This document shows, in pieces, positions 1 through 64,000 of a stretch of 64,000 nt of DNA. A program made the position numbers and the translations under genes. The notes under the pieces were generated by a model that worked only from the letters and a program-made list of their open reading frames with translations, was not told where the DNA came from and searched no databases. The stretch spans positions 4,118,501 through 4,182,500 of the forward strand of contig NZ_JACHMG010000001.1 in NCBI RefSeq assembly GCF_014204865.1, written 5' to 3'. Position 1 is the stretch's first letter. Each line of letters starts with the position of its first letter. Source of the stretch: Amycolatopsis jiangsuensis. GTDB lineage: Bacteria > Actinomycetota > Actinomycetes > Mycobacteriales > Pseudonocardiaceae.

Positions 1-183
1 GACCCCGAGACCGGTCTCGACCCAGTCGCCGCTCTTGATGCCGGTGCCGATCTCCTCGCCCGCCTCGATGGCGGTGATGCCCTTTTCCCAGCCATCGCCC
101 TCGACGAAGCCGCCGCCGAGCGAGTCCGGGTTCTCATAGGCGTTGTTGATGTCCGACTTGGAATCGATCAACGGATTGCTCAT
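1..183 (-). CDS. Large type VII secretion-associated protein, N-terminal 61 residues only
   Basis: Only the first 61 codons lie in the window; the gene runs off the left edge. It begins MSNPLIDSKSDINNAYEN and continues with Gly- and Glu-rich segments (GGGFVEGDGWEKG, AGEEIGTGIKSGDW). This opening resembles the N-termini of large multi-domain proteins next to EspC/WXG100-like genes in Pseudonocardiaceae, which often end in a toxin or enzyme domain. The stop of the EspC-like gene lies 2 bases before this start, so the two are co-transcribed and probably translationally coupled. Its place as last gene after a YbaB-like and an EspC-like gene suggests a secreted substrate; the effector part is not visible, so no activity is assigned. 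Confidence 0.6.
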   Translation of the reverse strand, partial: MSNPLIDSKSDINNAYENPDSLGGGFVEGDGWEKGITAIEAGEEIGTGIKSGDWVETGLGV

Positions 184-185
184 GC

Positions 186-545
186 TCAGTTCCCCCCTCC
201 GCTCGCGCCGACCGCCGGCGGGCGCATCGAGTCCAGCTTCTTGAGAATCTGCTCGAGCTGAGCGACGATGCGCTGCTCCTCGGCCTCGTACTGATCGGCG
301 GCCTTGCCGAGGTGCTCCCCCGTCTTGTGCAGGGCCTTGGCCGACTCACCGATCGCCTCGGAGGCCTTCTCCTGCGGCCCCTTGAGCAGCCACGCGATCG
401 GACGGCAGATCAGCCCGTAGGCCTGGTCCATGTCGGTGACCTGGTTGCCGGCGTCCGCCGCGACGTCCGCGCGCCCGCCGATCTGCTCGGTGCCCGCGGC
501 GTGCTTGCGCAGCTGGCCCGGATCGACGATGTATCCCTCGGGCAT
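186..545 (-). CDS. EspC-like type VII secretion target, 119 aa
   Basis: A small, mostly helical, acidic protein starting MPEGYIVDPGQLRKHAAG. Its profile is a helix, a central loop and a second helix rich in Glu, Gln and Ala (DQYEAEEQRIVAQLEQ). This fits the EspC/DUF2580 group of secreted helical-hairpin proteins related to ESX-1 substrates. It has no signal peptide, as expected for the type VII route. It is the middle gene of a minus-strand cassette, 11 bases after a YbaB-like gene and 2 bases before a large protein gene. By analogy it is co-secreted with, or chaperones, the downstream protein. The family call is by resemblance; the tail ends in GGGN without a clear YxxxD/E signal. Confidence 0.7.
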   Translation of the reverse strand: MPEGYIVDPGQLRKHAAGTEQIGGRADVAADAGNQVTDMDQAYGLICRPIAWLLKGPQEKASEAIGESAKALHKTGEHLGKAADQYEAEEQRIVAQLEQILKKLDSMRPPAVGASGGGN

Positions 546-556
546 GGTGGCTCCCC

Positions 557-1102
557 TCAGCGGAGGATCGACTGGTCGCCCCAGCCGTCCTCGTCGTCAT
601 CGGTGTCCGTGCGGGCGGGTCGCCGTGGTGGCGGTGCGGACGGCGGCTCCTCGTCCTCGATCCGGCCGACGTCCAGCACCCCCGTCCCGCCGGCCTCGGG
701 CTCCGTTTCGGCCTGGTCCGGGAACCGGTCGCGGTAACTCCCGACGATCCGTTCCGCACTCGGGTCGTCCTCCGGGACGGTGTCCTGCACCAGCTCCTGG
801 ACCTGCCCGCTGAGCTGGGTCTGCGCCGAGGTCAGGCACGCCATCAGCTGAGCCGACAGCGCCGCCGGATCGCCGCCGCGGCCGCGTTCGGTCACGGTCA
901 GCTCGGTCGGCACCCCCTGTGAGTCCACGGTGACCCGGACCGCGCCATCCGGCGAGGTCGCGGTCGCGGTCAGGTGCGTCATTCGTTGCTGCAGCTGCTG
1001 GAACGTCTGTGCCTTCCGCTGCAGCTGTTCGGCCCACCGGGCCATTTCCTGTCCGGCCTGCGCCGGATCCATTCCCTCGAAGCCGGGATTCGCCCCAGTC
1101 AC
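557..1102 (-). CDS. YbaB/EbfC-family protein (EspL-like) of a type VII secretion cassette
   Basis: The GTG at 1102 was chosen because AGGAG lies 5 bases upstream, giving 181 residues. A longer frame reaches 1255 but has no ribosome site. The N-terminal 100 residues have the YbaB layout: a long amphipathic helix (AEQLQRKAQTFQQLQQRM), then beta strands ending VRVTVDSQGVPTELTV. The C-terminal third is acidic, proline-rich and probably disordered (DDDEDGWGDQS). YbaB proteins bind DNA, but the ESX-1 member EspL stabilises secretion substrates. The position directly before an EspC-like and a large protein gene favours the EspL-like role; that role is inferred. Confidence 0.75.
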   Translation of the reverse strand: MTGANPGFEGMDPAQAGQEMARWAEQLQRKAQTFQQLQQRMTHLTATATSPDGAVRVTVDSQGVPTELTVTERGRGGDPAALSAQLMACLTSAQTQLSGQVQELVQDTVPEDDPSAERIVGSYRDRFPDQAETEPEAGGTGVLDVGRIEDEEPPSAPPPRRPARTDTDDDEDGWGDQSILR

Positions 1103-1196
1103 ATTCACTCCTGGCTCGATGTCGTCGTCATGGGTCGGACTCGTGGCCCACCGTGCCCGTTCCATCCGATTTTCACCAGGCCGTTTTTCGCCGGGT

Positions 1197-1601
1197 TCAG
1201 CGCCCCGGCTGGGCCCGGCCGGGCGCGTCCGCCGCGGCGTGGGCGAGCAGGTCACCCGGGGTGATCACCCCGTACGGACCGACTCCGCGCACCAGCAGGA
1301 AGTCGCCTCGTGCCACCTGACCCTGTTCGATCTCGACGTCCTGCACGGTATGGCTGTCCGTCCAGACGATCCGCACCTGGGCCCCGCCGCGGGGGGTGAA
1401 CGCGTGCACCTGCTGGACGGTCGCGAGCCGGGCCATCGGCTCCGCCTGCCACCGCTGCTGCAGGAACCGCCACCGGGCGGCCTGGTCGGCGGCGTCGAAC
1501 CGGCGGTCCAGCCGGCCTGCCCGGTCCCGGAACACCCAGACCAGCACGGCAGCGAGCGCGCCGAGCACGGCCATGCCGGTCAGCCAGAGAACCACTTCCA
1601 T
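1197..1601 (-). CDS. Small membrane-anchored protein of unknown function, 134 aa
   Basis: One N-terminal membrane segment (residues about 4-24, LWLTGMAVLGALAAVLVWVF) is followed by a basic stretch and a cytoplasmic domain. That domain has short beta strands (VHAFTPRGGAQVRIVW, GDFLLVRGVGPYGVITPG). There is no signal-peptidase site, so it is a signal-anchored inner membrane protein. I do not recognise the family. It lies 95 bases upstream of the YbaB/EspC cassette on the same strand and 13 bases after the TetR gene, so co-transcription with either is possible. The C-terminal 15 residues are low-complexity Ala/Pro/Arg. Confidence 0.6.
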   Translation of the reverse strand: MEVVLWLTGMAVLGALAAVLVWVFRDRAGRLDRRFDAADQAARWRFLQQRWQAEPMARLATVQQVHAFTPRGGAQVRIVWTDSHTVQDVEIEQGQVARGDFLLVRGVGPYGVITPGDLLAHAAADAPGRAQPGR

Positions 1602-1613
1602 GATTGCGCCACC

Positions 1614-2225
1614 CTACGCACCGGCGTGGTCGGCGAGGAACCGATCGACCAGGTCCTCGGTGAACTCGACGGGCACCGGTTCGCCGGTGACGAGTACGCG
1701 GTAGTGGATCGGCGCCATCAGCGCTTCCACCGCGCGCTCGACGTCCGTGTCCGCGGACAGTTCGCCGCGGGCGACGGCGCGTTCGAGCGGCAGGCGGTCG
1801 CGGGCACGCTGGCCGCTCAGGTGCTCGGCACGCAGCCGCGCGGCGAGGTCCGGATCGTGCTGCGCTTGGCCGAGCAGTACGCGGAACATCGCACCGGCGT
1901 CGGCCACGGTCAGGAAGGCGGCCACCGCCGCGAGGTGCTCGCTCAGGTCGCGGCGCAGCTCGCCGTGGTCGGGCGGGACGAGGTCCTCGGCGAGGTCGTC
2001 GCCGAGCGCGTCCAGCAGGATGTCCACTTTGGACGACCACCAGCGGTAGATGGTCTGCTTGGCCACCCCGGCTCTGGCCGCGATCCGCTCGATGGTGAGC
2101 CCGCCGAACCCGAACTCGACCAGTACGTCGTCGGCCGCGGCGAGTACCGCGTGCCGGGCCTGTTCACTGCGGCCGTACCGGTTTCCGTGGTGCCGGCGGC
2201 CGGCCGGCACGGTGACCTCACTCAC
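1614..2225 (-). CDS. TetR/AcrR-family transcriptional regulator, probable repressor of the divergent MFS gene
   Basis: A 203-residue TetR regulator. The helix-turn-helix is clear near residues 22-60 (DVLVEFGFGGLTIERIA, then GVAKQTIYRWW). The C-terminal ligand domain is divergent, as usual. The GTG at 2225 was preferred to one at 2255, because the longer version would run through the palindromic operator. The gene is divergent from an MFS transporter 80 bases away, and a strong palindrome lies between them. The natural reading is a drug- or metabolite-responsive repressor of both genes; the ligand is unknown. Confidence 0.85.
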   Translation of the reverse strand: MSEVTVPAGRRHHGNRYGRSEQARHAVLAAADDVLVEFGFGGLTIERIAARAGVAKQTIYRWWSSKVDILLDALGDDLAEDLVPPDHGELRRDLSEHLAAVAAFLTVADAGAMFRVLLGQAQHDPDLAARLRAEHLSGQRARDRLPLERAVARGELSADTDVERAVEALMAPIHYRVLVTGEPVPVEFTEDLVDRFLADHAGA

Positions 2226-2247
2226 GCCGGGGAGCCTAACCGGACTC

Positions 2248-2274
2248 GTAGACAATACGCAACGTTGCGTCTAC
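2248..2274. promoter_or_regulatory. TetR operator between the regulator and MFS genes
   Basis: The core ACGCAACGTTGCGT at 2257-2270 is a perfect 14-base palindrome. It is flanked by GTAGAC on the left and GTCTAC on the right, which extend the symmetry imperfectly to 27 bases. It lies 23 bases from the regulator start and 31 bases from the MFS start, the classic position for a shared TetR operator. Binding is inferred. Confidence 0.75.
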
Positions 2275-2304
2275 GGTGAGGTCGACGTAAGGGGGTCCCC
2301 GACC

Positions 2305-3648
2305 ATGTGTTCCGCCTGCGGCGTGCCGACGCACGTCCCCGAGATCACCGAACCGGCCGCCGAGCCGGTCGCGACGGCCACCGCGCCACGCAAGTTCGCC
2401 GCGCTGTACAACAAGGACTGCCGCCCGTACCTGTTCGGCGCGGCGCTGGCGATGATGGCCGACAACATCGAGCACGTCATCACCTACTGGGTGCTGTGGG
2501 AGAAGTTCCACTCGCCCGCGCTCAGCGGGTTCGAGGTGATCAGCCACTGGGTGCCGTTCCTGCTGTTCTCGGTGTACTTCGGCGGACTGGCCGACCGCTA
2601 CGACTGCCGCCGGATCATCCAGGCGGGGCAGGGGCTGTTCATGCTCGTGTCGGCGGCATGGGCGGTGCTGATCCTGACCGACACGCTGCAGGTGTGGATG
2701 GCCTGCGTGCTACTGGTGCTGCACGGGTTCGCCGGATCCGTCTGGGCGGCGGGCGAACAGCTGATGCTGCACGATTTCGTCGGTCCGGCGGAGTTGCCCA
2801 GCGCGATCCGGCTCAACGCCACCTTCCGCAGTCTCGGCATCCTGTTCGGACCGGTCGTCGGCTCGGCGCTGCTGCTCGGGCTCGGCCCGGTCGCGGGGCT
2901 GTTCGTGAACGTCGCGTTCTACCTGCCGCTCACGTTGTTCCTGTTCCGCACGAAGTTCACCGGCCACACGCGCGACGGCGGTGTGCCGCGGCAGCGCGTG
3001 TCCCTGCTGGACTCGGTCCGGGTGCTGCGCGAGGTGGGCGCGAACCCGACCATGGTGGGCATGATCGTGCTCGGCGGGCTGGGCGCGTTCTTCGTGGGTG
3101 CCTCGATGCAGACCTCGATGCCGATCTTCGCCCAGGACCTCGGCGCGGGCAGCGCCGGAACCGCGTACGGCGTGCTGCTGTTCGCCAACGGCGTGGGCGG
3201 GGTGCTCGGCGGGATCCTGCTGGAGGCGACCGGCCGGATCAAACCGAGCGTGCCCGCCGCCGTGGTGAGCACCGCGGTGTACGGCCTTTCCAGCCTGTTC
3301 TTCGCGATGACCGCCAGCTATCCGCTGGCCGTCGTGCTGCTGCTGATCGGCGGGGTGGCGAACCTGGCGTCGATGTCGATCGGCCAGACAGTGGTGCAGC
3401 TGCTGGCGAAGCCGTCCGAACGAGGCCGCGTGATCGGCGTGTACAACGTCTCTGCGAACGGATTGCGCGCCGGCAGCGGCTTCACCGTCGGCATCCTCGG
3501 CTCCGCCGTCGGCGTGCACTGGTCCCTCGGCATGAGCGCCGCCGCGCTGACGGTCGGCACCGGCATCGCGGGCTGGTTCTCCCTGTGGAGCCGTCGAGCC
3601 CGCGCCGCCCGCGCAGAACTGCGACAGGCGACCCACACCGGCGCCTGA
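2305..3648 (+). CDS. MFS transporter, 447 aa
   Basis: A 12-helix major facilitator of the enterobactin-exporter-like (MFS_3) type. ATG at 2305 follows AAGGGGG; in-frame upstream starts would cross the operator. The loop between helices 2 and 3 carries GGLADRYDCRR, a form of the MFS GxLaDrxGrR signature, and helix pairs continue to VGTGIAGWFSLW. The soluble N-terminus opens MCSACGV, a CxxC pair unusual for this family that could bind metal or sense redox. The divergent TetR gene and operator suggest an inducible efflux pump. The substrate cannot be read from sequence. Confidence 0.85.
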   Translation: MCSACGVPTHVPEITEPAAEPVATATAPRKFAALYNKDCRPYLFGAALAMMADNIEHVITYWVLWEKFHSPALSGFEVISHWVPFLLFSVYFGGLADRYDCRRIIQAGQGLFMLVSAAWAVLILTDTLQVWMACVLLVLHGFAGSVWAAGEQLMLHDFVGPAELPSAIRLNATFRSLGILFGPVVGSALLLGLGPVAGLFVNVAFYLPLTLFLFRTKFTGHTRDGGVPRQRVSLLDSVRVLREVGANPTMVGMIVLGGLGAFFVGASMQTSMPIFAQDLGAGSAGTAYGVLLFANGVGGVLGGILLEATGRIKPSVPAAVVSTAVYGLSSLFFAMTASYPLAVVLLLIGGVANLASMSIGQTVVQLLAKPSERGRVIGVYNVSANGLRAGSGFTVGILGSAVGVHWSLGMSAAALTVGTGIAGWFSLWSRRARAARAELRQATHTGA

Positions 3649-3667
3649 CCGGTCAGCGGCCCGGTGC

Positions 3668-3853
3668 CTGGCCGAGGACCTGATCGCCTGGGCGGGGCGG
3701 GAGCGGTTCGCAGCGATCCAGTTCAACGCCGTCGTGGAAACCAACACCAGCGCGATCCGGCTCTGCCAAAGCCTCGGTTTCACCACCCTCGGTGTCGCGC
3801 GCCGGGCCTTACGCCACGCGGTACTGGGCAGGGTCGGCCTGCGCACCATGTGA
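3668..3853 (+). pseudogene. GNAT acetyltransferase fragment, C-terminal half
   Basis: One open stretch reads LAEDLIAWAGRERFAAIQFN, then VVETNTSAIRLCQSLGF, and ends VLGRVGLRTM before TGA at 3851. This is the end of a GNAT acetyltransferase: the acetyl-CoA pocket helix, the VVETN strand and the C-terminal beta strand. There is no start codon, ribosome site or N-terminal half in this orientation. The matching N-terminal half lies immediately to the right on the opposite strand. The piece was probably inverted after loss of the gene's middle. Confidence is high that it is a relic, lower on the exact subfamily. Confidence 0.65.
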
Positions 3854-3862
3854 CTGGGTCTG

Positions 3863-4000
3863 GAAACGGCCTCGCGCCTCGGGCTCGGTCATCGCGGGGT
3901 CGTAGGGAAAAGTCTCCTGCTCGGTCCCGACGTCCTGGATGATCGGCCAGATCCGCGGCCAGTCATCCGAAGTTGCGAGGCGGACTTGCAGTGCCTGCAC
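3863..4000 (-). pseudogene. GNAT acetyltransferase fragment, N-terminal part
   Basis: Reading leftward from a GTG at 4000, the frame gives LQVRLATSDDWPRIWPIIQD, then EQETFPYDPAMTEPEARG. This is the typical first 45 residues of a phosphinothricin-type GNAT protein. The frame then enters the complement of the inverted C-terminal fragment (QTQSHGAQAD) and stops near 3809, so no working protein can be made. An in-frame ATG at 4060 would overlap the MarR gene and is unlikely to matter. Together with 3668-3853 it represents one disrupted gene lacking roughly the central acetyl-CoA-binding loop. Confidence 0.65.
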
Positions 4001-4037
4001 TGCGCCCACCTTGGGGACCGTCGGCCGCGCAGGCAAC

Positions 4038-4463
4038 TCATGTGCCGCCGGGCCGGACAACCCGGCCCAGCAAGGACATCAGCTGCCGCAGTTCGCTTTC
4101 CGACAGCATTGCCAGCGGACTCTTCTCCATTGCCGTACGGACCAGCTCGTCGCGGACCTCGCGGCCCTTCGCGGTGAGGGCCAGTACGCGGGAGCGGCGG
4201 TCGGCCGGGTCGACGCCGCGCTCCACCAGGCCGCGGGAAAGGAGCTGCTTGGTGATGAAGGTGAGGTTCGGGGCGTTGCAGTAGAGGCGCTCGGCCAGCA
4301 CCTTCATCGACGGCGGCGGCTCGGCGGGATCGATGGCCCACAGCGCCTGGAAGGTCGCCGGGGTCAGCTGGTGGCGCGCCAGCGCCTGGCTGATCCGGTC
4401 GTTGGTCCGCATCCAGATCTCGTGGGTGGCGGCGACCACCGCGGTGAGTTCGGGTGTGGCCAT
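4038..4463 (-). CDS. MarR-family transcriptional regulator, 141 aa
   Basis: A winged-helix MarR protein. The recognition region lies near residues 50-75 (SMKVLAERLYCNAPNLTFIT), followed by the wing motif DPADRRSRVLALTAKG that marks this family. It is divergent from a short-chain dehydrogenase, with inverted operator half-sites between them, so it probably represses both. Its 3' end abuts the broken GNAT gene. The effector is likely a small aromatic or phenolic compound, as usual for the family, but nothing here identifies it. Confidence 0.88.
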   Translation of the reverse strand: MATPELTAVVAATHEIWMRTNDRISQALARHQLTPATFQALWAIDPAEPPPSMKVLAERLYCNAPNLTFITKQLLSRGLVERGVDPADRRSRVLALTAKGREVRDELVRTAMEKSPLAMLSESELRQLMSLLGRVVRPGGT

Positions 4464-4486
4464 GCCCCCATCCTAAGTGAACCTTC

Positions 4487-4527
4487 AAGTCTCGAAGTAC
4501 CGTGCTAGCGTGAGTACTTCGAGACTT
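4487..4527. promoter_or_regulatory. MarR operator: paired inverted sites
   Basis: AAGTCTCGAAGTAC at 4487-4500 recurs as its exact reverse complement at 4514-4527, with a 13-base spacer. Each arm carries an imperfect CTTC/GAAG dyad of its own, so two MarR dimers may bind side by side. The site fills the space between the divergent marR and SDR starts. Binding is inferred from symmetry and position. Confidence 0.72.
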
Positions 4528-4545
4528 TAACTAACGGAGGTGACC

Positions 4546-5361
4546 ATGAAGGACGGCTACCGCGGGATCACCGCACTCGTCACGGGCGCGTCCAAGGGCT
4601 TGGGCCGCGAATACGCGTTGGAGCTGGCACGACGGGGAGCGCGGGTGATCCTGCTGGCCCGTTCGGAGCCCGAACTGCAGAAGCTCGCGGCCGAGATCAG
4701 GGAGCGGCACAGCGGACCGGAGCCGGAGGTGCTCGTCGGGGACCTCGTCGCCCCGGAGGGGCCGCAGCAGATCCTCCGCGAGCTGCGCGGTCGCGACCTG
4801 TCCGTCGATCTGCTGGTCAACAACGCGGGCGCGGGCGATGCCGGCCCCTTCCTCAGCCGCCCGCTCGGGCCGCAGCTGCGTTCCGTCGCGCTGAACGTCG
4901 GCGGCCTGCTCGAGCTGACCCACGCGATCGGGGCCGACCTCGTCGCCCGCGGTTCCGGCGGCATCATCAACGTCTCGTCCACCGCGGGGTTCCAGCCACT
5001 GCCGTACCAGGCCAGCTACGCCGCGACCAAGGCGTTCGTCCTGTCCTTCACCGAGGCGTTGGCCGAGGAACTGCGCGGAACCGGGGTGCACGTCATGGCC
5101 GCGCACCCCGGCCCGATCGCGACCGGCTTCTTCGACGGCATCTCGGCCACGATCAACACCAAAGCGGCCGACACGCCCGCCACCATCGCGACCCGCACCC
5201 TTGACGACTACGCCCGCCGCCGCACGGCCTCCTACCCGGGCAAGGCGGTGCACCGGGCCCTGACCTGGCCTCCACGGCTGCTGCCGCGGGCCGCCGTCGC
5301 GCGACTCTCCGGCGCGTTCAACCGGCGGCTGCGCATGCACGAGGTCGTCGACCTCGGCTGA
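4546..5361 (+). CDS. Short-chain dehydrogenase/reductase, 271 aa
   Basis: A classical SDR with a Rossmann fold. It shows the cofactor motif TGASKGLG near residue 12, NNAG near residue 89 and the catalytic YxxxK as YAATK near residue 160, preceded by the active serine in NVSSTAG. The RSEPELQKLA segment after beta-2 suggests NADP(H). ATG at 4546 has GGAGG 5 bases upstream and is preferred to an in-frame GTG at 4540. The MarR gene diverges from it across an inverted-repeat operator. The C-terminal basic segment (YPGKAVHRALTWPPRLLPRA) recalls DltE-like SDRs. The substrate is unknown. Confidence 0.85.
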   Translation: MKDGYRGITALVTGASKGLGREYALELARRGARVILLARSEPELQKLAAEIRERHSGPEPEVLVGDLVAPEGPQQILRELRGRDLSVDLLVNNAGAGDAGPFLSRPLGPQLRSVALNVGGLLELTHAIGADLVARGSGGIINVSSTAGFQPLPYQASYAATKAFVLSFTEALAEELRGTGVHVMAAHPGPIATGFFDGISATINTKAADTPATIATRTLDDYARRRTASYPGKAVHRALTWPPRLLPRAAVARLSGAFNRRLRMHEVVDLG

Positions 5362-5372
5362 GCTCCCGCCGA

Positions 5373-5423
5373 GCGTGCCGGTTTCCCGGCCCGGCGCGGA
5401 AACCGAGCGGAAAACCGGCACGC
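5373..5423 (+). terminator. Hairpin terminator after the SDR gene
   Basis: GCGTGCCGGTTT at 5373-5384 pairs exactly with AAACCGGCACGC at 5412-5423, and the 27-base loop holds a second smaller GGTTTCC/GGAAACC option. It starts 11 bases after the SDR stop. There is no U-run, as is common for actinobacterial terminators. Confidence 0.6.
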
Positions 5424-5848
5424 CTTCACCGCGGGAGAGGTGGTCGGAGGCCGAACCCGGGAACGCCGAAGCGGTTTCGCGGGTCCGGATGACGGACAGG
5501 GCTACCGGCAGGCTTTGCCCGGCTGCCAGAATCGGGCGGAAGTCAGCTTCGCGAGGGCGGGGAGGTCTTCGATCCGGCGGCCGGGCTCGGGCGCACCGCT
5601 TCGCGGTCCTTGCGCGTGCGGGGTTTCGCCCACCACGGCAACCGGGACCGGAAGGCCGGGGTCGCCTCCGTCACTCGTACGGTCATCGCGCACCCTGTCC
5701 CTTCCCGGCGTCCCCCTCGGACACCGTCACAGCCGGGATCGCCGACCCCGGCAGGACCAAATGTTGCGGGCTACAACAAACTAACTCCGCCCGCGGGCGA
5801 CGTGGGTCACAATTCGACAACGAGCACGTCAGCGGTACCTTGCCCCTC
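5424..5848. other. Intergenic region with no supported gene
   Basis: Short frames exist on both strands but none has a ribosome site, a recognisable domain or convincing length. A minus-strand stretch near 5502-5650 has gene-like composition and may be a decayed remnant. The last 90 bases, before maf, are less GC-rich (ACAACAAACTAACT at 5772-5785) and probably hold the maf promoter. Confidence 0.4.
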
Positions 5849-6478
5849 GTGCGCCTCGTTCTCGCCTCCCAGTCCCCCGCCCGCCTGGCCCTCCTGCGCA
5901 GCGCCGGTCTCGACCCGGTCGTGGTCGTGTCCGGGGTCGACGAGGACGCGGTCGCCGCCGCGCTCACCGACCCGGCACCCGAGGAACTGGTGGCGGCACT
6001 GGCCGCCGCCAAGGGGCACGCCGTCCTCGACCAGGTGGCCGCCGCCCATCCGGACGCGACCGTCATCGCCTGCGATTCGATGCTGTCCATCCACGGCGAA
6101 ATGGTCGGCAAACCGGCCACTCCCGAGATCGCCCGCCGACGCTGGGAGGGCATGGCCGGGAAGTCCGGCGAACTGCTCACCGGCCACGCGGTGTTCCGCC
6201 TCGACGGCGGGCAGCACACCAAGCAAGCCGCCGGCACCCGGCGCACGACCGTCCACTTCGGACAGCCCAGTCCGGCCGAGATCGACGCCTACATCGCCAC
6301 CGGTGAACCACTCCAGGTGGCCGGCGCGTTCACCCTCGACGCGCTCGGCGGCTGGTTCGTCGAGGGGGTCGAAGGCGATCCGTCGAGCGTGATCGGGCTC
6401 AGCCTGCCGCTCGCCCGGCAACTGCTGGCCGAGGTCGGCGTGAGTGTCGTGGATCTCTGGCGACCGTCCACATCCTGA
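5849..6478 (+). CDS. maf: Maf-family nucleotide pyrophosphatase, 209 aa
   Basis: The protein starts at GTG 5849 (RLVLASQSPARLALLRSAGL), the family's N-terminal signature. It contains the catalytic-acid segment ACDSML near residue 75 and the substrate loop GKPATPEIARRRW. The C-terminal motif is GWFVEGVEGDPSSVIG. Maf enzymes hydrolyse non-canonical or excess NTPs to NMPs and are linked to septum control. In actinobacteria maf commonly lies near acyl-CoA carboxylase genes, and accA3 follows about 2.6 kb downstream. A longer in-frame extension to 5375 lacks family similarity and was rejected. Confidence 0.9.
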   Translation: MRLVLASQSPARLALLRSAGLDPVVVVSGVDEDAVAAALTDPAPEELVAALAAAKGHAVLDQVAAAHPDATVIACDSMLSIHGEMVGKPATPEIARRRWEGMAGKSGELLTGHAVFRLDGGQHTKQAAGTRRTTVHFGQPSPAEIDAYIATGEPLQVAGAFTLDALGGWFVEGVEGDPSSVIGLSLPLARQLLAEVGVSVVDLWRPSTS

Positions 6479-6563
6479 GAGCACTACCACTCGATCGGGT
6501 GAGCGGGGAGAGTTCGTCGAGGGCCCGGACCGGGCCGGAACTTCTCGATCTTGGGGTGGCTTC

Positions 6564-7910
6564 GTGTCTTTCGTCTCGACGTACACCAGACCACGGGTGT
6601 TCGCCGCCGCGGTTCTCGGTTCGCTCGTGGTGGGTGCCGGCCTCGGTGTGCTCGCCCGTACCGCCGGGGCGGACGGCCTGACCGAGGTGCTGGACCAGAT
6701 CGGCACGGTCTTCACCACGCTGCTGCAGATCGCGGTGATCCCGCTGGTCTTCTCGGCGATCGTGGTCGGCATCACCAGCCTGCGCCGGCTCGGCGGCGGC
6801 CGGAAAGCGGCGCGGCTGGGCAGCAAGACCCTGCTGTGGTTTGCGATCACGTCGTTCATCGCGTCGTTGATCGGCATCGCGGCCGGCCGGCTGTTCGACC
6901 CGGGCACCGGCGGGCTCGGCGCGGGCGTGGCGGCCACCGCGAAGAACGCCGACAAGGCCGCGAAGAGCGTGAGCGACTGGGGTTCCTGGGACGCCTTCAT
7001 CAACGGCCTGCTGCCGGAGAACTTCTTCTCCGCCTTCGCCGAGGGCAACACCCTGCAGGTGCTGTTCCTGGCCGTGCTGATCGGCGCGGCCGCCTACAGC
7101 CTCGGCGACAAGGCGAAGCCGTTCGTCGATTTCACCACGAGCGCGTTCGAAATCATCCAGCGCTACCTCGGCTGGATCGTGCGGCTCGCGCCGATCGGCA
7201 TCATCGGCCTGATCGGCGCCGCGGTGTCCAACTACGGCGACGCGCTGTTCCGCCCGCTGCTCTCCACGACGATCGCGGTCTACGCGGGCTGCCTCGTGGT
7301 GCTGTTCGTCGTGTACCCGCTGCTGCTGAAGTTCGTCGCCAAGGTGAGCCCGCTGACCTTCTTCGCCAAGGCCGGTACGGCGATCCAGTTCGCCTTCGCC
7401 TCGCAGTCGAGCTCCGCGACACTGCCGCTGACCCGGCAGTCCACGGTGAACCTCGGCGTCGATCCGGGTTACGCCGCGTTCGCCGCCCCGCTCGGCAGTG
7501 CGACCAAAATGGACGGTTGCGCCGCGGTGTTCCCCGCGATCGGCGCGATCTTCATCGCCAACCTGTCCGGCGTCTCGCTGAGCTTCGGCCAGTACGTGGG
7601 CATCGTGGTGGTCGCGGTGCTCGGCGCGTTGGCCACCGCAGGCACCACCGGCTGGCTGACCGCGCTGACGCTGACCACCGCGTTCATCGGCCTGGACGCC
7701 AAGCAGGTCGCGCTGGGCCTCGCGCTGATCTACTCGGTGAACCCGATCATGGACATGATGCGCACGGCCACGAACGTCGCCGGCCAGATCGTGGTGCCGA
7801 CGGTCGTGGCGCGCGGCGAGGGCCTGCTCGACGACGAGGTCCTGAACGCCAGCACCGCCCGTCCGCAGCACAGCGACGACGGCGACGCGGCCCGCCCGGT
7901 TCCCGCCTGA
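6564..7910 (+). CDS. Dicarboxylate/amino acid:cation symporter (DAACS family), 448 aa
   Basis: An eight-helix sodium or proton symporter of the SDF/GltP type. Signature pieces are the serine-rich hairpin QSSSATLPLTRQST, the GSATKMDGCAAV stretch and the transport-site helix NPIMDMMRTATNVAGQ. In DctA/GltP homologues the D and R of the last motif bind substrate and the N coordinates cation. GTG at 6564 was chosen because the mature N-terminus (SFVSTYTRPRVFAAA) fits the family and a weak GGGGTGG precedes it. Likely substrates are C4-dicarboxylates or glutamate/aspartate. The gene is 85 bases after maf and could be co-transcribed. Confidence 0.88.
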   Translation: MSFVSTYTRPRVFAAAVLGSLVVGAGLGVLARTAGADGLTEVLDQIGTVFTTLLQIAVIPLVFSAIVVGITSLRRLGGGRKAARLGSKTLLWFAITSFIASLIGIAAGRLFDPGTGGLGAGVAATAKNADKAAKSVSDWGSWDAFINGLLPENFFSAFAEGNTLQVLFLAVLIGAAAYSLGDKAKPFVDFTTSAFEIIQRYLGWIVRLAPIGIIGLIGAAVSNYGDALFRPLLSTTIAVYAGCLVVLFVVYPLLLKFVAKVSPLTFFAKAGTAIQFAFASQSSSATLPLTRQSTVNLGVDPGYAAFAAPLGSATKMDGCAAVFPAIGAIFIANLSGVSLSFGQYVGIVVVAVLGALATAGTTGWLTALTLTTAFIGLDAKQVALGLALIYSVNPIMDMMRTATNVAGQIVVPTVVARGEGLLDDEVLNASTARPQHSDDGDAARPVPA

Positions 7911-7916
7911 GCCGGA

Positions 7917-8639
7917 TCAGGAAGCGTCCGGGCAGGGCCGCAGTTGCGAACGGCGGAGTTGCACGTCGGGCCAGCCGCGCAGGTCGGACGGCGAGGTGAC
8001 GGTCGCCGTGCAGCCCATCAGGTCGCCGGCCAGCTCGTACACCTCGGCCAGCACCGGGGCGGCCTGGCAGCTGGCCGTGCCGGGGGTGGCCCGCGGGCAT
8101 TCGTGCCGGACGACGATCACGTCCGGGCGGCCGTCCTGGCTCACGTCGGACAGCGAAAGCGTGCCCGTGTCGGCGAAGTACGGCTTCCCGAAGTCACGCC
8201 ACACCCCGCCGGCTCCGGTGAGCAGCTCGCCGAACGCGCCGCCGCTGGTCCGGCCGCGGACCAGGCAGGCCGCGGTGGAACCGTCGACGCACTGCAGCGA
8301 ACTGGCGGTCAGTTTCGCGCCCATCCCGGAGATCGCGAGCTCGAACTCGGTGGGCGGCCGGGTGCCGACCTGCACCCGGCCGCGCCCACCGGAAGCGTCC
8401 GCGAACAGCACCACCGGAACTTCGCCCACGGTGACCGCGGCCAGCTGCCGGCACGGCTGCGCCCCGCACGTTTCGTTCGCCTGCCCGCTCGCGGGCGCGG
8501 GGACGCCGGCGCTCACCGGGGTCCCTTCCCGCTCCGGACGCAGCACCACGATCACGACGAGCGCCGCGACCGTGACCACGGCGGCCAGCGCCGCGGTGAG
8601 CAGCGCGGACCGGGGGATCCGCTTCGCCGAAGTCCGCAT
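7917..8639 (-). CDS. Membrane-anchored extracytoplasmic protein of unknown function, 240 aa
   Basis: A basic N-terminus is followed by one membrane segment (residues about 11-34, SALLTAALAAVVTVAALVVI) and a Pro/Ala linker. An outside domain of about 190 residues carries cysteines in likely disulfide pairs (NETCGAQPCRQL, LQCVDGSTAACLV). The segment DVSQDGRPDVIVVRHECP looks like an FG-GAP/VCBS-type loop. I do not recognise the whole family. ATG at 8639 was taken; a GTG at 8663 is equally possible and would add 8 residues. It converges with the symporter gene and diverges from the small gene at 8690. Confidence 0.65.
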   Translation of the reverse strand: MRTSAKRIPRSALLTAALAAVVTVAALVVIVVLRPEREGTPVSAGVPAPASGQANETCGAQPCRQLAAVTVGEVPVVLFADASGGRGRVQVGTRPPTEFELAISGMGAKLTASSLQCVDGSTAACLVRGRTSGGAFGELLTGAGGVWRDFGKPYFADTGTLSLSDVSQDGRPDVIVVRHECPRATPGTASCQAAPVLAEVYELAGDLMGCTATVTSPSDLRGWPDVQLRRSQLRPCPDAS

Positions 8640-8689
8640 ATCCGAGACTGTAAGCGACCTCACCGCCGGTGGCCGACTATGTTGTCCCG

Positions 8690-8980
8690 GTGACGAATCC
8701 CGACCTTCCCCCGGCCCTGTACCTGCCCACCGGCCCGGCGGGCCCGACCACCGACGGCGGCACCGGTGCCGCCGTCGAGCTGCGCCACACCCCCGACGGC
8801 CGGATCGCGCTGGTCGCGTTCACCGCGCTGGACCGGCTGGTGGACTGCTGTGGCGCGCACCAGCCGTGGATCCTGGTCAACACCGAGCACCTGCCGAAGA
8901 TCCACCAGGTCAACCCCTACGACGTGATCGTGCTCGACACCGAGCTCCCGGTCGAGCTGCGCCACCACGCGCCGGTATAA
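8690..8980 (+). CDS. SAV_915-like small protein, 96 aa
   Basis: A single small alpha/beta domain (GRIALVAFTALDRLVDCCG, PWILVNTEHL) resembles the SAV_915/SseB-like group of actinobacterial proteins of unknown function. GTG at 8690 is chosen because TATGTT at 8679 lies 6 bases before it, a leaderless pattern; a GTG at 8669 is the alternative. It lies between the divergent membrane protein and accA3. The role is unknown. Confidence 0.6.
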   Translation: MTNPDLPPALYLPTGPAGPTTDGGTGAAVELRHTPDGRIALVAFTALDRLVDCCGAHQPWILVNTEHLPKIHQVNPYDVIVLDTELPVELRHHAPV

Positions 8981-9079
8981 CGAACCGGCCGGGTGGTCCA
9001 GCTCTCAACCCAGAGCACGAGTGCGACCGTAGACTCCCGGATGACCAGCAGCGCCGCTGAAGAACGCGGGAGGTACGGG

Positions 9080-10876
9080 GTGAGCGAGCAGGACATCGCG
9101 AGCACAGGCGGGCCGGTGACCAAGGTCCTGGTCGCCAACCGGGGTGAGATCGCGGTGCGGGTGATCAGGGCGGCCAAGGACGCCGGCCTGGCCAGCGTGG
9201 CCGTCTACGCCGATCCCGACCGCGACGCCCCGCACGTGCGGCTGGCCGACGAGGCATTCGCCCTCGGTGGCAGCACGGCGGCGGAAAGCTACCTCTCGAT
9301 CGACAAGATCATCGACGCGGCCAAGCGGTCCGGCGCCGATTCGGTGCATCCGGGCTACGGGTTCCTGTCCGAGAACTCCGATTTCGCGCAGGCCGTGCTG
9401 GACGCCGGCCTCACCTGGATCGGACCGAGCCCGCAGTCCATCCGCGACCTCGGTGACAAGGTCACCGCGCGGCACATCGCGACGCGGGCCGGCGCGCCGC
9501 TGGTGCCCGGCACCAAGGAACCGGCCAAGGACGCCGGCGAGATCCTCGCCTTCGCCGACGAGCACGGGCTGCCGGTGGCCATCAAGGCCGCGTTCGGCGG
9601 CGGTGGCCGCGGCCTGAAGGTCGCGCGGACCCGCGAGGAGATCCCCGAGCTGTTCGAATCCGCGACCCGCGAGGCGGTGGCCGCGTTCGGCAGGGGCGAA
9701 TGCTTCGTGGAGCGCTACCTGGACAAGCCGCGACACGTCGAGGCGCAGGTGCTGGCCGACCAGCACGGCAACGCGATCGTGGTCGGTACCCGCGACTGCT
9801 CGCTGCAGCGCCGCCACCAGAAGCTCGTGGAGGAGGCGCCCGCGCCGTACCTCACCGACGAGCAGCGCGCCCGGATCCACGAATCGGCCAAGGCGATCTG
9901 CAAGGAGGCCGGCTACTACGGCGCCGGCACCGTGGAGTACCTGGTGGCCACCGACGGCACCATCTCCTTCCTGGAGGTGAACACCCGGCTGCAGGTCGAG
10001 CACCCGGTGTCCGAGGAGACCACCGGCCTCGACCTGGTGCGGGAGATGTTCCGCATCGCTCGCGGCGAGAAGCTGCGCATTCTCGAGGACCCGGAGCCGC
10101 GCGGCCACTCGATCGAGTTCCGGATCAACGGCGAGGACGCCGGACGCGGCTTCCTGCCCGCCCCCGGGACTGTCACGAAGTTCGTCTCGCCGAACGGGCC
10201 GGGCGTGCGCGTGGACTCCGGGGTGGAGTCCGGCAGCGTCATCGGTGGCCAGTTCGACTCGATGCTCGCGAAGCTGATCGTCACCGGCTCCGACCGGGCG
10301 AACGCCCTGGAGCGCAGCCGGCGCGCGCTGGCCGAATTCGTGGTCGAGGGCATGGCGACGGTGCTGCCGTTCGACCGGGTGATCGTCGACGATCCGGCAT
10401 TCGTCGGCGACGAGAACGGTTTCACCGTGCACACCCGCTGGATCGAGACCGAGTTCGACAACAAGATCGAACCGTTCACCGCCCCGGACGCGGAGGCCGA
10501 GCAAGAGGCACCGCGGCAGAACGTGGTGGTCGAGGTCGGCGGCCGCCGGCTGGAGGTGTCGCTGCCCGGCGGCTTCGCGCTGGAGGGTGGCGGCGCCGCG
10601 GCGACCGCGACGAAGGCGAAGCCGCGCAAGCGTGCCGGTGGTTCGAAGGCCGCGGTGAGCGGCGACGCGGTCACCGCGCCGATGCAGGGCACCATCGTGA
10701 AGATCGGGGTCGAGGAAGGCCAGCACGTCGAGGCGGGCGAGCTGATCCTGGTGCTCGAGGCGATGAAGATGGAAAACCCGGTCACCGCGCACAAAGCGGG
10801 CACGGTGACCGGACTTTCGGTCGAGGTCGGTGCCGCGGTGACCCAGGGCAGCCAGCTGCTGGAGCTCAAGGACTGA
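9080..10876 (+). CDS. accA3: Acetyl/propionyl-CoA carboxylase alpha subunit (biotin carboxylase plus BCCP), 598 aa
   Basis: Biotin carboxylase occupies residues about 15-460: the N-terminal [18 protein letters not shown], the ATP-grasp Gly loop [10 protein letters not shown] and the catalytic [11 protein letters not shown] Lys/Arg-rich linker leads to the biotinyl domain with EAMKMENP, biotin on Lys563. Length and domain order match AccA3 of mycobacteria, which serves acetyl-, propionyl- and long-chain acyl-CoA carboxylases with separate AccD subunits. GTG at 9080 has GGAGG 6 bases upstream. An in-frame ATG at 9041 sits 5 bases after TAGACT and may be a leaderless alternative. Products feed fatty acid synthesis and the mut pathway at 28-33 kb. 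Confidence 0.95.
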
Positions 10877-10930
10877 AGTTGTGCCGGATTTCGTGGGTGG
10901 CCGGGCGCGCGGCGGCATACCATCGTCGAT

Positions 10931-11506
10931 GTGACTGAGGTTCCGTCTCCGCAACTGCGGATCAGCGATCAGGAACGGGAGTCCGCGCTGAACGCGCTCG
11001 GTGAGCACATGAGCGCGGGGCGGATCGACATCGAGGAGTACGGCGAACGTTCGGCCCGGATCACCGCGGCCAAGACCCGCGGTGAGCTGGCCGAGATGTT
11101 CGCCGACCTGCCGGCGCCGCATCCCGCGTACGGCGGCGATGTGCCGGCGGCGACGCCACCCGCGGCCTCCGTCCCGCACCCCGCGGCCCAGCCGCCGGCC
11201 GGGGAAGTGGCCAGGCCCGAGCAGAGCACTCCGGTCATGCAGCGGGTGGTGGCCGGACTGCTGCCGATCCTCTGGATCGCGGCGATCGCCTTGACCGCCA
11301 CCACCGGCGCGTGGGGCGTCATCCTCGTTCCGATCGTGCTCAGCGGTATCGGGGCGTCGGTGTGGGGCAAGCACTTCGACCACCGCGACCGGCACGACCG
11401 GCACCGGGAACGGCTGGAGCGGCACCGGGAGCACCGGCTGGCCCACCTCGAGCACCGCCGCGAGCTGCGCGACGAGTACCGGCGCCGCCGCCGGTTGGAA
11501 CGCTGA
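10931..11506 (+). CDS. DUF1707 membrane protein with a His/Arg-rich tail, 191 aa
   Basis: Residues 8-58 form a DUF1707 domain (LRISDQERESALNALGEH, then GRIDIEEYGERSARITAAKT). A Pro/Ala linker follows, then two membrane segments near 105-145. The highly charged tail (HFDHRDRHDRHRERLERHRE) could be a coiled coil or metal-binding helix. TACCAT at 10918 lies 7 bases before the GTG, a leaderless pattern. It heads a three-gene unit with a shorter DUF1707 paralogue and a sensor kinase. DUF1707 proteins often sit beside envelope-stress kinases, so a sensing role is inferred. Confidence 0.75.
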   Translation: MTEVPSPQLRISDQERESALNALGEHMSAGRIDIEEYGERSARITAAKTRGELAEMFADLPAPHPAYGGDVPAATPPAASVPHPAAQPPAGEVARPEQSTPVMQRVVAGLLPILWIAAIALTATTGAWGVILVPIVLSGIGASVWGKHFDHRDRHDRHRERLERHREHRLAHLEHRRELRDEYRRRRRLER

Positions 11507-11514
11507 GGCCTGCC

Positions 11515-11901
11515 GTGCCCGACATGCTGCTGAGCGATGCCGAGCGGCAGGACGCGCTCGACGTCCTCTCCGAACACGTGCGGACCGGGCGGCTGGACGT
11601 CGACGAGTACGGCACTCGTTCGGCGAGAGTCGCCGCGGCGAAGCGGGTCAGCGAGCTGGTTCCGTTGTTCGACGACCTGCCCTCACCCAGGCCGAGTGCC
11701 CTGCTGTCCGCGCCCCGCGCCACCGCGGCTCCCCCGCCGGCGTCCCGGGGCAGCACGCTGTCGCGGTACGTGACGAGGTACGCGGTGCCGATTTCTGTCG
11801 TGCTGAGCATCGTGATCCTGGTGCTCTCGCGCGGCCGGCTGTTCATCGTTTTCGCGCTGCCGATCGCCGTACTGCTGCTCACCGGGTGGCGGCGGCGCTG
11901 A
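11515..11901 (+). CDS. DUF1707 membrane protein, 128 aa
   Basis: A shorter paralogue of the preceding gene. DUF1707 is at residues 4-55 (MLLSDAERQDALDVLSEH, GRLDVDEYGTRSARVAAAK). A Pro-rich linker precedes a hydrophobic hairpin (PISVVLSIVILVLSRG, LFIVFALPIAVLLLTG) ending WRRR. GTG at 11515 follows the upstream stop by 8 bases; the ATG at 11524 is an alternative. The tandem arrangement suggests local duplication. Confidence 0.72.
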   Translation: MPDMLLSDAERQDALDVLSEHVRTGRLDVDEYGTRSARVAAAKRVSELVPLFDDLPSPRPSALLSAPRATAAPPPASRGSTLSRYVTRYAVPISVVLSIVILVLSRGRLFIVFALPIAVLLLTGWRRR

Positions 11902-11911
11902 GGCCGCGATC

Positions 11912-13105
11912 ATGATCGGGATCCGGCCGGGCGCGATCGACCCACGTACCGAACGGCGGGCGGGTCCCACGGTCACCGCCATCGGAATCGCGGCGCTGAC
12001 GGTGTGCACGATCATCGCGGGCACGCAGGACCACGGCAGCCCGGCGCAGTGGCGCACCACGCTGATCCTCGCCGCGGCGATCGCACTGTGGCTGCTGGTG
12101 CTCATCCCGCTGGTCCCCCGGCGCACCGAGAACCCGTGGCGTGCGGTCGGCTTTTTCGCGGTCCTGCTGATCGCCTCGACGTTCCTGGCCACGCGGATGG
12201 ACACGTTCACCGCCTTCGCCTCCGTCGGCTACCCGATCGCCTTCGTGTTGTTCCCCGCGCGCTGGAGCATTTTCGCGGCGGCCGCGACCGCGCTGGTTCC
12301 GTTGCTGGCCAAGGGAATCTGGCATGCCGAGACACCGCCGTGGGTGACCGTGGTGTCGGTCGTGGGGCCGGTGCTGTACGCCGCGTGGTTCGTCGGCGCG
12401 GAAAGCGAGGAACGCCGTCGCACCAACCAGAAGCTGACCGCGGCGCTGGCGGAGAACGCCGCGCTGCAGGAAAGACTCCTCGTCCAGGCCAGGGAATCGG
12501 GCGTACGCGACGAACGGCAGCGGATGGCGAGGGAAATCCACGACACCGTGGCGCAGGGCCTCACCGGCATCGTCACGCAGCTGCACGCCGCCGATCAAGC
12601 CGCCTGCGAAGACGACCGCCAACGGCATCTCGGGCACGTGCACGCACTGGCGAAGGACAGCCTGAGCGAGGCCCGCCGCGCGGTGCAAGCACTCCGTCCG
12701 GAGCCGCTGGCCGATTCGCGCCTGCCCGAGGCCCTCGCCGGGCTGGCCGAACGCCTGGCGGGAAGGACGGGCACCGAAGTGACGGCCCGGACAGACGGTG
12801 CCACGCGGCCGTTACCGCCCGAGGCCGAGGAGACGCTGTACCGGGTCACCCAGGAAGCCCTGGCCAACGCGGAAAAACACGCCGAGGCGACCCGGATCGC
12901 CGTCACCCTGACCTACACCGACGGTTCGGTCCTGCTCGACATCCGCGACGATGGACTGGGATTCACCGCCGGAGATCGCGGCGAGGGCACCGGCTTCGGG
13001 CTCGAAGCCATGCGGCAGCGCGTCCGGCGAACGGCCGGCACGCTGACCATCGAATCCGCGCCCGGGGACGGCACCGTGGTCCACGTGCAGCTGCCCGCCC
13101 GGTGA
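11912..13105 (+). CDS. NarL-type sensor histidine kinase without an adjacent response regulator, 397 aa
   Basis: Several N-terminal membrane helices (residues about 20-165) precede a HisKA_3 dimerisation domain. The phospho-acceptor is in REIHDTVAQGL near residue 211. The ATPase domain shows NAEKHAEA, DDGLGF and GTGFGLEAM. This is the architecture of NarX/DesK-like kinases, which normally pair with a NarL/FixJ response regulator in the next gene. Here the next sequence is a 156-base repeat-bounded relic and a GNAT gene, so the kinase is an orphan. It follows two DUF1707 genes, which may supply the signal. Confidence 0.88.
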   Translation: MIGIRPGAIDPRTERRAGPTVTAIGIAALTVCTIIAGTQDHGSPAQWRTTLILAAAIALWLLVLIPLVPRRTENPWRAVGFFAVLLIASTFLATRMDTFTAFASVGYPIAFVLFPARWSIFAAAATALVPLLAKGIWHAETPPWVTVVSVVGPVLYAAWFVGAESEERRRTNQKLTAALAENAALQERLLVQARESGVRDERQRMAREIHDTVAQGLTGIVTQLHAADQAACEDDRQRHLGHVHALAKDSLSEARRAVQALRPEPLADSRLPEALAGLAERLAGRTGTEVTARTDGATRPLPPEAEETLYRVTQEALANAEKHAEATRIAVTLTYTDGSVLLDIRDDGLGFTAGDRGEGTGFGLEAMRQRVRRTAGTLTIESAPGDGTVVHVQLPAR

Positions 13106-13275
13106 CGTTCACCCGGTCGGCGTCGGGTTCTACGACGCGCAGCGTGCGTCGCCGTGCGCGGGGATCGACTGCTGGTGACCAACTCCCAGATGGACACCTA
13201 CCTGTACGGCACTCCGCTGACCAGCCCGGTGTTCACCCTCGAAAGCCTGCCGCTGCACTGACGTTCACCCGGTCG
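13103..13275. repeat. 17-base direct repeats bounding a gene relic
   Basis: TGACGTTCACCCGGTCG occurs at 13103-13119, beginning with the kinase stop codon, and again at 13259-13275, beginning with the stop of the relic between them. The second copy is the left arm of a terminator hairpin; the first is an orphan half. Deletion or duplication between the copies would explain the truncated gene in the interval. Confidence 0.7.
13154..13261 (+). pseudogene. C-terminal remnant of an exported or beta-propeller-type protein
   Basis: A 35-codon open stretch ends at TGA 13259 and reads RGDRLLVTNSQMDTYLYG, then SPVFTLESLPLH. This resembles the last strands of SMP-30/NHL-type proteins. Nothing upstream continues the fold before the kinase stop, and there is no ribosome site. 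It lies between the two 17-base repeats and looks like the surviving end of a deleted gene. The family assignment is tentative. Confidence 0.4.
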
Positions 13276-13303
13276 CCGGGCGCACCCGTCGGGCCCGGGT
13301 GAA
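13264..13303 (+). terminator. Hairpin terminator downstream of the kinase unit
   Basis: TTCACCCGG at 13264-13272 pairs exactly with CCGGGTGAA at 13295-13303 across a GC-rich 22-base loop. It begins just after the stop of the relic gene. No U-run follows. Confidence 0.55.
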
Positions 13304-13331
13304 GTCCGCGAATCCTGGTTACGCTCGGGGA

Positions 13332-13862
13332 GTGGAACCCGTGGAGATCAACGCGGGCGCGTACTACCTGCGCCAGTTGCGTGCGGACCGGCACCTCGAC
13401 GACCGGCCCGCGCTGATGGAGGCATTCGCGGATCCGGAACACCGCCGGTACGTGCTGAACTACCGGTTGCGGACGACCGACGAAGCCACCGAGTACATCA
13501 CGCTGCGTGCCGCGCAGTGGGCCTGTGACGAACGCTGCTCGTGGGCGGTCGCCGAACCGACGACCGGGCGGCTGCTCGGCGAGGTCGGGCTCCGCGACCT
13601 CGACACGACGTTCGGCACGGCGGAGGCCTCGGTGTGGACGCATCCGGCGGAGCGCGGCGGAGGCATCGCCGTCACCGCGCTGTCCGCGGCCATCCGGTTC
13701 GGCTTCGGCGCACTGGAACTCAACGAGATCGCCTACCGGCACCTGGAAAGCAACACGGCGTCGGCCATCGTGGCCGAGCGGTGCGGGTTCAGCAGGGTGG
13801 GCCTCGAAGATCGCCCTTCACCCACCGGCGAACCCCTGGTGCGCTGGGTCCGCACCTCGTGA
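13332..13862 (+). CDS. GNAT-family N-acetyltransferase (RimJ/RimL type), 176 aa
   Basis: The fold is seen in order: the N-terminal strand YYLRQLRADRHLDDRPAL, the central GRLLGEVGLRDLD strands and the acetyl-CoA loop HPAERGGGIAVTAL near residue 102. The C-terminal ELNEIAYRHLESNTASAIVAE helix is typical of RimJ/RimL enzymes that acetylate N-termini or small amines. GTG at 13332 lies 6 bases after TACGCT (13320-13325), suggesting a leaderless message; GTG at 13341 is an alternative. The acceptor substrate is not identifiable. The stop codon lies inside a strong bidirectional terminator shared with glpD. Confidence 0.82.
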   Translation: MEPVEINAGAYYLRQLRADRHLDDRPALMEAFADPEHRRYVLNYRLRTTDEATEYITLRAAQWACDERCSWAVAEPTTGRLLGEVGLRDLDTTFGTAEASVWTHPAERGGGIAVTALSAAIRFGFGALELNEIAYRHLESNTASAIVAERCGFSRVGLEDRPSPTGEPLVRWVRTS

Positions 13863-13902
13863 GTGGCGAGGCCGGTTCTCACCGGCCTCGCCACTCACGA
13901 GG
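13855..13902. terminator. Bidirectional terminator between the GNAT gene and glpD
   Basis: A perfect 22-base-pair stem (13855-13876 with 13881-13902) closes a 4-base TCTC loop. The left arm contains the GNAT stop codon, and the right arm ends 5 bases before the glpD stop. It serves two convergent genes. Confidence 0.9.
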
Positions 13903-13907
13903 AGTGC

Positions 13908-15665
13908 TCAGCTGACCGGCTCGATGATGCCGGCGCGGGCCTCCGGGGCCGCCGCTCGCAGGGCGTCCGCGGACTCGTCGGTGGGCTGGGACTGCGAATC
14001 GCGTTCGGCCTCCACCCGGGACCGGTAGACGGCCACCTCGTGCTGCGCCGCCTCCGCGGACCAGCCCAGCACCTCGCCGACGAGCTGCGCCACCTGCTCC
14101 GCGCAGTCGACGCCGCGGTGCGCGTACTCGATGGAGATCCGGGTCCGCCGGGCGAGCACGTCCTCCAGATGCAGTGCCCCCTCGTGGCTCGCCGCGTACA
14201 CGACCTCCACGCCGAGGTAGTCCGGCGCGGACTCGATCGGCTTGAGCAGCTCGGGCCGGCCGTCGGCGAGCGCCAGCACCTCGTGCACCATCGAGCCGTA
14301 GCGGTCGAGCAGGTGCCGCACGCGGTACGGGTGCAGCCCGTGCTGGGCGGCCAGGTGATCGGCCTGGTTGACCAGCGCGTGGTAGCCGTCCGCGCCGAGC
14401 AGCGGAACCTTGTCGGTGATGGAGGACGGCGGACGGCCCGGCAGGTCGACCACCGCCGCGTCCACGGCGTCGGCGGCCATCACGCGGTACGTGGTGTACT
14501 TCCCGCCCGCGATGGCGACCAGACCGGGCGCGACCCTGGCGACCGCGTGCTCCCGCGAAAGCTTCGACGTCTCTTCGCTTTCCCCCGCCAGCAACGGGCG
14601 CAGGCCCGCGTACACGCCCTCGATGTCGTCGTGGGTGAGCGGGGTGGCGAGCACCTTGTTGACGTGCTCGAGGAGGTAGTCGATGTCGTGCTTGGTGGCC
14701 GCGGGATGCGCGAGATCGAGATTCCAGTCGGTGTCGGTGGTGCCGACGATCCAGTGATTGCGCCACGGGATCACGAACAGCACCGACTTCTCGGTGCGCA
14801 GGATCATGCCCGATTCCGAGACGATCCGGTCGCGCGGCACCACGATGTGCACGCCCTTGCTGGCACGCACGCGGAACCGGCCGCGACCGCCGGAGAGCCG
14901 CTGCAGTTCGTCGGTCCACACGCCGGTGCAGTTGATCACCGCGCCGGCGTGGATCTCGGTTTCCCGGCCGTCCTCGACGTCACGCACGCGCACGCCGGAA
15001 ATCCGGTCCGCCTCCCGGAGGAACCCGACGACCTGGGTGGACGTGCGGACCACCGCGCCGTAGTGCGCGGCGGTACGGGCCACCGTCATGGTGTGCCGGG
15101 CGTCGTCGGACTGCGCGTCGTAGTAGCGGATCCCGCCGATCAGCGCGGACCGCTTGAGCGCGGGCACCATCCGCAACGCACCCGCCCGGGTGAGGTGCTT
15201 CTGCCCCGGCACCGAGCGCGCGCCGCCCATCGTGTCGTACATCAGCAGCCCGGCCGCGGTGTAGGGCCGTTCCCAGACGCGGCGGGTGAGCGGGTACAGG
15301 AAGCTCACCGGTTTCACCAGATGGGGCGCGATCTTCGTGAGCATCAGCTCGCGCTCGTGCAGGGCCTCGCGCACCAGCCCGAACTCGAGCTGCTCCAGAT
15401 AACGCAGGCCGCCGTGGAAGAGCTTGCTGGACCGGCTGGACGTGCCGGACGCCAGGTCGCGCGCCTCGACCAGGGCCACCCGCAGACCACGCGTCGCCGC
15501 GTCGAGCGCGGTGCCCGCGCCGACCACCCCGCCGCCGATCACGACGAGGTCGTAGGTCTGCGCACCGAAGCGGCGCCACGACTCCTCGCGGTTGTCCGGG
15601 CCCAGCCGGGCCGGGTTCTGGTCGGCCGCGGGGCGGTCGGCACCGTGCTGAGAACTCGTCACCAC
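13908..15665 (-). CDS. glpD: Aerobic glycerol-3-phosphate dehydrogenase, 585 aa
   Basis: Membrane-associated FAD enzyme oxidising sn-glycerol 3-phosphate to dihydroxyacetone phosphate and passing electrons to the quinone pool. The FAD site is DLVVIGGGVVGAGTALDAA near residue 37, followed by LVEARDLASGTSSRSSKLFH, a strong GlpD signature, and GGLRYLEQ. The C-terminal domain ends with the helical DAO_C region. GTG at 15665 was chosen for GGAGG 5 bases upstream; the frame extends to 15737 without support. It is divergent from glpFK with about 230 bases of shared control region. Length fits mycobacterial GlpD2. Confidence 0.94.
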   Translation of the reverse strand: MVTSSQHGADRPAADQNPARLGPDNREESWRRFGAQTYDLVVIGGGVVGAGTALDAATRGLRVALVEARDLASGTSSRSSKLFHGGLRYLEQLEFGLVREALHERELMLTKIAPHLVKPVSFLYPLTRRVWERPYTAAGLLMYDTMGGARSVPGQKHLTRAGALRMVPALKRSALIGGIRYYDAQSDDARHTMTVARTAAHYGAVVRTSTQVVGFLREADRISGVRVRDVEDGRETEIHAGAVINCTGVWTDELQRLSGGRGRFRVRASKGVHIVVPRDRIVSESGMILRTEKSVLFVIPWRNHWIVGTTDTDWNLDLAHPAATKHDIDYLLEHVNKVLATPLTHDDIEGVYAGLRPLLAGESEETSKLSREHAVARVAPGLVAIAGGKYTTYRVMAADAVDAAVVDLPGRPPSSITDKVPLLGADGYHALVNQADHLAAQHGLHPYRVRHLLDRYGSMVHEVLALADGRPELLKPIESAPDYLGVEVVYAASHEGALHLEDVLARRTRISIEYAHRGVDCAEQVAQLVGEVLGWSAEAAQHEVAVYRSRVEAERDSQSQPTDESADALRAAAPEARAGIIEPVS

Positions 15666-15894
15666 TGGATCCTCCTCGTACTCACCTCCTCCAGCATCGC
15701 ACGGGTCGGTGACCACGCGCTCACCCCGAGGTGACACGTGTGGCGTAACCCTCGGAACCCGTGATCACATTGCTGCAGGCGGCGCCTGGAACGATCTTGT
15801 ACGCCCCGGTAACGTGCCGCGGACTGGGTCGGCGAAGAGGCCGTGGCACGGCGTGATCGATCCTGCGCAGAGTGTCGGAGTGTGGAGGTAGAGC
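15666..15894. promoter_or_regulatory. Divergent control region between glpD and glpF
   Basis: This 229-base gap must carry both glp promoters. Short dyads are visible (CACGTG near 15737, GTGATCAC near 15761), but no operator can be named with confidence and no glpR/gylR-type regulator gene lies nearby. Glycerol induction is expected from the pathway only. Confidence 0.45.
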
Positions 15895-16644
15895 GTGAGT
15901 GCCGGAGCAATCATCGTCTGGGAGCTGCTGGGGACCGCAGTCCTGATTCTCTTGGGTAACGGCGTCGTGGCCAACCACGTACTCCGCAAGAACAACGGCC
16001 ACAACGCGGGCACGTTGTTCATCACTTTCGGCTGGGCGTTCGGCGTGTTCGCCGGGGCCAGCATCGCCGCGCCGACCGGCGCGCACCTCAACCCGGCGGT
16101 GACCCTCGGGCTCGCCATCGCGGGCAAGACGGCGTGGGCGGACGTGCCGTTCTACTTCATCGGGGAGTTCGCCGGCGCGATCCTCGGCGCGGTGCTGTGC
16201 TGGGCGACCTACAAACTGCAGTTCGACGACCATCCGGAGCCGGCCGACACGCTGGGCATCTTCTCCACCGCCCCGCAGATCCGGAACAAGGCGTGGAACC
16301 TGGTCACCGAGATCATCGGCACCTTCGTCCTGGTCGGCTGGGTGCTGCTGAGCCCGGTCTTCGAGAGCGGCGAGGACGGCGTGCCGAACTTCGGCAACTC
16401 CGGGCTGGGCTACGCCGGGGTGTCGTTCGTGGTGCTGGTCATCGGGATCTCGCTCGGCGGGCCGACCGGGTACGCCATCAACCCGGCGCGCGACCTCGGT
16501 CCGCGCATCGCCTACGCGTTCCTGCTGCCGATCAAGGGCAAGCGCGACGCGGACTGGGGCTACTCGTGGGTCCCGGTGGCCGGGCCGCTGGCCGGCGGCG
16601 CGATCGCCGCGCTGGTCTACCTCGCCGTGCACAACCTGACCTGA
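15895..16644 (+). CDS. glpF: Glycerol uptake facilitator (aquaglyceroporin), 249 aa
   Basis: A six-helix MIP-family channel with both half-helix motifs: HLNPAV near residue 65 and INPARDLGPR near residue 198. The Asp after the second NPAR is typical of glycerol-conducting members, as opposed to strict water channels. GTG at 15895 has GGAGG 6 bases upstream. It is the first gene of glpFK; glpK starts 30 bases after its stop. It brings glycerol in for phosphorylation by GlpK. Confidence 0.95.
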   Translation: MSAGAIIVWELLGTAVLILLGNGVVANHVLRKNNGHNAGTLFITFGWAFGVFAGASIAAPTGAHLNPAVTLGLAIAGKTAWADVPFYFIGEFAGAILGAVLCWATYKLQFDDHPEPADTLGIFSTAPQIRNKAWNLVTEIIGTFVLVGWVLLSPVFESGEDGVPNFGNSGLGYAGVSFVVLVIGISLGGPTGYAINPARDLGPRIAYAFLLPIKGKRDADWGYSWVPVAGPLAGGAIAALVYLAVHNLT

Positions 16645-16674
16645 CGCCGCCCCCGATCTTTCTGGAGGAAACCG

Positions 16675-18183
16675 ATGACCAGCTACGTTGCCGCGATCGA
16701 CCAGGGCACCACGTCGACCCGCTGCATGATCTTCGATCATTCCGGCCGCGTCGTCGCGGCCGACCAGCGTGAGCACGAGCAGATCTTCCCGCAGGCCGGC
16801 TGGGTCGAGCACAACGCGGACGAGATCTGGGAGAACACCCGCGCGGTCGCCGGCGGCGCGCTGGCCAAGGCCGATCTGCACACCTCCGACATCGCCGCGG
16901 TCGGCATCACCAACCAGCGGGAGACCGCACTGGTGTGGGACCGCAACACCGGGAAGCCGGTGTACAACGCGATCGTGTGGCAGGACACCCGCACGGACAA
17001 GATCGCCGGTGAACTGGGTGCGCTCGGTGGTGGCCAGGAGCGTTACCGCTCGAAGACCGGCCTGCCGCTCGCCACCTACTTCTCCGGCCCGAAGGTGAAG
17101 TGGATCCTCGACAACGTTGAGGGCGTGCGTGCCCGCGCCGAGGCCGGTGACCTGTTGTTCGGCAACATGGACACCTGGGTGCTGTGGAACATGACCGGCG
17201 GCACCGACGGCGGCATCCACGTGACCGATCCGACCAACGCGTCACGCACCCTGCTGATGGACCTCGACACCCTGCAGTGGGACGCCGACATTGCCGCGGA
17301 GATGGGGATTCCGCTGTCGATGCTGCCGGAGATCCGGTCGTCGTCGGAGGAGTACGGCAAGGTGCGCGAGCGCGGCGCGCTGGCCGGGGTGCCGATCGCG
17401 GGCATCCTCGGCGACCAGCAGGCGGCCACCTTCGGCCAGGCCTGCCTGTCCCCCGGCGAGGCGAAGAACACCTACGGAACCGGCAACTTCATGCTGCTCA
17501 ACACCGGCACCGAGAAGGTGATGTCGGAGAACGGCCTGCTCACCACGGTCTGCTACAAGATCGGTTCGAACGACACGGTGTACGCGCTGGAGGGCTCGAT
17601 CGCCGTCACCGGCTCGCTGGTGCAGTGGTTGCGCGACAACCTGGGCATGATCGGCACCGCCGCGGAGATCGAAGAGCACGCCGGCACCGTCGAGGACAAT
17701 GGTGGCGCGTACTTCGTCCCGGCCTTCTCCGGCCTGTTCGCCCCGTACTGGCGTTCGGACGCCCGCGGCGCGATCGTGGGCCTGACCCGGTTCGTCAACA
17801 AGGGACACCTGGCGAGGGCCGTGCTGGAGGCGACCGCGTTCCAGTCGCGCGAGGTGATCGACGCGATGAACGCGGACTCGGGCGTGCCGCTGAAGTCCCT
17901 GAAGGTGGACGGCGGCATGGTGGTCAACGAACTGCTGATGCAGTTCCAGGCGGACATCCTCGGCGTGCCGGTGATCCGCCCGGTGGTCAACGAAACGACC
18001 GCGCTGGGTGCCGCCTACGCCGCCGGCCTGGCAGTGGGCTTCTGGGAGTCGGAAGCCGACATCCGCACGAACTGGGCCAAGGACAAGCAGTGGGACCCCG
18101 CCATGGACGAATCCCGCCGCGAGAAGGAATACCGCAACTGGAAGAAGGCCGTGACGAAGACCTTCGACTGGGTCGAGGACTGA
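16675..18183 (+). CDS. glpK: Glycerol kinase, 502 aa
   Basis: FGGY-family kinase converting glycerol and ATP to glycerol 3-phosphate. The N-terminal phosphate loop is [19 protein letters not shown]. The glycerol-site QREH occurs near residue 26 as [18 protein letters not shown], and a second ATP motif is [13 protein letters not shown]. Length and motifs match bacterial GlpK closely. ATG at 16675 follows GGAGG. GlpF, GlpK and divergent GlpD together form the aerobic glycerol route. A hairpin lies about 50 bases after the stop. Confidence 0.97.
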
Positions 18184-18231
18184 CCCTCGGCCGTTTTCCG
18201 GCGGCCCCGGCCACCGGAGCCGACCCGGCGG

Positions 18232-18270
18232 AACGGGCCGGACTTCGCACAGTGCGGAGCCCGGCCCGTT
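18232..18270 (+). terminator. Terminator after glpFK
   Basis: AACGGGCCGG (18232-18241) pairs with CCGGCCCGTT (18261-18270). The 19-base loop can fold further (CTTCGCAC/GTGCGGAG). A short TTTC follows the stem. It lies 48 bases after the glpK stop. Confidence 0.75.
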
Positions 18271-18715
18271 TCGCTGCGTGGGGGATGGAGCAGTCGGGCG
18301 GCTGGGTGACACAGAGGGGAACGCGGCTGGCCGCGGCGGGAGACAAGGCAGCTGGATGCGGTGGCTGAGCACCTGTCTGGGCACGCCGGGTGGATGCGGC
18401 GGTGGACGCGGTAAGCCTGAGCGACGACTGGACACAGCCCATGGACGCGTCGACTGGACACATTGCGCCCGACGCGGTGGCTGGACACGATGCGCCCGGA
18501 GAGCTGCCTGGTGGCCCGCCCCCTCCTCCTTCTCCCCACACACACCACTTCGCGAGCGGCTGGCCGTGCCGCGGCAATTCAGTCTCGTTCGTTCGCATTC
18601 CTGAACGGGCCGGCGCATTTCGTCCCGGCCAGTGGGAGTCCTTTCAGGACTGCGAATCGTCGTTCACGCACGTGACCGCGGGCCATTTCCTTCGTGGACT
18701 ATGGGTGGCGAAGTC
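18271..18715. other. Intergenic region with short imperfect repeats, no supported gene
   Basis: Frames on both strands lack start signals and recognisable domains. A cluster of repeated GACTGGACACA and GGACGCGG pieces occupies about 18395-18500. The last 100 bases drop in GC content as expected for a promoter region of the lyase gene. Confidence 0.4.
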
Positions 18716-18723
18716 TTGACGAT

Positions 18724-18739
18724 TCTGGTTTAGACCACA
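18724..18739. promoter_or_regulatory. DasR-like operator upstream of the alginate lyase gene
   Basis: The 16 bases TCTGGTTTAGACCACA differ only slightly from the published dre consensus of the GntR-family regulator DasR (ACTGGTCTAGACCACT). The inner 12 bases are a near-perfect palindrome. It lies 60 bases before the lyase start and 2 bases after a TTGACG that could be a -35 box. Function is inferred from the match; no regulator gene is nearby. Confidence 0.55.
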
Positions 18740-18799
18740 CACACTGGCGGGCACGGTGATCCGGAAACCGCCCGCCATTCCCCCTCCCCCAGGAGAACC

Positions 18800-19576
18800 A
18801 TGTTCACGCTACGTGCGGTTCGTTTTCTCGTCTGTTCCGGAGTCGTGGTGCTCGGTGCGCTTGCCGGGCAGCCCGCGTCCGCCGCGGTCGCGCTCGACCC
18901 CGGGGCGCCGCCGGGCAGCAATTTCGATCTGTCGGTGTGGGAGCTGCAGGAGCCGGTCGGCTCGCCGGGCAAGCCGACCACCATCTCGCCGGCCAAGCTC
19001 CGGGACGGCTTCCAGGACAAGTACTTCTACACCGATTCCGGCGACGGCTCGATGACGTTCTGGGACCCGGAAAACGGCGTCACCACGCCGAATTCGCACT
19101 ACCCCCGTTCCGAGCTGCGAGAGATGACGCCGGGGGGCGAGGCGGCGAGCTGGCCGGTCTCCGGCACCCACCGGCTCGCCGCGTCGGTGAAGGTGACCGA
19201 GGTGCCCGACCACGTGTGCGTCGGCCAGATCCACCTCGCCGAGGGCAGTGGATCGACGAAACCGTTGCTGGAGCTGTACTACTACGCCAACGGTGACATC
19301 AAGATGGGCATCGAGGACTCCCCGTCCGGCGGCCAGACCCAGCATCCGGTCGGGAACGTGCCACTCGGCCGGAAGTGGTCCTACGAGATCAGCCTGACCG
19401 GCGGCGACACCATCAACCTCGACCTGAACGGCGAGAAGACCACCTGGCCGCTCGATTCCTCGTTCGACGACTACCCGATGTACTTCAAAGCCGGCAACTA
19501 CGACCAGAGCAGCGGCAGCAGCTCGACAGTGGGGGCCCGGGTGCACTTCTACTCGCTCTCGGTGTCCCACAGCTGA
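18800..19576 (+). CDS. Secreted polysaccharide lyase family 7 (alginate lyase), 258 aa
   Basis: A signal peptide (residues 1-30, cleaved near ASAA) precedes one PL7 jelly-roll domain. All three family motifs are present: RSELREM near residue 106, the central QIH triad near 143 and YFKAGNY near 231. In characterised PL7 enzymes the QIH form is usually linked to activity on polyguluronate or mixed blocks, and QVH to polymannuronate. ATG at 18800 follows AGGAG. The enzyme should cleave alginate outside the cell by beta-elimination. A DasR-like site in front would tie it to amino-sugar control. No uptake or oligoalginate lyase genes are adjacent. Confidence 0.9.
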   Translation: MFTLRAVRFLVCSGVVVLGALAGQPASAAVALDPGAPPGSNFDLSVWELQEPVGSPGKPTTISPAKLRDGFQDKYFYTDSGDGSMTFWDPENGVTTPNSHYPRSELREMTPGGEAASWPVSGTHRLAASVKVTEVPDHVCVGQIHLAEGSGSTKPLLELYYYANGDIKMGIEDSPSGGQTQHPVGNVPLGRKWSYEISLTGGDTINLDLNGEKTTWPLDSSFDDYPMYFKAGNYDQSSGSSSTVGARVHFYSLSVSHS

Positions 19577-19709
19577 CCGCACAGCCGACCACCTGTGACC
19601 GCACGACCGACCCAACCGCCACCGCACAGCCGACCGCCCGTCACCGCACGGCCGACCCAACCGCCACTGCACAGCCGACCACCCGTCACCGCACGATCGA
19701 CCCAACCGC
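19575..19709. repeat. 45-base tandem repeat, three copies
   Basis: GCACAGCCGACC recurs at 19579, 19624 and 19669, and a companion GCACGRYCGACCCAACCGC at 19600, 19645 and 19690, giving an exact 45-base period. The array starts at the lyase stop codon. The period is a multiple of three, but no frame has a start site. Confidence 0.85.
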
Positions 19710-19755
19710 GGGGTTGCCGCTTCTCCCACGAACCGGCGACCCCGCGGCGGCACCG

Positions 19756-20553
19756 TCACACACCCCAGCCCTCCGGCGCACCGGACTGCTCGCTGGGCGC
19801 CAGCACGGTGAACGACACCCCCTGGTCGTCCTTCGCCTCGACCAGGCGACCGAACGGGGTGTCCGCCGGACCCCGCACCACCGCACCGCCCAGCTCCGGG
19901 ATCCGGGCGGCGGCCGCTTCGGCATCCGCGACCCAGAAGCAGGTGCGCCAGCCCGCTTCGCCAGCGCCCTCGGACAGCTCGCCGAGACCACCGACCGGAC
20001 GGCCTGCCACGTCGAGTGTCGCGTAGGTGAAGCCCCCGCCGGACATGTCCCCGAAGGAATAACCGAGAACGTCCCCGTAGAACTGCTTGGCCGCGGCGAA
20101 GTCCCCGACCATGCACTCGTTCCACGCCACCGCGCCGGGCGCCAGGGTGACCTCGCTGCCGAGGTGCGTCCCCGCCTGCCACAGGCCGAACACCGCACCG
20201 GCCGGATCCTCGGCGATCGCCATTCGTCCTTCGTCCAGCACGTTCACCGGCGAGGCGAGCACCCGGCCGCCCGCCGCTCCGACGGCCGCCACCGCACTGT
20301 CCACATCGGACACCGCAAGGTATGTGGTCCACTGCGCGGGCATTCCCTGCTGCCCCTGCGGCGCTTCGCCGATCCCGGCCACCGGGCGGCCGGCCACCTG
20401 CGCCGTCCCGTAGAACCCGGTGTCCGCGCCGCCGTCCCGCACGGTCCAGCCCAGCAACGCCCCGTAGAACGCGACCGCACGCTCGCGGTCGGACGTCATG
20501 AGATCGACCCAGCACGGCGTGCCCTCGGGCCACGGTTCGGTTCTGGTGATCAT
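19756..20553 (-). CDS. VOC-superfamily protein with two glyoxalase-like domains, 265 aa
   Basis: Two tandem VOC domains. The first covers residues about 11-125 (PCWVDLMTSDRERAVAFYG, then LLGWTVRDGG). The second covers about 140-258 (AWNECMVGDFAAAKQFYG, then VLGYSF). This internal duplication is typical of actinobacterial glyoxalase/bleomycin-resistance-like proteins of unknown substrate. ATG at 20553 has GGGAGG 5 bases upstream. Metal ligands of true glyoxalase I are not obvious. It converges on the repeat array after the lyase gene. Confidence 0.85.
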   Translation of the reverse strand: MITRTEPWPEGTPCWVDLMTSDRERAVAFYGALLGWTVRDGGADTGFYGTAQVAGRPVAGIGEAPQGQQGMPAQWTTYLAVSDVDSAVAAVGAAGGRVLASPVNVLDEGRMAIAEDPAGAVFGLWQAGTHLGSEVTLAPGAVAWNECMVGDFAAAKQFYGDVLGYSFGDMSGGGFTYATLDVAGRPVGGLGELSEGAGEAGWRTCFWVADAEAAAARIPELGGAVVRGPADTPFGRLVEAKDDQGVSFTVLAPSEQSGAPEGWGV

Positions 20554-20595
20554 CTTCTACCTCCCAGGTGGATGCGGCCGGCACAGTCTGGCACC

Positions 20596-20619
20596 CGGGA
20601 CCGACAAAAGCCGGTCCCG
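20596..20619 (-). terminator. Hairpin after the sortase gene
   Basis: CGGGACCG at 20596-20603 pairs with CGGTCCCG at 20612-20619 around an 8-base loop (ACAAAAGC). It lies just past the sortase stop, separating it from the VOC gene on the same strand. Confidence 0.5.
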
Positions 20620-20637
20620 TTCACCCACCCGGTGCGC

Positions 20638-21237
20638 TCACGGACCGCCGGCGACCAGCTTCGCGTAGACGATGATGTTGTCCACGTAGCTGTGTTCCGA
20701 CCGGTCGAACGCGCCACCGCAGGTGATGAGGCGCAGCTCGGCGTCGTCGGTGTCGCCGTAGACCGCGTCGCTCGGGAAGACATCTTTCGGTACCTGGTCG
20801 ACCTTCGTCACCACGAAATGCGCGGTACGGCCGTCCTCGCGAGCCACCGCCACGTCGTCGCCGCGCCGCATTTCCTTGAGCCGGTAGAAGATCCCCTTCT
20901 GTTTGTTGCCGTCCACGTGGCCCAGCAGCACCGCGGGCCCGAGTTCGCCGGGGGTGGGGCCGTACCGGTACCACCCGGCCTGCAACGGGGTGGTCACCGG
21001 CGGCACCTGCACCGTCCTGTCCGCGTTGAGTCCCAGCGGCACCAGGCTCGAATGCGCCGCGATCTTCGGCACATCGAGCGACACCGGCGTCGACTTCGGC
21101 AACGCGGGCGCGTCCTGCGCAGGCGCGCTCGAACCCGCCACGGCGGCGGGCGGGGCTGGGTCCGCCGGTCCGGCCGAGCACCCGGCGGCCATCACCGCGA
21201 CGGCGCTGACCGCGGCGCCGAGCGTTCTTCTGAGCAC
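20638..21237 (-). CDS. Class F sortase, lipoprotein-like, 199 aa
   Basis: The N-terminus has a lipobox-like end (VMAAGCSAG, Cys near residue 20), then a Pro/Ala linker and a sortase barrel. The catalytic His is in GHVDGNKQKG, the Cys in LRLITCGGAF and the Arg in FDRSEHSY. Spacing and length fit the class F sortases widespread in actinobacteria. GTG at 21237 follows GGAGGG. Two exported proteins directly upstream on the same strand are the obvious candidate substrates, but neither ends in a canonical LPXTG signal. A lipid anchor would hold the enzyme on the outer face of the membrane. Confidence 0.88.
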   Translation of the reverse strand: MLRRTLGAAVSAVAVMAAGCSAGPADPAPPAAVAGSSAPAQDAPALPKSTPVSLDVPKIAAHSSLVPLGLNADRTVQVPPVTTPLQAGWYRYGPTPGELGPAVLLGHVDGNKQKGIFYRLKEMRRGDDVAVAREDGRTAHFVVTKVDQVPKDVFPSDAVYGDTDDAELRLITCGGAFDRSEHSYVDNIIVYAKLVAGGP

Positions 21238-21298
21238 GGCTTTCCCTCCGCTCGACTACCGGCAGCCTGCCACTTCCGAAACAGGCCCGGAAGACGGT

Positions 21299-21946
21299 TC
21301 AGCCACGCACGCGCCGGCGCGCGACGACCAGCCCGGTCCCGCCGACCGCGAGCGCACCCATCGCCGCGGCGGCCGGCAGGCCGGGCGAATCGCCGGCCGG
21401 ACCGTCGGTGCCACCGGTCTGCGGCGCACCGGCGGGCACCTGCGCGACCTGTTTTGCGGGAAGCACGGTGAATTCCGTGGCGATCTGCGCGCCACCGCAG
21501 TCGAACGAAGCCTGGTAGGTACCCGGTCGCACGTCCCTGCGCACGGTCGCGCCGCCCTCCGAAACAGGCGCCTTGTCCGGGTCGTTCTGGGGGCCGACCT
21601 GGTGCAGCGGCCCGAACTCGAGCGCTGCCGAGGCCAGCTGCGAGATGTACTTCGCCTCGCAGCCGACGCGCACGGTCACGTTGTCCCCGGCCCGTCCGGT
21701 CGCGGGCAGCAGCCGGAGGTAGGCCTTGGGGGTGCCCACTCCGCTCCCGTCGTCGGTGGGTGTGGTCGACGGCGGCGCGGTGGTGGACGTTGGTGTGCCG
21801 GAGGTCGGCGAACCCGCGGTGTCCGTGGGTGCGGTCGTCGTGTCCGTGGGTGCGGTCGTGGTGTCCGTCTGGGCCGCAGCGATGGCCGGCGCGGCGGTCA
21901 GCATTCCGGCCGCGACCAGGGTCGAGAAAATGGCGGTACGCTTCAA
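21299..21946 (-). CDS. Exported cell-surface protein with C-terminal membrane anchor, 215 aa
   Basis: A signal peptide (residues 1-27) is followed by a Thr-rich repeat stalk (TDTTTAPTDTTTAPTDT) and a domain with a likely disulfide (RVGCEAKYIS, ASFDCGGAQ). A Gly/Pro spacer, a hydrophobic helix and a basic tail (VARRRVRG) complete it. This is the layout of a sortase substrate, although the pre-helix sequence TGGTDGPAGDSPGLPAAAA lacks LPXTG. TTG at 21946 is taken as start because AAGGGG lies upstream and it gives a normal signal peptide (KRTAIFSTLVAAG). It lies 61 bases before the sortase gene. Confidence 0.75.
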   Translation of the reverse strand: MKRTAIFSTLVAAGMLTAAPAIAAAQTDTTTAPTDTTTAPTDTAGSPTSGTPTSTTAPPSTTPTDDGSGVGTPKAYLRLLPATGRAGDNVTVRVGCEAKYISQLASAALEFGPLHQVGPQNDPDKAPVSEGGATVRRDVRPGTYQASFDCGGAQIATEFTVLPAKQVAQVPAGAPQTGGTDGPAGDSPGLPAAAAMGALAVGGTGLVVARRRVRG

Positions 21947-22112
21947 CAGTCCCCTTGAAAATCCTTCCCCCCGGATTTCCGCAGTGCCGAATCGCGGATC
22001 GTCCACTCTCGGAACGCGGTTCCCCTGCCGTCCGGGCGTTTTCTTCCGACACCAGGTAGACGTCTCGCTCCCGGCCGGGGTTGCCGAGCGGCGCGATATT
22101 CGAGGCACGAAA

Positions 22113-22142
22113 AAGCCGCCGGGAACGAATTCCCGGCGGCTT
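22113..22142 (-). terminator. Intrinsic terminator with U-run
   Basis: A 13-base-pair perfect stem (AAGCCGCCGGGAA with its complement) closes a 4-base loop. Read on the minus strand it is followed by TTTTT. It ends the gene at 22157-22651, so that gene and the next paralogue have separate messages. Confidence 0.9.
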
Positions 22143-22156
22143 CGGCAATGCCGCGG

Positions 22157-22651
22157 CTATTCGGCGAGGCTGCCGTCTCCGGCTTTCGCCGCACCGGAGG
22201 GCACCTGGCTCACCTGCGCGGCGGGCACCGAAAACGTGGTGGTGTAGGGCTTCCCGCCACAGGTGACGGTCAGTGGATAACTGCCGGCGGCAGTACCGGA
22301 GAGCAGCTCCGCGTCGGCGCTCACGGTGGCCTTGACCCCGACGAACGGGCCGAAGTCGTAGCCGGAGAACCTCAGCACCGGGGAGCTGAACGTGGTCGAT
22401 CCCGGGGTGGCTCCGGGGCAGTCGGCGAGGGCGACGTTCGCGTCGGCTCGCTGGAAGTGGTCGACCATGCCGTGCAAAGCGGCGGTGTCCTGGTTCAGCT
22501 GCACGGTCACTGGTGCCTGTCCACCGGAGGTGTCGCCCGGAACCGCGGCCCGTGTGTCCGACCCGCTGTCGGCAGTCGCGGCTCCGGCAGTCACCGCCAG
22601 CGCCGCCGCGGCCATTGCCGCTGTCACCGTGAAAACCGCCCTCGTGCGCAC
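22157..22651 (-). CDS. Exported protein, paralogue of the adjacent surface protein, 164 aa
   Basis: A signal peptide (RTRAVFTVTAAMAAAALAV) is followed by one domain with cysteines in ALADCPGA and LTVTCGGKP. Its end, PAAQVSQVPSGAAKAG, matches PAKQVAQVPAGAPQTG of the neighbour, so the two share an outside domain. This one stops there and has no membrane helix, so it is secreted free or held by a partner. GTG at 22651 follows an AGAGG-type site; a GTG at 22675 would lengthen it by 8 residues. Function is unknown. Confidence 0.72.
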   Translation of the reverse strand: MRTRAVFTVTAAMAAAALAVTAGAATADSGSDTRAAVPGDTSGGQAPVTVQLNQDTAALHGMVDHFQRADANVALADCPGATPGSTTFSSPVLRFSGYDFGPFVGVKATVSADAELLSGTAAGSYPLTVTCGGKPYTTTFSVPAAQVSQVPSGAAKAGDGSLAE

Positions 22652-22728
22652 CCTCGGCCTCTCTCCCGCAACCACTGCTCACCCCGCAAGACGCGGGTGC
22701 CGGCAGCAGGTTGCGCCCGCGCGGTGAA

Positions 22729-24132
22729 TCAGTCCAGATCGTCGTGCCGCATCAACTGGCGGCCCGCCTCGGTGATCGACCCGGACAGCGACGGGTAGAC
22801 CGAGAACGTGAGCGCCAGGTGGTCCACCGTCAGCTGGTTCTGCACCGCGAGCGCGATCGGCAGGATCAGCTCGCTCGCCGTCGGCGCCACGACGACGCCA
22901 CCGACCACCACCCCGGTCGCCGGGCGGCAGAACAACTTCACGAAACCGCGGCGCAGGCCTTCCATCTTCGCCCGCGGGTTGGTGGCCAGCGGGAGCATGA
23001 TCGTGCGGGCGGGCACCTCGCCGGAGTCGATCGCCTGCTGGCTGATGCCGACGGTGGCGATTTCCGGGTGGGTGAACACGTTGGCGGCCACCGTCTTGAG
23101 CTTGATCGGCGCGACGCCCTCGCCCAGCGCGTGCCACATCGCGATGCGGCCCTGCATGCTCGCCACCGACGCGAGCATCAGCACCCCGGAGCAGTCACCC
23201 GCGGCGTAGATGCCCGGCACAGTTGTCCGCGAGACCCGGTCCACCGTGATGAATCCGCCGGGACCCGGTTCGATGCCCACGCGGTCGAGCCCGATGTCGG
23301 CGGTGTTCGGCACGGACCCGACGGTCATCAGCGCGTGGCTGGCCTCGATCACCCGGCCGTCGGCCAGATGCACCGAAACGCCGTTGCCGGTGCGCTCCAC
23401 GCGTTCCGCGCGGGCCTGCTTGGCGACCGTGGTACCGCGCTGCGAGAAGACCTCCTCGAGCACCGCCGCGGCGTCCGCGTCCTCGTGCGGCAGCACCCGG
23501 TCCCTGCTGGAGACCACGGTGACGGTGACGCCCATTTCGGTGTACGCGGACGCGAACTCGGCGCCGGTGACCCCGGAGCCGATGACGACCAGATGCTCGG
23601 GCAGCTCGGTGAGGTCGTAGAGCTGACGCCAGTCGAGGATCCGCTCCCCGTCCGGCACCGCGCCGGGCAGCACGCGGGGCGTGGCACCGGTGGCGATGAG
23701 CACGACGTCCGCGTTCAGCGCCTCGGTGGTGCCGTCGGCGTGCGTGACCGCCACCTTGTGGGTGGCCAGGCCCGGCTCGTCGTCGCAGAAGCGGGCCTGG
23801 CCGTTGATCACGCGCACGCCCTCGCGTTGCACGCGGGCACGGATGTCGGCGGACTGGGCCAGCGCCAGCCCCTTCACCCGGCCGTGCACGGTGGGCAGGT
23901 CGACCCGGGTGTCCGCGAGGTCGGTGTTGATGCCGAGCTCGCCGAGGTCGTGCATCTTGGCCAGCGCGCCGGAGGAGGCGATGAACGTCTTCGACGGGAC
24001 GCAGTCGTAGAGGACGCAGGCGCCGCCAAGACCGTCCCGCTCGACGATCGTCACGTCGGCGCCGTGCTGCGCCGCGACCAAGGCAGCTTCGTAGCCCGCC
24101 GGGCCGCCACCCATGATCACGATCCTGGTCAC
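22729..24132 (-). CDS. lpdA: NAD(P)H-quinone dehydrogenase, LpdA type, 467 aa
   Basis: A flavoprotein disulfide reductase-like enzyme. FAD motif: IVIMGGGPAGYEAALVA. Redox-active region: GGACVLYDCVPSK. NAD(P) motif: VVIGSGVTGAEFASAY. Second FAD motif: GIYAAGDC. The C-terminal His-Glu dyad of true lipoamide dehydrogenase is replaced by YPSLSGSITE, as in M. tuberculosis LpdA (Rv3303c), a quinone reductase. Unlike my memory of that protein, both cysteines of the CxxxxC are present. GTG at 24132 has GGAGG 7 bases upstream. The order glpD, lpdA, amiA1 recalls the mycobacterial locus. Confidence 0.9.
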   Translation of the reverse strand: MTRIVIMGGGPAGYEAALVAAQHGADVTIVERDGLGGACVLYDCVPSKTFIASSGALAKMHDLGELGINTDLADTRVDLPTVHGRVKGLALAQSADIRARVQREGVRVINGQARFCDDEPGLATHKVAVTHADGTTEALNADVVLIATGATPRVLPGAVPDGERILDWRQLYDLTELPEHLVVIGSGVTGAEFASAYTEMGVTVTVVSSRDRVLPHEDADAAAVLEEVFSQRGTTVAKQARAERVERTGNGVSVHLADGRVIEASHALMTVGSVPNTADIGLDRVGIEPGPGGFITVDRVSRTTVPGIYAAGDCSGVLMLASVASMQGRIAMWHALGEGVAPIKLKTVAANVFTHPEIATVGISQQAIDSGEVPARTIMLPLATNPRAKMEGLRRGFVKLFCRPATGVVVGGVVVAPTASELILPIALAVQNQLTVDHLALTFSVYPSLSGSITEAGRQLMRHDDLD

Positions 24133-24262
24133 CTGAGCTCCTCCTCGATACCGGTACTGGCGTGGGCTTCACGGTACGCGGCGGGTGCGGTGGACAGGTG
24201 AAGTGTCCGGACACGGCATGTGCATCCGGTCGTGCGGCGTCCGGGTCGCTAGGCTGTCCGGC

Positions 24263-24715
24263 GTGCCGTTGTATGCCGCTTACGGATCGAACATGGAGCC
24301 CGCCCAGATGCTGGAGCGTGCCCCGCACTCGCCGATGGCGGGCACCGGCTGGCTGGAAGGCTGGCGGCTCACCTTCGGCGGGGAGGACCTTGGCTGGGAA
24401 GGTGCACTGGCCACCATCGTCGAAGACCCCGCTTCCCGGGTGTTCGTGGTGCTCTACGACGTGACCTCGCTGGACGAGGAACGCCTCGACCGCTGGGAAG
24501 GCGGCGAGCTGGGCATGCACACGAAGATCCGCCTCCGGGTCCAGACGATGGACGGCTCGACCCTGGCCTGGCTGTACGTCCTGGACGCCTACGAGGGCGG
24601 CCTGCCCTCGGCGAGATACCTGGGAGTCCTCGCTGACGCGGCGGAAGCCGCGAGCGCCCCGGCAGATTACGTGGACGACCTGCGTACCCGCCCCTGCACG
24701 GGGATCACGGGCTGA
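24263..24715 (+). CDS. Gamma-glutamylcyclotransferase-like protein, 150 aa
   Basis: The N-terminal AAYGSNMEPAQM is the substrate-binding signature of the GGCT/AIG2 fold. The catalytic-acid region LDEERLDRWEGGELG follows near residue 75. Such enzymes release 5-oxoproline from gamma-glutamyl compounds. GTG at 24263 is 7 bases after TAGGCT (24250-24255), so the message is probably leaderless; the frame extends to 24185 without support. In M. tuberculosis a gene between lpdA and amiA1 (Rv3304) holds the same place. Confidence 0.82.
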   Translation: MPLYAAYGSNMEPAQMLERAPHSPMAGTGWLEGWRLTFGGEDLGWEGALATIVEDPASRVFVVLYDVTSLDEERLDRWEGGELGMHTKIRLRVQTMDGSTLAWLYVLDAYEGGLPSARYLGVLADAAEAASAPADYVDDLRTRPCTGITG

Positions 24716-25030
24716 CTGCCGTGCGTGGCTGACTGCCGGTCAGGGGCCTGGTTCCGGTCCTCGGCTGGTCTCGGCCCTGGGTTGATTCCCGGCCCCGGTC
24801 TGGTCACGACCTCGGGCTGGTCACGACCTCGGGCTGGTACGACCCCCGGGTCGATCCCAGACCTCGGGTCGCTCGCAGGCCTCGGGCTGGTCAGGGCCTT
24901 GGGCTTGGTTCGCCCCGACTTGATCTCGCCCTCGGTTTGGTCCCGAGCTCTGGCTGGTCTCGGCCCCCGGGTTGATTCCCGGCCCCGGTCTGATCCCGGC
25001 CCCGGCTTTCCAGATCACGAGGTGATCGCC
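24716..25030. repeat. Degenerate 17-18-base tandem repeats and a 40-base duplicated block
   Basis: CTGGTCACGACCTCGGG occurs twice in a row at 24800 and 24817, then decays into about five variants to 24905. A 40-base block at 24763-24802 recurs at 24952-24992 with one insertion. The array follows the cyclotransferase gene and encodes nothing supportable. Confidence 0.75.
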
Positions 25031-25454
25031 GGTGGCCAGCCCGTGACCGGCGGGTGAACGTCGCGCGACGGGGACGTTCGCGGGCGCTACCACAGGGCGG
25101 GACCGCAGGTGTCCCCACCCCCGGCAGTCCTGTGGATAACTCGTCTCACGACGTGGGCGGGACGGCCGAGCCCGACTCCCCCGGACGACCTCGCCGGCAG
25201 CCACGCAACCGACCGCGGCCGTCCACCGACGGACTGTGAAGCAAGCGCTTGACTCAACTCGCCGGTAAAGCACCACGTCTCGGGAAAATGTTGCTGCGCA
25301 ACAAAAAACCGTACCCGCCGAGCGCGAACCCGCCAGCCGGGAAACGCTGCGAATCACTCTCGGTGAGCAGGTGTCCCACGACCGAACACCGTCCTGCAAG
25401 AGCGGGTGAACCCCCGCGTCAGGGAGCCTGCACGAGGGGTGTTCACCCGCCCGA
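25031..25454. other. Intergenic region with a DnaA-box-like site and LacI-like dyad
   Basis: No gene is supported here. TGTGGATAA at 25131-25139 is a perfect DnaA box. CAAGCGCTTG at 25242-25251 is a 10-base palindrome of the LacI-operator type. GTTGC/GCAAC at 25290-25302 forms a small stem beside A-rich flanks. Confidence 0.45.
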
Positions 25455-25491
25455 GAGTTGTCCACAGCGGCCGAGGCGCTGTGGACAACTC
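25455..25491 (-). terminator. Hairpin at the amidohydrolase stop, made of paired DnaA-box-like arms
   Basis: A 15-base-pair stem (25455-25469 with 25477-25491) and a 7-base loop overlap the amidohydrolase stop codon. Each arm contains TTGTCCACA or its complement, the actinobacterial DnaA box. The position argues for a terminator; the box content may be coincidental or a DnaA-binding spot. Confidence 0.6.
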
Positions 25492-26791
25492 AGGTCAGCG
25501 AGGTGAGCGCGGTGTGCACCAGGGTGCGCACGCCGACGAGGAGGGCACGTTCGTCCAGGACGAACGTCGGACGGTGGATGTCGGCTTGGGTCACCGGAGG
25601 GCCGGGCCACACGCCGAGCCGGCCGAACGCTCCCTCGACGTGTTCGAGGTACCAGCCGAAGTCCTCGCCGCCGGAGGACTGCTCCGTACCGGCCAGACCC
25701 GGCTCCCCGACGGCCGCCTCGACGCCGGCGCGGATCAGGGCCGTCGACTCCGGGTCGGACACCACCGGGGGGACCCCGCGGCGGTAGTCGAGGGAGAATC
25801 CGACTCCGGTCGGCGCCAGCAGCGACTCCACCGACGACGCGACGAGCGGCTCCAGCGACTTCCACACCTCGTGGTCGGCAGTGCGCAGGGTGCCGCGCAG
25901 CAGACCGTCCTGCGGGACCGCGTTGGCGGCCTGTCCCGCATGCACCGCGCCCCACACCAGGACGGTGCCGGAGCGCGGGTCGACCCGCCGCGACAGGACC
26001 GAGGGCAGCGAGGTGATCACCGTGCCGAGCGCGTACACCAGGTCGGCGGTCAGATGCGGTCGCGACGTGTGCCCGCCGGGCGAGGTCAGCTTCAGCTCGA
26101 TCAGGTCCGCGGCCGAGGTCACCGCCCCGACCCGGGTACCGACCTTGCCGACCTCCAGCCGCGGGTCGCAGTGCAACCCGAAGATCCGGTCCACACCCTT
26201 GAGCGCGCCCGCGGCGATCATGTCGAGCGCGCCGCCGGGCATGACCTCCTCGGCGGGCTGGAAGATCAGCCGGATCCGGCCGGGCAGTTCGGGCGCGCCG
26301 GCGAGGGCGCGCGCGGCACCCAGGAGGATGGCCGTGTGCGCGTCGTGGCCGCACATGTGCGCGGCACCCTCCGTGGTGGACGCGTAGGGCAGGCCGGTCG
26401 CCTCGGTGAGCGGCAGCGCGTCGATGTCCGCACGCAGTGCCACGCAACGCTCGCCCTGGCCGATGTCGCACACCACGCCGGTGCCGCCGGGCAGCACCCA
26501 CGGCTTCAGTCCTACTGCGCGCAGCAGCGAGACGATCAGCTCGGTCGTCGCGAACTCGTGCCGGGACAGCTCGGGGTGGGCATGGATGTGCCGGCGCCAG
26601 ACCAGCAGGTCCTCGCCGTTGGCGCGCAGCCAGTCGTCCAGCCAGAACGGGCCGCGGCCCGCACCGAGATCTTCCACAGGAGCCATGCTGGCCCCGGCTT
26701 CGGTCACGAGCGCGCCGGGCGCCTCGATCGGGTCGCCGAGCCCACCATCGGGGTCACCGGGCACGTCCGGTCGTGAATCCAGCACTGTCAC
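25490..26791 (-). CDS. amiA1: M20-family amidohydrolase (AmiA1-like), 433 aa
   Basis: A zinc-dependent peptidase/amidohydrolase of the M20D (hippurate hydrolase, IAA-amino-acid hydrolase) group. Metal-site pieces are MCGHDAHTAILLGAA, FQPAEE and the C-terminal SSGGEDFGWYLE. The dimerisation-domain GGHTSRP sits in the middle. Such enzymes remove N-acyl groups from amino acids. GTG at 26791 has GGAGG 6 bases upstream; a longer frame to 26845 lacks one. It corresponds in order to Rv3305c of M. tuberculosis; the usual companion amiB1 is not found here. Confidence 0.86.
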   Translation of the reverse strand: MTVLDSRPDVPGDPDGGLGDPIEAPGALVTEAGASMAPVEDLGAGRGPFWLDDWLRANGEDLLVWRRHIHAHPELSRHEFATTELIVSLLRAVGLKPWVLPGGTGVVCDIGQGERCVALRADIDALPLTEATGLPYASTTEGAAHMCGHDAHTAILLGAARALAGAPELPGRIRLIFQPAEEVMPGGALDMIAAGALKGVDRIFGLHCDPRLEVGKVGTRVGAVTSAADLIELKLTSPGGHTSRPHLTADLVYALGTVITSLPSVLSRRVDPRSGTVLVWGAVHAGQAANAVPQDGLLRGTLRTADHEVWKSLEPLVASSVESLLAPTGVGFSLDYRRGVPPVVSDPESTALIRAGVEAAVGEPGLAGTEQSSGGEDFGWYLEHVEGAFGRLGVWPGPPVTQADIHRPTFVLDERALLVGVRTLVHTALTSLT

Positions 26792-27302
26792 GCCGCACCT
26801 CCTCCCGCAACACGGGTGGCCCGAGCAGCGCAGGGGGTCACGCAACGTGCCGTTCGATCTGTCGTACGCATTTGCAGATGATCGTGCACCATGCAGGTGG
26901 CAAGCGGCCTGCCCGCGGCATCCGGCCTAGACGGCCGGTACCGGATCTGCGTTGAACGGTGAGCCGAACTTCGGCCTGGGTGAACGGAAGGCAAGCCCCG
27001 GCCGTGCGCACGGAAAACCCCGTCCGAAGCTCGGAGTGACCACCGCCGACCTGCGCAAAGCCGCCGCGCGTCCGCACAGGCCCGCCCACCGCTGTCCGAA
27101 GGTTCGCCCGCGCGGGACCAGCGAAGAACCACGCGGAACCGCCCAACGGCAGCGGCGACCGCTGAAAGGCGCCCAGCCCGGAGGCGGCGGGCAGCCGATC
27201 CCTGAGGCCGGCAACCGGAGCACGGCCGAGAGAGCTGAAGGCGGTAATCGGGCAGAGGCGGCGCGAACGGACAGCGAAGGCAGGGCGCTACCGGGAGTGG
27301 GC
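26792..27302. other. Intergenic region, no supported gene
   Basis: A 511-base gap between two minus-strand genes. The first 110 bases (26850-26930) are relatively AT-rich (CGTACGCATTTGCAGATGATC) and probably carry the amidohydrolase promoter. The rest is GC-rich, with small dyads around CCGAACTTCGG. Long frames on either strand lack starts or domains. Confidence 0.4.
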
Positions 27303-27602
27303 TCAGCTGCCCTGGGCTTTGCGCCGCTTGATGCGGCGACGGCGGCCGAAGAACACGATCGCCAGCAGGACCACCGCGGCACCGCCGGCGATGAGCTTGT
27401 TCCTGGTCTTCTCGGCGTTCGCCTTGTCCGTCTGCGAGGGGTCCAGTACCGGGCCGGGAGGCGCCTGGTGGAGTTCACTCGCCTGCGTGACCGCGACCGA
27501 CGGCGCCGGTCCAGTGGCCGCGACGGCGGACGGCCCGGGCAGTACGCCCGTGAGCACCACGCCGAGCAGGCCGGCCAGCAGCAGTCCCCGCACCTTCGCC
27601 AT
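27303..27602 (-). CDS. Small exported single-pass membrane protein, 99 aa
   Basis: A signal peptide (residues 1-28, VRGLLLAGLLGVVLTGVLP) leads to a short outside region of about 40 residues (PPGPVLDPSQTDKANAEK). A membrane helix (LIAGGAAVVLLAIVFF) and a strongly basic tail (GRRRRIKRRKAQ) follow. ATG at 27602 has GAAGGGAAG upstream. I do not recognise the family. The tail suggests an inside-facing anchor. Confidence 0.65.
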   Translation of the reverse strand: MAKVRGLLLAGLLGVVLTGVLPGPSAVAATGPAPSVAVTQASELHQAPPGPVLDPSQTDKANAEKTRNKLIAGGAAVVLLAIVFFGRRRRIKRRKAQGS

Positions 27603-27716
27603 GACTTCCCTTCTACGGCATCGGTCCGCATTCTGCCCGCCGAACCCGCGTTCGGTCAGCCGCCACGCGGAGGAGCCGGATCCGTTCGGCGGGTGACGGC
27701 GACCGCCGGGCGCAGA

Positions 27717-27845
27717 AACCTCAAGCAGGCACCTCGTGCAGACACCTCACGCGGGAACCTCAAACAGCACCGCCCGCGGGAACCTCAAGCAGCACCTCCC
27801 GCAGAAACCTCAAACAGGCGCCTCAGACAAGAACCTCAAGCAGGC
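27717..27845. repeat. About 25-base tandem repeat ending in the meaB stop
   Basis: AACCTCAARCAG recurs at 27717, 27756, 27781, 27806 and 27832, with a decayed copy at 27743; the clean spacing is 25-26 bases. The last unit runs into the final codons of meaB, so the array may have grown from the gene's own 3' end. Confidence 0.8.
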
Positions 27846-28825
27846 TCGGCGAAAGCGTCGAGGATGCGCTGCGCCGCCAGCGTCGCGGTCAGCTCGCCCT
27901 CGCGCACCGCGCGCTCCACTTCGGTCACTTGGGCACGTACCTGCGGATGCGCGGTGAGCCGGTCGAGCAGCTGCTCCCGCACCATCGCCCAGGTCCAGTC
28001 GACCTGCTGCTGCCGCCGCCGCTGCGCCAGCTCGCCGGACGCTTCCAGCGTCTCGCGGTGCGACCCGATCGTCGCCCACACTTCGTCCAGGCCGATGCCT
28101 TCCAGGGCACTGCAGGTCAGCACGGGTGGCGTCCACGCCGCGTCCTTGCCGTAGATCATCCGCAGCGCGCCCTGCAGCTCCCGCGCGGCACGCTTGGCGT
28201 CGCGTTCGTGCGGGCCGTCCGCCTTGTTCACGGCGATCACGTCGGCCAGCTCCAGCACGCCCTTCTTGATGCCCTGCAGCTGGTCGCCGGTGCGAGCCAG
28301 GGTCAGGAACAGGAAGCAGTCGACCATGTTCGCCACGGTCACCTCGGACTGCCCGACCCCGACCGTCTCCACCAGCACCACGTCGAAGCCGGCGGCCTCC
28401 ATCAGCACGATCGTCTCCCGAGTGGCGCGCGCGACCCCGCCGAGCGTGCCCGAGGTCGGCGAAGGCCGGATGAACGCCTCCGGGTCCACCGCCAGCCGCG
28501 CCATCCGGGTCTTGTCGCCCAGGATCGATCCGCCGGTGCGGGTGGACGACGGGTCGACGGCGAGCACCGCGACCCGGTGCCCGGCCGTGGTCAGGTCGGT
28601 GCCCAGCTGATCGATGAATGTCGACTTACCGACTCCGGGTACGCCGGTGATCCCGACCCGCTTCGCGCCGCCGGCGTGCGGCAGCAGCTCCACGAGCAGC
28701 TCCTGGGCCTGCCGGCGGTGTTCCTCGCGGTGGGATTCGACGAGCGTGATCGCCTTGGACAAGGTCCCGCGGTCGCCGGCGAGCACACCTTTCGCGTACT
28801 CGCCGACGTCGATCCGGCGCGGCAA
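27836..28825 (-). CDS. meaB: Methylmalonyl-CoA mutase-associated GTPase, 329 aa
   Basis: A G3E-family P-loop GTPase: Walker [11 protein letters not shown] near residue 60, switch ETVGVGQSE near 155 and base motif NKADG near 203. MeaB gates cobalamin loading into methylmalonyl-CoA mutase and protects it from inactivation. TTG at 28825 gives the family-typical start [18 protein letters not shown] and lies 3 bases after the mutB stop, so the genes are coupled. The C-terminal dimerisation arm ([18 protein letters not shown]) is present. Confidence 0.95.
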
Positions 28826-28828
28826 GGC

Positions 28829-30997
<2,169 letters not shown>

Positions 30998-31079
30998 GCC
31001 GTCGCCTCCACAAGGAGTTGCACGCCGGTCGTCCGGGAGGCGCCCGCATGAACAACGATGATTCGCTTGCAAGCTGCGC

Positions 31080-32945
31080 TCATACCGTCACTCCCAGCTG
31101 CTCGTGCAGTCCGATCAGTACTTCGAGCGCATCGCACCCGGCGTACACGTTCCCGTCGACACCTTCGTAATTCCCTTTTCCGGCCAGGAGAACCGTCTCC
31201 GCGCCGAGCGAAGCCGCGACCGCGGCGGCCTGCTCCTCGTAGGCCGCGTCGGTGCCGCACAGGCAGGCGACCCGGGCCCCGCTCTCCCGGAAGGCGCCGG
31301 GCAGGTCGTCCGTGGCACCGGGGTTCACCGCCTCGATTCCCCCGGCTTGGAACAGGTTCGCGGCGAATCCGGCACGCGTGGTGTGCGCGGCGACCGGCCC
31401 CAGCGTGGCGAGGAAGATCTTCGGCCGCCTGCCGTGCTCGGCCAAATAGGCGTCGGACGCGTCGCGCAGCTTTTCGTACTCCTCGGCGTACCGGTGCCGC
31501 GGCAGCCCGCCTTCGGCGACCGGCGGCAGCGGCTCGCGGGAGACCGCCTTTTCCGCCAGGTTCGGGAATTCGCTGACGCCGGTGAGCGGGTCCCTGCGGG
31601 TGGCCAGGCGTTTCGCCCGGTTCTCCCAGGTCTGCGCGAGCCGTCCGGCCAGCGTGCCGGTGGCGAGCTCGGCCTCGATCCCGCCGGCCGCCTCGATCGC
31701 GGTGAACTCCCGCCACGCGGCTTCGGCCAGCTCGTCGGTCAGCTTCTCGACGTACCATGACCCGCCCGCCGGGTCGATCACGTTGCCCAGCTTCGACTCC
31801 TCGAGCAGCACGGTGCCGGTGTTGCGGGCGATGCGTGCGGAGAACGCGTCCGGGAGGCCGATCGCGGCGTCGAACGGCAGCACCGTGACCGCGTCCGCGC
31901 CCCCGGCCCCGGCGGCGAAGCAGGCGACGGTGGTCCGCAGCATGTTCACCCACGGGTCTCGCTGGGTCAGCATGGCCGGCGAGGTGACCGCGTGCTGGTG
32001 CATTCCGCGGGCCTCGGCCGGAGCGCCGGAAACCTCCAGCACCCGGTCCCACAGCCGTCGGGCGGCACGGAACTTGGCGATGGTGAGGAACTGGTCGGCC
32101 GTCGCGGCCAGCCGGAACTCGAGCTGCGCGGCCGCCTGCGGCACCTCCAGCCCGGCCTCGGTGAGCGCCCGCAGGTACGCGACGCCGGCCGCGACCACGG
32201 CGCCCAGCTCCTGCGCGTCGGAGCCGCCGGCCTCGTGGAACGGCAACCCGTCCGCGACGATCGTGCGTACCTTCGGGTACTTCGCGGCAACGCGGGCGGC
32301 CAGCTCCGCGGCCGGAACCAGCGGGAGGGTTTCCCCGGTACGCGCGGTGGTGCCGATCGGGTCCGCGCCGAGCGTGCCGACAGCTTCACTGGCCGGAATC
32401 TCCCGCTCGGCGAAAAGGTCGAGCAAAGCCTGCGCGGCGGCTTCGTAACCGGCGCCCGCGTCGAGAACAACCGGCGCGAGGTCCACGTACACGTCGTTGA
32501 GCGCTTCGGCCAGCGCGGAAACCGGGAGCGCGCCGTCATTCAGGCGCAGCCACACCGAGGAAGCACCGCCCTCGAGGTCGGCCAGGATCGCCGCGTTCGC
32601 GACCTTGGCGTCCGCGCGCAGGTGGCGCACCCGCACGTCCCAGCCGGTACCGATGACCCCCTCCGGACGGGCACCGCGGACGAACGGCGGCAGGCCGGGG
32701 AAGCCGAGCGGGCCCTGTTCGTCTTCGGCGGTGTACAGCGGCTGGATCTCGATGCCGTCGTAGGTGCGGCTGACGAGCTTGCTCTCCGGCGCGCCGGCGA
32801 AGTCCTCGGGCAGCCGTCCGCTCTTGCGCAGCACCCCGGCGACCAGCTCCTGCCACCGGGCTCGATCCGCCTCCGGGAACTCCGCGGCGAGAGCGAGCCC
32901 CGGCTCGGGGATCGGCGCCGATTCCGGACCAGCCACGTTCGTCAT
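31080..32945 (-). CDS. mutA: Methylmalonyl-CoA mutase small subunit, 621 aa
   Basis: It has the same barrel fold as MutB, but the C-terminal Rossmann domain ([18 protein letters not shown]) lacks the DxHxxG cobalamin motif. This is the hallmark of the non-catalytic alpha partner. ATG at 32945 gives [15 protein letters not shown]; longer starts would run into the divergent kinase promoter. It heads mutA-mutB-meaB, a complete functional set. The pathway feeds odd-chain, branched-chain or propionate carbon to succinyl-CoA, or supplies methylmalonyl-CoA for polyketides when reversed. Confidence 0.95.
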
Positions 32946-33069
32946 ACCCAGTGATGGTAGAGCCACGCCGGTGCGCGCACCTGTGACTCTGCTCGCCCCC
33001 CTTACGGGTGGCACCTGGGGTGGCGGCACTGGCTCGAGGCCGGTCGGTGCCTTAGGCCACAATCAGGGG

Positions 33070-34932
33070 GTGTCCTCGGAGCAAGCAGCACCGCCGAACG
33101 AGTCGCCGGACGAGCAACCGCGGGTGGTCGCGGGCCGCTACCGGCTGCGATCGGTGCTCGGTTCCGGATCGATGGGCACGGTCTGGTCGGCCTACGACGA
33201 ATTCCTCCACCGGCCGGTCGCGGTCAAGGAGATGAAGGTGCCGCCGGGCATCCCGGCCGCACAGGCGGCCGAGCTGCGCGAGCGGACGCTGCGCGAGGCA
33301 CGGGCGATCGCCGTGCTGTCGCATCCGAACGTGATCATCCTGCACGACGTCGCCCGCGAGCACGACCAGCCGTTCGTGGTGATGGAGCTGCTGCCCTCGC
33401 GCAGCCTCGCGCACATCCTGCGCGACCACGGGCCGCTCACCGTCGAGCAGGCAGCGGTCGTCGGCGTCGCCGTGTCCGCGGCGCTGGAGGCGGCGCACGC
33501 CGCGGGCATCACACACCGCGACGTGAAGCCGGGCAACGTGCTGGTGGCGGCGGACGGCCGGATCAAGCTCACCGACTTCGGCATCGCCCGCAACGTCTCC
33601 GAAGCCACCATGACGCGTACCGGGATCATGCTCGGCTCGCCCGCCTACATCGCGCCGGAAGTCGCCTCCGGCGGGCCGGTCACGCCGGGCGCGGACCTGT
33701 GGGGGCTGGGTGCCACGCTGTTCGCGGCGGTCGAGGGTGCGCCACCCTACGATGCGGACGGCGATCCGCTGGAGACCGTCGGCAAGGTCGTGAACGGCAA
33801 GGTGCCGCGACCACGCCCCGGTCCGCTGGCCGGCGTGATCACGGCGCTGATGAAGAAGGAGCCGGAAAAGCGGATCTCGCTGCGCGAGGTGCGCCACCGG
33901 CTGTACCCGGTCCAGGGCGGATCGGCGCTCGACCTGTTCGGCCCCGAGCTGTTCCGCACGCCGGACGGGAAGCGGACCTCGGCACACCTGGACGCCACGG
34001 ACACGCAGGTCGTCAAGACCGTCGCGCCCGCGCCCGGCTCGGCCTCGGGAGAGCAGCCGGCTCCGCTGGCGGCCGATCCGGGACCGCTGCCGTTCCTGCA
34101 GTCCTCCGGTTCGACCGGTTCGTCCGTGTCACCGGTGCCACCGGCGCCCTCGATGCCCTCCCTGCCGCCGGTGCCCTCGATCTCCGGCGGGCCGGCCGCC
34201 GAGGTGCCCGCCGCGCCGGAGCCCCCACCGCGGCGGCGCAGTGCGCTGGGCACGACGGTGCTCGTGTTCGCCTCGGTGGTGCTGTTCCTCGTCGCGGGCG
34301 GGGGCGGGTTCGCGCTGGCCCGGGTGCTCAGCGGCCAGTCACTGCTGCCGGAGACGCTCAGCGGGGCGCCCGGCTACGCGCCGATCGAGAGGCCGCAGAC
34401 GCCGGCGAAGCTCGTGTCCCGGCAGGGCAACGCGAGCGCCACCGCGAACGTGTCCCGGGACAGCGCCTACCGGCTGTCGGTCCCGGAGGACTGGCGGCGG
34501 TTCATCGCCTCGCGCCGCTCCTCGGCACTCGGCACGTCGGCGGTGGTGCAGTACATCTCGCCGGACGGCAGGCAGTCGCTGCGGCTCGAACGCTTCGAGA
34601 ACTTCACCAGCAAGCACTCGACCAGCGACTACCTGGCCTCGCTGAACCCGAGCCCTGGCAAGAACCCGGAGACGTTCAGCATCGCGCAGCCGGCCACCGG
34701 CACCGCCGACGGGATCACCCTCACTTACCGCACGGCGGAAAGCACGGAGGTCCAGGGCGAGCCCCACCGGTCGAGCGGCGGATCCGCCACCCGGGCGACC
34801 TTCGCGCTGCTGAAAGAGGCCGACAGCGATCTGTGGGTGCTGTCGCTCACCGTTCCCGTCGAGCAGGAGGACACCGCGGGGGGCACGTTCGGCCGGATCC
34901 GGCCCACGCTCAGCCTGACCGGGGCGTCCTGA
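33070..34932 (+). CDS. Transmembrane Ser/Thr protein kinase, 620 aa
   Basis: A PknB-type kinase domain covers residues about 20-280: Gly loop GSGSMGTVW, catalytic [17 protein letters not shown] and [10 protein letters not shown] Pro/Ser-rich juxtamembrane linker leads to a membrane helix ([18 protein letters not shown]). An outside domain of about 200 residues has no PASTA repeats but a PsbP/lipoprotein-like look ([12 protein letters not shown]). GTG at 33070 follows CACAAT by 6 bases, a leaderless pattern. It diverges from mutA. Its outside domain suggests ligand sensing; targets are unknown. Confidence 0.9.
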
Positions 34933-34963
34933 CCGCGCCTGCCCGGCGGATACGCTCGGCGGC

Positions 34964-35749
34964 ATGAGCAACCAGGAGGAGGCGGCCGCGGCCGTCATCG
35001 CCGAGCGCACCGGTGTGGACAAGCACGACATCGCCGTGGTGCTCGGCTCGGGCTGGCGCCCGGCCGCGGACGTGATCGGAACCGCCGACGCGGAGATCCC
35101 GTTCGGCGATCTGCCGGGCTTCACCACCCCCGGCGCGGTCGGCCACGGCGGTACGGTGCGGTCGCTGCGAGTCGACGGCAAGCGTGCGCTCGTCCTGCTC
35201 GGCCGCACGCACTTCTACGAGGGCAAGGGCATCGACCCGGTGGTGCAGAACGTGCGCACGGCAGCCGCCACGGGTGCCCGCACGGTGCTGCTGACCAATG
35301 CGGCCGGCGGGCTGCGCGCGGGTATGAGCGTGGGCCAGCCGGTGCTGATCTCCGACCACCTCAACCTGACCGCGCGTTCGCCGATCGTCGGCGCGCACTT
35401 CGTCGACCTCACCGACCTGTACTCGACGCGGCTGCGTGACCTGGCCCGCGAGGTGGACGGGTCACTGGAGGAGGGCGTGTACGCGGGGCTGCCCGGCCCG
35501 CACTTCGAGACGCCCGCCGAAATCCGGATGCTGCGCACGCTCGGCGCCGACCTGGTCGGCATGTCGACCGTGCTGGAGGCGATCGCGGCCCGCGAGGCCG
35601 GGCTGGAGGTGTTCGGCCTCTCGCTGGTCACGAACCTGGCCGCGGGCATGACCGGGGAACCGCTGAACCACGAGGAGGTCCTGGAAGCAGGCCGCCAGTC
35701 GGCGACCCGGATGGGCTCGCTGCTGAGGGAACTCGTCGCCCGGGCCTGA
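34964..35749 (+). CDS. deoD: Purine-nucleoside phosphorylase, 261 aa
   Basis: Trimeric (PNP/MTAP class) phosphorylase: phosphate site VVLGSGW near residue 25, TNAAGGL near 108 and the purine-site [13 protein letters not shown]. The stretch [13 protein letters not shown] is diagnostic of the class. It cleaves purine (deoxy)nucleosides to base and sugar 1-phosphate. TACGCT lies 7 bases before the ATG, so a leaderless message is likely. In M. tuberculosis deoD is followed directly by pmmB; here a repeat array and a glycosyltransferase intervene. Confidence 0.94.
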
Positions 35750-36078
35750 CCGCACGACGCCCTGGGCCGGAACCCGTTCCGCCCCAGGGCGACCCGAGCC
35801 GGTACAGCCGATTTCGCCCGGTAGAGGCGATCCGAGCCGCGGTACCGGCGGTTCCGCTACGGCCGCAGCAAACCAGCGGGTACCGCCCGTGCCGCTCCGG
35901 TCGCGGCGACCGCAGCCGCACCGCACGCTCCACCCCGACCACAGCAACCCCAGCCGCACCGCACGCACCGCTCCGGTCGCGGCGACCCCAGCCGCACCGC
36001 ACGCTCCCCCCAACCGCAGCAACCCCAGCCGCAACCGCCCGTTTCGCCCCGACCGCGTGCCGGGGCGGGACGCGTTCG
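35750..36078. repeat. 38-base tandem repeat, about four copies (76-base double unit)
   Basis: CCGCTCCGGTCGCGGCGAC recurs at 35892 and 35968, a 76-base period. Within it CAGCCGCACCGCACGC recurs at about 38-base steps to 36043. The region lies between convergent deoD and the glycosyltransferase gene and has no supportable coding frame. The first 130 bases contain no clear structure. Confidence 0.78.
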
Positions 36079-37233
36079 TCAGGCGTACTGCGGGAGTGTT
36101 GCCGCGACGTCCGCCGGTGAGGGCATCGCCGCGGCCTCGTCGGCCAGCTTGCGCACCACGTCGCGCACCGCCGTGTCGGTCAGCAGGCGGAGGGCGTGGT
36201 CGCGCACTGCCTCCGTGGTCACCTCGTCGCCCAGCAGCTGGTTGCCCGCTCCGACCGCGGTCACGGCTTCGGCATTGGAGAACTGGTCCGCGCCCTGCGG
36301 CAGCACGAGCTGCGGCACGCCGGCGGCGAACGCGCCCATGGTCGTGCCACTGCCTCCGTGGTGCACGACGAGGTCGACGTGCGGCAGCAGCTCCGACTGC
36401 GGTACCCACGCCGCCAGCCGGACGTTCGGCGGCACCTCGCCGAGCGCGGCCACGTCGACGGACGGTCCGGTGGCCACGAGCACGTCGGCCTCCAGCGTGG
36501 CGAGCCCCTGCACGGCCGAGGACAGCAGGTGCGCCTGGCTCATCGGCGTGGTGCCGAGAGTGAGGTAGACGAGCGGCCGTCCGCGATCGCGTCCGGCCAC
36601 CCCTGGCGGCAGATCGCCGGGCTCGCTCCAGCCGACCGGCCGCACCGGCACCCGCCGTGCGCCGGCCAGGAATTCCGGGTCCTGTACCGACGGCGGGCAC
36701 ATGTCCACGAACGGACGGCCCCAGGCGAAGTCAGCGTCCCCGGCGATCCCCAGCTCGGCGCCGAAGGCGGCCACCGGTTCCCGGATCACCGCGCCCGCCT
36801 CACCGCCCACGGTCACCCTGCCGAACCCGTGGCACATCGCCGGGACCCCGGCCGCGTGCGCGGCGAAAAGCCCGCCGGGGTTGGCCAGCTCGTACACGAC
36901 GAGGTCCGGGCGGCGCTGGTCGATCAGGGGTGCGAGGTCGCGCATGAACCGTTCCGGCATGGTCCGGCCGAACGCCCGGCCGATGATCGGGTTCAGCTCC
37001 TCCTCGGACACCTCGTCCCTGGCACGCGGATCGCCGGCGAAAGCCTCCCGGAACGCCTGCTGGATGGAAATCCCGGCGGCCGCGGGTTCGAGGCCCGCCT
37101 TGTCCAGGGTCGGGTGGAAGTCGGCGGCCGTCGCGAAGACGACCTCGTGGCCCGCGTCGCGGGCGGCGACGGCGAGCGGGAGCAGGGGATAGAGGTGGCC
37201 GTAGGAGGCGAGGGACGTGAAAATCATGCGCAC
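36079..37233 (-). CDS. MGT-family (GT1) glycosyltransferase, 384 aa
   Basis: GT-B fold. The N-terminal acceptor domain begins MIFTSLASYGHLYPLLPLA. The C-terminal donor domain has the nucleotide-sugar motif HHGGSGTTMGAFAAGVPQL near residue 290 and QGADQFSNAEAV. It resembles macrolide and polyketide glycosyltransferases (EryCIII/OleD type). TAGGCT lies 6 bases before the GTG at 37233, so a leaderless start is likely; the ATG two codons on is the alternative. No other biosynthetic genes flank it, so it may act in antibiotic inactivation or modify an outside substrate. Confidence 0.86.
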   Translation of the reverse strand: MRMIFTSLASYGHLYPLLPLAVAARDAGHEVVFATAADFHPTLDKAGLEPAAAGISIQQAFREAFAGDPRARDEVSEEELNPIIGRAFGRTMPERFMRDLAPLIDQRRPDLVVYELANPGGLFAAHAAGVPAMCHGFGRVTVGGEAGAVIREPVAAFGAELGIAGDADFAWGRPFVDMCPPSVQDPEFLAGARRVPVRPVGWSEPGDLPPGVAGRDRGRPLVYLTLGTTPMSQAHLLSSAVQGLATLEADVLVATGPSVDVAALGEVPPNVRLAAWVPQSELLPHVDLVVHHGGSGTTMGAFAAGVPQLVLPQGADQFSNAEAVTAVGAGNQLLGDEVTTEAVRDHALRLLTDTAVRDVVRKLADEAAAMPSPADVAATLPQYA

Positions 37234-37305
37234 TGTTTCAGCCTATCGAGAATGCGCAACGCACTTTTGCCGTTTCCCGTGACCGGCCCCGCGTAGGCTG
37301 ATCCG

Positions 37306-38937
37306 GTGCCGAACAGCCTGACCACGCACCTGCGTGCCGCCACCGAACGCTGGATCGCCGGCGACCCCGATCCCGCTTCCCGCGACGAACTGGCCACGGT
37401 CCTCGCCCGTGCCGCCGGACAGGAGCCCGGCGCGGCCGACGAACTCGCCGACCGGATGGCCGGGCCGCTGGAGTTCGGCACCGCCGGCCTGCGCGGTCCC
37501 GTGCGGGCCGGGCCGAACGGCATGAACGTCGCGGTGGTCACGCGGACCACCGCCGGGGTCGCGGCCTGGCTCACCGCGCACGGGCACGCCGGCGAAGTGG
37601 TCGTGCTCGGCCGCGACGCGCGGCACGGTTCGGAGGCGTTCGCCACCGCCGCGGCCGAAGTGCTTTCCGCTGCCGGTTTTGCGGTGAAAGTCCTTCCGCA
37701 GCCGTTGCCGACGCCGTTGCTCGCCTATTCCGTACTGCATTACCGAGCGGCGGCCGGTATCCAGATCACCGCTTCGCACAATCCGCCCGCGGACAACGGG
37801 TACAAGCTCTACGACGGGACCGGCGGGCAGATCGTGCCGCCGTCGGACGGCGAGATCGAGCAAGCCATCCAGGCCGTGCCCGCCGCGGTGGACGTGTCCC
37901 GCGCGGCCGGCGCCGAAGTCGCCGACCCGCGGGAGGCGTACCTCGACGCAGTGGCCGCGTTGCCCGGCGGCAGCGCCCGGGACCTGCGGATCGCCGCGAC
38001 TGCGTTGCACGGCGTCGGTGCCGAAACGCTGCGCGCGGCGCTGGCCCGAGCCGGTTTCACCGACGTGCACCTGGTCGCCGAGCAGGCGGAGCCGGACGCC
38101 GACTTCCCCACCGTGTCGTTCCCGAATCCGGAAGAGCCCGGCGCCACCGATCTGTTGCTGGCTCTGGCGTCCGAAGTGGACGCCGATCTGGCGGTGGCGC
38201 TGGACCCGGACGCGGACCGCTGCGCCCTCGGCGTGCGCGCGCCCGGTGGCGAGTGGCGGATGCTGCGGGGCGACGAGACCGGGGTGCTGCTCGGCTCGCA
38301 TCTGCTGTCCACCACGGACAATCCCGATCCGCTGGTGGCCACCACCATCGTCTCCGCCTCGTTGCTCGGCGAGCTGGCCAAGGAAAGCGGCGCGCGGTAC
38401 GCGGAAACGTTGACCGGGTTCAAATGGCTGGTCCGGGCAGGCGAAGGCCTGGTCTTCGCCTACGAGGAGGCACTGGGCCTGTGCGTGAACCCCGGTTTCG
38501 TCCGGGACAAGGACGGTATCGCGGCAGCGGTCGCCGCCGCCGGCCTCGCCGCCACACTCAAGGCCGAGGGCCGCACCGCCTCGGACGTCCTCGACGACAT
38601 CGCCCGCCGGCACGGCGTGTACCTCACCGACCAGGTCTCGTTGCGGGTCACCGACCTGGCGGTGCGGGGGCGGCTGATGACCAGGCTGCGCACCAGTCCC
38701 CCGGCCACGCTCGGCGGCGTCCCGGTGACGCTGGAGGATCTGCTCCCGGACGCCGACGTGCTGCGCCTGCACGGCGACGGGGTGCGCGTGGTAGTCCGGC
38801 CTTCCGGCACCGAGCCGAAGCTCAAGACGTACCTGCAGGTCGTCGCCCCGGTGACCGGCGAGCTGACGGCCGCACGCGACCAGGCCGCCACGCTGCTCAG
38901 CGCGATTCACGAGGACGTCACGGCGCTCCTGCGGTGA
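37306..38937 (+). CDS. pmmB: Phosphohexomutase (phosphomannomutase/phosphoglucomutase), 543 aa
   Basis: Alpha-D-phosphohexomutase: GTAGLRGPV near residue 51, active serine loop TASHNPPADNGYK near 151, metal loop DPDADRCALG near 300 and phosphate-binding RPSGTEPK near 502. It interconverts hexose 1- and 6-phosphates for cell wall sugars, and likely handles (deoxy)ribose phosphates from nucleosides. TAGGCT is 6 bases before the GTG, a leaderless pattern. The gene order deoD...pmmB matches Rv3307-Rv3308. Confidence 0.92.
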   Translation: MPNSLTTHLRAATERWIAGDPDPASRDELATVLARAAGQEPGAADELADRMAGPLEFGTAGLRGPVRAGPNGMNVAVVTRTTAGVAAWLTAHGHAGEVVVLGRDARHGSEAFATAAAEVLSAAGFAVKVLPQPLPTPLLAYSVLHYRAAAGIQITASHNPPADNGYKLYDGTGGQIVPPSDGEIEQAIQAVPAAVDVSRAAGAEVADPREAYLDAVAALPGGSARDLRIAATALHGVGAETLRAALARAGFTDVHLVAEQAEPDADFPTVSFPNPEEPGATDLLLALASEVDADLAVALDPDADRCALGVRAPGGEWRMLRGDETGVLLGSHLLSTTDNPDPLVATTIVSASLLGELAKESGARYAETLTGFKWLVRAGEGLVFAYEEALGLCVNPGFVRDKDGIAAAVAAAGLAATLKAEGRTASDVLDDIARRHGVYLTDQVSLRVTDLAVRGRLMTRLRTSPPATLGGVPVTLEDLLPDADVLRLHGDGVRVVVRPSGTEPKLKTYLQVVAPVTGELTAARDQAATLLSAIHEDVTALLR

Positions 38938-38976
38938 CGGATGCGCTGCCTCGCGGCCGATGGCAGGCTGCGGGGC

Positions 38977-39426
38977 ATGCCCACGTTGCTGATCGTGCAC
39001 CACACTCCGTCGCCGGCCATGCAGGCGATGTTCGAGGCCGCGCTGGCCGGGGCGAAGCATCCGGACCTCGAAGGGGTCGACGTCGTGCGGCGGCCTGCGC
39101 TGGGCGCCACCGCGGCCGACGTGCTGGCCGCGGACGGGTACCTGCTGGGCACTCCGGCGAACCTCGGCAGCATGAGTGGCGCGTTGAAGCACTTCTTCGA
39201 CACCGTCTACTACCCCTGTCTCGACGCGACCAGGGGCCGCCCGTTCGGCGCCTACGTGCACGGCAACAACGACACCGCGGGCACCGTCCGCCAGCTCGAT
39301 GCCATCACCACCGGACTGGGCTGGTCACGGGTAGCGGAGCCGGTTCTCCTGACCGGCGAACCGGACAAGGCCGCGCTGGAGGCTCTCACGGAATTGGGCG
39401 CAACGGTGGCCGCGACGCTCATGTGA
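38977..39426 (+). CDS. Flavodoxin-like NAD(P)H oxidoreductase, 149 aa
   Basis: A compact flavodoxin fold. The FMN-binding loops read HHTPSPAMQAMFEAA near residue 9, GTPANLGSMSGALKHFFD near 60 and the third loop AYVHGNNDTAG near 95. It belongs to the NADPH-dependent FMN reductase/flavodoxin family; partner and electron route are unknown. ATG at 38977 was chosen because the extension to 38941 lacks similarity. CAGGCT lies 7 bases upstream. It is 39 bases after pmmB. Confidence 0.82.
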   Translation: MPTLLIVHHTPSPAMQAMFEAALAGAKHPDLEGVDVVRRPALGATAADVLAADGYLLGTPANLGSMSGALKHFFDTVYYPCLDATRGRPFGAYVHGNNDTAGTVRQLDAITTGLGWSRVAEPVLLTGEPDKAALEALTELGATVAATLM

Positions 39427-39717
39427 GCATGCTCCGGCTCACATGAGCGCCCGCGTCAAGCGGAAACCCCCGCGACACACGGAAAAAGCCGCAGCGGTAC
39501 AGACAAGGGGGCCGGCAAGCCCGGACAGTAAAGGGGCCTGTCACCGGAAGCCCTGGGGGTCGACCTCCGGCAACAGGCCTGGCCAAGGGATCGCTACGAG
39601 GCGTTCGACCTTGACTTCCCCCAGCGTACTACAAACTGTCGATCATGACGAGCAGGAGTATCCGAAAAGCACGGGAGGACACCGGGTTTCGCCGGTGACC
39701 GGCCTTGCGCGTCGTCA
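39427..39717. other. Non-coding region with a possible structured RNA
   Basis: No frame is supportable. Between about 39500 and 39600 several nested stems can be drawn. The clearest is GGCCTGT (39537-39543) with ACAGGCC (39572-39578), enclosing CCGG/CCGG pairs and a 19-base inner loop; CCGGC/GCCCGG pairs lie upstream. It matches no riboswitch class I know. It precedes the TetR-led operon by about 170 bases. Confidence 0.3.
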
Positions 39718-39731
39718 ATACACTCGTGTAT
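39718..39731. promoter_or_regulatory. Palindromic operator upstream of the TetR-led operon
   Basis: ATACACTCGTGTAT is an exact 6+2+6 palindrome 36 bases before the TetR start. A looser relative, GTACAACGACGTAT, follows at 39735-39748. This is the expected place for autoregulation by the downstream TetR protein. Confidence 0.6.
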
Positions 39732-39766
39732 CCAGTACAACGACGTATCGAGCTGGGAGTCGCCCC

Positions 39767-40390
39767 ATGCCGGCACCGGCCGCCCGCGTCCCGCGCCGAC
39801 GCGCGGAGACCCGCCGCCGTCTGCTCGACGCCGCGCTCGCGGTGTTCGCGGAGGAGGGCTTCGGACGGTCCACAGTGGAGCAGGTGTGCGAGCGGGCGGG
39901 GTACACGCGAGGTGCTTTCTACTCCAACTTCGCTTCGCTCGACGAGCTGTTCCTCGCCATGTGGGAACGCCGTTCGGCCGAGCTGCTCGACGGGCTGCGC
40001 GACGCGTTCGAGCAGGCCGGGGCCACGGACGTGCACGACGTCGGCGACGTGGTGCGGCAGCTGCTGCCCGCGATCCCGGTGGACGACGTCTGGTACCGGG
40101 TGAGCGCCGAGTTCACCACGCACGCCCTGCGAAACCCGGCGTTGCGGCAGCTGATGACCGCCCGTGAGACCGCGATCGCCGAGACGCTGATGCCGTTTCT
40201 CGAGGACCTGCTCACCCGCGTCGGCCGGGTGGTTCCCGATCCGAACGCGCTCGGCCAGGCACTCATCGCCGTCCACGACGGCACCACCGTGCAATGCCTG
40301 ATGGCGCCCGACGACCCCGGCGTGTGGCAGCGCCGGACCGACCTCGCCGTGCGGGTGGTCACGGCCTACAGCGAAGGAGCCCCGCGATGA
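39767..40390 (+). CDS. TetR-family regulator of the flavoprotein operon, 207 aa
   Basis: The HTH lies at residues about 15-60 (RLLDAALAVFAEEGFG, then YTRGAFYSNFASLDELF), and the C-terminal ligand domain resembles the BetI/TetR_C_6 group. ATG at 39767 follows GGGAG. The stop overlaps the next ATG by 4 bases, so regulator and flavoprotein are made together. An ATACAC/GTGTAT palindrome upstream suggests autorepression. Confidence 0.85.
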   Translation: MPAPAARVPRRRAETRRRLLDAALAVFAEEGFGRSTVEQVCERAGYTRGAFYSNFASLDELFLAMWERRSAELLDGLRDAFEQAGATDVHDVGDVVRQLLPAIPVDDVWYRVSAEFTTHALRNPALRQLMTARETAIAETLMPFLEDLLTRVGRVVPDPNALGQALIAVHDGTTVQCLMAPDDPGVWQRRTDLAVRVVTAYSEGAPR

Positions 40391-42045
40391 CGTTCGAACC
40401 CGACGCGATCGTGGTCGGCGCGGGCCTTGCCGGGCTCGTCGCCACGCACGAACTGGTCCGGGCCGGCCGCCGGGTTCTGGTGCTGGACCAGGAGAACCGG
40501 GCGAACCTCGGCGGGCAGGCGTTCTGGTCGCTCGGTGGGCTGCTGTTCGTGGACAGCCCGGAGCAGCGGCGGCTGGGCATCCGGGACTCCTACGAGCTCG
40601 CCCTGCGCGACTGGCTCGATTCTGCGGGCTTCGACCGCGAGGACGAGGACTTCTGGGCACGACGGTGGGCGGCGGCCTACGTGCGGTTCGCGGCCACCGA
40701 GAAGCGCCAGTACCTGCGTGACCTCGGCCTGCGCGTGACGCCGCTGGTCGGCTGGGCCGAACGCGGGGGTGGCGTCGCCGGCGGGCACGGCAATTCGGTG
40801 CCCCGTTTCCACCTCACCTGGGGCACCGGTCCCGAGGTGGTGCGGGTGTTCGCCGAACCGGTGCTCGATGGGGAACGCCGGGGCCTCGTGCGGTTCGCCT
40901 TCCGGCATCAGGTCGACGAACTGGTGGTCGAGGACGGCGTGACGACTGGCGTCCGCGGCACCGTGCTGGAAGCCGGCGACGAGCCGCGCGGCGTGCGGTC
41001 GTCGCGGAAGCGGGCGGGCGAGTTCGAGTTCCACGCGAGGTCCGTGCTGGTCTCCTCGGGTGGGATCGGCCACAACCACGAGCTGGTGCGGCGCAACTGG
41101 CCGGTCGAGCGGCTGGGCCCGGTGCCGGCGACGATGATTCCCGGCGTACCGGCCCATGTGGACGGACGGATGATCGGCATCAGTGAGACCGCGGGCGCGC
41201 GCGTGGTCAACCGCGATCGGATGTGGCACTACACCGAGGGAATCCACAACTGGGACCCGATCTGGCCGGACCACGCGATCCGGATCATTCCCGGCCCGTC
41301 CTCGCTGTGGTTCGACGCCACCGGCGCTCGGCTGCCCGCGCCGAACTTCCCGGGATTCGACACGAACCGCACGCTGAAGGCGATCCTCGCGAGCGGCTAC
41401 GACTATTCGTGGTTCGTGCTCACCCAGACCATCCTGGAGAAGGAGTTCATGCTGTCCGGGTCGGAGCAGAATCCCGATCTCACCGGGAAAAGCCTGCGCC
41501 GCACGCTCGCGAGCCGGGCGGCGTCCGGTGCGCCCGGGCCGGTCGACGCCTTCACCCGGCACGGAGTGGATTTCGTGGTGGCCGGCACTGTTCCCGAACT
41601 GGTCGAAGGGATGAACAAGATCGCCCGTGGTCCGGCGCTGGACCCGGCGGACCTGCAGCGGCAGGTCGTGGCGCGCGATCTCGAAGTGGGCAACGCGTAT
41701 TCGAAGGACCTGCAGCTGATGGCCATCGCGAACGCGCGCCGGTTCGTCGGCGACCGCGTCGCGCGCGTCGCGAAACCGCACCGGATCCTCGATCCGGCAC
41801 ATGGTCCGCTCATCGCGGTACGGCTGAACGTCCTGACCCGCAAGACACTCGGCGGCATCCAGACCGATCTGGACTCCCGGGTCCTGCGCCCGGACGGCGA
41901 ACCGCTGCCCGGCCTGTACGCCGCCGGTGAGGTGGCCGGCTTCGGTGGCGGGGGTGTGCACGGCTACAACGCGCTGGAAGGGACCTTCCTCGGCGGCTGC
42001 ATCTTCTCCGGCCGCGCCGCCGGCCGCGCGATGGCGAAACGGTGA
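40387..42045 (+). CDS. FAD-binding dehydrogenase (KSTD/fumarate reductase-like flavoprotein), 552 aa
   Basis: The FAD site DAIVVGAGLAGLVATHEL near residue 6 is followed by NLGGQAFWSLGGL. The C-terminal AAGEVAGFGGGGVHGYNALE is the second FAD signature of the succinate dehydrogenase/3-ketosteroid dehydrogenase superfamily. The closest known group by pattern is COG3573-type FAD-binding dehydrogenases of unknown substrate. It lies between a TetR gene and an alpha/beta hydrolase, each with a 4-base overlap. The trio looks like an inducible catabolic unit for a hydrophobic or ester substrate; that is inference. Confidence 0.85.
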   Translation: MTFEPDAIVVGAGLAGLVATHELVRAGRRVLVLDQENRANLGGQAFWSLGGLLFVDSPEQRRLGIRDSYELALRDWLDSAGFDREDEDFWARRWAAAYVRFAATEKRQYLRDLGLRVTPLVGWAERGGGVAGGHGNSVPRFHLTWGTGPEVVRVFAEPVLDGERRGLVRFAFRHQVDELVVEDGVTTGVRGTVLEAGDEPRGVRSSRKRAGEFEFHARSVLVSSGGIGHNHELVRRNWPVERLGPVPATMIPGVPAHVDGRMIGISETAGARVVNRDRMWHYTEGIHNWDPIWPDHAIRIIPGPSSLWFDATGARLPAPNFPGFDTNRTLKAILASGYDYSWFVLTQTILEKEFMLSGSEQNPDLTGKSLRRTLASRAASGAPGPVDAFTRHGVDFVVAGTVPELVEGMNKIARGPALDPADLQRQVVARDLEVGNAYSKDLQLMAIANARRFVGDRVARVAKPHRILDPAHGPLIAVRLNVLTRKTLGGIQTDLDSRVLRPDGEPLPGLYAAGEVAGFGGGGVHGYNALEGTFLGGCIFSGRAAGRAMAKR

Positions 42046-42791
42046 ACGTCCTCGTCGAAGGCCCCGGGGACGCGCCGGTTCTGCTACTGGTACACGGTTT
42101 CGGCGGTTCGTTGCGCTCCTTCGATCCGGTCGCCCGGCTGCTGTCCGACCGGTTCCGGATCGTCCGGGCGGATCTGCGCGGGCACGGCCGGACCGGTGGC
42201 CACAGTGGACTCGACGCGCGCTCGCAGGCACGCACGCTGGCCGACTCCATCGGCGATCTCTCCGGCGTGACCGCGGTGGGTCACTCGTTCGGCGCGGACG
42301 TGGTGCTGGAGCTGGCAGCGCAGACAGACGCCGTCTCGCGAACTGTCCTCATCGGACAGGCGCCGGACTACCGGCACGCCACTTTCCCGCCCGGACACGG
42401 GCTTCTCGCCGCGCCGGGGGTGAGCCCGGTGCTGCGGTCGCTGGCCGGCGCACCGGTGACCACCTGGGCGTTGCGCCGCACCGCGTGGCATCGGCTGCGC
42501 ACGGATTTCGCGGCCACCAGCCCCGCGATGGCCCGCGTCGTGCTCACCGAACGGCGGAAGCTGCTCGCCGAGCGTCCGCTCGACGAGCAGCTGCGCGACC
42601 TCGGCCTGCCCACCTTGGTGATCCTGGGCAGCCGGGACCGGCTCTACGATTCCGCCGCCACCGCCACTCGCTACGCCGCGGCGGGCGCGCGAGTGCACGT
42701 GCTTCCCGGGGCCGGGCACTCGCCGTTCGCGAGTCACCCGGCCCGGGTGGCCGGACTGCTGGCGGAGTGGGCCGCCGTCAGGACGGAGTGA
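42042..42791 (+). CDS. Alpha/beta-hydrolase, 249 aa
   Basis: A classical alpha/beta-hydrolase: oxyanion segment LLVHGFGGSLRSFD, nucleophile elbow GHSFGAD (Ser near residue 84), acid in LGSRDRLYD and catalytic His in GAGHSPFASH. GTG at 42042 overlaps the flavoprotein stop. Its 3' end overlaps the convergent hisS gene by 14 bases. It probably hydrolyses an ester or C-C bond produced by, or delivered to, the flavoprotein. Confidence 0.87.
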   Translation: MNVLVEGPGDAPVLLLVHGFGGSLRSFDPVARLLSDRFRIVRADLRGHGRTGGHSGLDARSQARTLADSIGDLSGVTAVGHSFGADVVLELAAQTDAVSRTVLIGQAPDYRHATFPPGHGLLAAPGVSPVLRSLAGAPVTTWALRRTAWHRLRTDFAATSPAMARVVLTERRKLLAERPLDEQLRDLGLPTLVILGSRDRLYDSAATATRYAAAGARVHVLPGAGHSPFASHPARVAGLLAEWAAVRTE

Positions 42792-44073
42792 CCAGGCCCG
42801 CCACCTCGGCCGGGACGTCCGCGAGCGAAACCTGCCGCTGTTCCCGCGTCGCCAGGCTGCGGATGGTCACCGCGCCCGCCGCCCAGTCCTCCTCGCCGAC
42901 GATGACCACCGCGACCGCGCCCGCCTTGTCCGCGCGCGTCAGCTCCTTCCCGAGCTTGCGTGGTTCGAGCGGCGTCGACGTGCGCAGACCCGCCTTCCGC
43001 AGCGACGCGGCGACCTGGCGGGCCGGATCGGCGAGCTCCTCGTCCACCGGGATGACCATCACGTCGACCTCGCTGCGTGGCTGCGGGGCGAGGTCGTGCG
43101 TTTCGAGGAAGTCCATCAGCGTGACGTCTCCCATGCCGAACCCGATGCCGGGAATCCGCTCCTTGGTGAACAGCGAGGCGAGGTCGCTGTAGCGGCCGCC
43201 GCCGAACAGCGCGCGGCGGTTCTTCGGCGAGGTGTCGAAGACCTCGAACACGGTGGACGTGTAGTACGCCAGCCCGCGCACGATGAGCGGCTCGTAGCGG
43301 ACGAGGCTCGCGGCACTGCTGGAGAGCACCTTCACCAGGTTCGACTCCGCCTTGACCTCCGCGGGCAGCTCGTCCAGCAGCGCCGCGCCGGCACCGAGCG
43401 TCTCGGACAGCTTCTCGAACTCCTTGTCCGACAAGCCGATCTCCCCCGCCGCGGCGCCGCGTTCGTCGGCAGGCGTCTTCTCCCACCGATCGACCAGCGC
43501 GAAGACCTGCGGCAGCAGCTCCGCGGAAATGCCGGCCACATCGGTCAGCGCAGACGACAGCAGGTTCCGGTCGTTGACCCGGATCGCGAAGTCCTCCGGC
43601 GAGGCGCCGAGCGCACCCATCAGATCGTGGACGAGTTCGAACATCTCGATCTCGCAGTTCGCGCTCTCCGAACCGAAGATGTCGGCGTTGATCTGCCAGT
43701 GCTCGCGCACCCGGCCCCGCTGGGGACGCTCGTAGCGGTGGCAGTTGGGGTGGCTGTACCAGCGCACCGGGAACGACAGGGATTTCGCGTGCCCGGCGAT
43801 CATCCGGGCCACCGACGGCGTCATCTCCGGGCGCAGCGCCAGCCGTTCGCCGCCCCGCGTGGTGAGCGTGTAGAGCTGCTGGTCGGCGATCTCCTGCCCG
43901 GACTTGCGCTCGTAGATCTCGGCCGGTTCGAGCACCGGACCGTCGTAACGGAGAAAGCCGTAGCGCTCGAGCACGTCGTAGAGATGGCCGAACACCTGCG
44001 TGCGGACGGACATCTCGGCGGGGAGGAAGTCTCGGGTCCCCTTGACAGGCGCGGTCGACAGGTATTCAGGCAC
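42778..44073 (-). CDS. hisS: Histidyl-tRNA synthetase of an atypical type, 431 aa
   Basis: A class II synthetase. Motif 1 region GTRDFLPAEM; motif 2 YERPQRGRVREHWQIN near residues 114-129; histidine loop VRGLAYYTSTVFE near 265-277 and motif 3 region GGGRYSDLASL. The usual GLDYYTG is GLAYYTS here, and GGGRYDGL is GGGRYSDL, so two conserved pocket positions differ. RPEMTP is kept, so it is not clearly a HisZ paralogue. The C-terminal anticodon domain (DVMVIPVDEELA) is present. It may be a second copy beside a standard synthetase elsewhere. Confidence 0.85.
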   Translation of the reverse strand: MPEYLSTAPVKGTRDFLPAEMSVRTQVFGHLYDVLERYGFLRYDGPVLEPAEIYERKSGQEIADQQLYTLTTRGGERLALRPEMTPSVARMIAGHAKSLSFPVRWYSHPNCHRYERPQRGRVREHWQINADIFGSESANCEIEMFELVHDLMGALGASPEDFAIRVNDRNLLSSALTDVAGISAELLPQVFALVDRWEKTPADERGAAAGEIGLSDKEFEKLSETLGAGAALLDELPAEVKAESNLVKVLSSSAASLVRYEPLIVRGLAYYTSTVFEVFDTSPKNRRALFGGGRYSDLASLFTKERIPGIGFGMGDVTLMDFLETHDLAPQPRSEVDVMVIPVDEELADPARQVAASLRKAGLRTSTPLEPRKLGKELTRADKAGAVAVVIVGEEDWAAGAVTIRSLATREQRQVSLADVPAEVAGLVTPS

Positions 44074-44109
44074 GTCATCAAGCTTAACGACCCGGCAGGC
44101 GCCGGTGCG

Positions 44110-44493
44110 TCAGGGGAACGCCACGCCGTAGGCGGTGATCAGCGTCGCCGCCCCCAGCAGCACCGCGCCACCGGTGGTGACGCCCATGCCGAGCCGGGTC
44201 CGCAGCATCGCCAGGAAGAACCCACCGGACTGCGCGAGCACCCCGAACAGCAGCAGGAAGCACACCAGCCACCGCGCGCCGTTGGACAGATTCGTGCGTT
44301 CGAGAATCTGCAACGCGACGAGCACCAGCACGATCAGCACGCCCGCGTGCGCGTGCCCGGCACGGAAGAAGCCGCGCTGCTGGTCGGTGAGCTGGTTCCG
44401 GCGCTGCACGCCGCGCAACGCGTACCCGCCGTACATCACGGTGGGCAGCGAAACGAGCGCGATGACGGTGAACAACTGCTCTGGTCCGTACAT
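44110..44493 (-). CDS. Small four-helix membrane protein, 127 aa
   Basis: Four hydrophobic segments span nearly the whole chain (FTVIALVSLPTVMYGGYAL, AGVLIVLVLVALQIL, WLVCFLLLFGVLAQSGGF, GGAVLLGAATLITAYGV). A conserved-looking FRAGHAHAGV between the first two places histidines near the membrane. I do not recognise the family. ATG at 44493 has GGAGG upstream. A 28-base palindrome 33 bases upstream implies control by a TetR-type repressor encoded elsewhere. Confidence 0.7.
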   Translation of the reverse strand: MYGPEQLFTVIALVSLPTVMYGGYALRGVQRRNQLTDQQRGFFRAGHAHAGVLIVLVLVALQILERTNLSNGARWLVCFLLLFGVLAQSGGFFLAMLRTRLGMGVTTGGAVLLGAATLITAYGVAFP

Positions 44494-44525
44494 GGATCTC
44501 CTCCTCGCGGATCAACGCCACCTAA

Positions 44526-44553
44526 GGTAACAGTGTTTTAAAACGCTGTCACC
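44526..44553. promoter_or_regulatory. Long palindromic operator before the four-helix membrane protein
   Basis: A 28-base dyad with half-site GGTRACAGYGTTTT; 12 of 14 positions match between arms, and the centre is TTTTAAAA. It is AT-rich against the background and lies 33 bases from the downstream start, between it and the kinase stop. Size and symmetry fit a TetR-family operator, but no TetR gene is adjacent. Confidence 0.65.
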
Positions 44554-44593
44554 AAACTTTGCACTCAAGGTCCGAGAAGCGGTCCCTGCGCGG

Positions 44594-45775
44594 TCAGACC
44601 CGGGCGAACCGCAAGGTGAAGGTGGCCCCCGCACCGGGGCTGCCGGTGGCCGCGATGGTGCCCCCGTGGCCGGTCACGACCTCCTGCACCAACGCCAGCC
44701 CCAGGCCGAAACGGCGGCCTTCGCCGTTCGAGCCGTGCGCGAAGCGTTCGAAGAGCCGGTCCGCGTGCTGCTGGGGGAAACCCGCGCCGGTGTCGCGGAC
44801 GCGGAGCTCGACGTGCCGCGGGTCCGGGTTCGCCAGGCTCACCTCGATCGAACCGCCCGGCGGGGTGTGCCCGAGCGCGTTGTCCAGCAGCGCCGACAAC
44901 ACGCGCCGCAACGCCGTCGGCACGCCGGAGACGACGTCCTCCAGCCCGGGCGAGCGGCGCAGCCGCAACTCCACCCTGCGGTCGCTCGCGCGCACCGATT
45001 CCGCCGCCACGGCCTGTTCGGCCAAGGTCGCCAACTGCACCGGCACCAGCCGCGGCCGCTCCTTGCCGGCCTGTGCGGACAGCAGCAGATCGTCCACCAC
45101 CTCACCCATTTCGCGCGTGCCGGCTACCAGGGCGTCGAGATCATCCTGAACCGCGCGGCCGCGGTGGGCCAGCAGCTGAGTACGCGTGTGCAGCCGGGTC
45201 AGCGGCGCACGCAGCTCGTGCGAAGCGTCGGCGACGAAGGTGCGCTGCCGCCGCAGCGCCTCGCCGAGCGGGCGGATCGCCCGCTGCGCCAGCAGGTATC
45301 CGCTGACCACCGCGACCACCAGCACGACCAGCTCCGCCGCCCCGAGCCCGAGCAGCAGCTGGTGCCGGTCGGCGATCAGATAGCCCTGCTCGAAGAAGGC
45401 CTGCCAGACCTGACCGTCCCGGTTGACGGTGCGGATCGTGTAGACGGTGTCACCCATGGCGCGTTCTTCGGTGACCACGTCGCCGGCGTGCGGGACCGAC
45501 GGGGCCGGCGGCAGCGTGAACGGCAGTGGCCCGGCCGGCGCGTGTCCCTGCGGGGTGACCAGCCACACGCAACCGGGCGGCGTCTTCGCCGGCCCCTGGC
45601 CGATCGTGTACTCCAGCTGGCGATCGACCTCGGCGACCTGCCCGCGCACCAGGATCCAGTACGCGATACCGCCCGCGACGAGCACCACGAACGTGATCGC
45701 CACGGCGATCTGGCCCGCGATGGTCCGCCGCGCCCGCCGCAGCGCCCGCGTCTCCGCATCGACGACCGTGGTCAT
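44594..45775 (-). CDS. Sensor histidine kinase, OmpR partner type, 393 aa
   Basis: Two membrane helices (about 20-42 and 156-176) bracket an outside domain of about 110 residues. A HAMP-like linker leads to HisKA with the phospho-His in ASHELRAPL. The ATPase domain has LLDNALGHTPPGG, DTGAGF and FGLGLALVQE. ATG at 45775 overlaps the regulator's stop by 4 bases. The signal is unknown. It follows the oxidoreductase/antiporter operon on the same strand and may be read through from it. Confidence 0.92.
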   Translation of the reverse strand: MTTVVDAETRALRRARRTIAGQIAVAITFVVLVAGGIAYWILVRGQVAEVDRQLEYTIGQGPAKTPPGCVWLVTPQGHAPAGPLPFTLPPAPSVPHAGDVVTEERAMGDTVYTIRTVNRDGQVWQAFFEQGYLIADRHQLLLGLGAAELVVLVVAVVSGYLLAQRAIRPLGEALRRQRTFVADASHELRAPLTRLHTRTQLLAHRGRAVQDDLDALVAGTREMGEVVDDLLLSAQAGKERPRLVPVQLATLAEQAVAAESVRASDRRVELRLRRSPGLEDVVSGVPTALRRVLSALLDNALGHTPPGGSIEVSLANPDPRHVELRVRDTGAGFPQQHADRLFERFAHGSNGEGRRFGLGLALVQEVVTGHGGTIAATGSPGAGATFTLRFARV

Positions 45776-46431
45776 ACCGTCCCGATCTGGTAACCCAGCC
45801 CGTGCACGGTCTTCACCACGCCCCGGCCCAGTTTCCGCCGCAGGTAGTACACGTAGGTATCCACAATGGACTCGCCAGCGGATTCGGTGAACACCCCCGC
45901 TCGCAGTGCCGCACGCGGGTGGATCGCCTTCGGCCGCTGCGCGAGCGTGCGCAGGAGCTCGAACTCCCTGCCGGACAGGGTCACCCGCTCGCCGCGGGGC
46001 AGCACCACTTCGTGCCGGTGCAGATCCAGCGCGGCGGTCCCGACCGGCAGGCATTCGGCCTGTTCGAGATCCCGGCGGCACAACGCCCGCATCCGGGCGA
46101 GCAGCTCGTCGGTCTCGAACGGCTTGACCAAATAGTCGTCCGCACCGGCGTCCAGGCCGTGCACCCGGTCGGCCAGCTCACCGAGCGCGGAGAGCACCAG
46201 CACCCGGGCGGACACCGCACGGCGGCGCAACTGCGTCAGCAGCGAGAGCCCGTCCACCACCGGCAGCCGCCGATCCAGGATCAGCACGTCGTACCGCCCG
46301 GTGAGCCCGAGATGCAGACCGCGCTGGCCGTCCGGCGCGTGGTCGGTCTCGTAGCCTTCTCCGGCGAGCAGCTCGGCGAGCATTCCGGCGAGGTCGCGAT
46401 CGTCCTCGACCAGGAGCACCCGGGTGGCCAC
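45772..46431 (-). CDS. OmpR-family response regulator, 219 aa
   Basis: The receiver domain shows LLVEDDRDLAGM, the phospho-Asp in VLILDRRLPVVDG (near residue 46) and DYLVKPFETDELLARM. A winged-helix DNA-binding domain follows (LSGREFELLRTLAQ, VDTYVYYLRRKLG, VHGLGYQ). GTG at 46431 gives the usual start close to the first strand; GTG at 46455 is possible. It is 81 bases after the antiporter gene. TGAGG-type half-sites occur just upstream and again before the first gene of the oxidoreductase operon, so it may control that operon. Confidence 0.92.
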   Translation of the reverse strand: MATRVLLVEDDRDLAGMLAELLAGEGYETDHAPDGQRGLHLGLTGRYDVLILDRRLPVVDGLSLLTQLRRRAVSARVLVLSALGELADRVHGLDAGADDYLVKPFETDELLARMRALCRRDLEQAECLPVGTAALDLHRHEVVLPRGERVTLSGREFELLRTLAQRPKAIHPRAALRAGVFTESAGESIVDTYVYYLRRKLGRGVVKTVHGLGYQIGTV

Positions 46432-46512
46432 CGGGATCTCTGCCTCTTCGTGCACGAATCCATACTGGCAGTCATCCGGTCGATTGAAACCTCAACTTTC
46501 GTAGGTAAGACC

Positions 46513-47784
46513 TCACGTCCGGGCAGTCAGGAGAAATTCGGGCAACTCCCGCCCCTCGTACCGGCGTGCGTCTCGGCGATCGAGCAGGCTGAGCACCGGA
46601 GCGGTCATCACGGTGGTGACCAGCGCGACGAGCACGAGCACCGTGAACAACGCGGGAGAGACGATGCCCGCGGCGAGCCCGACGTTCAGCGCGATCAGCT
46701 GCATCAGCCCGCGCGCGTTCACGAGTACGCCGATGCGGACCGCGACCGGCCCCGGCTCCCCCGCCGCCTGCGCGGCACCCCACGATGCGCCGAGTTTGCC
46801 GACGACCGCGACCACCACGCAGATCAGTGCGAACAGCAGCAGCTTCGGGTCCGCGAGCAGCGCGAAGCGGGTGTTGAGCCCGGAGTAGGTGAAGAACAGG
46901 GGCAGGAACACGACTCGCCCGATCGGCATGATCCGGGCGAGCACCGCGTCCGCCGCCTCCCCACGCGGGAACGCCAGCCCGATCACGAAAGCACCGAACA
47001 CCGCGTACAGCCCCACCACGTCGGTGAACCAGGCGGCCGCGAACAGGATCATCGCGGTGACCAGCAGCCGGTGGTCGTCCGACAGCCGCGGGCTCCGCAT
47101 CGCGTGCACGAGGATCCGGCGTGCCACCAGCCAGACCAGCAGCACGAACAGCACCGCCCCACCGACCGCGAGAGCGATCGGGCCCGCCGAACCGGCGTGC
47201 ATGCCGAGCACCACGGCCAGCAGGATCCAGGCGAGCACGTCGTCGAGTGCCCCGCAGGCGAGGGCGAGCGAGCCGAACCGCGTACTGCCCAGCCCACGTT
47301 CGGTGATGATGCGGGCAAGCATCGGGAACGCCGTGATCGCGAGCGCGACGCCCACGAACGCGGCCGACACCACCGGCGAGACCCCCGGTTTCAGCACTCC
47401 CACCCAGCTCCCGCCGAGCATCGCCACCCCGACGCCGAGCGCGAGCGGCACCACGGTGCCGGCCGCGGACACCGCGGCCACGGTCTTGCGCCCGTCACGC
47501 AACGCACCCATCCGGAACTCGTATCCGGCGCCGAACATGTAGATCACGAGCCCGATCTGGCCGCCGAGGTAGAGCAGGGTGCGCACCTCGTCGGGGAAGA
47601 GCGCTTCCTGCACCCCGGGCAGCAGCAGCCCGAGCAGCGACGGACCGAGCAGGACGCCGGCGATCATCTCGCCCACCACCGGCGGCTGCCCGAGCCGCAC
47701 GGCCAGCGCGCAGACAAGCCGGCAGACCACGAGGATCACCACCACCGCGAGAAAGAACGCGGGTGCCGCCTGAGTCGGGCTCAT
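46513..47784 (-). CDS. Monovalent cation:proton antiporter (CPA2/KefB-like), 423 aa
   Basis: About 12 membrane helices from FFLAVVVILVVCRLVCALAV onward. LGQPPVVGEMIAGVLLGPSL is the CPA2 signature, and a conserved acidic residue sits in a central helix (LACGALDDVLAWILL). There is no C-terminal TrkA-N domain, so it is a short form. ATG at 47784 overlaps the P450 stop by 4 bases. As last gene of a four-gene coupled operon it could correct pH or ion imbalance, or export a charged product; the ion is not known. Confidence 0.88.
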   Translation of the reverse strand: MSPTQAAPAFFLAVVVILVVCRLVCALAVRLGQPPVVGEMIAGVLLGPSLLGLLLPGVQEALFPDEVRTLLYLGGQIGLVIYMFGAGYEFRMGALRDGRKTVAAVSAAGTVVPLALGVGVAMLGGSWVGVLKPGVSPVVSAAFVGVALAITAFPMLARIITERGLGSTRFGSLALACGALDDVLAWILLAVVLGMHAGSAGPIALAVGGAVLFVLLVWLVARRILVHAMRSPRLSDDHRLLVTAMILFAAAWFTDVVGLYAVFGAFVIGLAFPRGEAADAVLARIMPIGRVVFLPLFFTYSGLNTRFALLADPKLLLFALICVVVAVVGKLGASWGAAQAAGEPGPVAVRIGVLVNARGLMQLIALNVGLAAGIVSPALFTVLVLVALVTTVMTAPVLSLLDRRDARRYEGRELPEFLLTART

Positions 47785-49124
47785 TTCCTGCCTCCGTCGA
47801 GGTCGTGGGTCCGGAAGTAGCGGACGCACATCCGCAGCCGCCGCGCGTCGAGGACCATGAACGTGCCGAACACCAGTTGCGCGAGGCTGCGCCACACGTC
47901 TTCCCAGCGGTCCCGGACCGCGAGGTAGGCCAGTACGCCGCGGTCGTCCCGGCCGGAGCCGCGCGGGGTGAGGAACACCGGGCCCCGGTTGGGGATCGAA
48001 CGGGTGTGCGCGGCGCTGGTGGACAGCGAGAACCGGCGCAGGAACTCCCGCGTCACCACGCGCATGGTCACCGGCGCCAGGCCACGCGCCGGGCAGGGCC
48101 GGTTCTGCGCCACCCCGAAGGGCAGGAAGTTCGCCTCCTTGCGGGCGTGTGCCGGGCAGCCCTCCCACCGGGACGGCTCGAACTCCGCCGGCCGGTCGAA
48201 GCCGGCGTGGTGGAAGTCGGGATAGCTGAACAACAGGACGGTGCCCTCGTCGATGGTCCGGTCGGCCAGCTCGATGTCGCCGGTCGCGATCCGGTGGGCG
48301 ATGCCGAACAGCGGGTACGTGCGCAGGCCCTCGTCCAGCACCCGGTCCAGGTACGCGTCGTCGTCCGGGTTCTCGGCCAGCCTGCGCTGCACGTCGGGAC
48401 GCTCGGCGATGATCATCAGCAGGTGCGCCATCGCCTCGGACATCTGCACCACGGCGGTGTTGAAGAACGTGCCCTGCAGGTAGTAGGCCTGCTCCTCGCG
48501 GGTCAGCCGCGACGGCAGCGGGTGCGGCACGTCGTCCAGCCGCCGCCGCAGGTATGCGGTGAGCCGGCCGCGCCGCCGCATGTTGCGTGGCCGCACGCAT
48601 TTCAGCGCGGACACCACGTCGTCCGCGTGCCCGACGATGAGATCGCGTGCCGCACGCGGGCACGGTTCGCCGAACACCAGCTCGTAGTACAGCTCGGCCC
48701 AGATCGGCATCATCTCGTCTCGCAGCCGGATCAGCCTGCCGGAACCGATGTCCAGCTCGCCGAGCACCCGCGTCGCGACGCGCTGGGTCAGCTCCTCGGA
48801 CTCCCCCTTCGGCTTCACGAGGATGTTCCGGGTGGTTTTGGCGACCTCGTCGTAGCGCGGGCCGGGCTCCAGGTGTTCCTGGTGCACCTGCGGCCCCGGA
48901 GCGAGCCAGTACCAGAACAGGTCGGACAGCGCGGCACCCTTGCTGCGGCCGTCCGCGGCCGGGTGTCCGTAGACCTGGCGGAAATCCTCGACCGGCACCA
49001 CGAGCCCCTCGTCGCCGTTGACGAGTGCGAAGATCTTCATGCGCAACGCGATCACCCGTGCGGGCAGCCACTTCGGCAGCGTCGCCACGAGGCCGGCCAG
49101 CGCCAGCAGTACAAGCCTTCTCAT
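47781..49124 (-). CDS. Cytochrome P450 with atypical I-helix and heme loop, 447 aa
   Basis: An N-terminal hydrophobic segment (RRLVLLALAGLVATL) may anchor it. The ExxR pair is E265/R268 in LDEGLRTYP. The heme-ligand Cys is C344 in LPFGVAQNRPCPARGLA, which departs from FGxGxRxCxG. The I-helix (residues about 212-235, YYLQGTFFNTAVVQMSEAM) lacks the acid-alcohol pair used to activate O2, as in peroxygenase- or isomerase-type P450s. About 75 extra residues follow the usual end, including a hydrophobic stretch. ATG at 49124 overlaps the oxidase stop by 4 bases. No ferredoxin or reductase gene is adjacent. Confidence 0.85.
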   Translation of the reverse strand: MRRLVLLALAGLVATLPKWLPARVIALRMKIFALVNGDEGLVVPVEDFRQVYGHPAADGRSKGAALSDLFWYWLAPGPQVHQEHLEPGPRYDEVAKTTRNILVKPKGESEELTQRVATRVLGELDIGSGRLIRLRDEMMPIWAELYYELVFGEPCPRAARDLIVGHADDVVSALKCVRPRNMRRRGRLTAYLRRRLDDVPHPLPSRLTREEQAYYLQGTFFNTAVVQMSEAMAHLLMIIAERPDVQRRLAENPDDDAYLDRVLDEGLRTYPLFGIAHRIATGDIELADRTIDEGTVLLFSYPDFHHAGFDRPAEFEPSRWEGCPAHARKEANFLPFGVAQNRPCPARGLAPVTMRVVTREFLRRFSLSTSAAHTRSIPNRGPVFLTPRGSGRDDRGVLAYLAVRDRWEDVWRSLAQLVFGTFMVLDARRLRMCVRYFRTHDLDGGRK

Positions 49125-50164
49125 CGGACCAGCTCCGCGGTCAGTCCGGCCGGATCGGCCGCCCCGCACAACGCGAACGCGCGATCCACTTCCTCGCGCA
49201 ACCCTTCGAGCACCTCAGTCACTCCTTCCGTGCCTGCCGCGGCGAGCCCCCACAGCGCGGGACGGCCGATTCCCACCGCGCTCGCCCCGAGCGCGAGTGC
49301 TTTCACCACGTCGGTGCCCCGGCGGACTCCGCCATCGAGGATCAGCGGAATCGCACCGTCCACTGCGGACGCCACGGCGGGCAGCGCGTCCATTGTGGAG
49401 ACAGCCGAGTCGAGCTGCCGGCCACCATGGTTGGACACCACCAGACCGGACACGCCCGCCTCGACTGCCAGGCGCGCGTCGCTGGGATGCAAAATGCCCT
49501 TCAAAAGAATCGGCAGCCCGCTGATCGTCCGCAGCCATTCGACGTCCGTCCACGTCAACTCCGCGGGCATCTCGATGTCCCGTACCCGCCCGGTGTCATC
49601 GCGCATGTTCTCGACCGACAGTTCCGGAGGCAGATCGAGAAAACCGTTGCGGTGGTCGCGTTCCCGCTTTCCGAAAACCGCGGAATCGACGGTCACCACC
49701 AGCGCCTTGACGCCGGCCCGTTCCGCCCGGCAAATCACCGCCTTGGTGAATTCCCGGTCCGGTTGCAGGTAGAGCTGAAACCACAACGCCGGATCGTCGG
49801 TGACTTCCCTTGCCGCGGCGACGATGTCCTCGATCGCCGTCGTCGCGGCCATGCTGACCACCAGGACCGTGCCCGCCCGCGCGGCCGCCCGCGCGGTGGC
49901 GAGCTCTCCATCAGGGTGCGCGAGCCGGTGAAACGCCGTCGGGGAAAGGAGAACCGGCATCGACAGCGGTGAGCCCGCGAGCTCCACAGCAAGGTCGCGC
50001 TTGCCGACGTTCCGGAGCACCCGCGGCACCAGCACCCGGCGGCGGAACGCTTCCTCGTTGGCCCGCAGCGTTTCTTCCTCTCCGGCGCCGCCCGCGTAGA
50101 AGTCGTAATGTGCCGGGGCGAGCCGCCTCCGAGCCGCGGTTTCGAGCTCCGCGATCGTGCGCAT
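49121..50164 (-). CDS. FMN-dependent alpha-hydroxyacid oxidase/dehydrogenase, 347 aa
   Basis: A TIM-barrel flavoprotein of the glycolate/lactate oxidase family. Active-site pieces: Y23 in HYDFYAGG, Y132 in LYLQPD, K222 in LLKGIL, catalytic H246 and R249 in SNHGGRQLD. The phosphate site is DGGVRRGTDVVKALALGA. The compact soluble length fits oxidases that reduce O2 to H2O2, though a dehydrogenase is possible. It starts 1 base after the FAD oxidoreductase stop and its own stop overlaps the P450 start. The substrate is unknown. Confidence 0.88.
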   Translation of the reverse strand: MRTIAELETAARRRLAPAHYDFYAGGAGEEETLRANEEAFRRRVLVPRVLRNVGKRDLAVELAGSPLSMPVLLSPTAFHRLAHPDGELATARAAARAGTVLVVSMAATTAIEDIVAAAREVTDDPALWFQLYLQPDREFTKAVICRAERAGVKALVVTVDSAVFGKRERDHRNGFLDLPPELSVENMRDDTGRVRDIEMPAELTWTDVEWLRTISGLPILLKGILHPSDARLAVEAGVSGLVVSNHGGRQLDSAVSTMDALPAVASAVDGAIPLILDGGVRRGTDVVKALALGASAVGIGRPALWGLAAAGTEGVTEVLEGLREEVDRAFALCGAADPAGLTAELVR

Positions 50165-50165
50165 G

Positions 50166-51710
50166 TCAAAGCTGCTGTTCGAAGAACGCGGTCAGCGCCC
50201 CGATGTGCACGTCCCGGTTCCACTCGTTCTCGAGGTTCTCCGTGACGTGGTGCGTGGCGGCCAGCTCGCCGTTCCGGTAATGCTTGACGATCGGATGCAG
50301 GTAGTGCCCTTCGCCGGAATCGTTCGCCACGTCCTGGCTCGCCCGTTTCACCGTGAAGTCGAAAGGGTCGACCTTGTCGTGGTCGGGACCGTAGTCGAGC
50401 GTGATCACGAAGGCGTTCTCCCGCTGCCGCAGCGACGATTCCTCGAACCGGTCCACCGGCATTTCCTCGTAGTACCGGGCTTGGCCCGCGTCCACGGTGA
50501 GGACGTCGCCGAGGAAGCCGAACTGCTGGTAGAGCGCGGAGGTGCGATTGATCCGCGCGATCACGGCGTCGACCAGACCACTGGTTTTCGCGGGCACGTC
50601 GGTGGACGGCCATTCGGTGTCGTGGTGGTGTTCGTCGAGGACCTTGGAAAGCGCCTTCACACCGTACCGGTATCCGTGGATGAAGGCACTGGTCGCCTTC
50701 TTGAAGTCACGGACCTGCGTGATCGTTCCGGCGAAGTACAGTCCGGGCACGTTCACCGATTCCCACGAGGACGTCTGCGCCGGGAACCGGCCGTTGATGA
50801 CCATTTCCGGACGGCAGTCCTCGTCGAACAGCGAGGCGTCGAACCGGAACCCGGTGCAGCCGATCACGCGGTCGTAGCGCAGTTCCTTGATCACCTCGTC
50901 AGCCCGGAAGAACGCGAACTTGACGTGGTAGCCGTCGGCGTCCTTGGTGATCTCGCGAACTTCCCCGTCGAGAATGGCATGCTGCAGTTTGAGCTGGTAC
51001 ATGTCCAGCACGCCGGCGTTGTAGGCACGCACGTGCCCGACGAAGTGCGTGCGCCACGCGAGCTTCACCGGCCGCGGCCCGGCGACGTGCAGTACGGCAG
51101 CGTGCGCGTTGAGGCTGTCCGCGGTCTCGAACGCGGAATTCCCCTTGCCGAGGATCAGCACTCGCTGGTCGTCGAACTGCGCAGGATCGGGATCGAAGTC
51201 CGCGTACTGATCGATCAGGTCCATCCCGGGCACATCCGGCACGTACGGCTTGGTCACGCCGGTCGCCATGATCAGCCGCCGGGACCGGAAGGTGGCGCCG
51301 TCGGCGTCGGTGAGCACGAAGATGTCACCGTCCCGGCTGACGCGGATGACCCGGGTGTTGTAGCGAATGCGAACCTCGTGCTTGGCGGCGTAATCCGCGG
51401 TGTATTGGAGGAACGCTTCGGCCGGCGGGAACAGCTCGTCGCTGTAGTCGGTGAACAGCACCGGGTCGGGCCCGTCGTCGAGCAGCGAGTTCCAGTCCAT
51501 CCGGAGGTTCAGCTCGCGGTCGGTCCACCCGGTGTGTTTCTTGTTGACCGAGATCAACGTCCGGTGCCGCGGATACCGCGTGAAGAACGCGGCGGGTACG
51601 TCCCCGCTTTCGAGCACCAGGTAGTCCCGCCCGGCCGCACCCAGCTGCTGCCCGAGCTGCAAGCCCGCCGGCCCCGCACCGACCACCAGGTACTCCAGCA
51701 CGTCCGCCAT
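50166..51710 (-). CDS. FAD-dependent oxidoreductase (CzcO/FOXRED2-like), 514 aa
   Basis: Two Rossmann sites: FAD at EYLVVGAGPAGLQLGQQLG near residue 6, and NAD(P) at RVLILGKGNSAFETADS near 185. ATGVTKPYVPDVPG follows the pattern of flavin monooxygenase-like enzymes. The C-terminal 150 residues are unlike known monooxygenases and end FFEQQL. ATG at 51710 or the GTG one codon before it both fit GGGAGG upstream. It heads the four-gene operon and could be the NAD(P)H entry point for electrons or hydroxylate the substrate itself. Confidence 0.85.
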   Translation of the reverse strand: MADVLEYLVVGAGPAGLQLGQQLGAAGRDYLVLESGDVPAAFFTRYPRHRTLISVNKKHTGWTDRELNLRMDWNSLLDDGPDPVLFTDYSDELFPPAEAFLQYTADYAAKHEVRIRYNTRVIRVSRDGDIFVLTDADGATFRSRRLIMATGVTKPYVPDVPGMDLIDQYADFDPDPAQFDDQRVLILGKGNSAFETADSLNAHAAVLHVAGPRPVKLAWRTHFVGHVRAYNAGVLDMYQLKLQHAILDGEVREITKDADGYHVKFAFFRADEVIKELRYDRVIGCTGFRFDASLFDEDCRPEMVINGRFPAQTSSWESVNVPGLYFAGTITQVRDFKKATSAFIHGYRYGVKALSKVLDEHHHDTEWPSTDVPAKTSGLVDAVIARINRTSALYQQFGFLGDVLTVDAGQARYYEEMPVDRFEESSLRQRENAFVITLDYGPDHDKVDPFDFTVKRASQDVANDSGEGHYLHPIVKHYRNGELAATHHVTENLENEWNRDVHIGALTAFFEQQL

Positions 51711-51769
51711 CACCAAGACCTCCCGCACGACCACGATTCGGTTGACGGCGTTCAGCCTGGTCCGGAGAT

Positions 51770-51787
51770 CTCAGAAAAGCCTCAGAA
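51770..51787. promoter_or_regulatory. 11-base direct repeats before the oxidoreductase operon
   Basis: On the minus strand TTCTGAG occurs twice with an 11-base period (plus-strand CTCAGAA at 51770 and 51781). One-turn direct repeats are the usual target of OmpR-family regulators. They lie 60-77 bases before the operon's first start. The OmpR-type gene at 45772-46431 is the obvious candidate binder. Confidence 0.45.
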
Positions 51788-51907
51788 CGTACTGGCATTT
51801 CGCCACTGCCCGGCTTCGGCTCGCTACCGACCGTCGGCTCGTGGCCTGAGCGGACGCAGGCGTGCTGGGCTGTTCGGCCGAACTTCGCGATCGCCATCGG
51901 ACAGCCA

Positions 51908-51932
51908 GTTTTGGCGGGGGCAGCCCGGGTAG
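51908..51932 (+). promoter_or_regulatory. SigB-like stress promoter of the gas vesicle operon
   Basis: GTTT at 51908-51911 and GGGTAG at 51927-51932 are separated by 15 bases. This fits the actinobacterial SigB/SigF consensus GNNT-N14-16-GGGTAY except for the last base. Transcription would start near 51940, 53 bases before gvpO. From memory, Streptomyces gvp genes respond to osmotic stress through SigB. Confidence 0.5.
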
Positions 51933-51992
51933 GTCGATATCAGACTCGCCGTTTCGGCGGCGCGTGATCGACGCGGAGAGACGGGAACAGGA

Positions 51993-52280
51993 ATGGGCGA
52001 CGAAGGCGCGGCACCGGCGGCAGAACGGGGTTCACCTGCCGATCTGCTGCGCGCGACGCGTGATCTGTTCGAGCAGCTGACCGAAAAGGACGTCGATTCG
52101 GTGTCAGCGTTCACAAAGGACGGTGACGGATGGGCTCTGCTGGTGGAGGTGGTGGAGCTGGAACGCGTCCCCGACACCACGAGCCTGATGGCCACCTACC
52201 GCGTCCGGATCGACGCCCACGGTGGCTTCCTCGGCTACGAGCAGATTCGGCGTTACGCACGCGGTCAAGCCGATCGATGA
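51993..52280 (+). CDS. gvpO: Gas vesicle protein GvpO, 95 aa
   Basis: A small cytoplasmic protein with the GvpO pattern: the N-terminal helix LLRATRDLFEQLTEKDVDSV and a beta domain WALLVEVVELERVPDTTSL followed by MATYRVRID. It ends GYEQIRRYARGQ. GvpO is the first gene of actinobacterial gas vesicle clusters and is needed for, or regulates, GvpA expression in haloarchaea. ATG at 51993 has GGGAACAGG upstream. gvpA starts 20 bases after its stop. Confidence 0.9.
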   Translation: MGDEGAAPAAERGSPADLLRATRDLFEQLTEKDVDSVSAFTKDGDGWALLVEVVELERVPDTTSLMATYRVRIDAHGGFLGYEQIRRYARGQADR

Positions 52281-52299
52281 AGACGGGAAGGCGATTTCC

Positions 52300-52743
52300 A
52301 TGACCACGGCGACCACCCGGTCGGCCGCGAGCAGCCAGCTGCAGCGCGGTCCGGGTACCGGCAACCTCTACGACATCCTCGAGCTGATCCTGGACAAGGG
52401 ACTGGTGATCGACGCGTTCGTGCGGGTGTCACTGGTGGGCATCGAACTGCTCACTGTCGACGCGCGGATCGTGGTGGCCAGTGTGGACACCTACCTGCGG
52501 TTCGCCGAGGCGTGCAACCGCCTGGATCTCGAACATGCCTCGAACGCCACGACGTTGCCGGAGCTGCTGGGCGAGGTGACCGAAAAGGGCGCGAAAGGGA
52601 AGTCCAAGGGCGCGCTGACCGGTGCGGTCGAAACCTTCGCGGAGCAGTTCCAGAAATCCAGCGACAAGTCCGGCGACAACGAGGACGACGAGGAGCGACC
52701 TCGCAGCCGTGGTCGTCGCAGCACCACGAGGTCCGCCGAATGA
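52300..52743 (+). CDS. gvpA: Gas vesicle structural protein GvpA/GvpJ family, 147 aa
   Basis: The GvpA core occupies residues about 21-78: NLYDILELILDKGLVIDAFV, then GIELLTVDARIVVASVDTYL, the hydrophobic beta-hairpin that builds the vesicle shell. A long charged C-terminal tail follows (about 70 residues, ending RSRGRRSTTRSAE). Classical GvpA is only about 70-75 residues, so the tail is an actinobacterial feature that would decorate or limit assembly. The stop overlaps gvpF by 4 bases. Confidence 0.92.
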   Translation: MTTATTRSAASSQLQRGPGTGNLYDILELILDKGLVIDAFVRVSLVGIELLTVDARIVVASVDTYLRFAEACNRLDLEHASNATTLPELLGEVTEKGAKGKSKGALTGAVETFAEQFQKSSDKSGDNEDDEERPRSRGRRSTTRSAE

Positions 52744-53468
52744 CCACCTACCTGTACGGCATCACGTTCGCCGATCACCCCGGCGAGGTCGACGGCCTGC
52801 GCGGGGTGGGGCCGTCGCCGACGCCCGCACGGATGCTGCCGGCCGGAGAAGCGCTCAGCGCGGTCGTCGGCGACGTCCAGGGCGAACTTCGCGCCAAACG
52901 TCGGGATTTGCTTGCGCACCAACAGGTCCTGCAGGTGCTGTGCGACGGCGGGCCGACCCTGCCGATGCGTTTCGGTGTCCTGGCCGCCGACGACGAGGCC
53001 GTGGCACAGGCGGTCGCGGAAAAAGCCGACGTGTATGCGGCGATCCTGCGGCGGGTGCGTGGGCACGTCGAGATGAACGTCAAAGTGGCGCATCGCGAGG
53101 AGGCCGTCCTCGGACAGCTCCTTGCCGGAGATGACACCTTGCGTCAGCTGGCCGAAAACATCCGTACGCACCCGGGCGGACCGCAGGATGAGCAGATCCG
53201 GTTCGGCGAACTGGTCGCCGGACGGCTGGCCGAACGCGAACGTACGGACGCAGACGCGATTCTCGAACACCTTCTTCCGCTGGCATCGGAGCATTCTCCA
53301 GGGCCGGCGGTCGACGGATGTTTCTTCAACGTCTCGTTTCTGGTATCGAAGGACCGGGTGGCCGAATTCGGCGAAGCAACGCAATGGCTGGCCGGCACCG
53401 TCGAGGCCGTGGCCGAGGTTCGCACGCAGGGTCCGTTGCCTCCCTACAGCTTCACCGGGGAGGACTAG
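52740..53468 (+). CDS. gvpF: Gas vesicle protein GvpF (GvpL/F family), 242 aa
   Basis: The GvpL/F signature begins TTYLYGITFADHPG and includes LPMRFGVLAADDEAV and the C-terminal GPLPPYSFTGED. GvpF binds GvpA and helps early assembly. ATG at 52740 overlaps gvpA; its stop codon TAG shares a base with the gvpG start. A second member, gvpL, lies later in the operon. Confidence 0.93.
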   Translation: MTTYLYGITFADHPGEVDGLRGVGPSPTPARMLPAGEALSAVVGDVQGELRAKRRDLLAHQQVLQVLCDGGPTLPMRFGVLAADDEAVAQAVAEKADVYAAILRRVRGHVEMNVKVAHREEAVLGQLLAGDDTLRQLAENIRTHPGGPQDEQIRFGELVAGRLAERERTDADAILEHLLPLASEHSPGPAVDGCFFNVSFLVSKDRVAEFGEATQWLAGTVEAVAEVRTQGPLPPYSFTGED

Positions 53469-53704
53469 TGGGGCTGCTCGGCGAACTCGTTCTCCTGCCG
53501 TTGGCCCCGGTGCGCGGGGCCCTGTGGGCGGTGGACCAGGTCATCGACGCCGCGGAACAGGAGCAGGCCGCACAGCTGAAAGGCGAACTGGTCCGGCTGG
53601 AGCAGCAGCTCGTGGCCGGTGAGCTCGACGAGGAGGAATTCGACCGCCGGGAAGACGAAGTACTCGATCTGCTCGAAGAATTCAACCGGGGGGCAGCCGG
53701 ATGA
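53468..53704 (+). CDS. gvpG: Gas vesicle protein GvpG, 78 aa
   Basis: A short helical protein: hydrophobic start GLLGELVLLPLAPVRGALW, then the conserved acidic coiled coil QQLVAGELDEEEFDRREDEV ending LLEEF. This is the GvpG pattern; it works with GvpF and GvpL in assembly. GTG at 53468 overlaps the gvpF stop by one base. Confidence 0.92.
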   Translation: MGLLGELVLLPLAPVRGALWAVDQVIDAAEQEQAAQLKGELVRLEQQLVAGELDEEEFDRREDEVLDLLEEFNRGAAG

Positions 53705-53717
53705 ACGGAGCGAACAG

Positions 53718-54248
53718 ATGACACCGGGAATGAAGATCGCCACCGCCGTGGTCGGTGGCTACGTCCTGGGCAGGAAGAAAAAAGCCAAAGTGGCCATCAC
53801 CATGGGTGCCTGGCTCGTCGGGAAGAAACTCAATCTCGATCCGAAAAAACTGCTTTCGGACTTCACCCGGGAACTCGGTTCTTCCCCCGAACTGGCGGGG
53901 GTACGCGACCAGCTGCGTGACGAGGTGCTGGGCGCGGGGCGGAACCTGGCGACCGGAATCCTGACCCACCAAGCGGGACGTTTGGCTGACTCTTTACAGG
54001 GACACACCGACAGCTTGCGGGACAAGGCCGTCGGCCACCTCGAGGAAGCCACGCCCTCCGACGACGAGGCACCCGCGGACGAGGTATCCGAGGACCAGGC
54101 ACCCGAGGACGACCGAAAGCCGGTGCGGAAGCGGTCCGGCGGTTCCCCGGCTTCGTCCGCCACCACGCGTAAGCGGTCGTCGTCGAGCGGCACGGCGCGC
54201 AAACCGCAGAAACGTACCGCGAACCGTGCGGAGGCGAACCGTGGCTGA
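53718..54248 (+). CDS. gvpY: GvpY-type accessory protein, 176 aa
   Basis: The N-terminus is glycine-rich and hydrophobic (KIATAVVGGYVLGRKKKAK), followed by a helical middle and a Lys/Arg/Ser-rich tail (RKRSSSSGTARKPQKR). It lies at the gvpY position of the Streptomyces order OAFGYZJLSK; the name rests on position and size. Function is unknown: the tail could contact nucleic acid or the vesicle surface. ATG at 53718 follows GGAG. The stop overlaps gvpZ by 8 bases. Confidence 0.8.
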   Translation: MTPGMKIATAVVGGYVLGRKKKAKVAITMGAWLVGKKLNLDPKKLLSDFTRELGSSPELAGVRDQLRDEVLGAGRNLATGILTHQAGRLADSLQGHTDSLRDKAVGHLEEATPSDDEAPADEVSEDQAPEDDRKPVRKRSGGSPASSATTRKRSSSSGTARKPQKRTANRAEANRG

Positions 54249-55320
54249 ATCCCGTCATGACAACGAAAGCGGCGGCCCTCTGGCGAAGCTGCGTGAACTG
54301 GCGTCTCGCCATCCCGCTACTGAGCAGCTGCTGCAGGCCGGCGAGGACTACGCGCAGGCCAAGGCCGAACAGGTGATGTCCTCAGCAGGTACCAAGCTGG
54401 GCGAGGCATCGCGACGGCTGGCCGACACCTCCGACAACGGTTCCCTGAAAGGTCTTTTCACCGCCGGTGACAAGATCGCCGAAGGGAAGTCCCCGCTCCG
54501 CGCGGTCGCCGAGGCGGGCGGCAACGCCGTGAAGAAGTCGTTCTCGGGCCTGCTGGGCAAGCGCGGCGGGGGCTCGGGAGGCAAGAAGGTCATCAACATC
54601 GTCGAGGACATCGACGTCGGTGTTCCGGTGCGCGAGGCCTACGACCAGTGGACTGATTTCCAGAAGTTCAGCGACTTCGGCAAGGGCGTCGTGAGTGCCG
54701 ACCGGTCCGACGAAACCACCTCGCAGTGGCGGTTCAAGATCTTCTGGTCGAACCGGTCGATGAAGGCGACCGTGACCGAGCAGATACCCGACGAACGCAT
54801 CGTGTGGACGACCGAGGGCGCCAAGGGCACCATCAAGGGCGCGGTGACCTTTCACGAACTCACCGCGAACCTGACCAAGGTCCTGCTCGTCATCGAGTAC
54901 TACCCGGCTGGCCTGTTCGAGAAGACCGGGAACATCTGGCGTGCCCAGGGCCGCCGGGCACGGCTGGACCTCAAGCACTTCCGCCGGTTCATCACGATGG
55001 CCGGACAGGCGTCGGACGACGGCTGGCGCGGCGAGATCCGGGACGGGGAGGTCGTACGTACCCCGGACCAGGTGCGGGAGGACGAGGAATCCGACGAGAC
55101 CGGCTCGGACGGCTCGGACGGTGAGTACGAGGAGGAACCCGCCGAGGACGACGAGGACCTGCCGGAAGACGGATCGGGCGCCGGCGACGAGTCCGGCGAG
55201 GAGTCCGGCGACGAGTTTGACGAGGAACCCGAGGACGAGCCCGAAGAGGAGCCGGCTGACAGGCCGGCGCGACGCAGGCCGGCACGACGCGGGCCCGTGC
55301 GCCCGGGGAGCAGGAGGTAG
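54241..55320 (+). CDS. gvpZ: GvpZ-type protein with SRPBCC domain, 359 aa
   Basis: A helical N-terminal region (residues 1-110) precedes an SRPBCC/polyketide-cyclase-like domain at about 120-260. That domain has VEDIDVGVPVREAYDQWTDF, SDFGKGVVSADRSD, IPDERIVWTTEGAKG and a C-terminal helix GRRARLDLKHFRRF. The last 90 residues are extremely acidic (DEESDETGSDGSDG), then basic. SRPBCC folds bind hydrophobic ligands, so a role in membrane or vesicle surface handling is plausible. Named by position in the Streptomyces-type cluster. GTG at 54241 overlaps gvpY. Confidence 0.82.
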   Translation: MAESRHDNESGGPLAKLRELASRHPATEQLLQAGEDYAQAKAEQVMSSAGTKLGEASRRLADTSDNGSLKGLFTAGDKIAEGKSPLRAVAEAGGNAVKKSFSGLLGKRGGGSGGKKVINIVEDIDVGVPVREAYDQWTDFQKFSDFGKGVVSADRSDETTSQWRFKIFWSNRSMKATVTEQIPDERIVWTTEGAKGTIKGAVTFHELTANLTKVLLVIEYYPAGLFEKTGNIWRAQGRRARLDLKHFRRFITMAGQASDDGWRGEIRDGEVVRTPDQVREDEESDETGSDGSDGEYEEEPAEDDEDLPEDGSGAGDESGEESGDEFDEEPEDEPEEEPADRPARRRPARRGPVRPGSRR

Positions 55321-55324
55321 CACG

Positions 55325-55666
55325 ATGAGTGAGCCCACTCTGCCCGCCGGCCGGCCACTGACCGCCGCCCGGCCGGCGACGGGTTCCGGCGGCGGGGCGA
55401 ACCTCGCCGACATCCTGGAACGGGTGCTGGACAAGGGCATCGTGATCGCCGGGGACATCCAGGTCAACCTGCTCGACATCGAGCTGCTGACCATCAAGGT
55501 GCGGCTGCTGGTCGCCTCGGTCGACCGTGCCAAGGAAATGGGGATCGACTGGTGGGAACACGATCCGTCGCTGTCGTCGGGTTCGCGGCGCCAGGACCTC
55601 GTCGAGGAGAACACGAGGCTGCGCGAGCAACTCGAACTCGCGCGAGGAGGGCGGTCGGAGCAGTGA
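55325..55666 (+). CDS. gvpJ: Gas vesicle protein GvpJ, 113 aa
   Basis: A GvpA-family core (ANLADILERVLDKGIVIAGD, then DIELLTIKVRLLVASVDRAK) is followed by a segment with WWEHDP and a C-terminal helix LVEENTRLREQLELA. The WWE..DP sequence and tail are typical of minor shell protein GvpJ, thought to form vesicle tips. ATG at 55325 has AGGAGG upstream. The stop overlaps gvpL by 4 bases. Confidence 0.92.
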   Translation: MSEPTLPAGRPLTAARPATGSGGGANLADILERVLDKGIVIAGDIQVNLLDIELLTIKVRLLVASVDRAKEMGIDWWEHDPSLSSGSRRQDLVEENTRLREQLELARGGRSEQ

Positions 55667-56412
55667 GCTGGTACTGCTATGCGGTCACCGACCTGGCGCC
55701 GGACGGTCTGCTCGACGGCGTCACCGGGCTTCGTGGTCATCCGGTCGGCACGTTGTCGGGCGCGGGGCTGACCGTCGTCGTCAGCCGGGTACCGGACGAG
55801 GATTTCTCCGAAACGACTTTGCAGCACAAGCTGGAAAACCTCGCCTGGCTGGAAGAAGTCGCCCGTGCGCACAACGACGTCGTGAACGAGGCGAGCCGTC
55901 GCGCCTCGGTCCTGCCACTACGGCTGGCAACGATTTACCACGACGAGGACCGGGTGCGGGACATGCTCGACACGCACGCCACGCAGCTGTCGGCAGCGCT
56001 GCAGCGCACCAGGGGCAGTTCCGAATGGGGCGTCAAGGTCTTCGCGCCGCACCCGGATTCCGCCTCGGAACCGCCTGCCGAGGTCCCCAGCGACGGACGT
56101 TCCTATCTGCGGCAGCGGTTGCGGCAACGCCAAGCGCGGGACACCCGGACCCGCGACGCGGCGGACGTCGCCGAGAGCGTCGAGCGAGAACTCGCCCGCA
56201 TCGCGGTCCACCTGCACCGGCATCGGAACCAGGACGCCGCCCTCTCCGGCCGCGCCGGCAGCAACGTCCTCAACCTTGCCTGTCTGGTACCACACGAGGA
56301 CCGAGACCGTTTCCTCGCGCGAGCCCGGCAGCTGCCGGACGCTCCGGGATTCGACGTCGAGGTCACCGGCCCCTGGGCGCCGTACTCGTTCGCGGAAGTC
56401 GAAGTCCGGTGA
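55663..56412 (+). CDS. gvpL: Gas vesicle protein GvpL (GvpL/F family), 249 aa
   Basis: It begins SWYCYAVTDLAPDGLLDG and shares with GvpF the family core SVLPLRLATIYHDED, the helical ARDTRTRDAADVAESVEREL and the final GPWAPYSFAEVEV. It acts in assembly with GvpF and GvpG. GTG at 55663 overlaps the gvpJ stop, and its stop overlaps the gvpS start, so the segment is tightly coupled. Confidence 0.93.
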   Translation: MSWYCYAVTDLAPDGLLDGVTGLRGHPVGTLSGAGLTVVVSRVPDEDFSETTLQHKLENLAWLEEVARAHNDVVNEASRRASVLPLRLATIYHDEDRVRDMLDTHATQLSAALQRTRGSSEWGVKVFAPHPDSASEPPAEVPSDGRSYLRQRLRQRQARDTRTRDAADVAESVERELARIAVHLHRHRNQDAALSGRAGSNVLNLACLVPHEDRDRFLARARQLPDAPGFDVEVTGPWAPYSFAEVEVR

Positions 56413-56597
56413 GCGTGGAAGTGTCCGCGGACGGCGCCGACCGGCTGGCGCTGGTCGACCTGCTGGACCGGCTGCTCGCCGGTGGAGTGGTGCTGACCGG
56501 GGACATCGTGCTGTCGGTCGCCGAGATCGACCTGGTGCACATCTCGCTGCGCGCACTGATCACGTCGATCCGCGAAGACCGACCAGCCCCCTGGTGA
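56409..56597 (+). CDS. gvpS: Gas vesicle protein GvpS (short GvpA family), 62 aa
   Basis: A minimal GvpA-type hairpin: LVDLLDRLLAGGVVLTGDIV, then VAEIDLVHISLRALITSI. It has almost nothing outside the core. GTG at 56409 overlaps the gvpL stop. This is the third GvpA-family protein in the operon, at the gvpS position of Streptomyces clusters, probably a minor shell or tip component. Confidence 0.88.
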   Translation: MSVEVSADGADRLALVDLLDRLLAGGVVLTGDIVLSVAEIDLVHISLRALITSIREDRPAPW

Positions 56598-56607
56598 AGG
56601 AGCGCCG

Positions 56608-56922
56608 ATGCACGAGCCCGAACCCGGAGCCACCCTGCGCGACGTCGCCCGCGCCGTGCCCGCCCGCATCGAAACAGACCCGGACTCGGTGGAACGAGAT
56701 CTGATGAAACTGGTCCTGACGATCATCGAACTGCTACGCCAGCTCATGGAACGCCAAGCCTTGAGGCGAGTCGAGGAAGGCGGGCTGACCGAATCAGCAG
56801 AAGAACGTCTCGGACTCACCCTGATGCTGCTGGACCAACGCCTGACGGAACTGCGCGAGCGTTACGACCTCTCCGCCGCGGACCTGAACCTCGACCTCGG
56901 CCCTCTGGGAACCCTGCTGTAG
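56608..56922 (+). CDS. gvpK: Gas vesicle protein GvpK, 104 aa
   Basis: The GvpK signature is clear: RIETDPDSVERDLMKLVLTI, then ELLRQLMERQALRRVEEG and GLTLMLLDQRLTELRER. GvpK is essential in several gvp systems and works in early assembly. ATG at 56608 follows GGAG. It is the last gene; the following 500 bases hold repeats and no gvp gene, so the operon ends here. No gvpN or gvpV is present. Confidence 0.94.
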   Translation: MHEPEPGATLRDVARAVPARIETDPDSVERDLMKLVLTIIELLRQLMERQALRRVEEGGLTESAEERLGLTLMLLDQRLTELRERYDLSAADLNLDLGPLGTLL

Positions 56923-57437
56923 CCCGGTTTCCGTACCCGACCAGGCGGCAACGCCCCGCGCCCGCCGCCGGACGGCCCACTGTCACGCCGCCCGCTCCCG
57001 CACGGCCCAGCTCCGCATCGACCACTGCCGCACGGCCTACTCCTGCACCATCCGCTACCGGACGACCCACTCCTGCAACGCCCACCATCGGACCCCCGCG
57101 CCCATGCCACCCGAGACGAAGCGCCGCCGCACGGCCCACCTCCGCACCGGACGAAGCACCAGCACGAGCACATGGCCGAAGCCCGGATACGCCACCGTCC
57201 CCACGGCAGCACACCGGATCTTCCTGCAACGCCCGAGCCCCCGGCCGGCGCTGCCACCGCCACCCGGCAACGCTGGCCAGCGACGCTGTCGCCCGACGAC
57301 ACGCCTGCCCGCCAACGCTGGTGGCCAACGGCACTACCCAGCCGCCACTACCGTCCACCAGCGCTGTGGCCCAAGGTGCGGTGGTGCCTCCCGGCGGCAC
57401 TACGGTTCACCAGCGCCGCGACCCGCAGGTACGGTGA
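56923..57437. repeat. Degenerate GC-rich repeat region after gvpK
   Basis: Short units based on CCGCACGGCCCAC and ACTCCTGCA recur irregularly between about 56975 and 57150. The rest is GC-rich without clear period. Frames on both strands are low-complexity and lack starts, so no gene is called between gvpK and the aldo/keto reductase. Confidence 0.55.
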
Positions 57438-58418
57438 CTACCTCCCCGCGGCACGGGCGAGGCGTTCCGGGTAACGGGCTCCGGCCACCGCGTCGGACGG
57501 GGCGGCCTGTTCGATGGCCGCCAGGTCCTTTTCGGACAGTTCGAGCTCCGCGGCCGCGACGTTCTCCTCCAGGTACTTGCGCCGCTTCGTACCCGGGATC
57601 GGGACGACGTCCGGTCCCTTCGCCTGCACCCAGGCCAGCGCCAGTTGCCCTGCGGTCACCTTCTTCTCCGCGGCGAGCGTCCGGAGCGCGTCCACGATCG
57701 CCAGGTTCCGCTCGAAATTGCCGTCGGCGAACCGGGGCATGGTGCGGCGCACGTCGTCGTCCGGCAGGTCCTTCAGCGACGTGACCGCGCCAGTGAGGAA
57801 ACCGCGGCCGAGCGGCGAGAACGGTACGATTCCGATGCCGAGCTCCCGGCAGGTGCCCAGGATTTCGTCCTCGATGCCCCTGGTCCACAACGACCACTCA
57901 CTCTGCAACGCGGCGACCGGGTGCACGGCGTGGGCCCGGCGGATCGTTGCGGCGCCGGCCTCCGAAATGCCCGCGTGCCGGATCTTCCCGGCGTCGGCGA
58001 GTTCGGCGAGCGCGCCCCAGGTCTCCTCGATCGGCACGTCCGGGTCGACCCGGTGCTGGTAGTAGAGATCGATGTGGTCCACCCCGAGCCGCCGCAGCGA
58101 CTCGTCACAACACTGCTTCACATAGGCCGCGTCACCGCGGGCGGTCATTCCGTCCTCGGTCCAGACGATGCCGAACTTCGTCGCCAGCACCAGCTCGTCC
58201 CGCCGGCCCGCGATCGCCCGGCCGACCAGCTTCTCGTTCTCCCCCGCGCCGTACACGTTCGCGGTGTCGAACAGCGTCACCCCCAGGTCCAGCGCCCGGT
58301 GCACGGTGGCGATCGACTCGTCGTCGTTGTCCCGGACGCCGTAGGCCTGGCTCATCCCCATGCAACCCAGTCCCTGGGCGCCGACTTCCAGTCCGCCGAT
58401 TTTTCTCGTGCCGATCAC
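57438..58418 (-). CDS. Aldo/keto reductase, 326 aa
   Basis: The AKR barrel is recognisable from [18 protein letters not shown]. The catalytic tetrad lies in [14 protein letters not shown] (Asp and Tyr), ELVLATKFG (Lys) and YYQHRVDP (His). The NADPH loop near the end is [16 protein letters not shown]. It belongs to the AKR12/13-like group of actinobacterial and yeast reductases acting on aldehydes. GTG at 58418 overlaps the MerR stop by 4 bases, so the pair is one operon driven by a MerR-type promoter. Confidence 0.92.
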
Positions 58419-58816
58419 GCAGAGATCTCCTCCAACGCCGGCGCCTGCCCGAAGGCCTTGCGCTCGATCTGGTCGTAATTGCTGATCTTGTAGTCCAGAA
58501 TGTCCAGGCACCCCTGCAGCTCGGTGATCCGCTCCGCCACCGACTGACGCTGCTCCACGAGGATCGCCTTGCGCCGTCCGGCACTCGCGACGCCGTGGCT
58601 GCGCAGTGACGCGTATTCCCGCATGCTCTTGATCGGCATCCCGGTCAGCCGCAGTTTGGTGAGGAACCCGAGCCAGGTGAGGTCGTCGTCGGAGTACGCT
58701 CGCCGCCCGGCGGAGTCCCGGGCGGGCGGATCGAGCAGCTTGATCCGCTCGTAGTACCGAAGGGTGTCGATCGACAGGCCGCTACGTCGCGCCGCTTCCG
58801 CTATCGAGTAGCTCAT
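58415..58816 (-). CDS. MerR-family regulator, 133 aa
   Basis: An N-terminal winged helix ([20 protein letters not shown], then YERIKLL) and a long dimerisation helix ([18 protein letters not shown]) end near a short effector tail. No metal-binding cysteine pair is present; a single Cys sits in [12 protein letters not shown], as in AdhR/NmlR-like regulators that sense aldehydes or electrophiles. ATG at 58816 is used. The co-transcribed aldo/keto reductase and the long-spacer promoter fit carbonyl-stress control. Confidence 0.9.
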
Positions 58817-58823
58817 ACGCTCG

Positions 58824-58854
58824 ACAGTACGACCTGGAGCGCGCTCCAGGTCAA
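58824..58854 (-). promoter_or_regulatory. MerR-type promoter with 19-base spacer and palindromic operator
   Basis: On the minus strand TTGACC (58854-58849) and TACTGT (58829-58824) are 19 bases apart, the over-long spacing MerR regulators correct by DNA twisting. A perfect 22-base palindrome with half-site GACCTGGAGCG (58831-58852) occupies the spacer. It drives merR and the reductase. Confidence 0.88.
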
Positions 58855-58941
58855 CTCTCCTTTCCCAGGTCCCTCCGCACCGGGTGACGTGCCCCGGCGC
58901 TGGGCTCGCGTTTGATAACAACGTCGCGTTACGCTCGGCCG

Positions 58942-59568
58942 ATGCCTCGGCCCCGCACGCACGACGAAGCGCTCCGGCTGAAATTGCTCGACCGGGCAGG
59001 CGAGCTGATCTCGCGCGACGGCCCGAAGGCCCTGTCCCTGCGCAAGCTGGCGGCCGACGCCGGTACTTCCACCACCGCGGTCTACTCGCTCTTCGGCAGT
59101 AAGCCCGACCTGGTCAACGCGCTGTACGTGGAAGGCTTCCGCCGGTTCGGCGCACGGCTGACCGGCATCACCCGCACCGGCGACGCCGTGACAGACCTCG
59201 TCCGCCTCGGCATCGCCTACCGGGACAGCGCACTCGCCGACCCGCATCTGTACGCGATCATGTTCACCCGCTCGGTACCCGGCTTCGAACCGAACACCGA
59301 GGCCGAACGCCTCGCCCGCGCCACCCTGGAACCCCTCGAACAGATCGCGCGCGACGGCGTGACGTCGGGCCAGTTCGCCGACGTCGCACCCGAGCTGATC
59401 ACGGTCAGCTCATGGGGCCTCGTGCACGGTCTGGTCTCCCTGGAGATGGCCGGCACTCTTCCGCCGGAGTTCAGCGCGCCGGGCTCCTATGAGAAAGCCT
59501 TGCACGCCAACGCTTCCGGCTGGCTCCGCAGCGCGCCCGCGGCAACCTCCACCGCTCCCCCGGGCTGA
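58942..59568 (+). CDS. TetR-family regulator, 208 aa
   Basis: The HTH is at residues about 10-55 (LKLLDRAGELISRDGPKAL, then STTAVYSLFGSKPDLVNALY), and the C-terminal TetR_C_33-like domain follows (HLYAIMFTRSVPGFEP). ATG at 58942 lies 6 bases after TACGCT, a leaderless pattern. It diverges from merR with 125 bases between. It has no adjacent transport or enzyme gene on its own strand, so the target is unknown; an AACGTCGCGTT dyad overlaps its own promoter. Confidence 0.85.
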   Translation: MPRPRTHDEALRLKLLDRAGELISRDGPKALSLRKLAADAGTSTTAVYSLFGSKPDLVNALYVEGFRRFGARLTGITRTGDAVTDLVRLGIAYRDSALADPHLYAIMFTRSVPGFEPNTEAERLARATLEPLEQIARDGVTSGQFADVAPELITVSSWGLVHGLVSLEMAGTLPPEFSAPGSYEKALHANASGWLRSAPAATSTAPPG

Positions 59569-59679
59569 CCGGCCGGCTCGGCAGCACGCCACCGCACCCG
59601 CTGTCCTCCCCAGTAGGCAGCGCAGCACCGGACCGGGCTGTCTTCCCGGCTCGGCAGCGCGCGACCGCACCCAGCCGGT
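59569..59679. repeat. Short convergent intergenic region with a duplicated block
   Basis: GGCTCGGCAGCRCGC followed by an ACCGCACCC block occurs at 59575 and 59648, 73 bases apart. It separates the convergent TetR and upp genes and contains no coding frame. Confidence 0.5.
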
Positions 59680-60303
59680 TCAGACCGCGCCGTACTGCCG
59701 GTCACCCGCGTCGCCCAGGCCGGGCACGATGAACCCGGAGTCGTTGAGCCGCTCGTCGACGCTCGAGGTGACCACTCGTACCGGCAGCCCGGTCTGTTCC
59801 AGGTGCGCGAGTCCTTCCGGTGCGGCCAGCGCGCAGATCGCGGTGACATCCGTGGCGCCACGGTCGGTGAGCAGCCGGATGGTGTACTCCATGGATCCGC
59901 CCGTGGCCAGCATCGGATCGAGCACCAGCACCGGCCGATCGGCGAGCGTCTCGGGCAACGACTCCAGGTACGGCGTCGGCTTGAGCGTCTCCTCGTCACG
60001 GGCGAGGCCGACGAACCCCATCTGCGCGTCCGGGATCAGCTTGTGCGCCTGGTCGGCCATTCCGAGGCCGGCCCGCAGCACCGGCACCAGCAACGGCGGA
60101 CTGGCCAGCCGGTAGGCCTCGGTGCGAGCGACCGGCGTGTGGATGCGCTCGGTGCGCACCGGAGCTTCGCGAGTGGCCTCGTACACGAGCATCACGGTCA
60201 GTTCGTGCAGCGCGGCCCGGAACGCCGCACTGTCCGTCCGCGCGTCACGCATCGTGGAAAGGCGGGCCTTGGCCAGCGGGTGATCGACGACGTGCACATC
60301 CAT
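59680..60303 (-). CDS. upp: Uracil phosphoribosyltransferase, 207 aa
   Basis: The PRPP loop [14 protein letters not shown] near residue 125 and the uracil-site C-terminus [16 protein letters not shown] identify Upp. It converts uracil and PRPP to UMP. ATG at 60303 is 7 bases after TAAATT, suggesting a leaderless message; the frame extends to 60525 without similarity. With deoD, pmmB and deoC it adds to the salvage genes scattered through this window. Confidence 0.96.
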
Positions 60304-60439
60304 GCCGCACAATTTAGCTGCCACGCCGGGCCACCGCCGTCGCGCACGGACCCCGGCAGCAGAAGCCGGCTCGGAGCCTCCACTCGCCGCCGGACCACAC
60401 CGACGCCGCCACCGCGCCAGGCACCTCACCGACGGTTCG
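60304..60439. other. Promoter region of upp, no gene
   Basis: The 136 bases between upp and the phosphatase gene, both on the minus strand, hold the TAAATT hexamer (near 60311-60316) and GC-rich sequence. No terminator-like hairpin stands out. Confidence 0.4.
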
Positions 60440-60892
60440 TCAGTGCGGTACGCCGGAGTTCGCGAACCACCGGATCCAGCGCTGTTGCCAAGGAGTCTCG
60501 ACGGCGCGTCCGTTGTAGTTCTCACGTACCCAGGTCACGGCCTCGTCCGGACCGAGGCCGCCGAGCGTCGCCAGGCATGCCAGCGCTGTGCCGGTGCGGC
60601 CGACGCCGCCGTGGCAGGCCAGCTCCACGGCCTCGCCCGCGGCGGCGCGCGCGTGCAGCGCCCGGAGGTCACGCCGGGCGGCGGCCCAGTCCAGCGGCAG
60701 CAGGAAGTCCGGCCAGCGAATCCACTCGTGGTCCCAGTGCAGGCTCGCCTCGTGTTTCGCCCGGAGGCGCCGCGAACCGAGGTACAGGCCGAAGACCGGT
60801 TCCGGGCCGGGCGGCCGCGGGTGCCGGAGCCCGCGCGGACGCACCGCGGCACCGTCGGGGAGTACGAGGGTTCCTGCCGATCCTGACGCCAT
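60440..60892 (-). CDS. Protein-tyrosine/dual-specificity phosphatase-like protein, 150 aa
   Basis: The phosphatase P-loop is [12 protein letters not shown] (CX5R) near residue 94. The [17 protein letters not shown] region before it may provide the general-acid Asp. The C-terminus [10 protein letters not shown] is short. It resembles the small actinobacterial tyrosine phosphatase family. Substrates could be phosphoproteins made by Ser/Thr/Tyr kinases or phosphoinositides; this cannot be decided. ATG at 60892 has no strong ribosome site. Confidence 0.82.
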
Positions 60893-60963
60893 CGGCTCAT
60901 GATGGCCCCTAACCGTCGTCGAACCGACCCCAGACCGTCCACGACCGAGCTAGGCTGCCGCGG

Positions 60964-61623
60964 GTGAGCGAAGACCCAGCCCTTCCGGGCCCGGACCAGA
61001 TGCGGATTTCGGACGCCGACCGCGAACAGGTCGCGCAGGTACTGCACCAAGCGCTTTCCGAAGGCCGCATCACCATCACCGAGCTCGAGGAACGGCTCTC
61101 CACCGTCTACGCGGCCAAGACCTTCGGCGAGCTCAAGCCGGTGACCGCCGATCTGCCCGGCACCGCCGGCGCCCCGTCGACCGCGCTGCAGCCGGCCTCC
61201 GGCCGGGCGCTCGGCCTGCCGGACAACCGAGTGGGCGGGCACCCAGGGTCGGCTGTCTCGGTCGGCGTCATGTCCGGGGCCGTCCGCAAGGGCAGCTGGG
61301 TACTGCCGCCGCAGCACACCAGCTTCGCGTTCTGGGGCGGGGCCGAAATCGACCTGCGCAACGCGCGCTTCGCGGAGAAGCAGTGCACGATCACGGCCGT
61401 CGCGATCATGGGCGGTATCGAGATCACCGTGCCCGACGACATCAACGTGGACGTGACCGGCATCGGACTGATGGGCAGCTTCATGCTGGAGGACAAGTCG
61501 GATGCGCCGCCCGCCCCACCGACCGCGCCGACCGTGACCATCAACGGGCTCGGATTCTGGGGCGGCGTCGTCGTGTACCGGAAGCCGGCCGCACCGAAGG
61601 ACGCTCCGCGGATCGAGTCCTGA
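60964..61623 (+). CDS. DUF1707 and LiaF-like C-terminal domain protein, 219 aa
   Basis: DUF1707 covers residues about 12-62 (QMRISDADREQVAQVLHQ, GRITITELEERLSTVYAAKT). The C-terminal half is a beta-helix-like LiaF/DUF2154 domain with repeated strands (SFAFWGGAEIDLRNARF, ITAVAIMGGIEITVP, GIGLMGSFMLED). LiaF-type domains report on cell-envelope stress. TAGGCT lies 7 bases before the GTG, so it is probably leaderless. It is the third DUF1707 gene in the window and lacks membrane helices, unlike the two at 11 kb. Confidence 0.85.
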   Translation: MSEDPALPGPDQMRISDADREQVAQVLHQALSEGRITITELEERLSTVYAAKTFGELKPVTADLPGTAGAPSTALQPASGRALGLPDNRVGGHPGSAVSVGVMSGAVRKGSWVLPPQHTSFAFWGGAEIDLRNARFAEKQCTITAVAIMGGIEITVPDDINVDVTGIGLMGSFMLEDKSDAPPAPPTAPTVTINGLGFWGGVVVYRKPAAPKDAPRIES

Positions 61624-61728
61624 CCTTCCTCGCGCGGGGGCAGCTCGACTTGCCAACCGCGCGAGGTCCCGGTACCACCGGGGTGAGCCCGGCGAGGGGA
61701 GCCGGAGCCGGACCCTTGGGGGAAGAAC

Positions 61729-62910
61729 ATGCGTTTCGTTCGTGTCGTGCTGTGCCTGCTCACCGGTGCCGCGCTGGTCACCGCGGCCCCGGCGCACGCG
61801 GCGCCGGACCGCCGCCAGGCGGCACTCGACGCCGCGGTGGCCGCCGGAATTCCCGGGATGACCGCGGTCGCCCCGGACTGGCGAGGCTCGGCCGGCCGGC
61901 AGGTGCTGGACCGGCGCGGCACGCCAGACCCCAGCGGACAGTTCCGGGTCGGCAGCGTGTCGAAGACGTTCACTGCCACGGTGGTTCTGCAGCTCGTGGC
62001 CGAGCACCGGCTCGGGCTCGAGGACGTGGTCCAGCAGCGGCTGCCCGGCCTGCTCCCCTATCCGGAGCCCATCACGGTGCGCCAGCTGTTGCAGCACACC
62101 GCCGGCGTGCCGCGGGACCTGCCGCTCGAACACAGCTGGGCCACGGCCGAAGAACTCGACACCGAGCGGTTCGTGCACTTCGACGACGAGCGCGCGGTGC
62201 GGCTCAGCACCACACAACCGCTGCTGTTCGCGCCGGGCACCGGTTGGGCGTACTCGAACACCGGTTACAACATCCTCGGGCTGCTGGTCGAACACGTGAC
62301 CGGCAAGCCGCTGGCCCGCGTGCTCTACGAGCGGATCGCCCGCCCGCTCGGGCTGCACAGCACCTTCCTCCCGGGCGACTTCCCGTTCGTGCCGCGGCCG
62401 GCGGCACACGGTTACGAACAGGCGTACCCAGCGCCGCACCCGCTCACGGACGTGACGACCTACAACTATTCGCGCTACCTCGGCGCCGGCCAGCTGATCT
62501 CCAGCGGCCCCGATCTCAACCATTTCCTCAGTGCCCTTCTCGGCGGACGGCTGCTGCCGCCCGCGCTCCTCGACGCGATGAAGACGACGGTGCCCGGCGT
62601 CGACACCACCACCGGCCTCGACGAAGGCTTCGACTACGGACTCGGGCTGATGCGCGTCGACCTGACCCCGCTGTGCGGAAAGCCGACCGTGGTCTGGGGC
62701 CACGGCGGGGACGTGCCGGGCTTCAACACCCTGAGCTTCAAGGAACAGTCCGGCCCGCTCCAGGTGACCACGCTGGCCACCCTCGATCTGACGGCGAACA
62801 CCGAACAGGCGGGCCTCCGGCAGGTACCGATGGTCAGCGAGTTCTGCGCGTTCACCCCGCGTCCGAAGGCCACCGGGGCCCCGGAGCGGCTGTTCCGCCT
62901 CACACTCTGA
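61729..62910 (+). CDS. Secreted serine hydrolase of the beta-lactamase/DD-peptidase fold, 393 aa
   Basis: A signal peptide (residues 1-25, ending AAPAHAA) precedes a class C-like penicillin-binding fold. Catalytic SVSK is in FRVGSVSKTFTATVV near residue 67, YSNTGYN near 175 and HGGDVPGF near 325 as the third motif (HGG in place of KTG). This pattern is usual for D-alanyl-D-alanine carboxypeptidase R61-type and esterase-like family S12 enzymes. It likely acts on peptidoglycan peptides or esters outside the membrane. ATG at 61729 follows GGGGGAAGA. Confidence 0.88.
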   Translation: MRFVRVVLCLLTGAALVTAAPAHAAPDRRQAALDAAVAAGIPGMTAVAPDWRGSAGRQVLDRRGTPDPSGQFRVGSVSKTFTATVVLQLVAEHRLGLEDVVQQRLPGLLPYPEPITVRQLLQHTAGVPRDLPLEHSWATAEELDTERFVHFDDERAVRLSTTQPLLFAPGTGWAYSNTGYNILGLLVEHVTGKPLARVLYERIARPLGLHSTFLPGDFPFVPRPAAHGYEQAYPAPHPLTDVTTYNYSRYLGAGQLISSGPDLNHFLSALLGGRLLPPALLDAMKTTVPGVDTTTGLDEGFDYGLGLMRVDLTPLCGKPTVVWGHGGDVPGFNTLSFKEQSGPLQVTTLATLDLTANTEQAGLRQVPMVSEFCAFTPRPKATGAPERLFRLTL

Positions 62911-62956
62911 TGACTCCGGTCTACACCCGGGGCGGGCCGCTCGGGAGGCCCGAACC

Positions 62957-63003
62957 GAATCTGTGGACAACTCGGCCGTCTTCGCTCAGTCATCCACAGA
63001 TTC
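62957..63003 (+). terminator. Hairpin after the serine hydrolase gene
   Basis: GAATCTGTGGA (62957-62967) pairs exactly with TCCACAGATTC (62993-63003) around a 25-base loop. Both arms contain DnaA-box-like cores (TGTGGACAA, TCATCCACA). It lies 47 bases after the stop. Confidence 0.55.
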
Positions 63004-63049
63004 CGGTGAGTGACCCGGCACGGGCCGTAGCGCACATACACTCAGCGGT

Positions 63050-64000
63050 ATGACAGCTACCACCAGCCCGTCAGCGACGCCGGACACCCCGGCGGAGCTG
63101 GCGGACGTGACTCGCGACGACGCGAGCTTGCGGCGGTTCCTGCACGGGCTGCCCGGCGTCGACCAGGTGGGTGTCGAGCAGCGCGCGGCGGGGCTCGGCA
63201 CCCGGAGCATCAAGAAGGAGGCCAAGCGATGGGCGATCGACACCGCCATCTCGATGGTCGACCTGACCACGCTCGAAGGCGCCGACACCCGCGGTAAGGT
63301 CCGTGCGCTCGCGGCCAAGGCGCTGCGGCCGGACCCGGAACGGCAGGACTGCCCGCGGGTGGCCGCGGTGTGCGTGTACCCGGATCTGGCGCAGACAGCC
63401 GTCGAGGCGCTCGCGGGCAGCGCGGTGCACGTGGCGAGTGTGGCCACCGGGTTCCCGTCGGGACGCACGAGCCGGGCGGTGAAGCTGGCCGACACGCGGC
63501 TCGCCGTCGAGGCCGGCGCCCACGAGGTCGACATGGTGATCGACCGCGGTGCTTTCCTCGAGGGCCGGTACATGGGCGTGTTCGAGGAGATCCGCGCGGT
63601 CAAGGCGGCCTGCGGCGAGGCGCATCTCAAGGTGATCCTGGAGACCGGGGAGCTGGCCACCTACGACAACGTGCGCCGGGCTTCCTGGCTCGCGCTCCTC
63701 GCCGGAGGCGATTTCATCAAGACCTCCACCGGCAAGGTGTCGCCCGCCGCCACGCTCCCGGTCACGCACGTGATGCTGCAGGCGGTGCGCGACTGGTTCA
63801 CGCGGACCGGGCAGCTGCGCGGGGTGAAGCCCGCGGGCGGGATCCGGACCACCAAGGACGCGATCAAGTACCTCGTCGCGGTGCACGAGGTCGCCGGCGA
63901 GCAATGGCTCACCCCGGAGCTGTTCCGGTTCGGGGCCTCCAGCCTGCTCAACGACCTGCTGCTGCAGCGCCGCACCCAGGTGGACGGCCACTACAGTGGC
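63050..64000 (+). CDS. deoC: Deoxyribose-phosphate aldolase, partial at window end
   Basis: Class I aldolase splitting 2-deoxyribose 5-phosphate into acetaldehyde and glyceraldehyde 3-phosphate. Visible residues: DLTTLEGADTRGKV near 70, KVILETGEL near 195, Schiff-base Lys in DFIKTSTGK near 222 and GVKPAGGIRTTKDA near 260. The 317 codons to the window edge are open, so only the last few residues are missing if it has the usual length of about 320-330. TACACT lies 7 bases before the ATG (leaderless pattern). It completes nucleoside catabolism with deoD and pmmB. Confidence 0.94.
   Translation, partial: MTATTSPSATPDTPAELADVTRDDASLRRFLHGLPGVDQVGVEQRAAGLGTRSIKKEAKRWAIDTAISMVDLTTLEGADTRGKVRALAAKALRPDPERQDCPRVAAVCVYPDLAQTAVEALAGSAVHVASVATGFPSGRTSRAVKLADTRLAVEAGAHEVDMVIDRGAFLEGRYMGVFEEIRAVKAACGEAHLKVILETGELATYDNVRRASWLALLAGGDFIKTSTGKVSPAATLPVTHVMLQAVRDWFTRTGQLRGVKPAGGIRTTKDAIKYLVAVHEVAGEQWLTPELFRFGASSLLNDLLLQRRTQVDGHYSG

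Follow-up and report, generated by a model that had tools for sequence, protein, structure and literature searches.

An Amycolatopsis operon for an FAD oxidoreductase, a hydroxyacid oxidase, an atypical P450, and an antiporter as a candidate representative of a widespread oxidation cassette

The stretch of DNA analyzed here (the window) comprises 64,000 nucleotides of the 8.05-Mb genome of Amycolatopsis jiangsuensis, a soil bacterium, and the closest named relatives of the P450 and the FAD protein that it encodes are from Amycolatopsis. The operon of interest and its associated features are as follows.

50166..51710, minus strand: FAD oxidoreductase (P0001), 514 amino acids, with a TrxR/FMO-like fold, no CxxC, and an extra C-terminal region
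49121..50164, minus strand: FMN alpha-hydroxyacid oxidase (P0002), 347 amino acids, closest to glycolate oxidase/HAO1
47781..49124, minus strand: atypical cytochrome P450 (P0003), 447 amino acids, with an N-terminal hydrophobic helix and a C-terminal helical extension
48444..48449, minus strand: V226-Q227 of the P450 I-helix, replacing the acid-alcohol pair (placed by alignment register)
48087..48119, minus strand: P450 heme-thiolate loop, FGVAQNRPCPA, with Cys344 at 48093-48095
46513..47784, minus strand: CPA2-like cation:proton antiporter (P0004), 423 amino acids
45772..46455, minus strand: OmpR-type response regulator, on the same strand and 57 bases downstream of the antiporter gene
about 44594..45775, minus strand: sensor histidine kinase (the start is an internal ATG picked by eye; the mechanical open reading frame begins at 46081)
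57438..58391, minus strand: aldo/keto reductase, separated from the FAD gene by gas vesicle genes

The FAD and oxidase genes are separated by a single base (TGA c ATG), and the oxidase/P450 and P450/antiporter junctions are 4-base ATGA overlaps; an earlier, sequence-only reading of this DNA had placed the four minus-strand reading frames, both overlaps, and the gap correctly. An alternative GTG start upstream of the FAD gene would extend it to 51734. Gas vesicle genes encoding GvpO, Gas_vesicle, and two GvpL/F proteins occupy the plus strand from 51993 to at least 56409 and begin ~280 bases away from the FAD gene on its upstream side. They part the FAD gene from the aldo/keto reductase gene, its direct upstream neighbor in related Amycolatopsis, and so look inserted in the window.

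We searched for the operon in three samples of genomes. For the close set, 60 genomes (A. jiangsuensis included) were searched, and 20 regions, picked by their FAD matches, were fetched. The P450 was matched at an E value of 1e-20 or better in 21 of the 60 genomes (own genome included), and the 20 matches from other genomes fell inside the same 20 regions that the FAD matches had picked. All 20 related loci carried the FAD, oxidase, and P450 genes in order; at the extremes of spacing, neighboring genes overlapped by 19 bases or stood 62 bases apart (as measured from the match start). For the wide set, which held one genome per species from 84,980 species, 336 loci encoded a P450 relative, and the best 80 of the 336 were read. 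Among these best 80, the P450 was present in 80 loci, the oxidase in 78, the FAD enzyme in 77, the antiporter in 62, and the full trio in 75. The misses in L067 and L070 are contig ends. The oxidase gene has truly been lost from L055 and L072, in which the P450 match starts 5 and 22 bases, respectively, past the FAD stop codon, and L062 has no FAD match. In a phylum sample of 296 genomes, for which five candidates per genome were scored, 5 genomes (own genome included) had the P450, and FAD matches with E values below 1e-160 occurred in exactly the same 5 genomes; 8 further genomes had weaker FAD matches (E values of 1e-61 to 1e-72) and no P450.

Because the trio is kept in 20/20 close and 75/80 wide loci and the FAD enzyme and P450 co-occur across the phylum sample, the arrangement is, judged by gene order, not due to chance. 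Many loci come from close relatives, so the counts do not represent independent events. Pairwise protein distances across 95 loci gave r values of 0.87 (FAD-oxidase), 0.88 (FAD-P450), and 0.88 (oxidase-P450), and across the 73 loci with an antiporter, r was 0.85 for antiporter-P450 versus 0.95 for FAD-P450; part of each correlation stems from shared phylogeny. The retention of gene order in many genera upholds the joint function that the sequence-only reading had proposed from the tight gene junctions. A point against the shared-cassette reading is one relative, G045, in which an FAD homologue (43%) occurs but the P450 does not.

Several loci differ in their genomic settings. L090, from Paraburkholderia acidicola, is the only Paraburkholderia locus among the best 80 of 336. 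In L045 and L060, the cassette lies on contigs of metagenome-assembled genomes labeled Melainabacteria and Sulfopaludibacter, where transfer or misbinning is possible. L060 and L090 are the two non-actinobacterial-labeled loci that extend far enough downstream to show a Haem_oxygenas_2 gene (PF14518) after the cassette, at 6477-7304 and 10394-11449, respectively. In L065, L069, L079, L083, and L095, from Kibdelosporangium, Rhodococcus, and Actinosynnema, the cassette occupies one fixed chromosomal site, the neighbors of which look YebC-, Ruv-, and SecD/SecF-type (names assigned by eye).

The 20 close and 80 wide loci were also searched for accessory genes by tblastn, with a single query per gene and an E value of 1e-20. 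The sequence-only reading had named retention of the whole four-gene neighborhood in relatives as a check on its proposal; this held for the trio, but the antiporter was present in only 16/20 close and 62/80 wide loci. An MFS carrier was found in 1/20 close and 8/80 wide loci, and none of these nine loci (two of which, L108 and L110, are contigs of one strain) has the antiporter; by this pattern of gene content, therefore, the transporter slot, antiporter included, is exchangeable. The window's antiporter scored above the cut-off for PF00999 (168.5 bits) and below that for TIGR00932 (132.5 versus 238.3 bits), and for the one MFS carrier that was scanned, the top NCBIfam match was an aromatic acid/H+ symport model, below its cut-off. 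In counting four genes to the cassette, the sequence-only reading missed the two-component system, which lies near it in most loci (histidine kinase, 16/20 close and 58/80 wide; response regulator, 16/20 and 54/80). Cys-x-Trp recurs in the sensor regions of five relatives, preceded by a Pro at a distance of one or two residues. The remaining genes were an aldo/keto reductase (14/20 close and 16/80 wide loci), an AMP/CoA ligase (2/20 and 35/80), a sulfotransferase (0/20 and 24/80), an aromatic-amino-acid-lyase family gene (1/20 and 7/80), a DUF6282 hydrolase (3/20 and 8/80), a haem-oxygenase-like protein (0/20 and 2/80), and an aldehyde dehydrogenase (10/20 and 5/80), for which the seven matches in close Amycolatopsis loci were only 32 to 33% identical and several kilobases off. 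The ligase, lyase, and sulfotransferase genes are visible in the loci of relatives, outside what the window alone shows. The one lyase scanned had histidine ammonia-lyase models as its top matches, below their cut-offs; the accessory lyase may carry a Tyr-selecting His-Leu motif. In Spongiactinospora loci L104 and L107 (7297-7905), a sulfotransferase-like gene with 45 to 46% identity to the query lies between the oxidase and P450 genes.

The assignment of the second gene to the alpha-hydroxyacid oxidases was supported: the protein is an FMN enzyme that scored 416.4 bits against PF01070, Pfam matched no heme domain in it, and its catalytic residues are intact, with Lys222, His246, Arg249, and Asp160 present in 99/99 copies. 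Two families were rejected for the FAD enzyme. The FMO fingerprint is a motif with a conserved His, and at that place Tyr169 stands in 102/102 readable copies; with a PF00743 score of 11.6 bits, under the cut-off of 22, this spoke against membership among the flavin-containing or Baeyer-Villiger monooxygenases. The thioredoxin and disulfide reductases were set aside as well, as the window's FAD protein has no CxxC; Cys occurs in over 30% of copies solely at columns 285 and 299. The enzyme may resemble human FOXRED2.

The P450 scored 76.1 bits against PF00067 (cut-off, 22.8; Pfam), and its structure model (pLDDT of 88.9, falling under 50 at residues 341-343) has the P450 fold, in agreement with the family named by the sequence-only reading; all 50 matches shown per fold comparison are P450s, and the comparisons rule out no family. 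Copies numbered 101, including four duplicate pairs, leaving 97 distinct. A hydrophobic N-terminal stretch is present in most of them, and the protein is probably membrane associated. The window's copy retains E265 and R268 (ExxR), R319, and Cys344. Both motifs that had been quoted from it, GTFFNTAVVQ in the I-helix and the heme loop, are present. The acid-alcohol pair is absent, as had been claimed, but its site is occupied by V226-Q227, a helical turn beyond the FFNT that had been stressed; the register comes from alignments to CYP3A4 and GcoA that are gap-free in the helix. FFNT resembles plant AOS, and N222 was considered as the distal residue and dropped, since the alignments place Q227, not N222, at the Thr site. 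The usual P450 heme motif carries two glycines, and the loop here has neither; relative to CYP3A4, one extra residue separates Cys344 from Phe-Gly, and the loop was rightly called unusual. Val-Gln at the acid-alcohol position and N341, R342, C344, P345, and A346 of the Cys loop are all invariant in the 97/97 distinct copies, and this invariance suggests specialized P450 chemistry. In 17 of the 97 distinct copies, the meander is missing (the conserved Arg being gone) and Asp replaces the ExxR Glu, the same 17 in both cases; these copies (L020, L022-L027, L037-L041, L046, L047, L052, L053, and L066) all come from Amycolatopsis or same-genus genomes.

We propose, with a probability of about 0.55, that the operon represents, in Amycolatopsis, a widespread and regulated oxidation cassette that oxidizes one organic acid stepwise. 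The trio stays together in a fixed order, as a rule alongside a transporter, and a two-component regulator often lies close by. The regulator would switch the cassette on. The FAD enzyme, with its NAD(P)H-type fold, would introduce or remove an oxygen function on the organic acid; the FMN enzyme would convert a 2-hydroxy acid to a 2-oxo acid and H2O2; and the P450, probably at the membrane, would carry out another step, in which the usual proton relay is missing and either a peroxide is handled or a ferredoxin with its gene elsewhere in the genome supplies electrons. The transporter would move substrate or product or balance pH. Perhaps the likeliest substrate is an aryl acid, given that the loci of some relatives also hold a gene of the aromatic-amino-acid-lyase family, an acyl-CoA/AMP ligase, or an aromatic-acid-type MFS carrier; this guess rests on those relatives and on no gene of the window. 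Since the accessory genes vary by lineage (aldo/keto reductase, sulfotransferase, ligase, lyase, and aldehyde dehydrogenase/DUF6282), the substrate may vary too, and since the oxidase is missing from L055 and L072 and the FAD match from L062, no single order of steps applies to every locus.

Several other readings of the P450 step have to be weighed; the first three overlap the shared-cassette proposal, and the probabilities that we attach to them do not sum to one. A tentative but genuine contender is that the P450 is an ordinary monooxygenase that tolerates the missing pair and draws on redox partners in trans, with the oxidase and FAD enzyme catalyzing neighboring pathway steps. The sequence-only reading had stressed that no ferredoxin gene was present; when window and genome were searched for one ferredoxin family, Fer4_13 (PF13370), the window indeed contained none, but eight matches were found elsewhere in the genome, the nearest ~23 kb from the FAD gene, and the absence of a ferredoxin from the operon therefore says little. 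When 100 related loci were scanned with a crude cysteine pattern, the 10 resulting matches seemed, by eye, to lie in non-coding frames. The top PDB sequence matches include the monooxygenases CYP3A4, CYP11B2, and GcoA, but the same lists contain the SPalpha peroxygenase and mycocyclosin synthase, and the specialized chemistry suggested by the invariant Val-Gln and Cys-loop residues also argues against a monooxygenase of the ordinary kind.

The sequence-only reading had favored a different scheme, in which H2O2 made by the oxidase drives the P450 as a peroxygenase and a redox partner is unneeded. The adjoining genes, the missing acid-alcohol pair, and the intact oxidase site fit such a scheme, and the invariant amide Gln leaves room for a peroxide-type mechanism. 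We nevertheless consider it unlikely. L055 and L072 keep the FAD and P450 genes back to back with the oxidase gone; the L055 genome (Nonomuraea solani) yielded no oxidase relative at an E value of 1e-40 (66 candidates scored), and the L072 genome has just a 48% oxidase paralogue, elsewhere. Ferredoxins, moreover, are encoded elsewhere in the A. jiangsuensis genome. In the CYP152 peroxygenases, according to excerpts of PMC5377825, Arg-Pro replaces the I-helix pair; the P450 here has Val-Gln in 97/97 distinct copies, and membership in CYP152 was rejected on this feature.

Quite unlikely, in our view, is a hydroperoxide-rearranging P450 resembling PGIS or plant AOS, which would isomerize or dehydrate an oxygenated substrate without external electrons and with Q227 as the distal residue. 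P450cin has Asn at that I-helix place and yet is a monooxygenase. The P450 here has an invariant amide at the Thr-equivalent place, Gln versus the Asn of PGIS and AOS, in a register taken from the gap-free CYP3A4 and GcoA alignments and not from coordinates. Excerpts of PMC13049297 describe Asn at the distal axial SRS4 position of the self-sufficient PGIS, plant AOS, LDS, and EAS, which favors the idea, but they also report that other self-sufficient hydroperoxide P450s are without that Asn and that it is dispensable in LDS and EAS. Among the subset of neighbor genes that was annotated, no lipoxygenase or dioxygenase was recognized.

A self-refueling loop is a long shot. The P450 would use H2O2 to 2-hydroxylate an acid, a reaction described for SPalpha in an excerpt of PMC5377825; the FMN oxidase would then, with O2, oxidize the 2-hydroxy acid to the 2-oxo acid and return exactly one H2O2, giving a reductant-free alpha-oxidation. 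Processing of the 2-oxo acid would fall to the FAD enzyme and, in some loci, to aldehyde or keto reductases, and L055 and L072 would be derived forms that draw H2O2 from elsewhere. Finally, it is very improbable that the P450 is a heme protein for sensing or electron carrying or, in some lineages, is on the way to losing its catalytic function, as the 17 copies without the meander Arg and with Asp for the ExxR Glu might suggest, for the window's copy keeps E265, R268, and R319 and Cys344 is invariant in 97/97.

The shared oxidation cassette thus remains our preferred reading. No description of an FAD-oxidase-P450-antiporter gene set was found in the open-access literature; as far as that literature was searched, the cassette is undescribed, and its parts belong to known families. 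It is probably useful to its hosts, given that many actinobacterial genera keep it and that one Paraburkholderia locus turned up among the best 80 of 336. The P450 branch, with Val-Gln and a longer Cys loop, offers a natural test of the residues needed for oxygen or peroxide activation, and the loci without the oxidase and those with meander-less P450s provide ready-made comparisons.

Among known systems, the CYP152 enzymes (BSbeta, SPalpha, and OleT) are alike in having the P450 fold and in missing the acid-alcohol pair; the P450 here differs in its Val-Gln and its C-terminal extension, and the similarity is only remote (profile E value of about 7e-7, to SPalpha). The best NCBIfam match was to the ApyO P450 (NF050147), at 58.7 bits, far under the 525-bit cut-off, and assignment to that family was rejected on this score. 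ApyO, of aminopyruvatide biosynthesis, cross-links two Tyr residues of a peptide, according to an excerpt of PMC10635010. The four genes here, in contrast, include no peptide, MNIO, or rSAM gene. Fungal dioxygenase-P450 fusions, PGIS, and plant AOS have an amide at the distal I-helix place, as the P450 here seems to have by alignment register, but those enzymes are eukaryotic, the amide here is Gln and not Asn, and no dioxygenase partner was recognized. The FAD enzyme differs from YpdA/Bdr and SMFMO-type flavoenzymes in having no CxxC, Tyr169 for the FMO His, and an extra ~150 C-terminal amino acids. The oxidase matches glycolate oxidase/hydroxyacid oxidase 1 over its full length (297 bits) and shares the catalytic Lys, His, Arg, and Asp with it. 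It differs in a shorter loop between its two halves and at the places of GOX Trp108 and Tyr24, where Ala (86/99 copies) or Leu (13/99) replaces the former and, in the window's copy, Phe replaces the latter.
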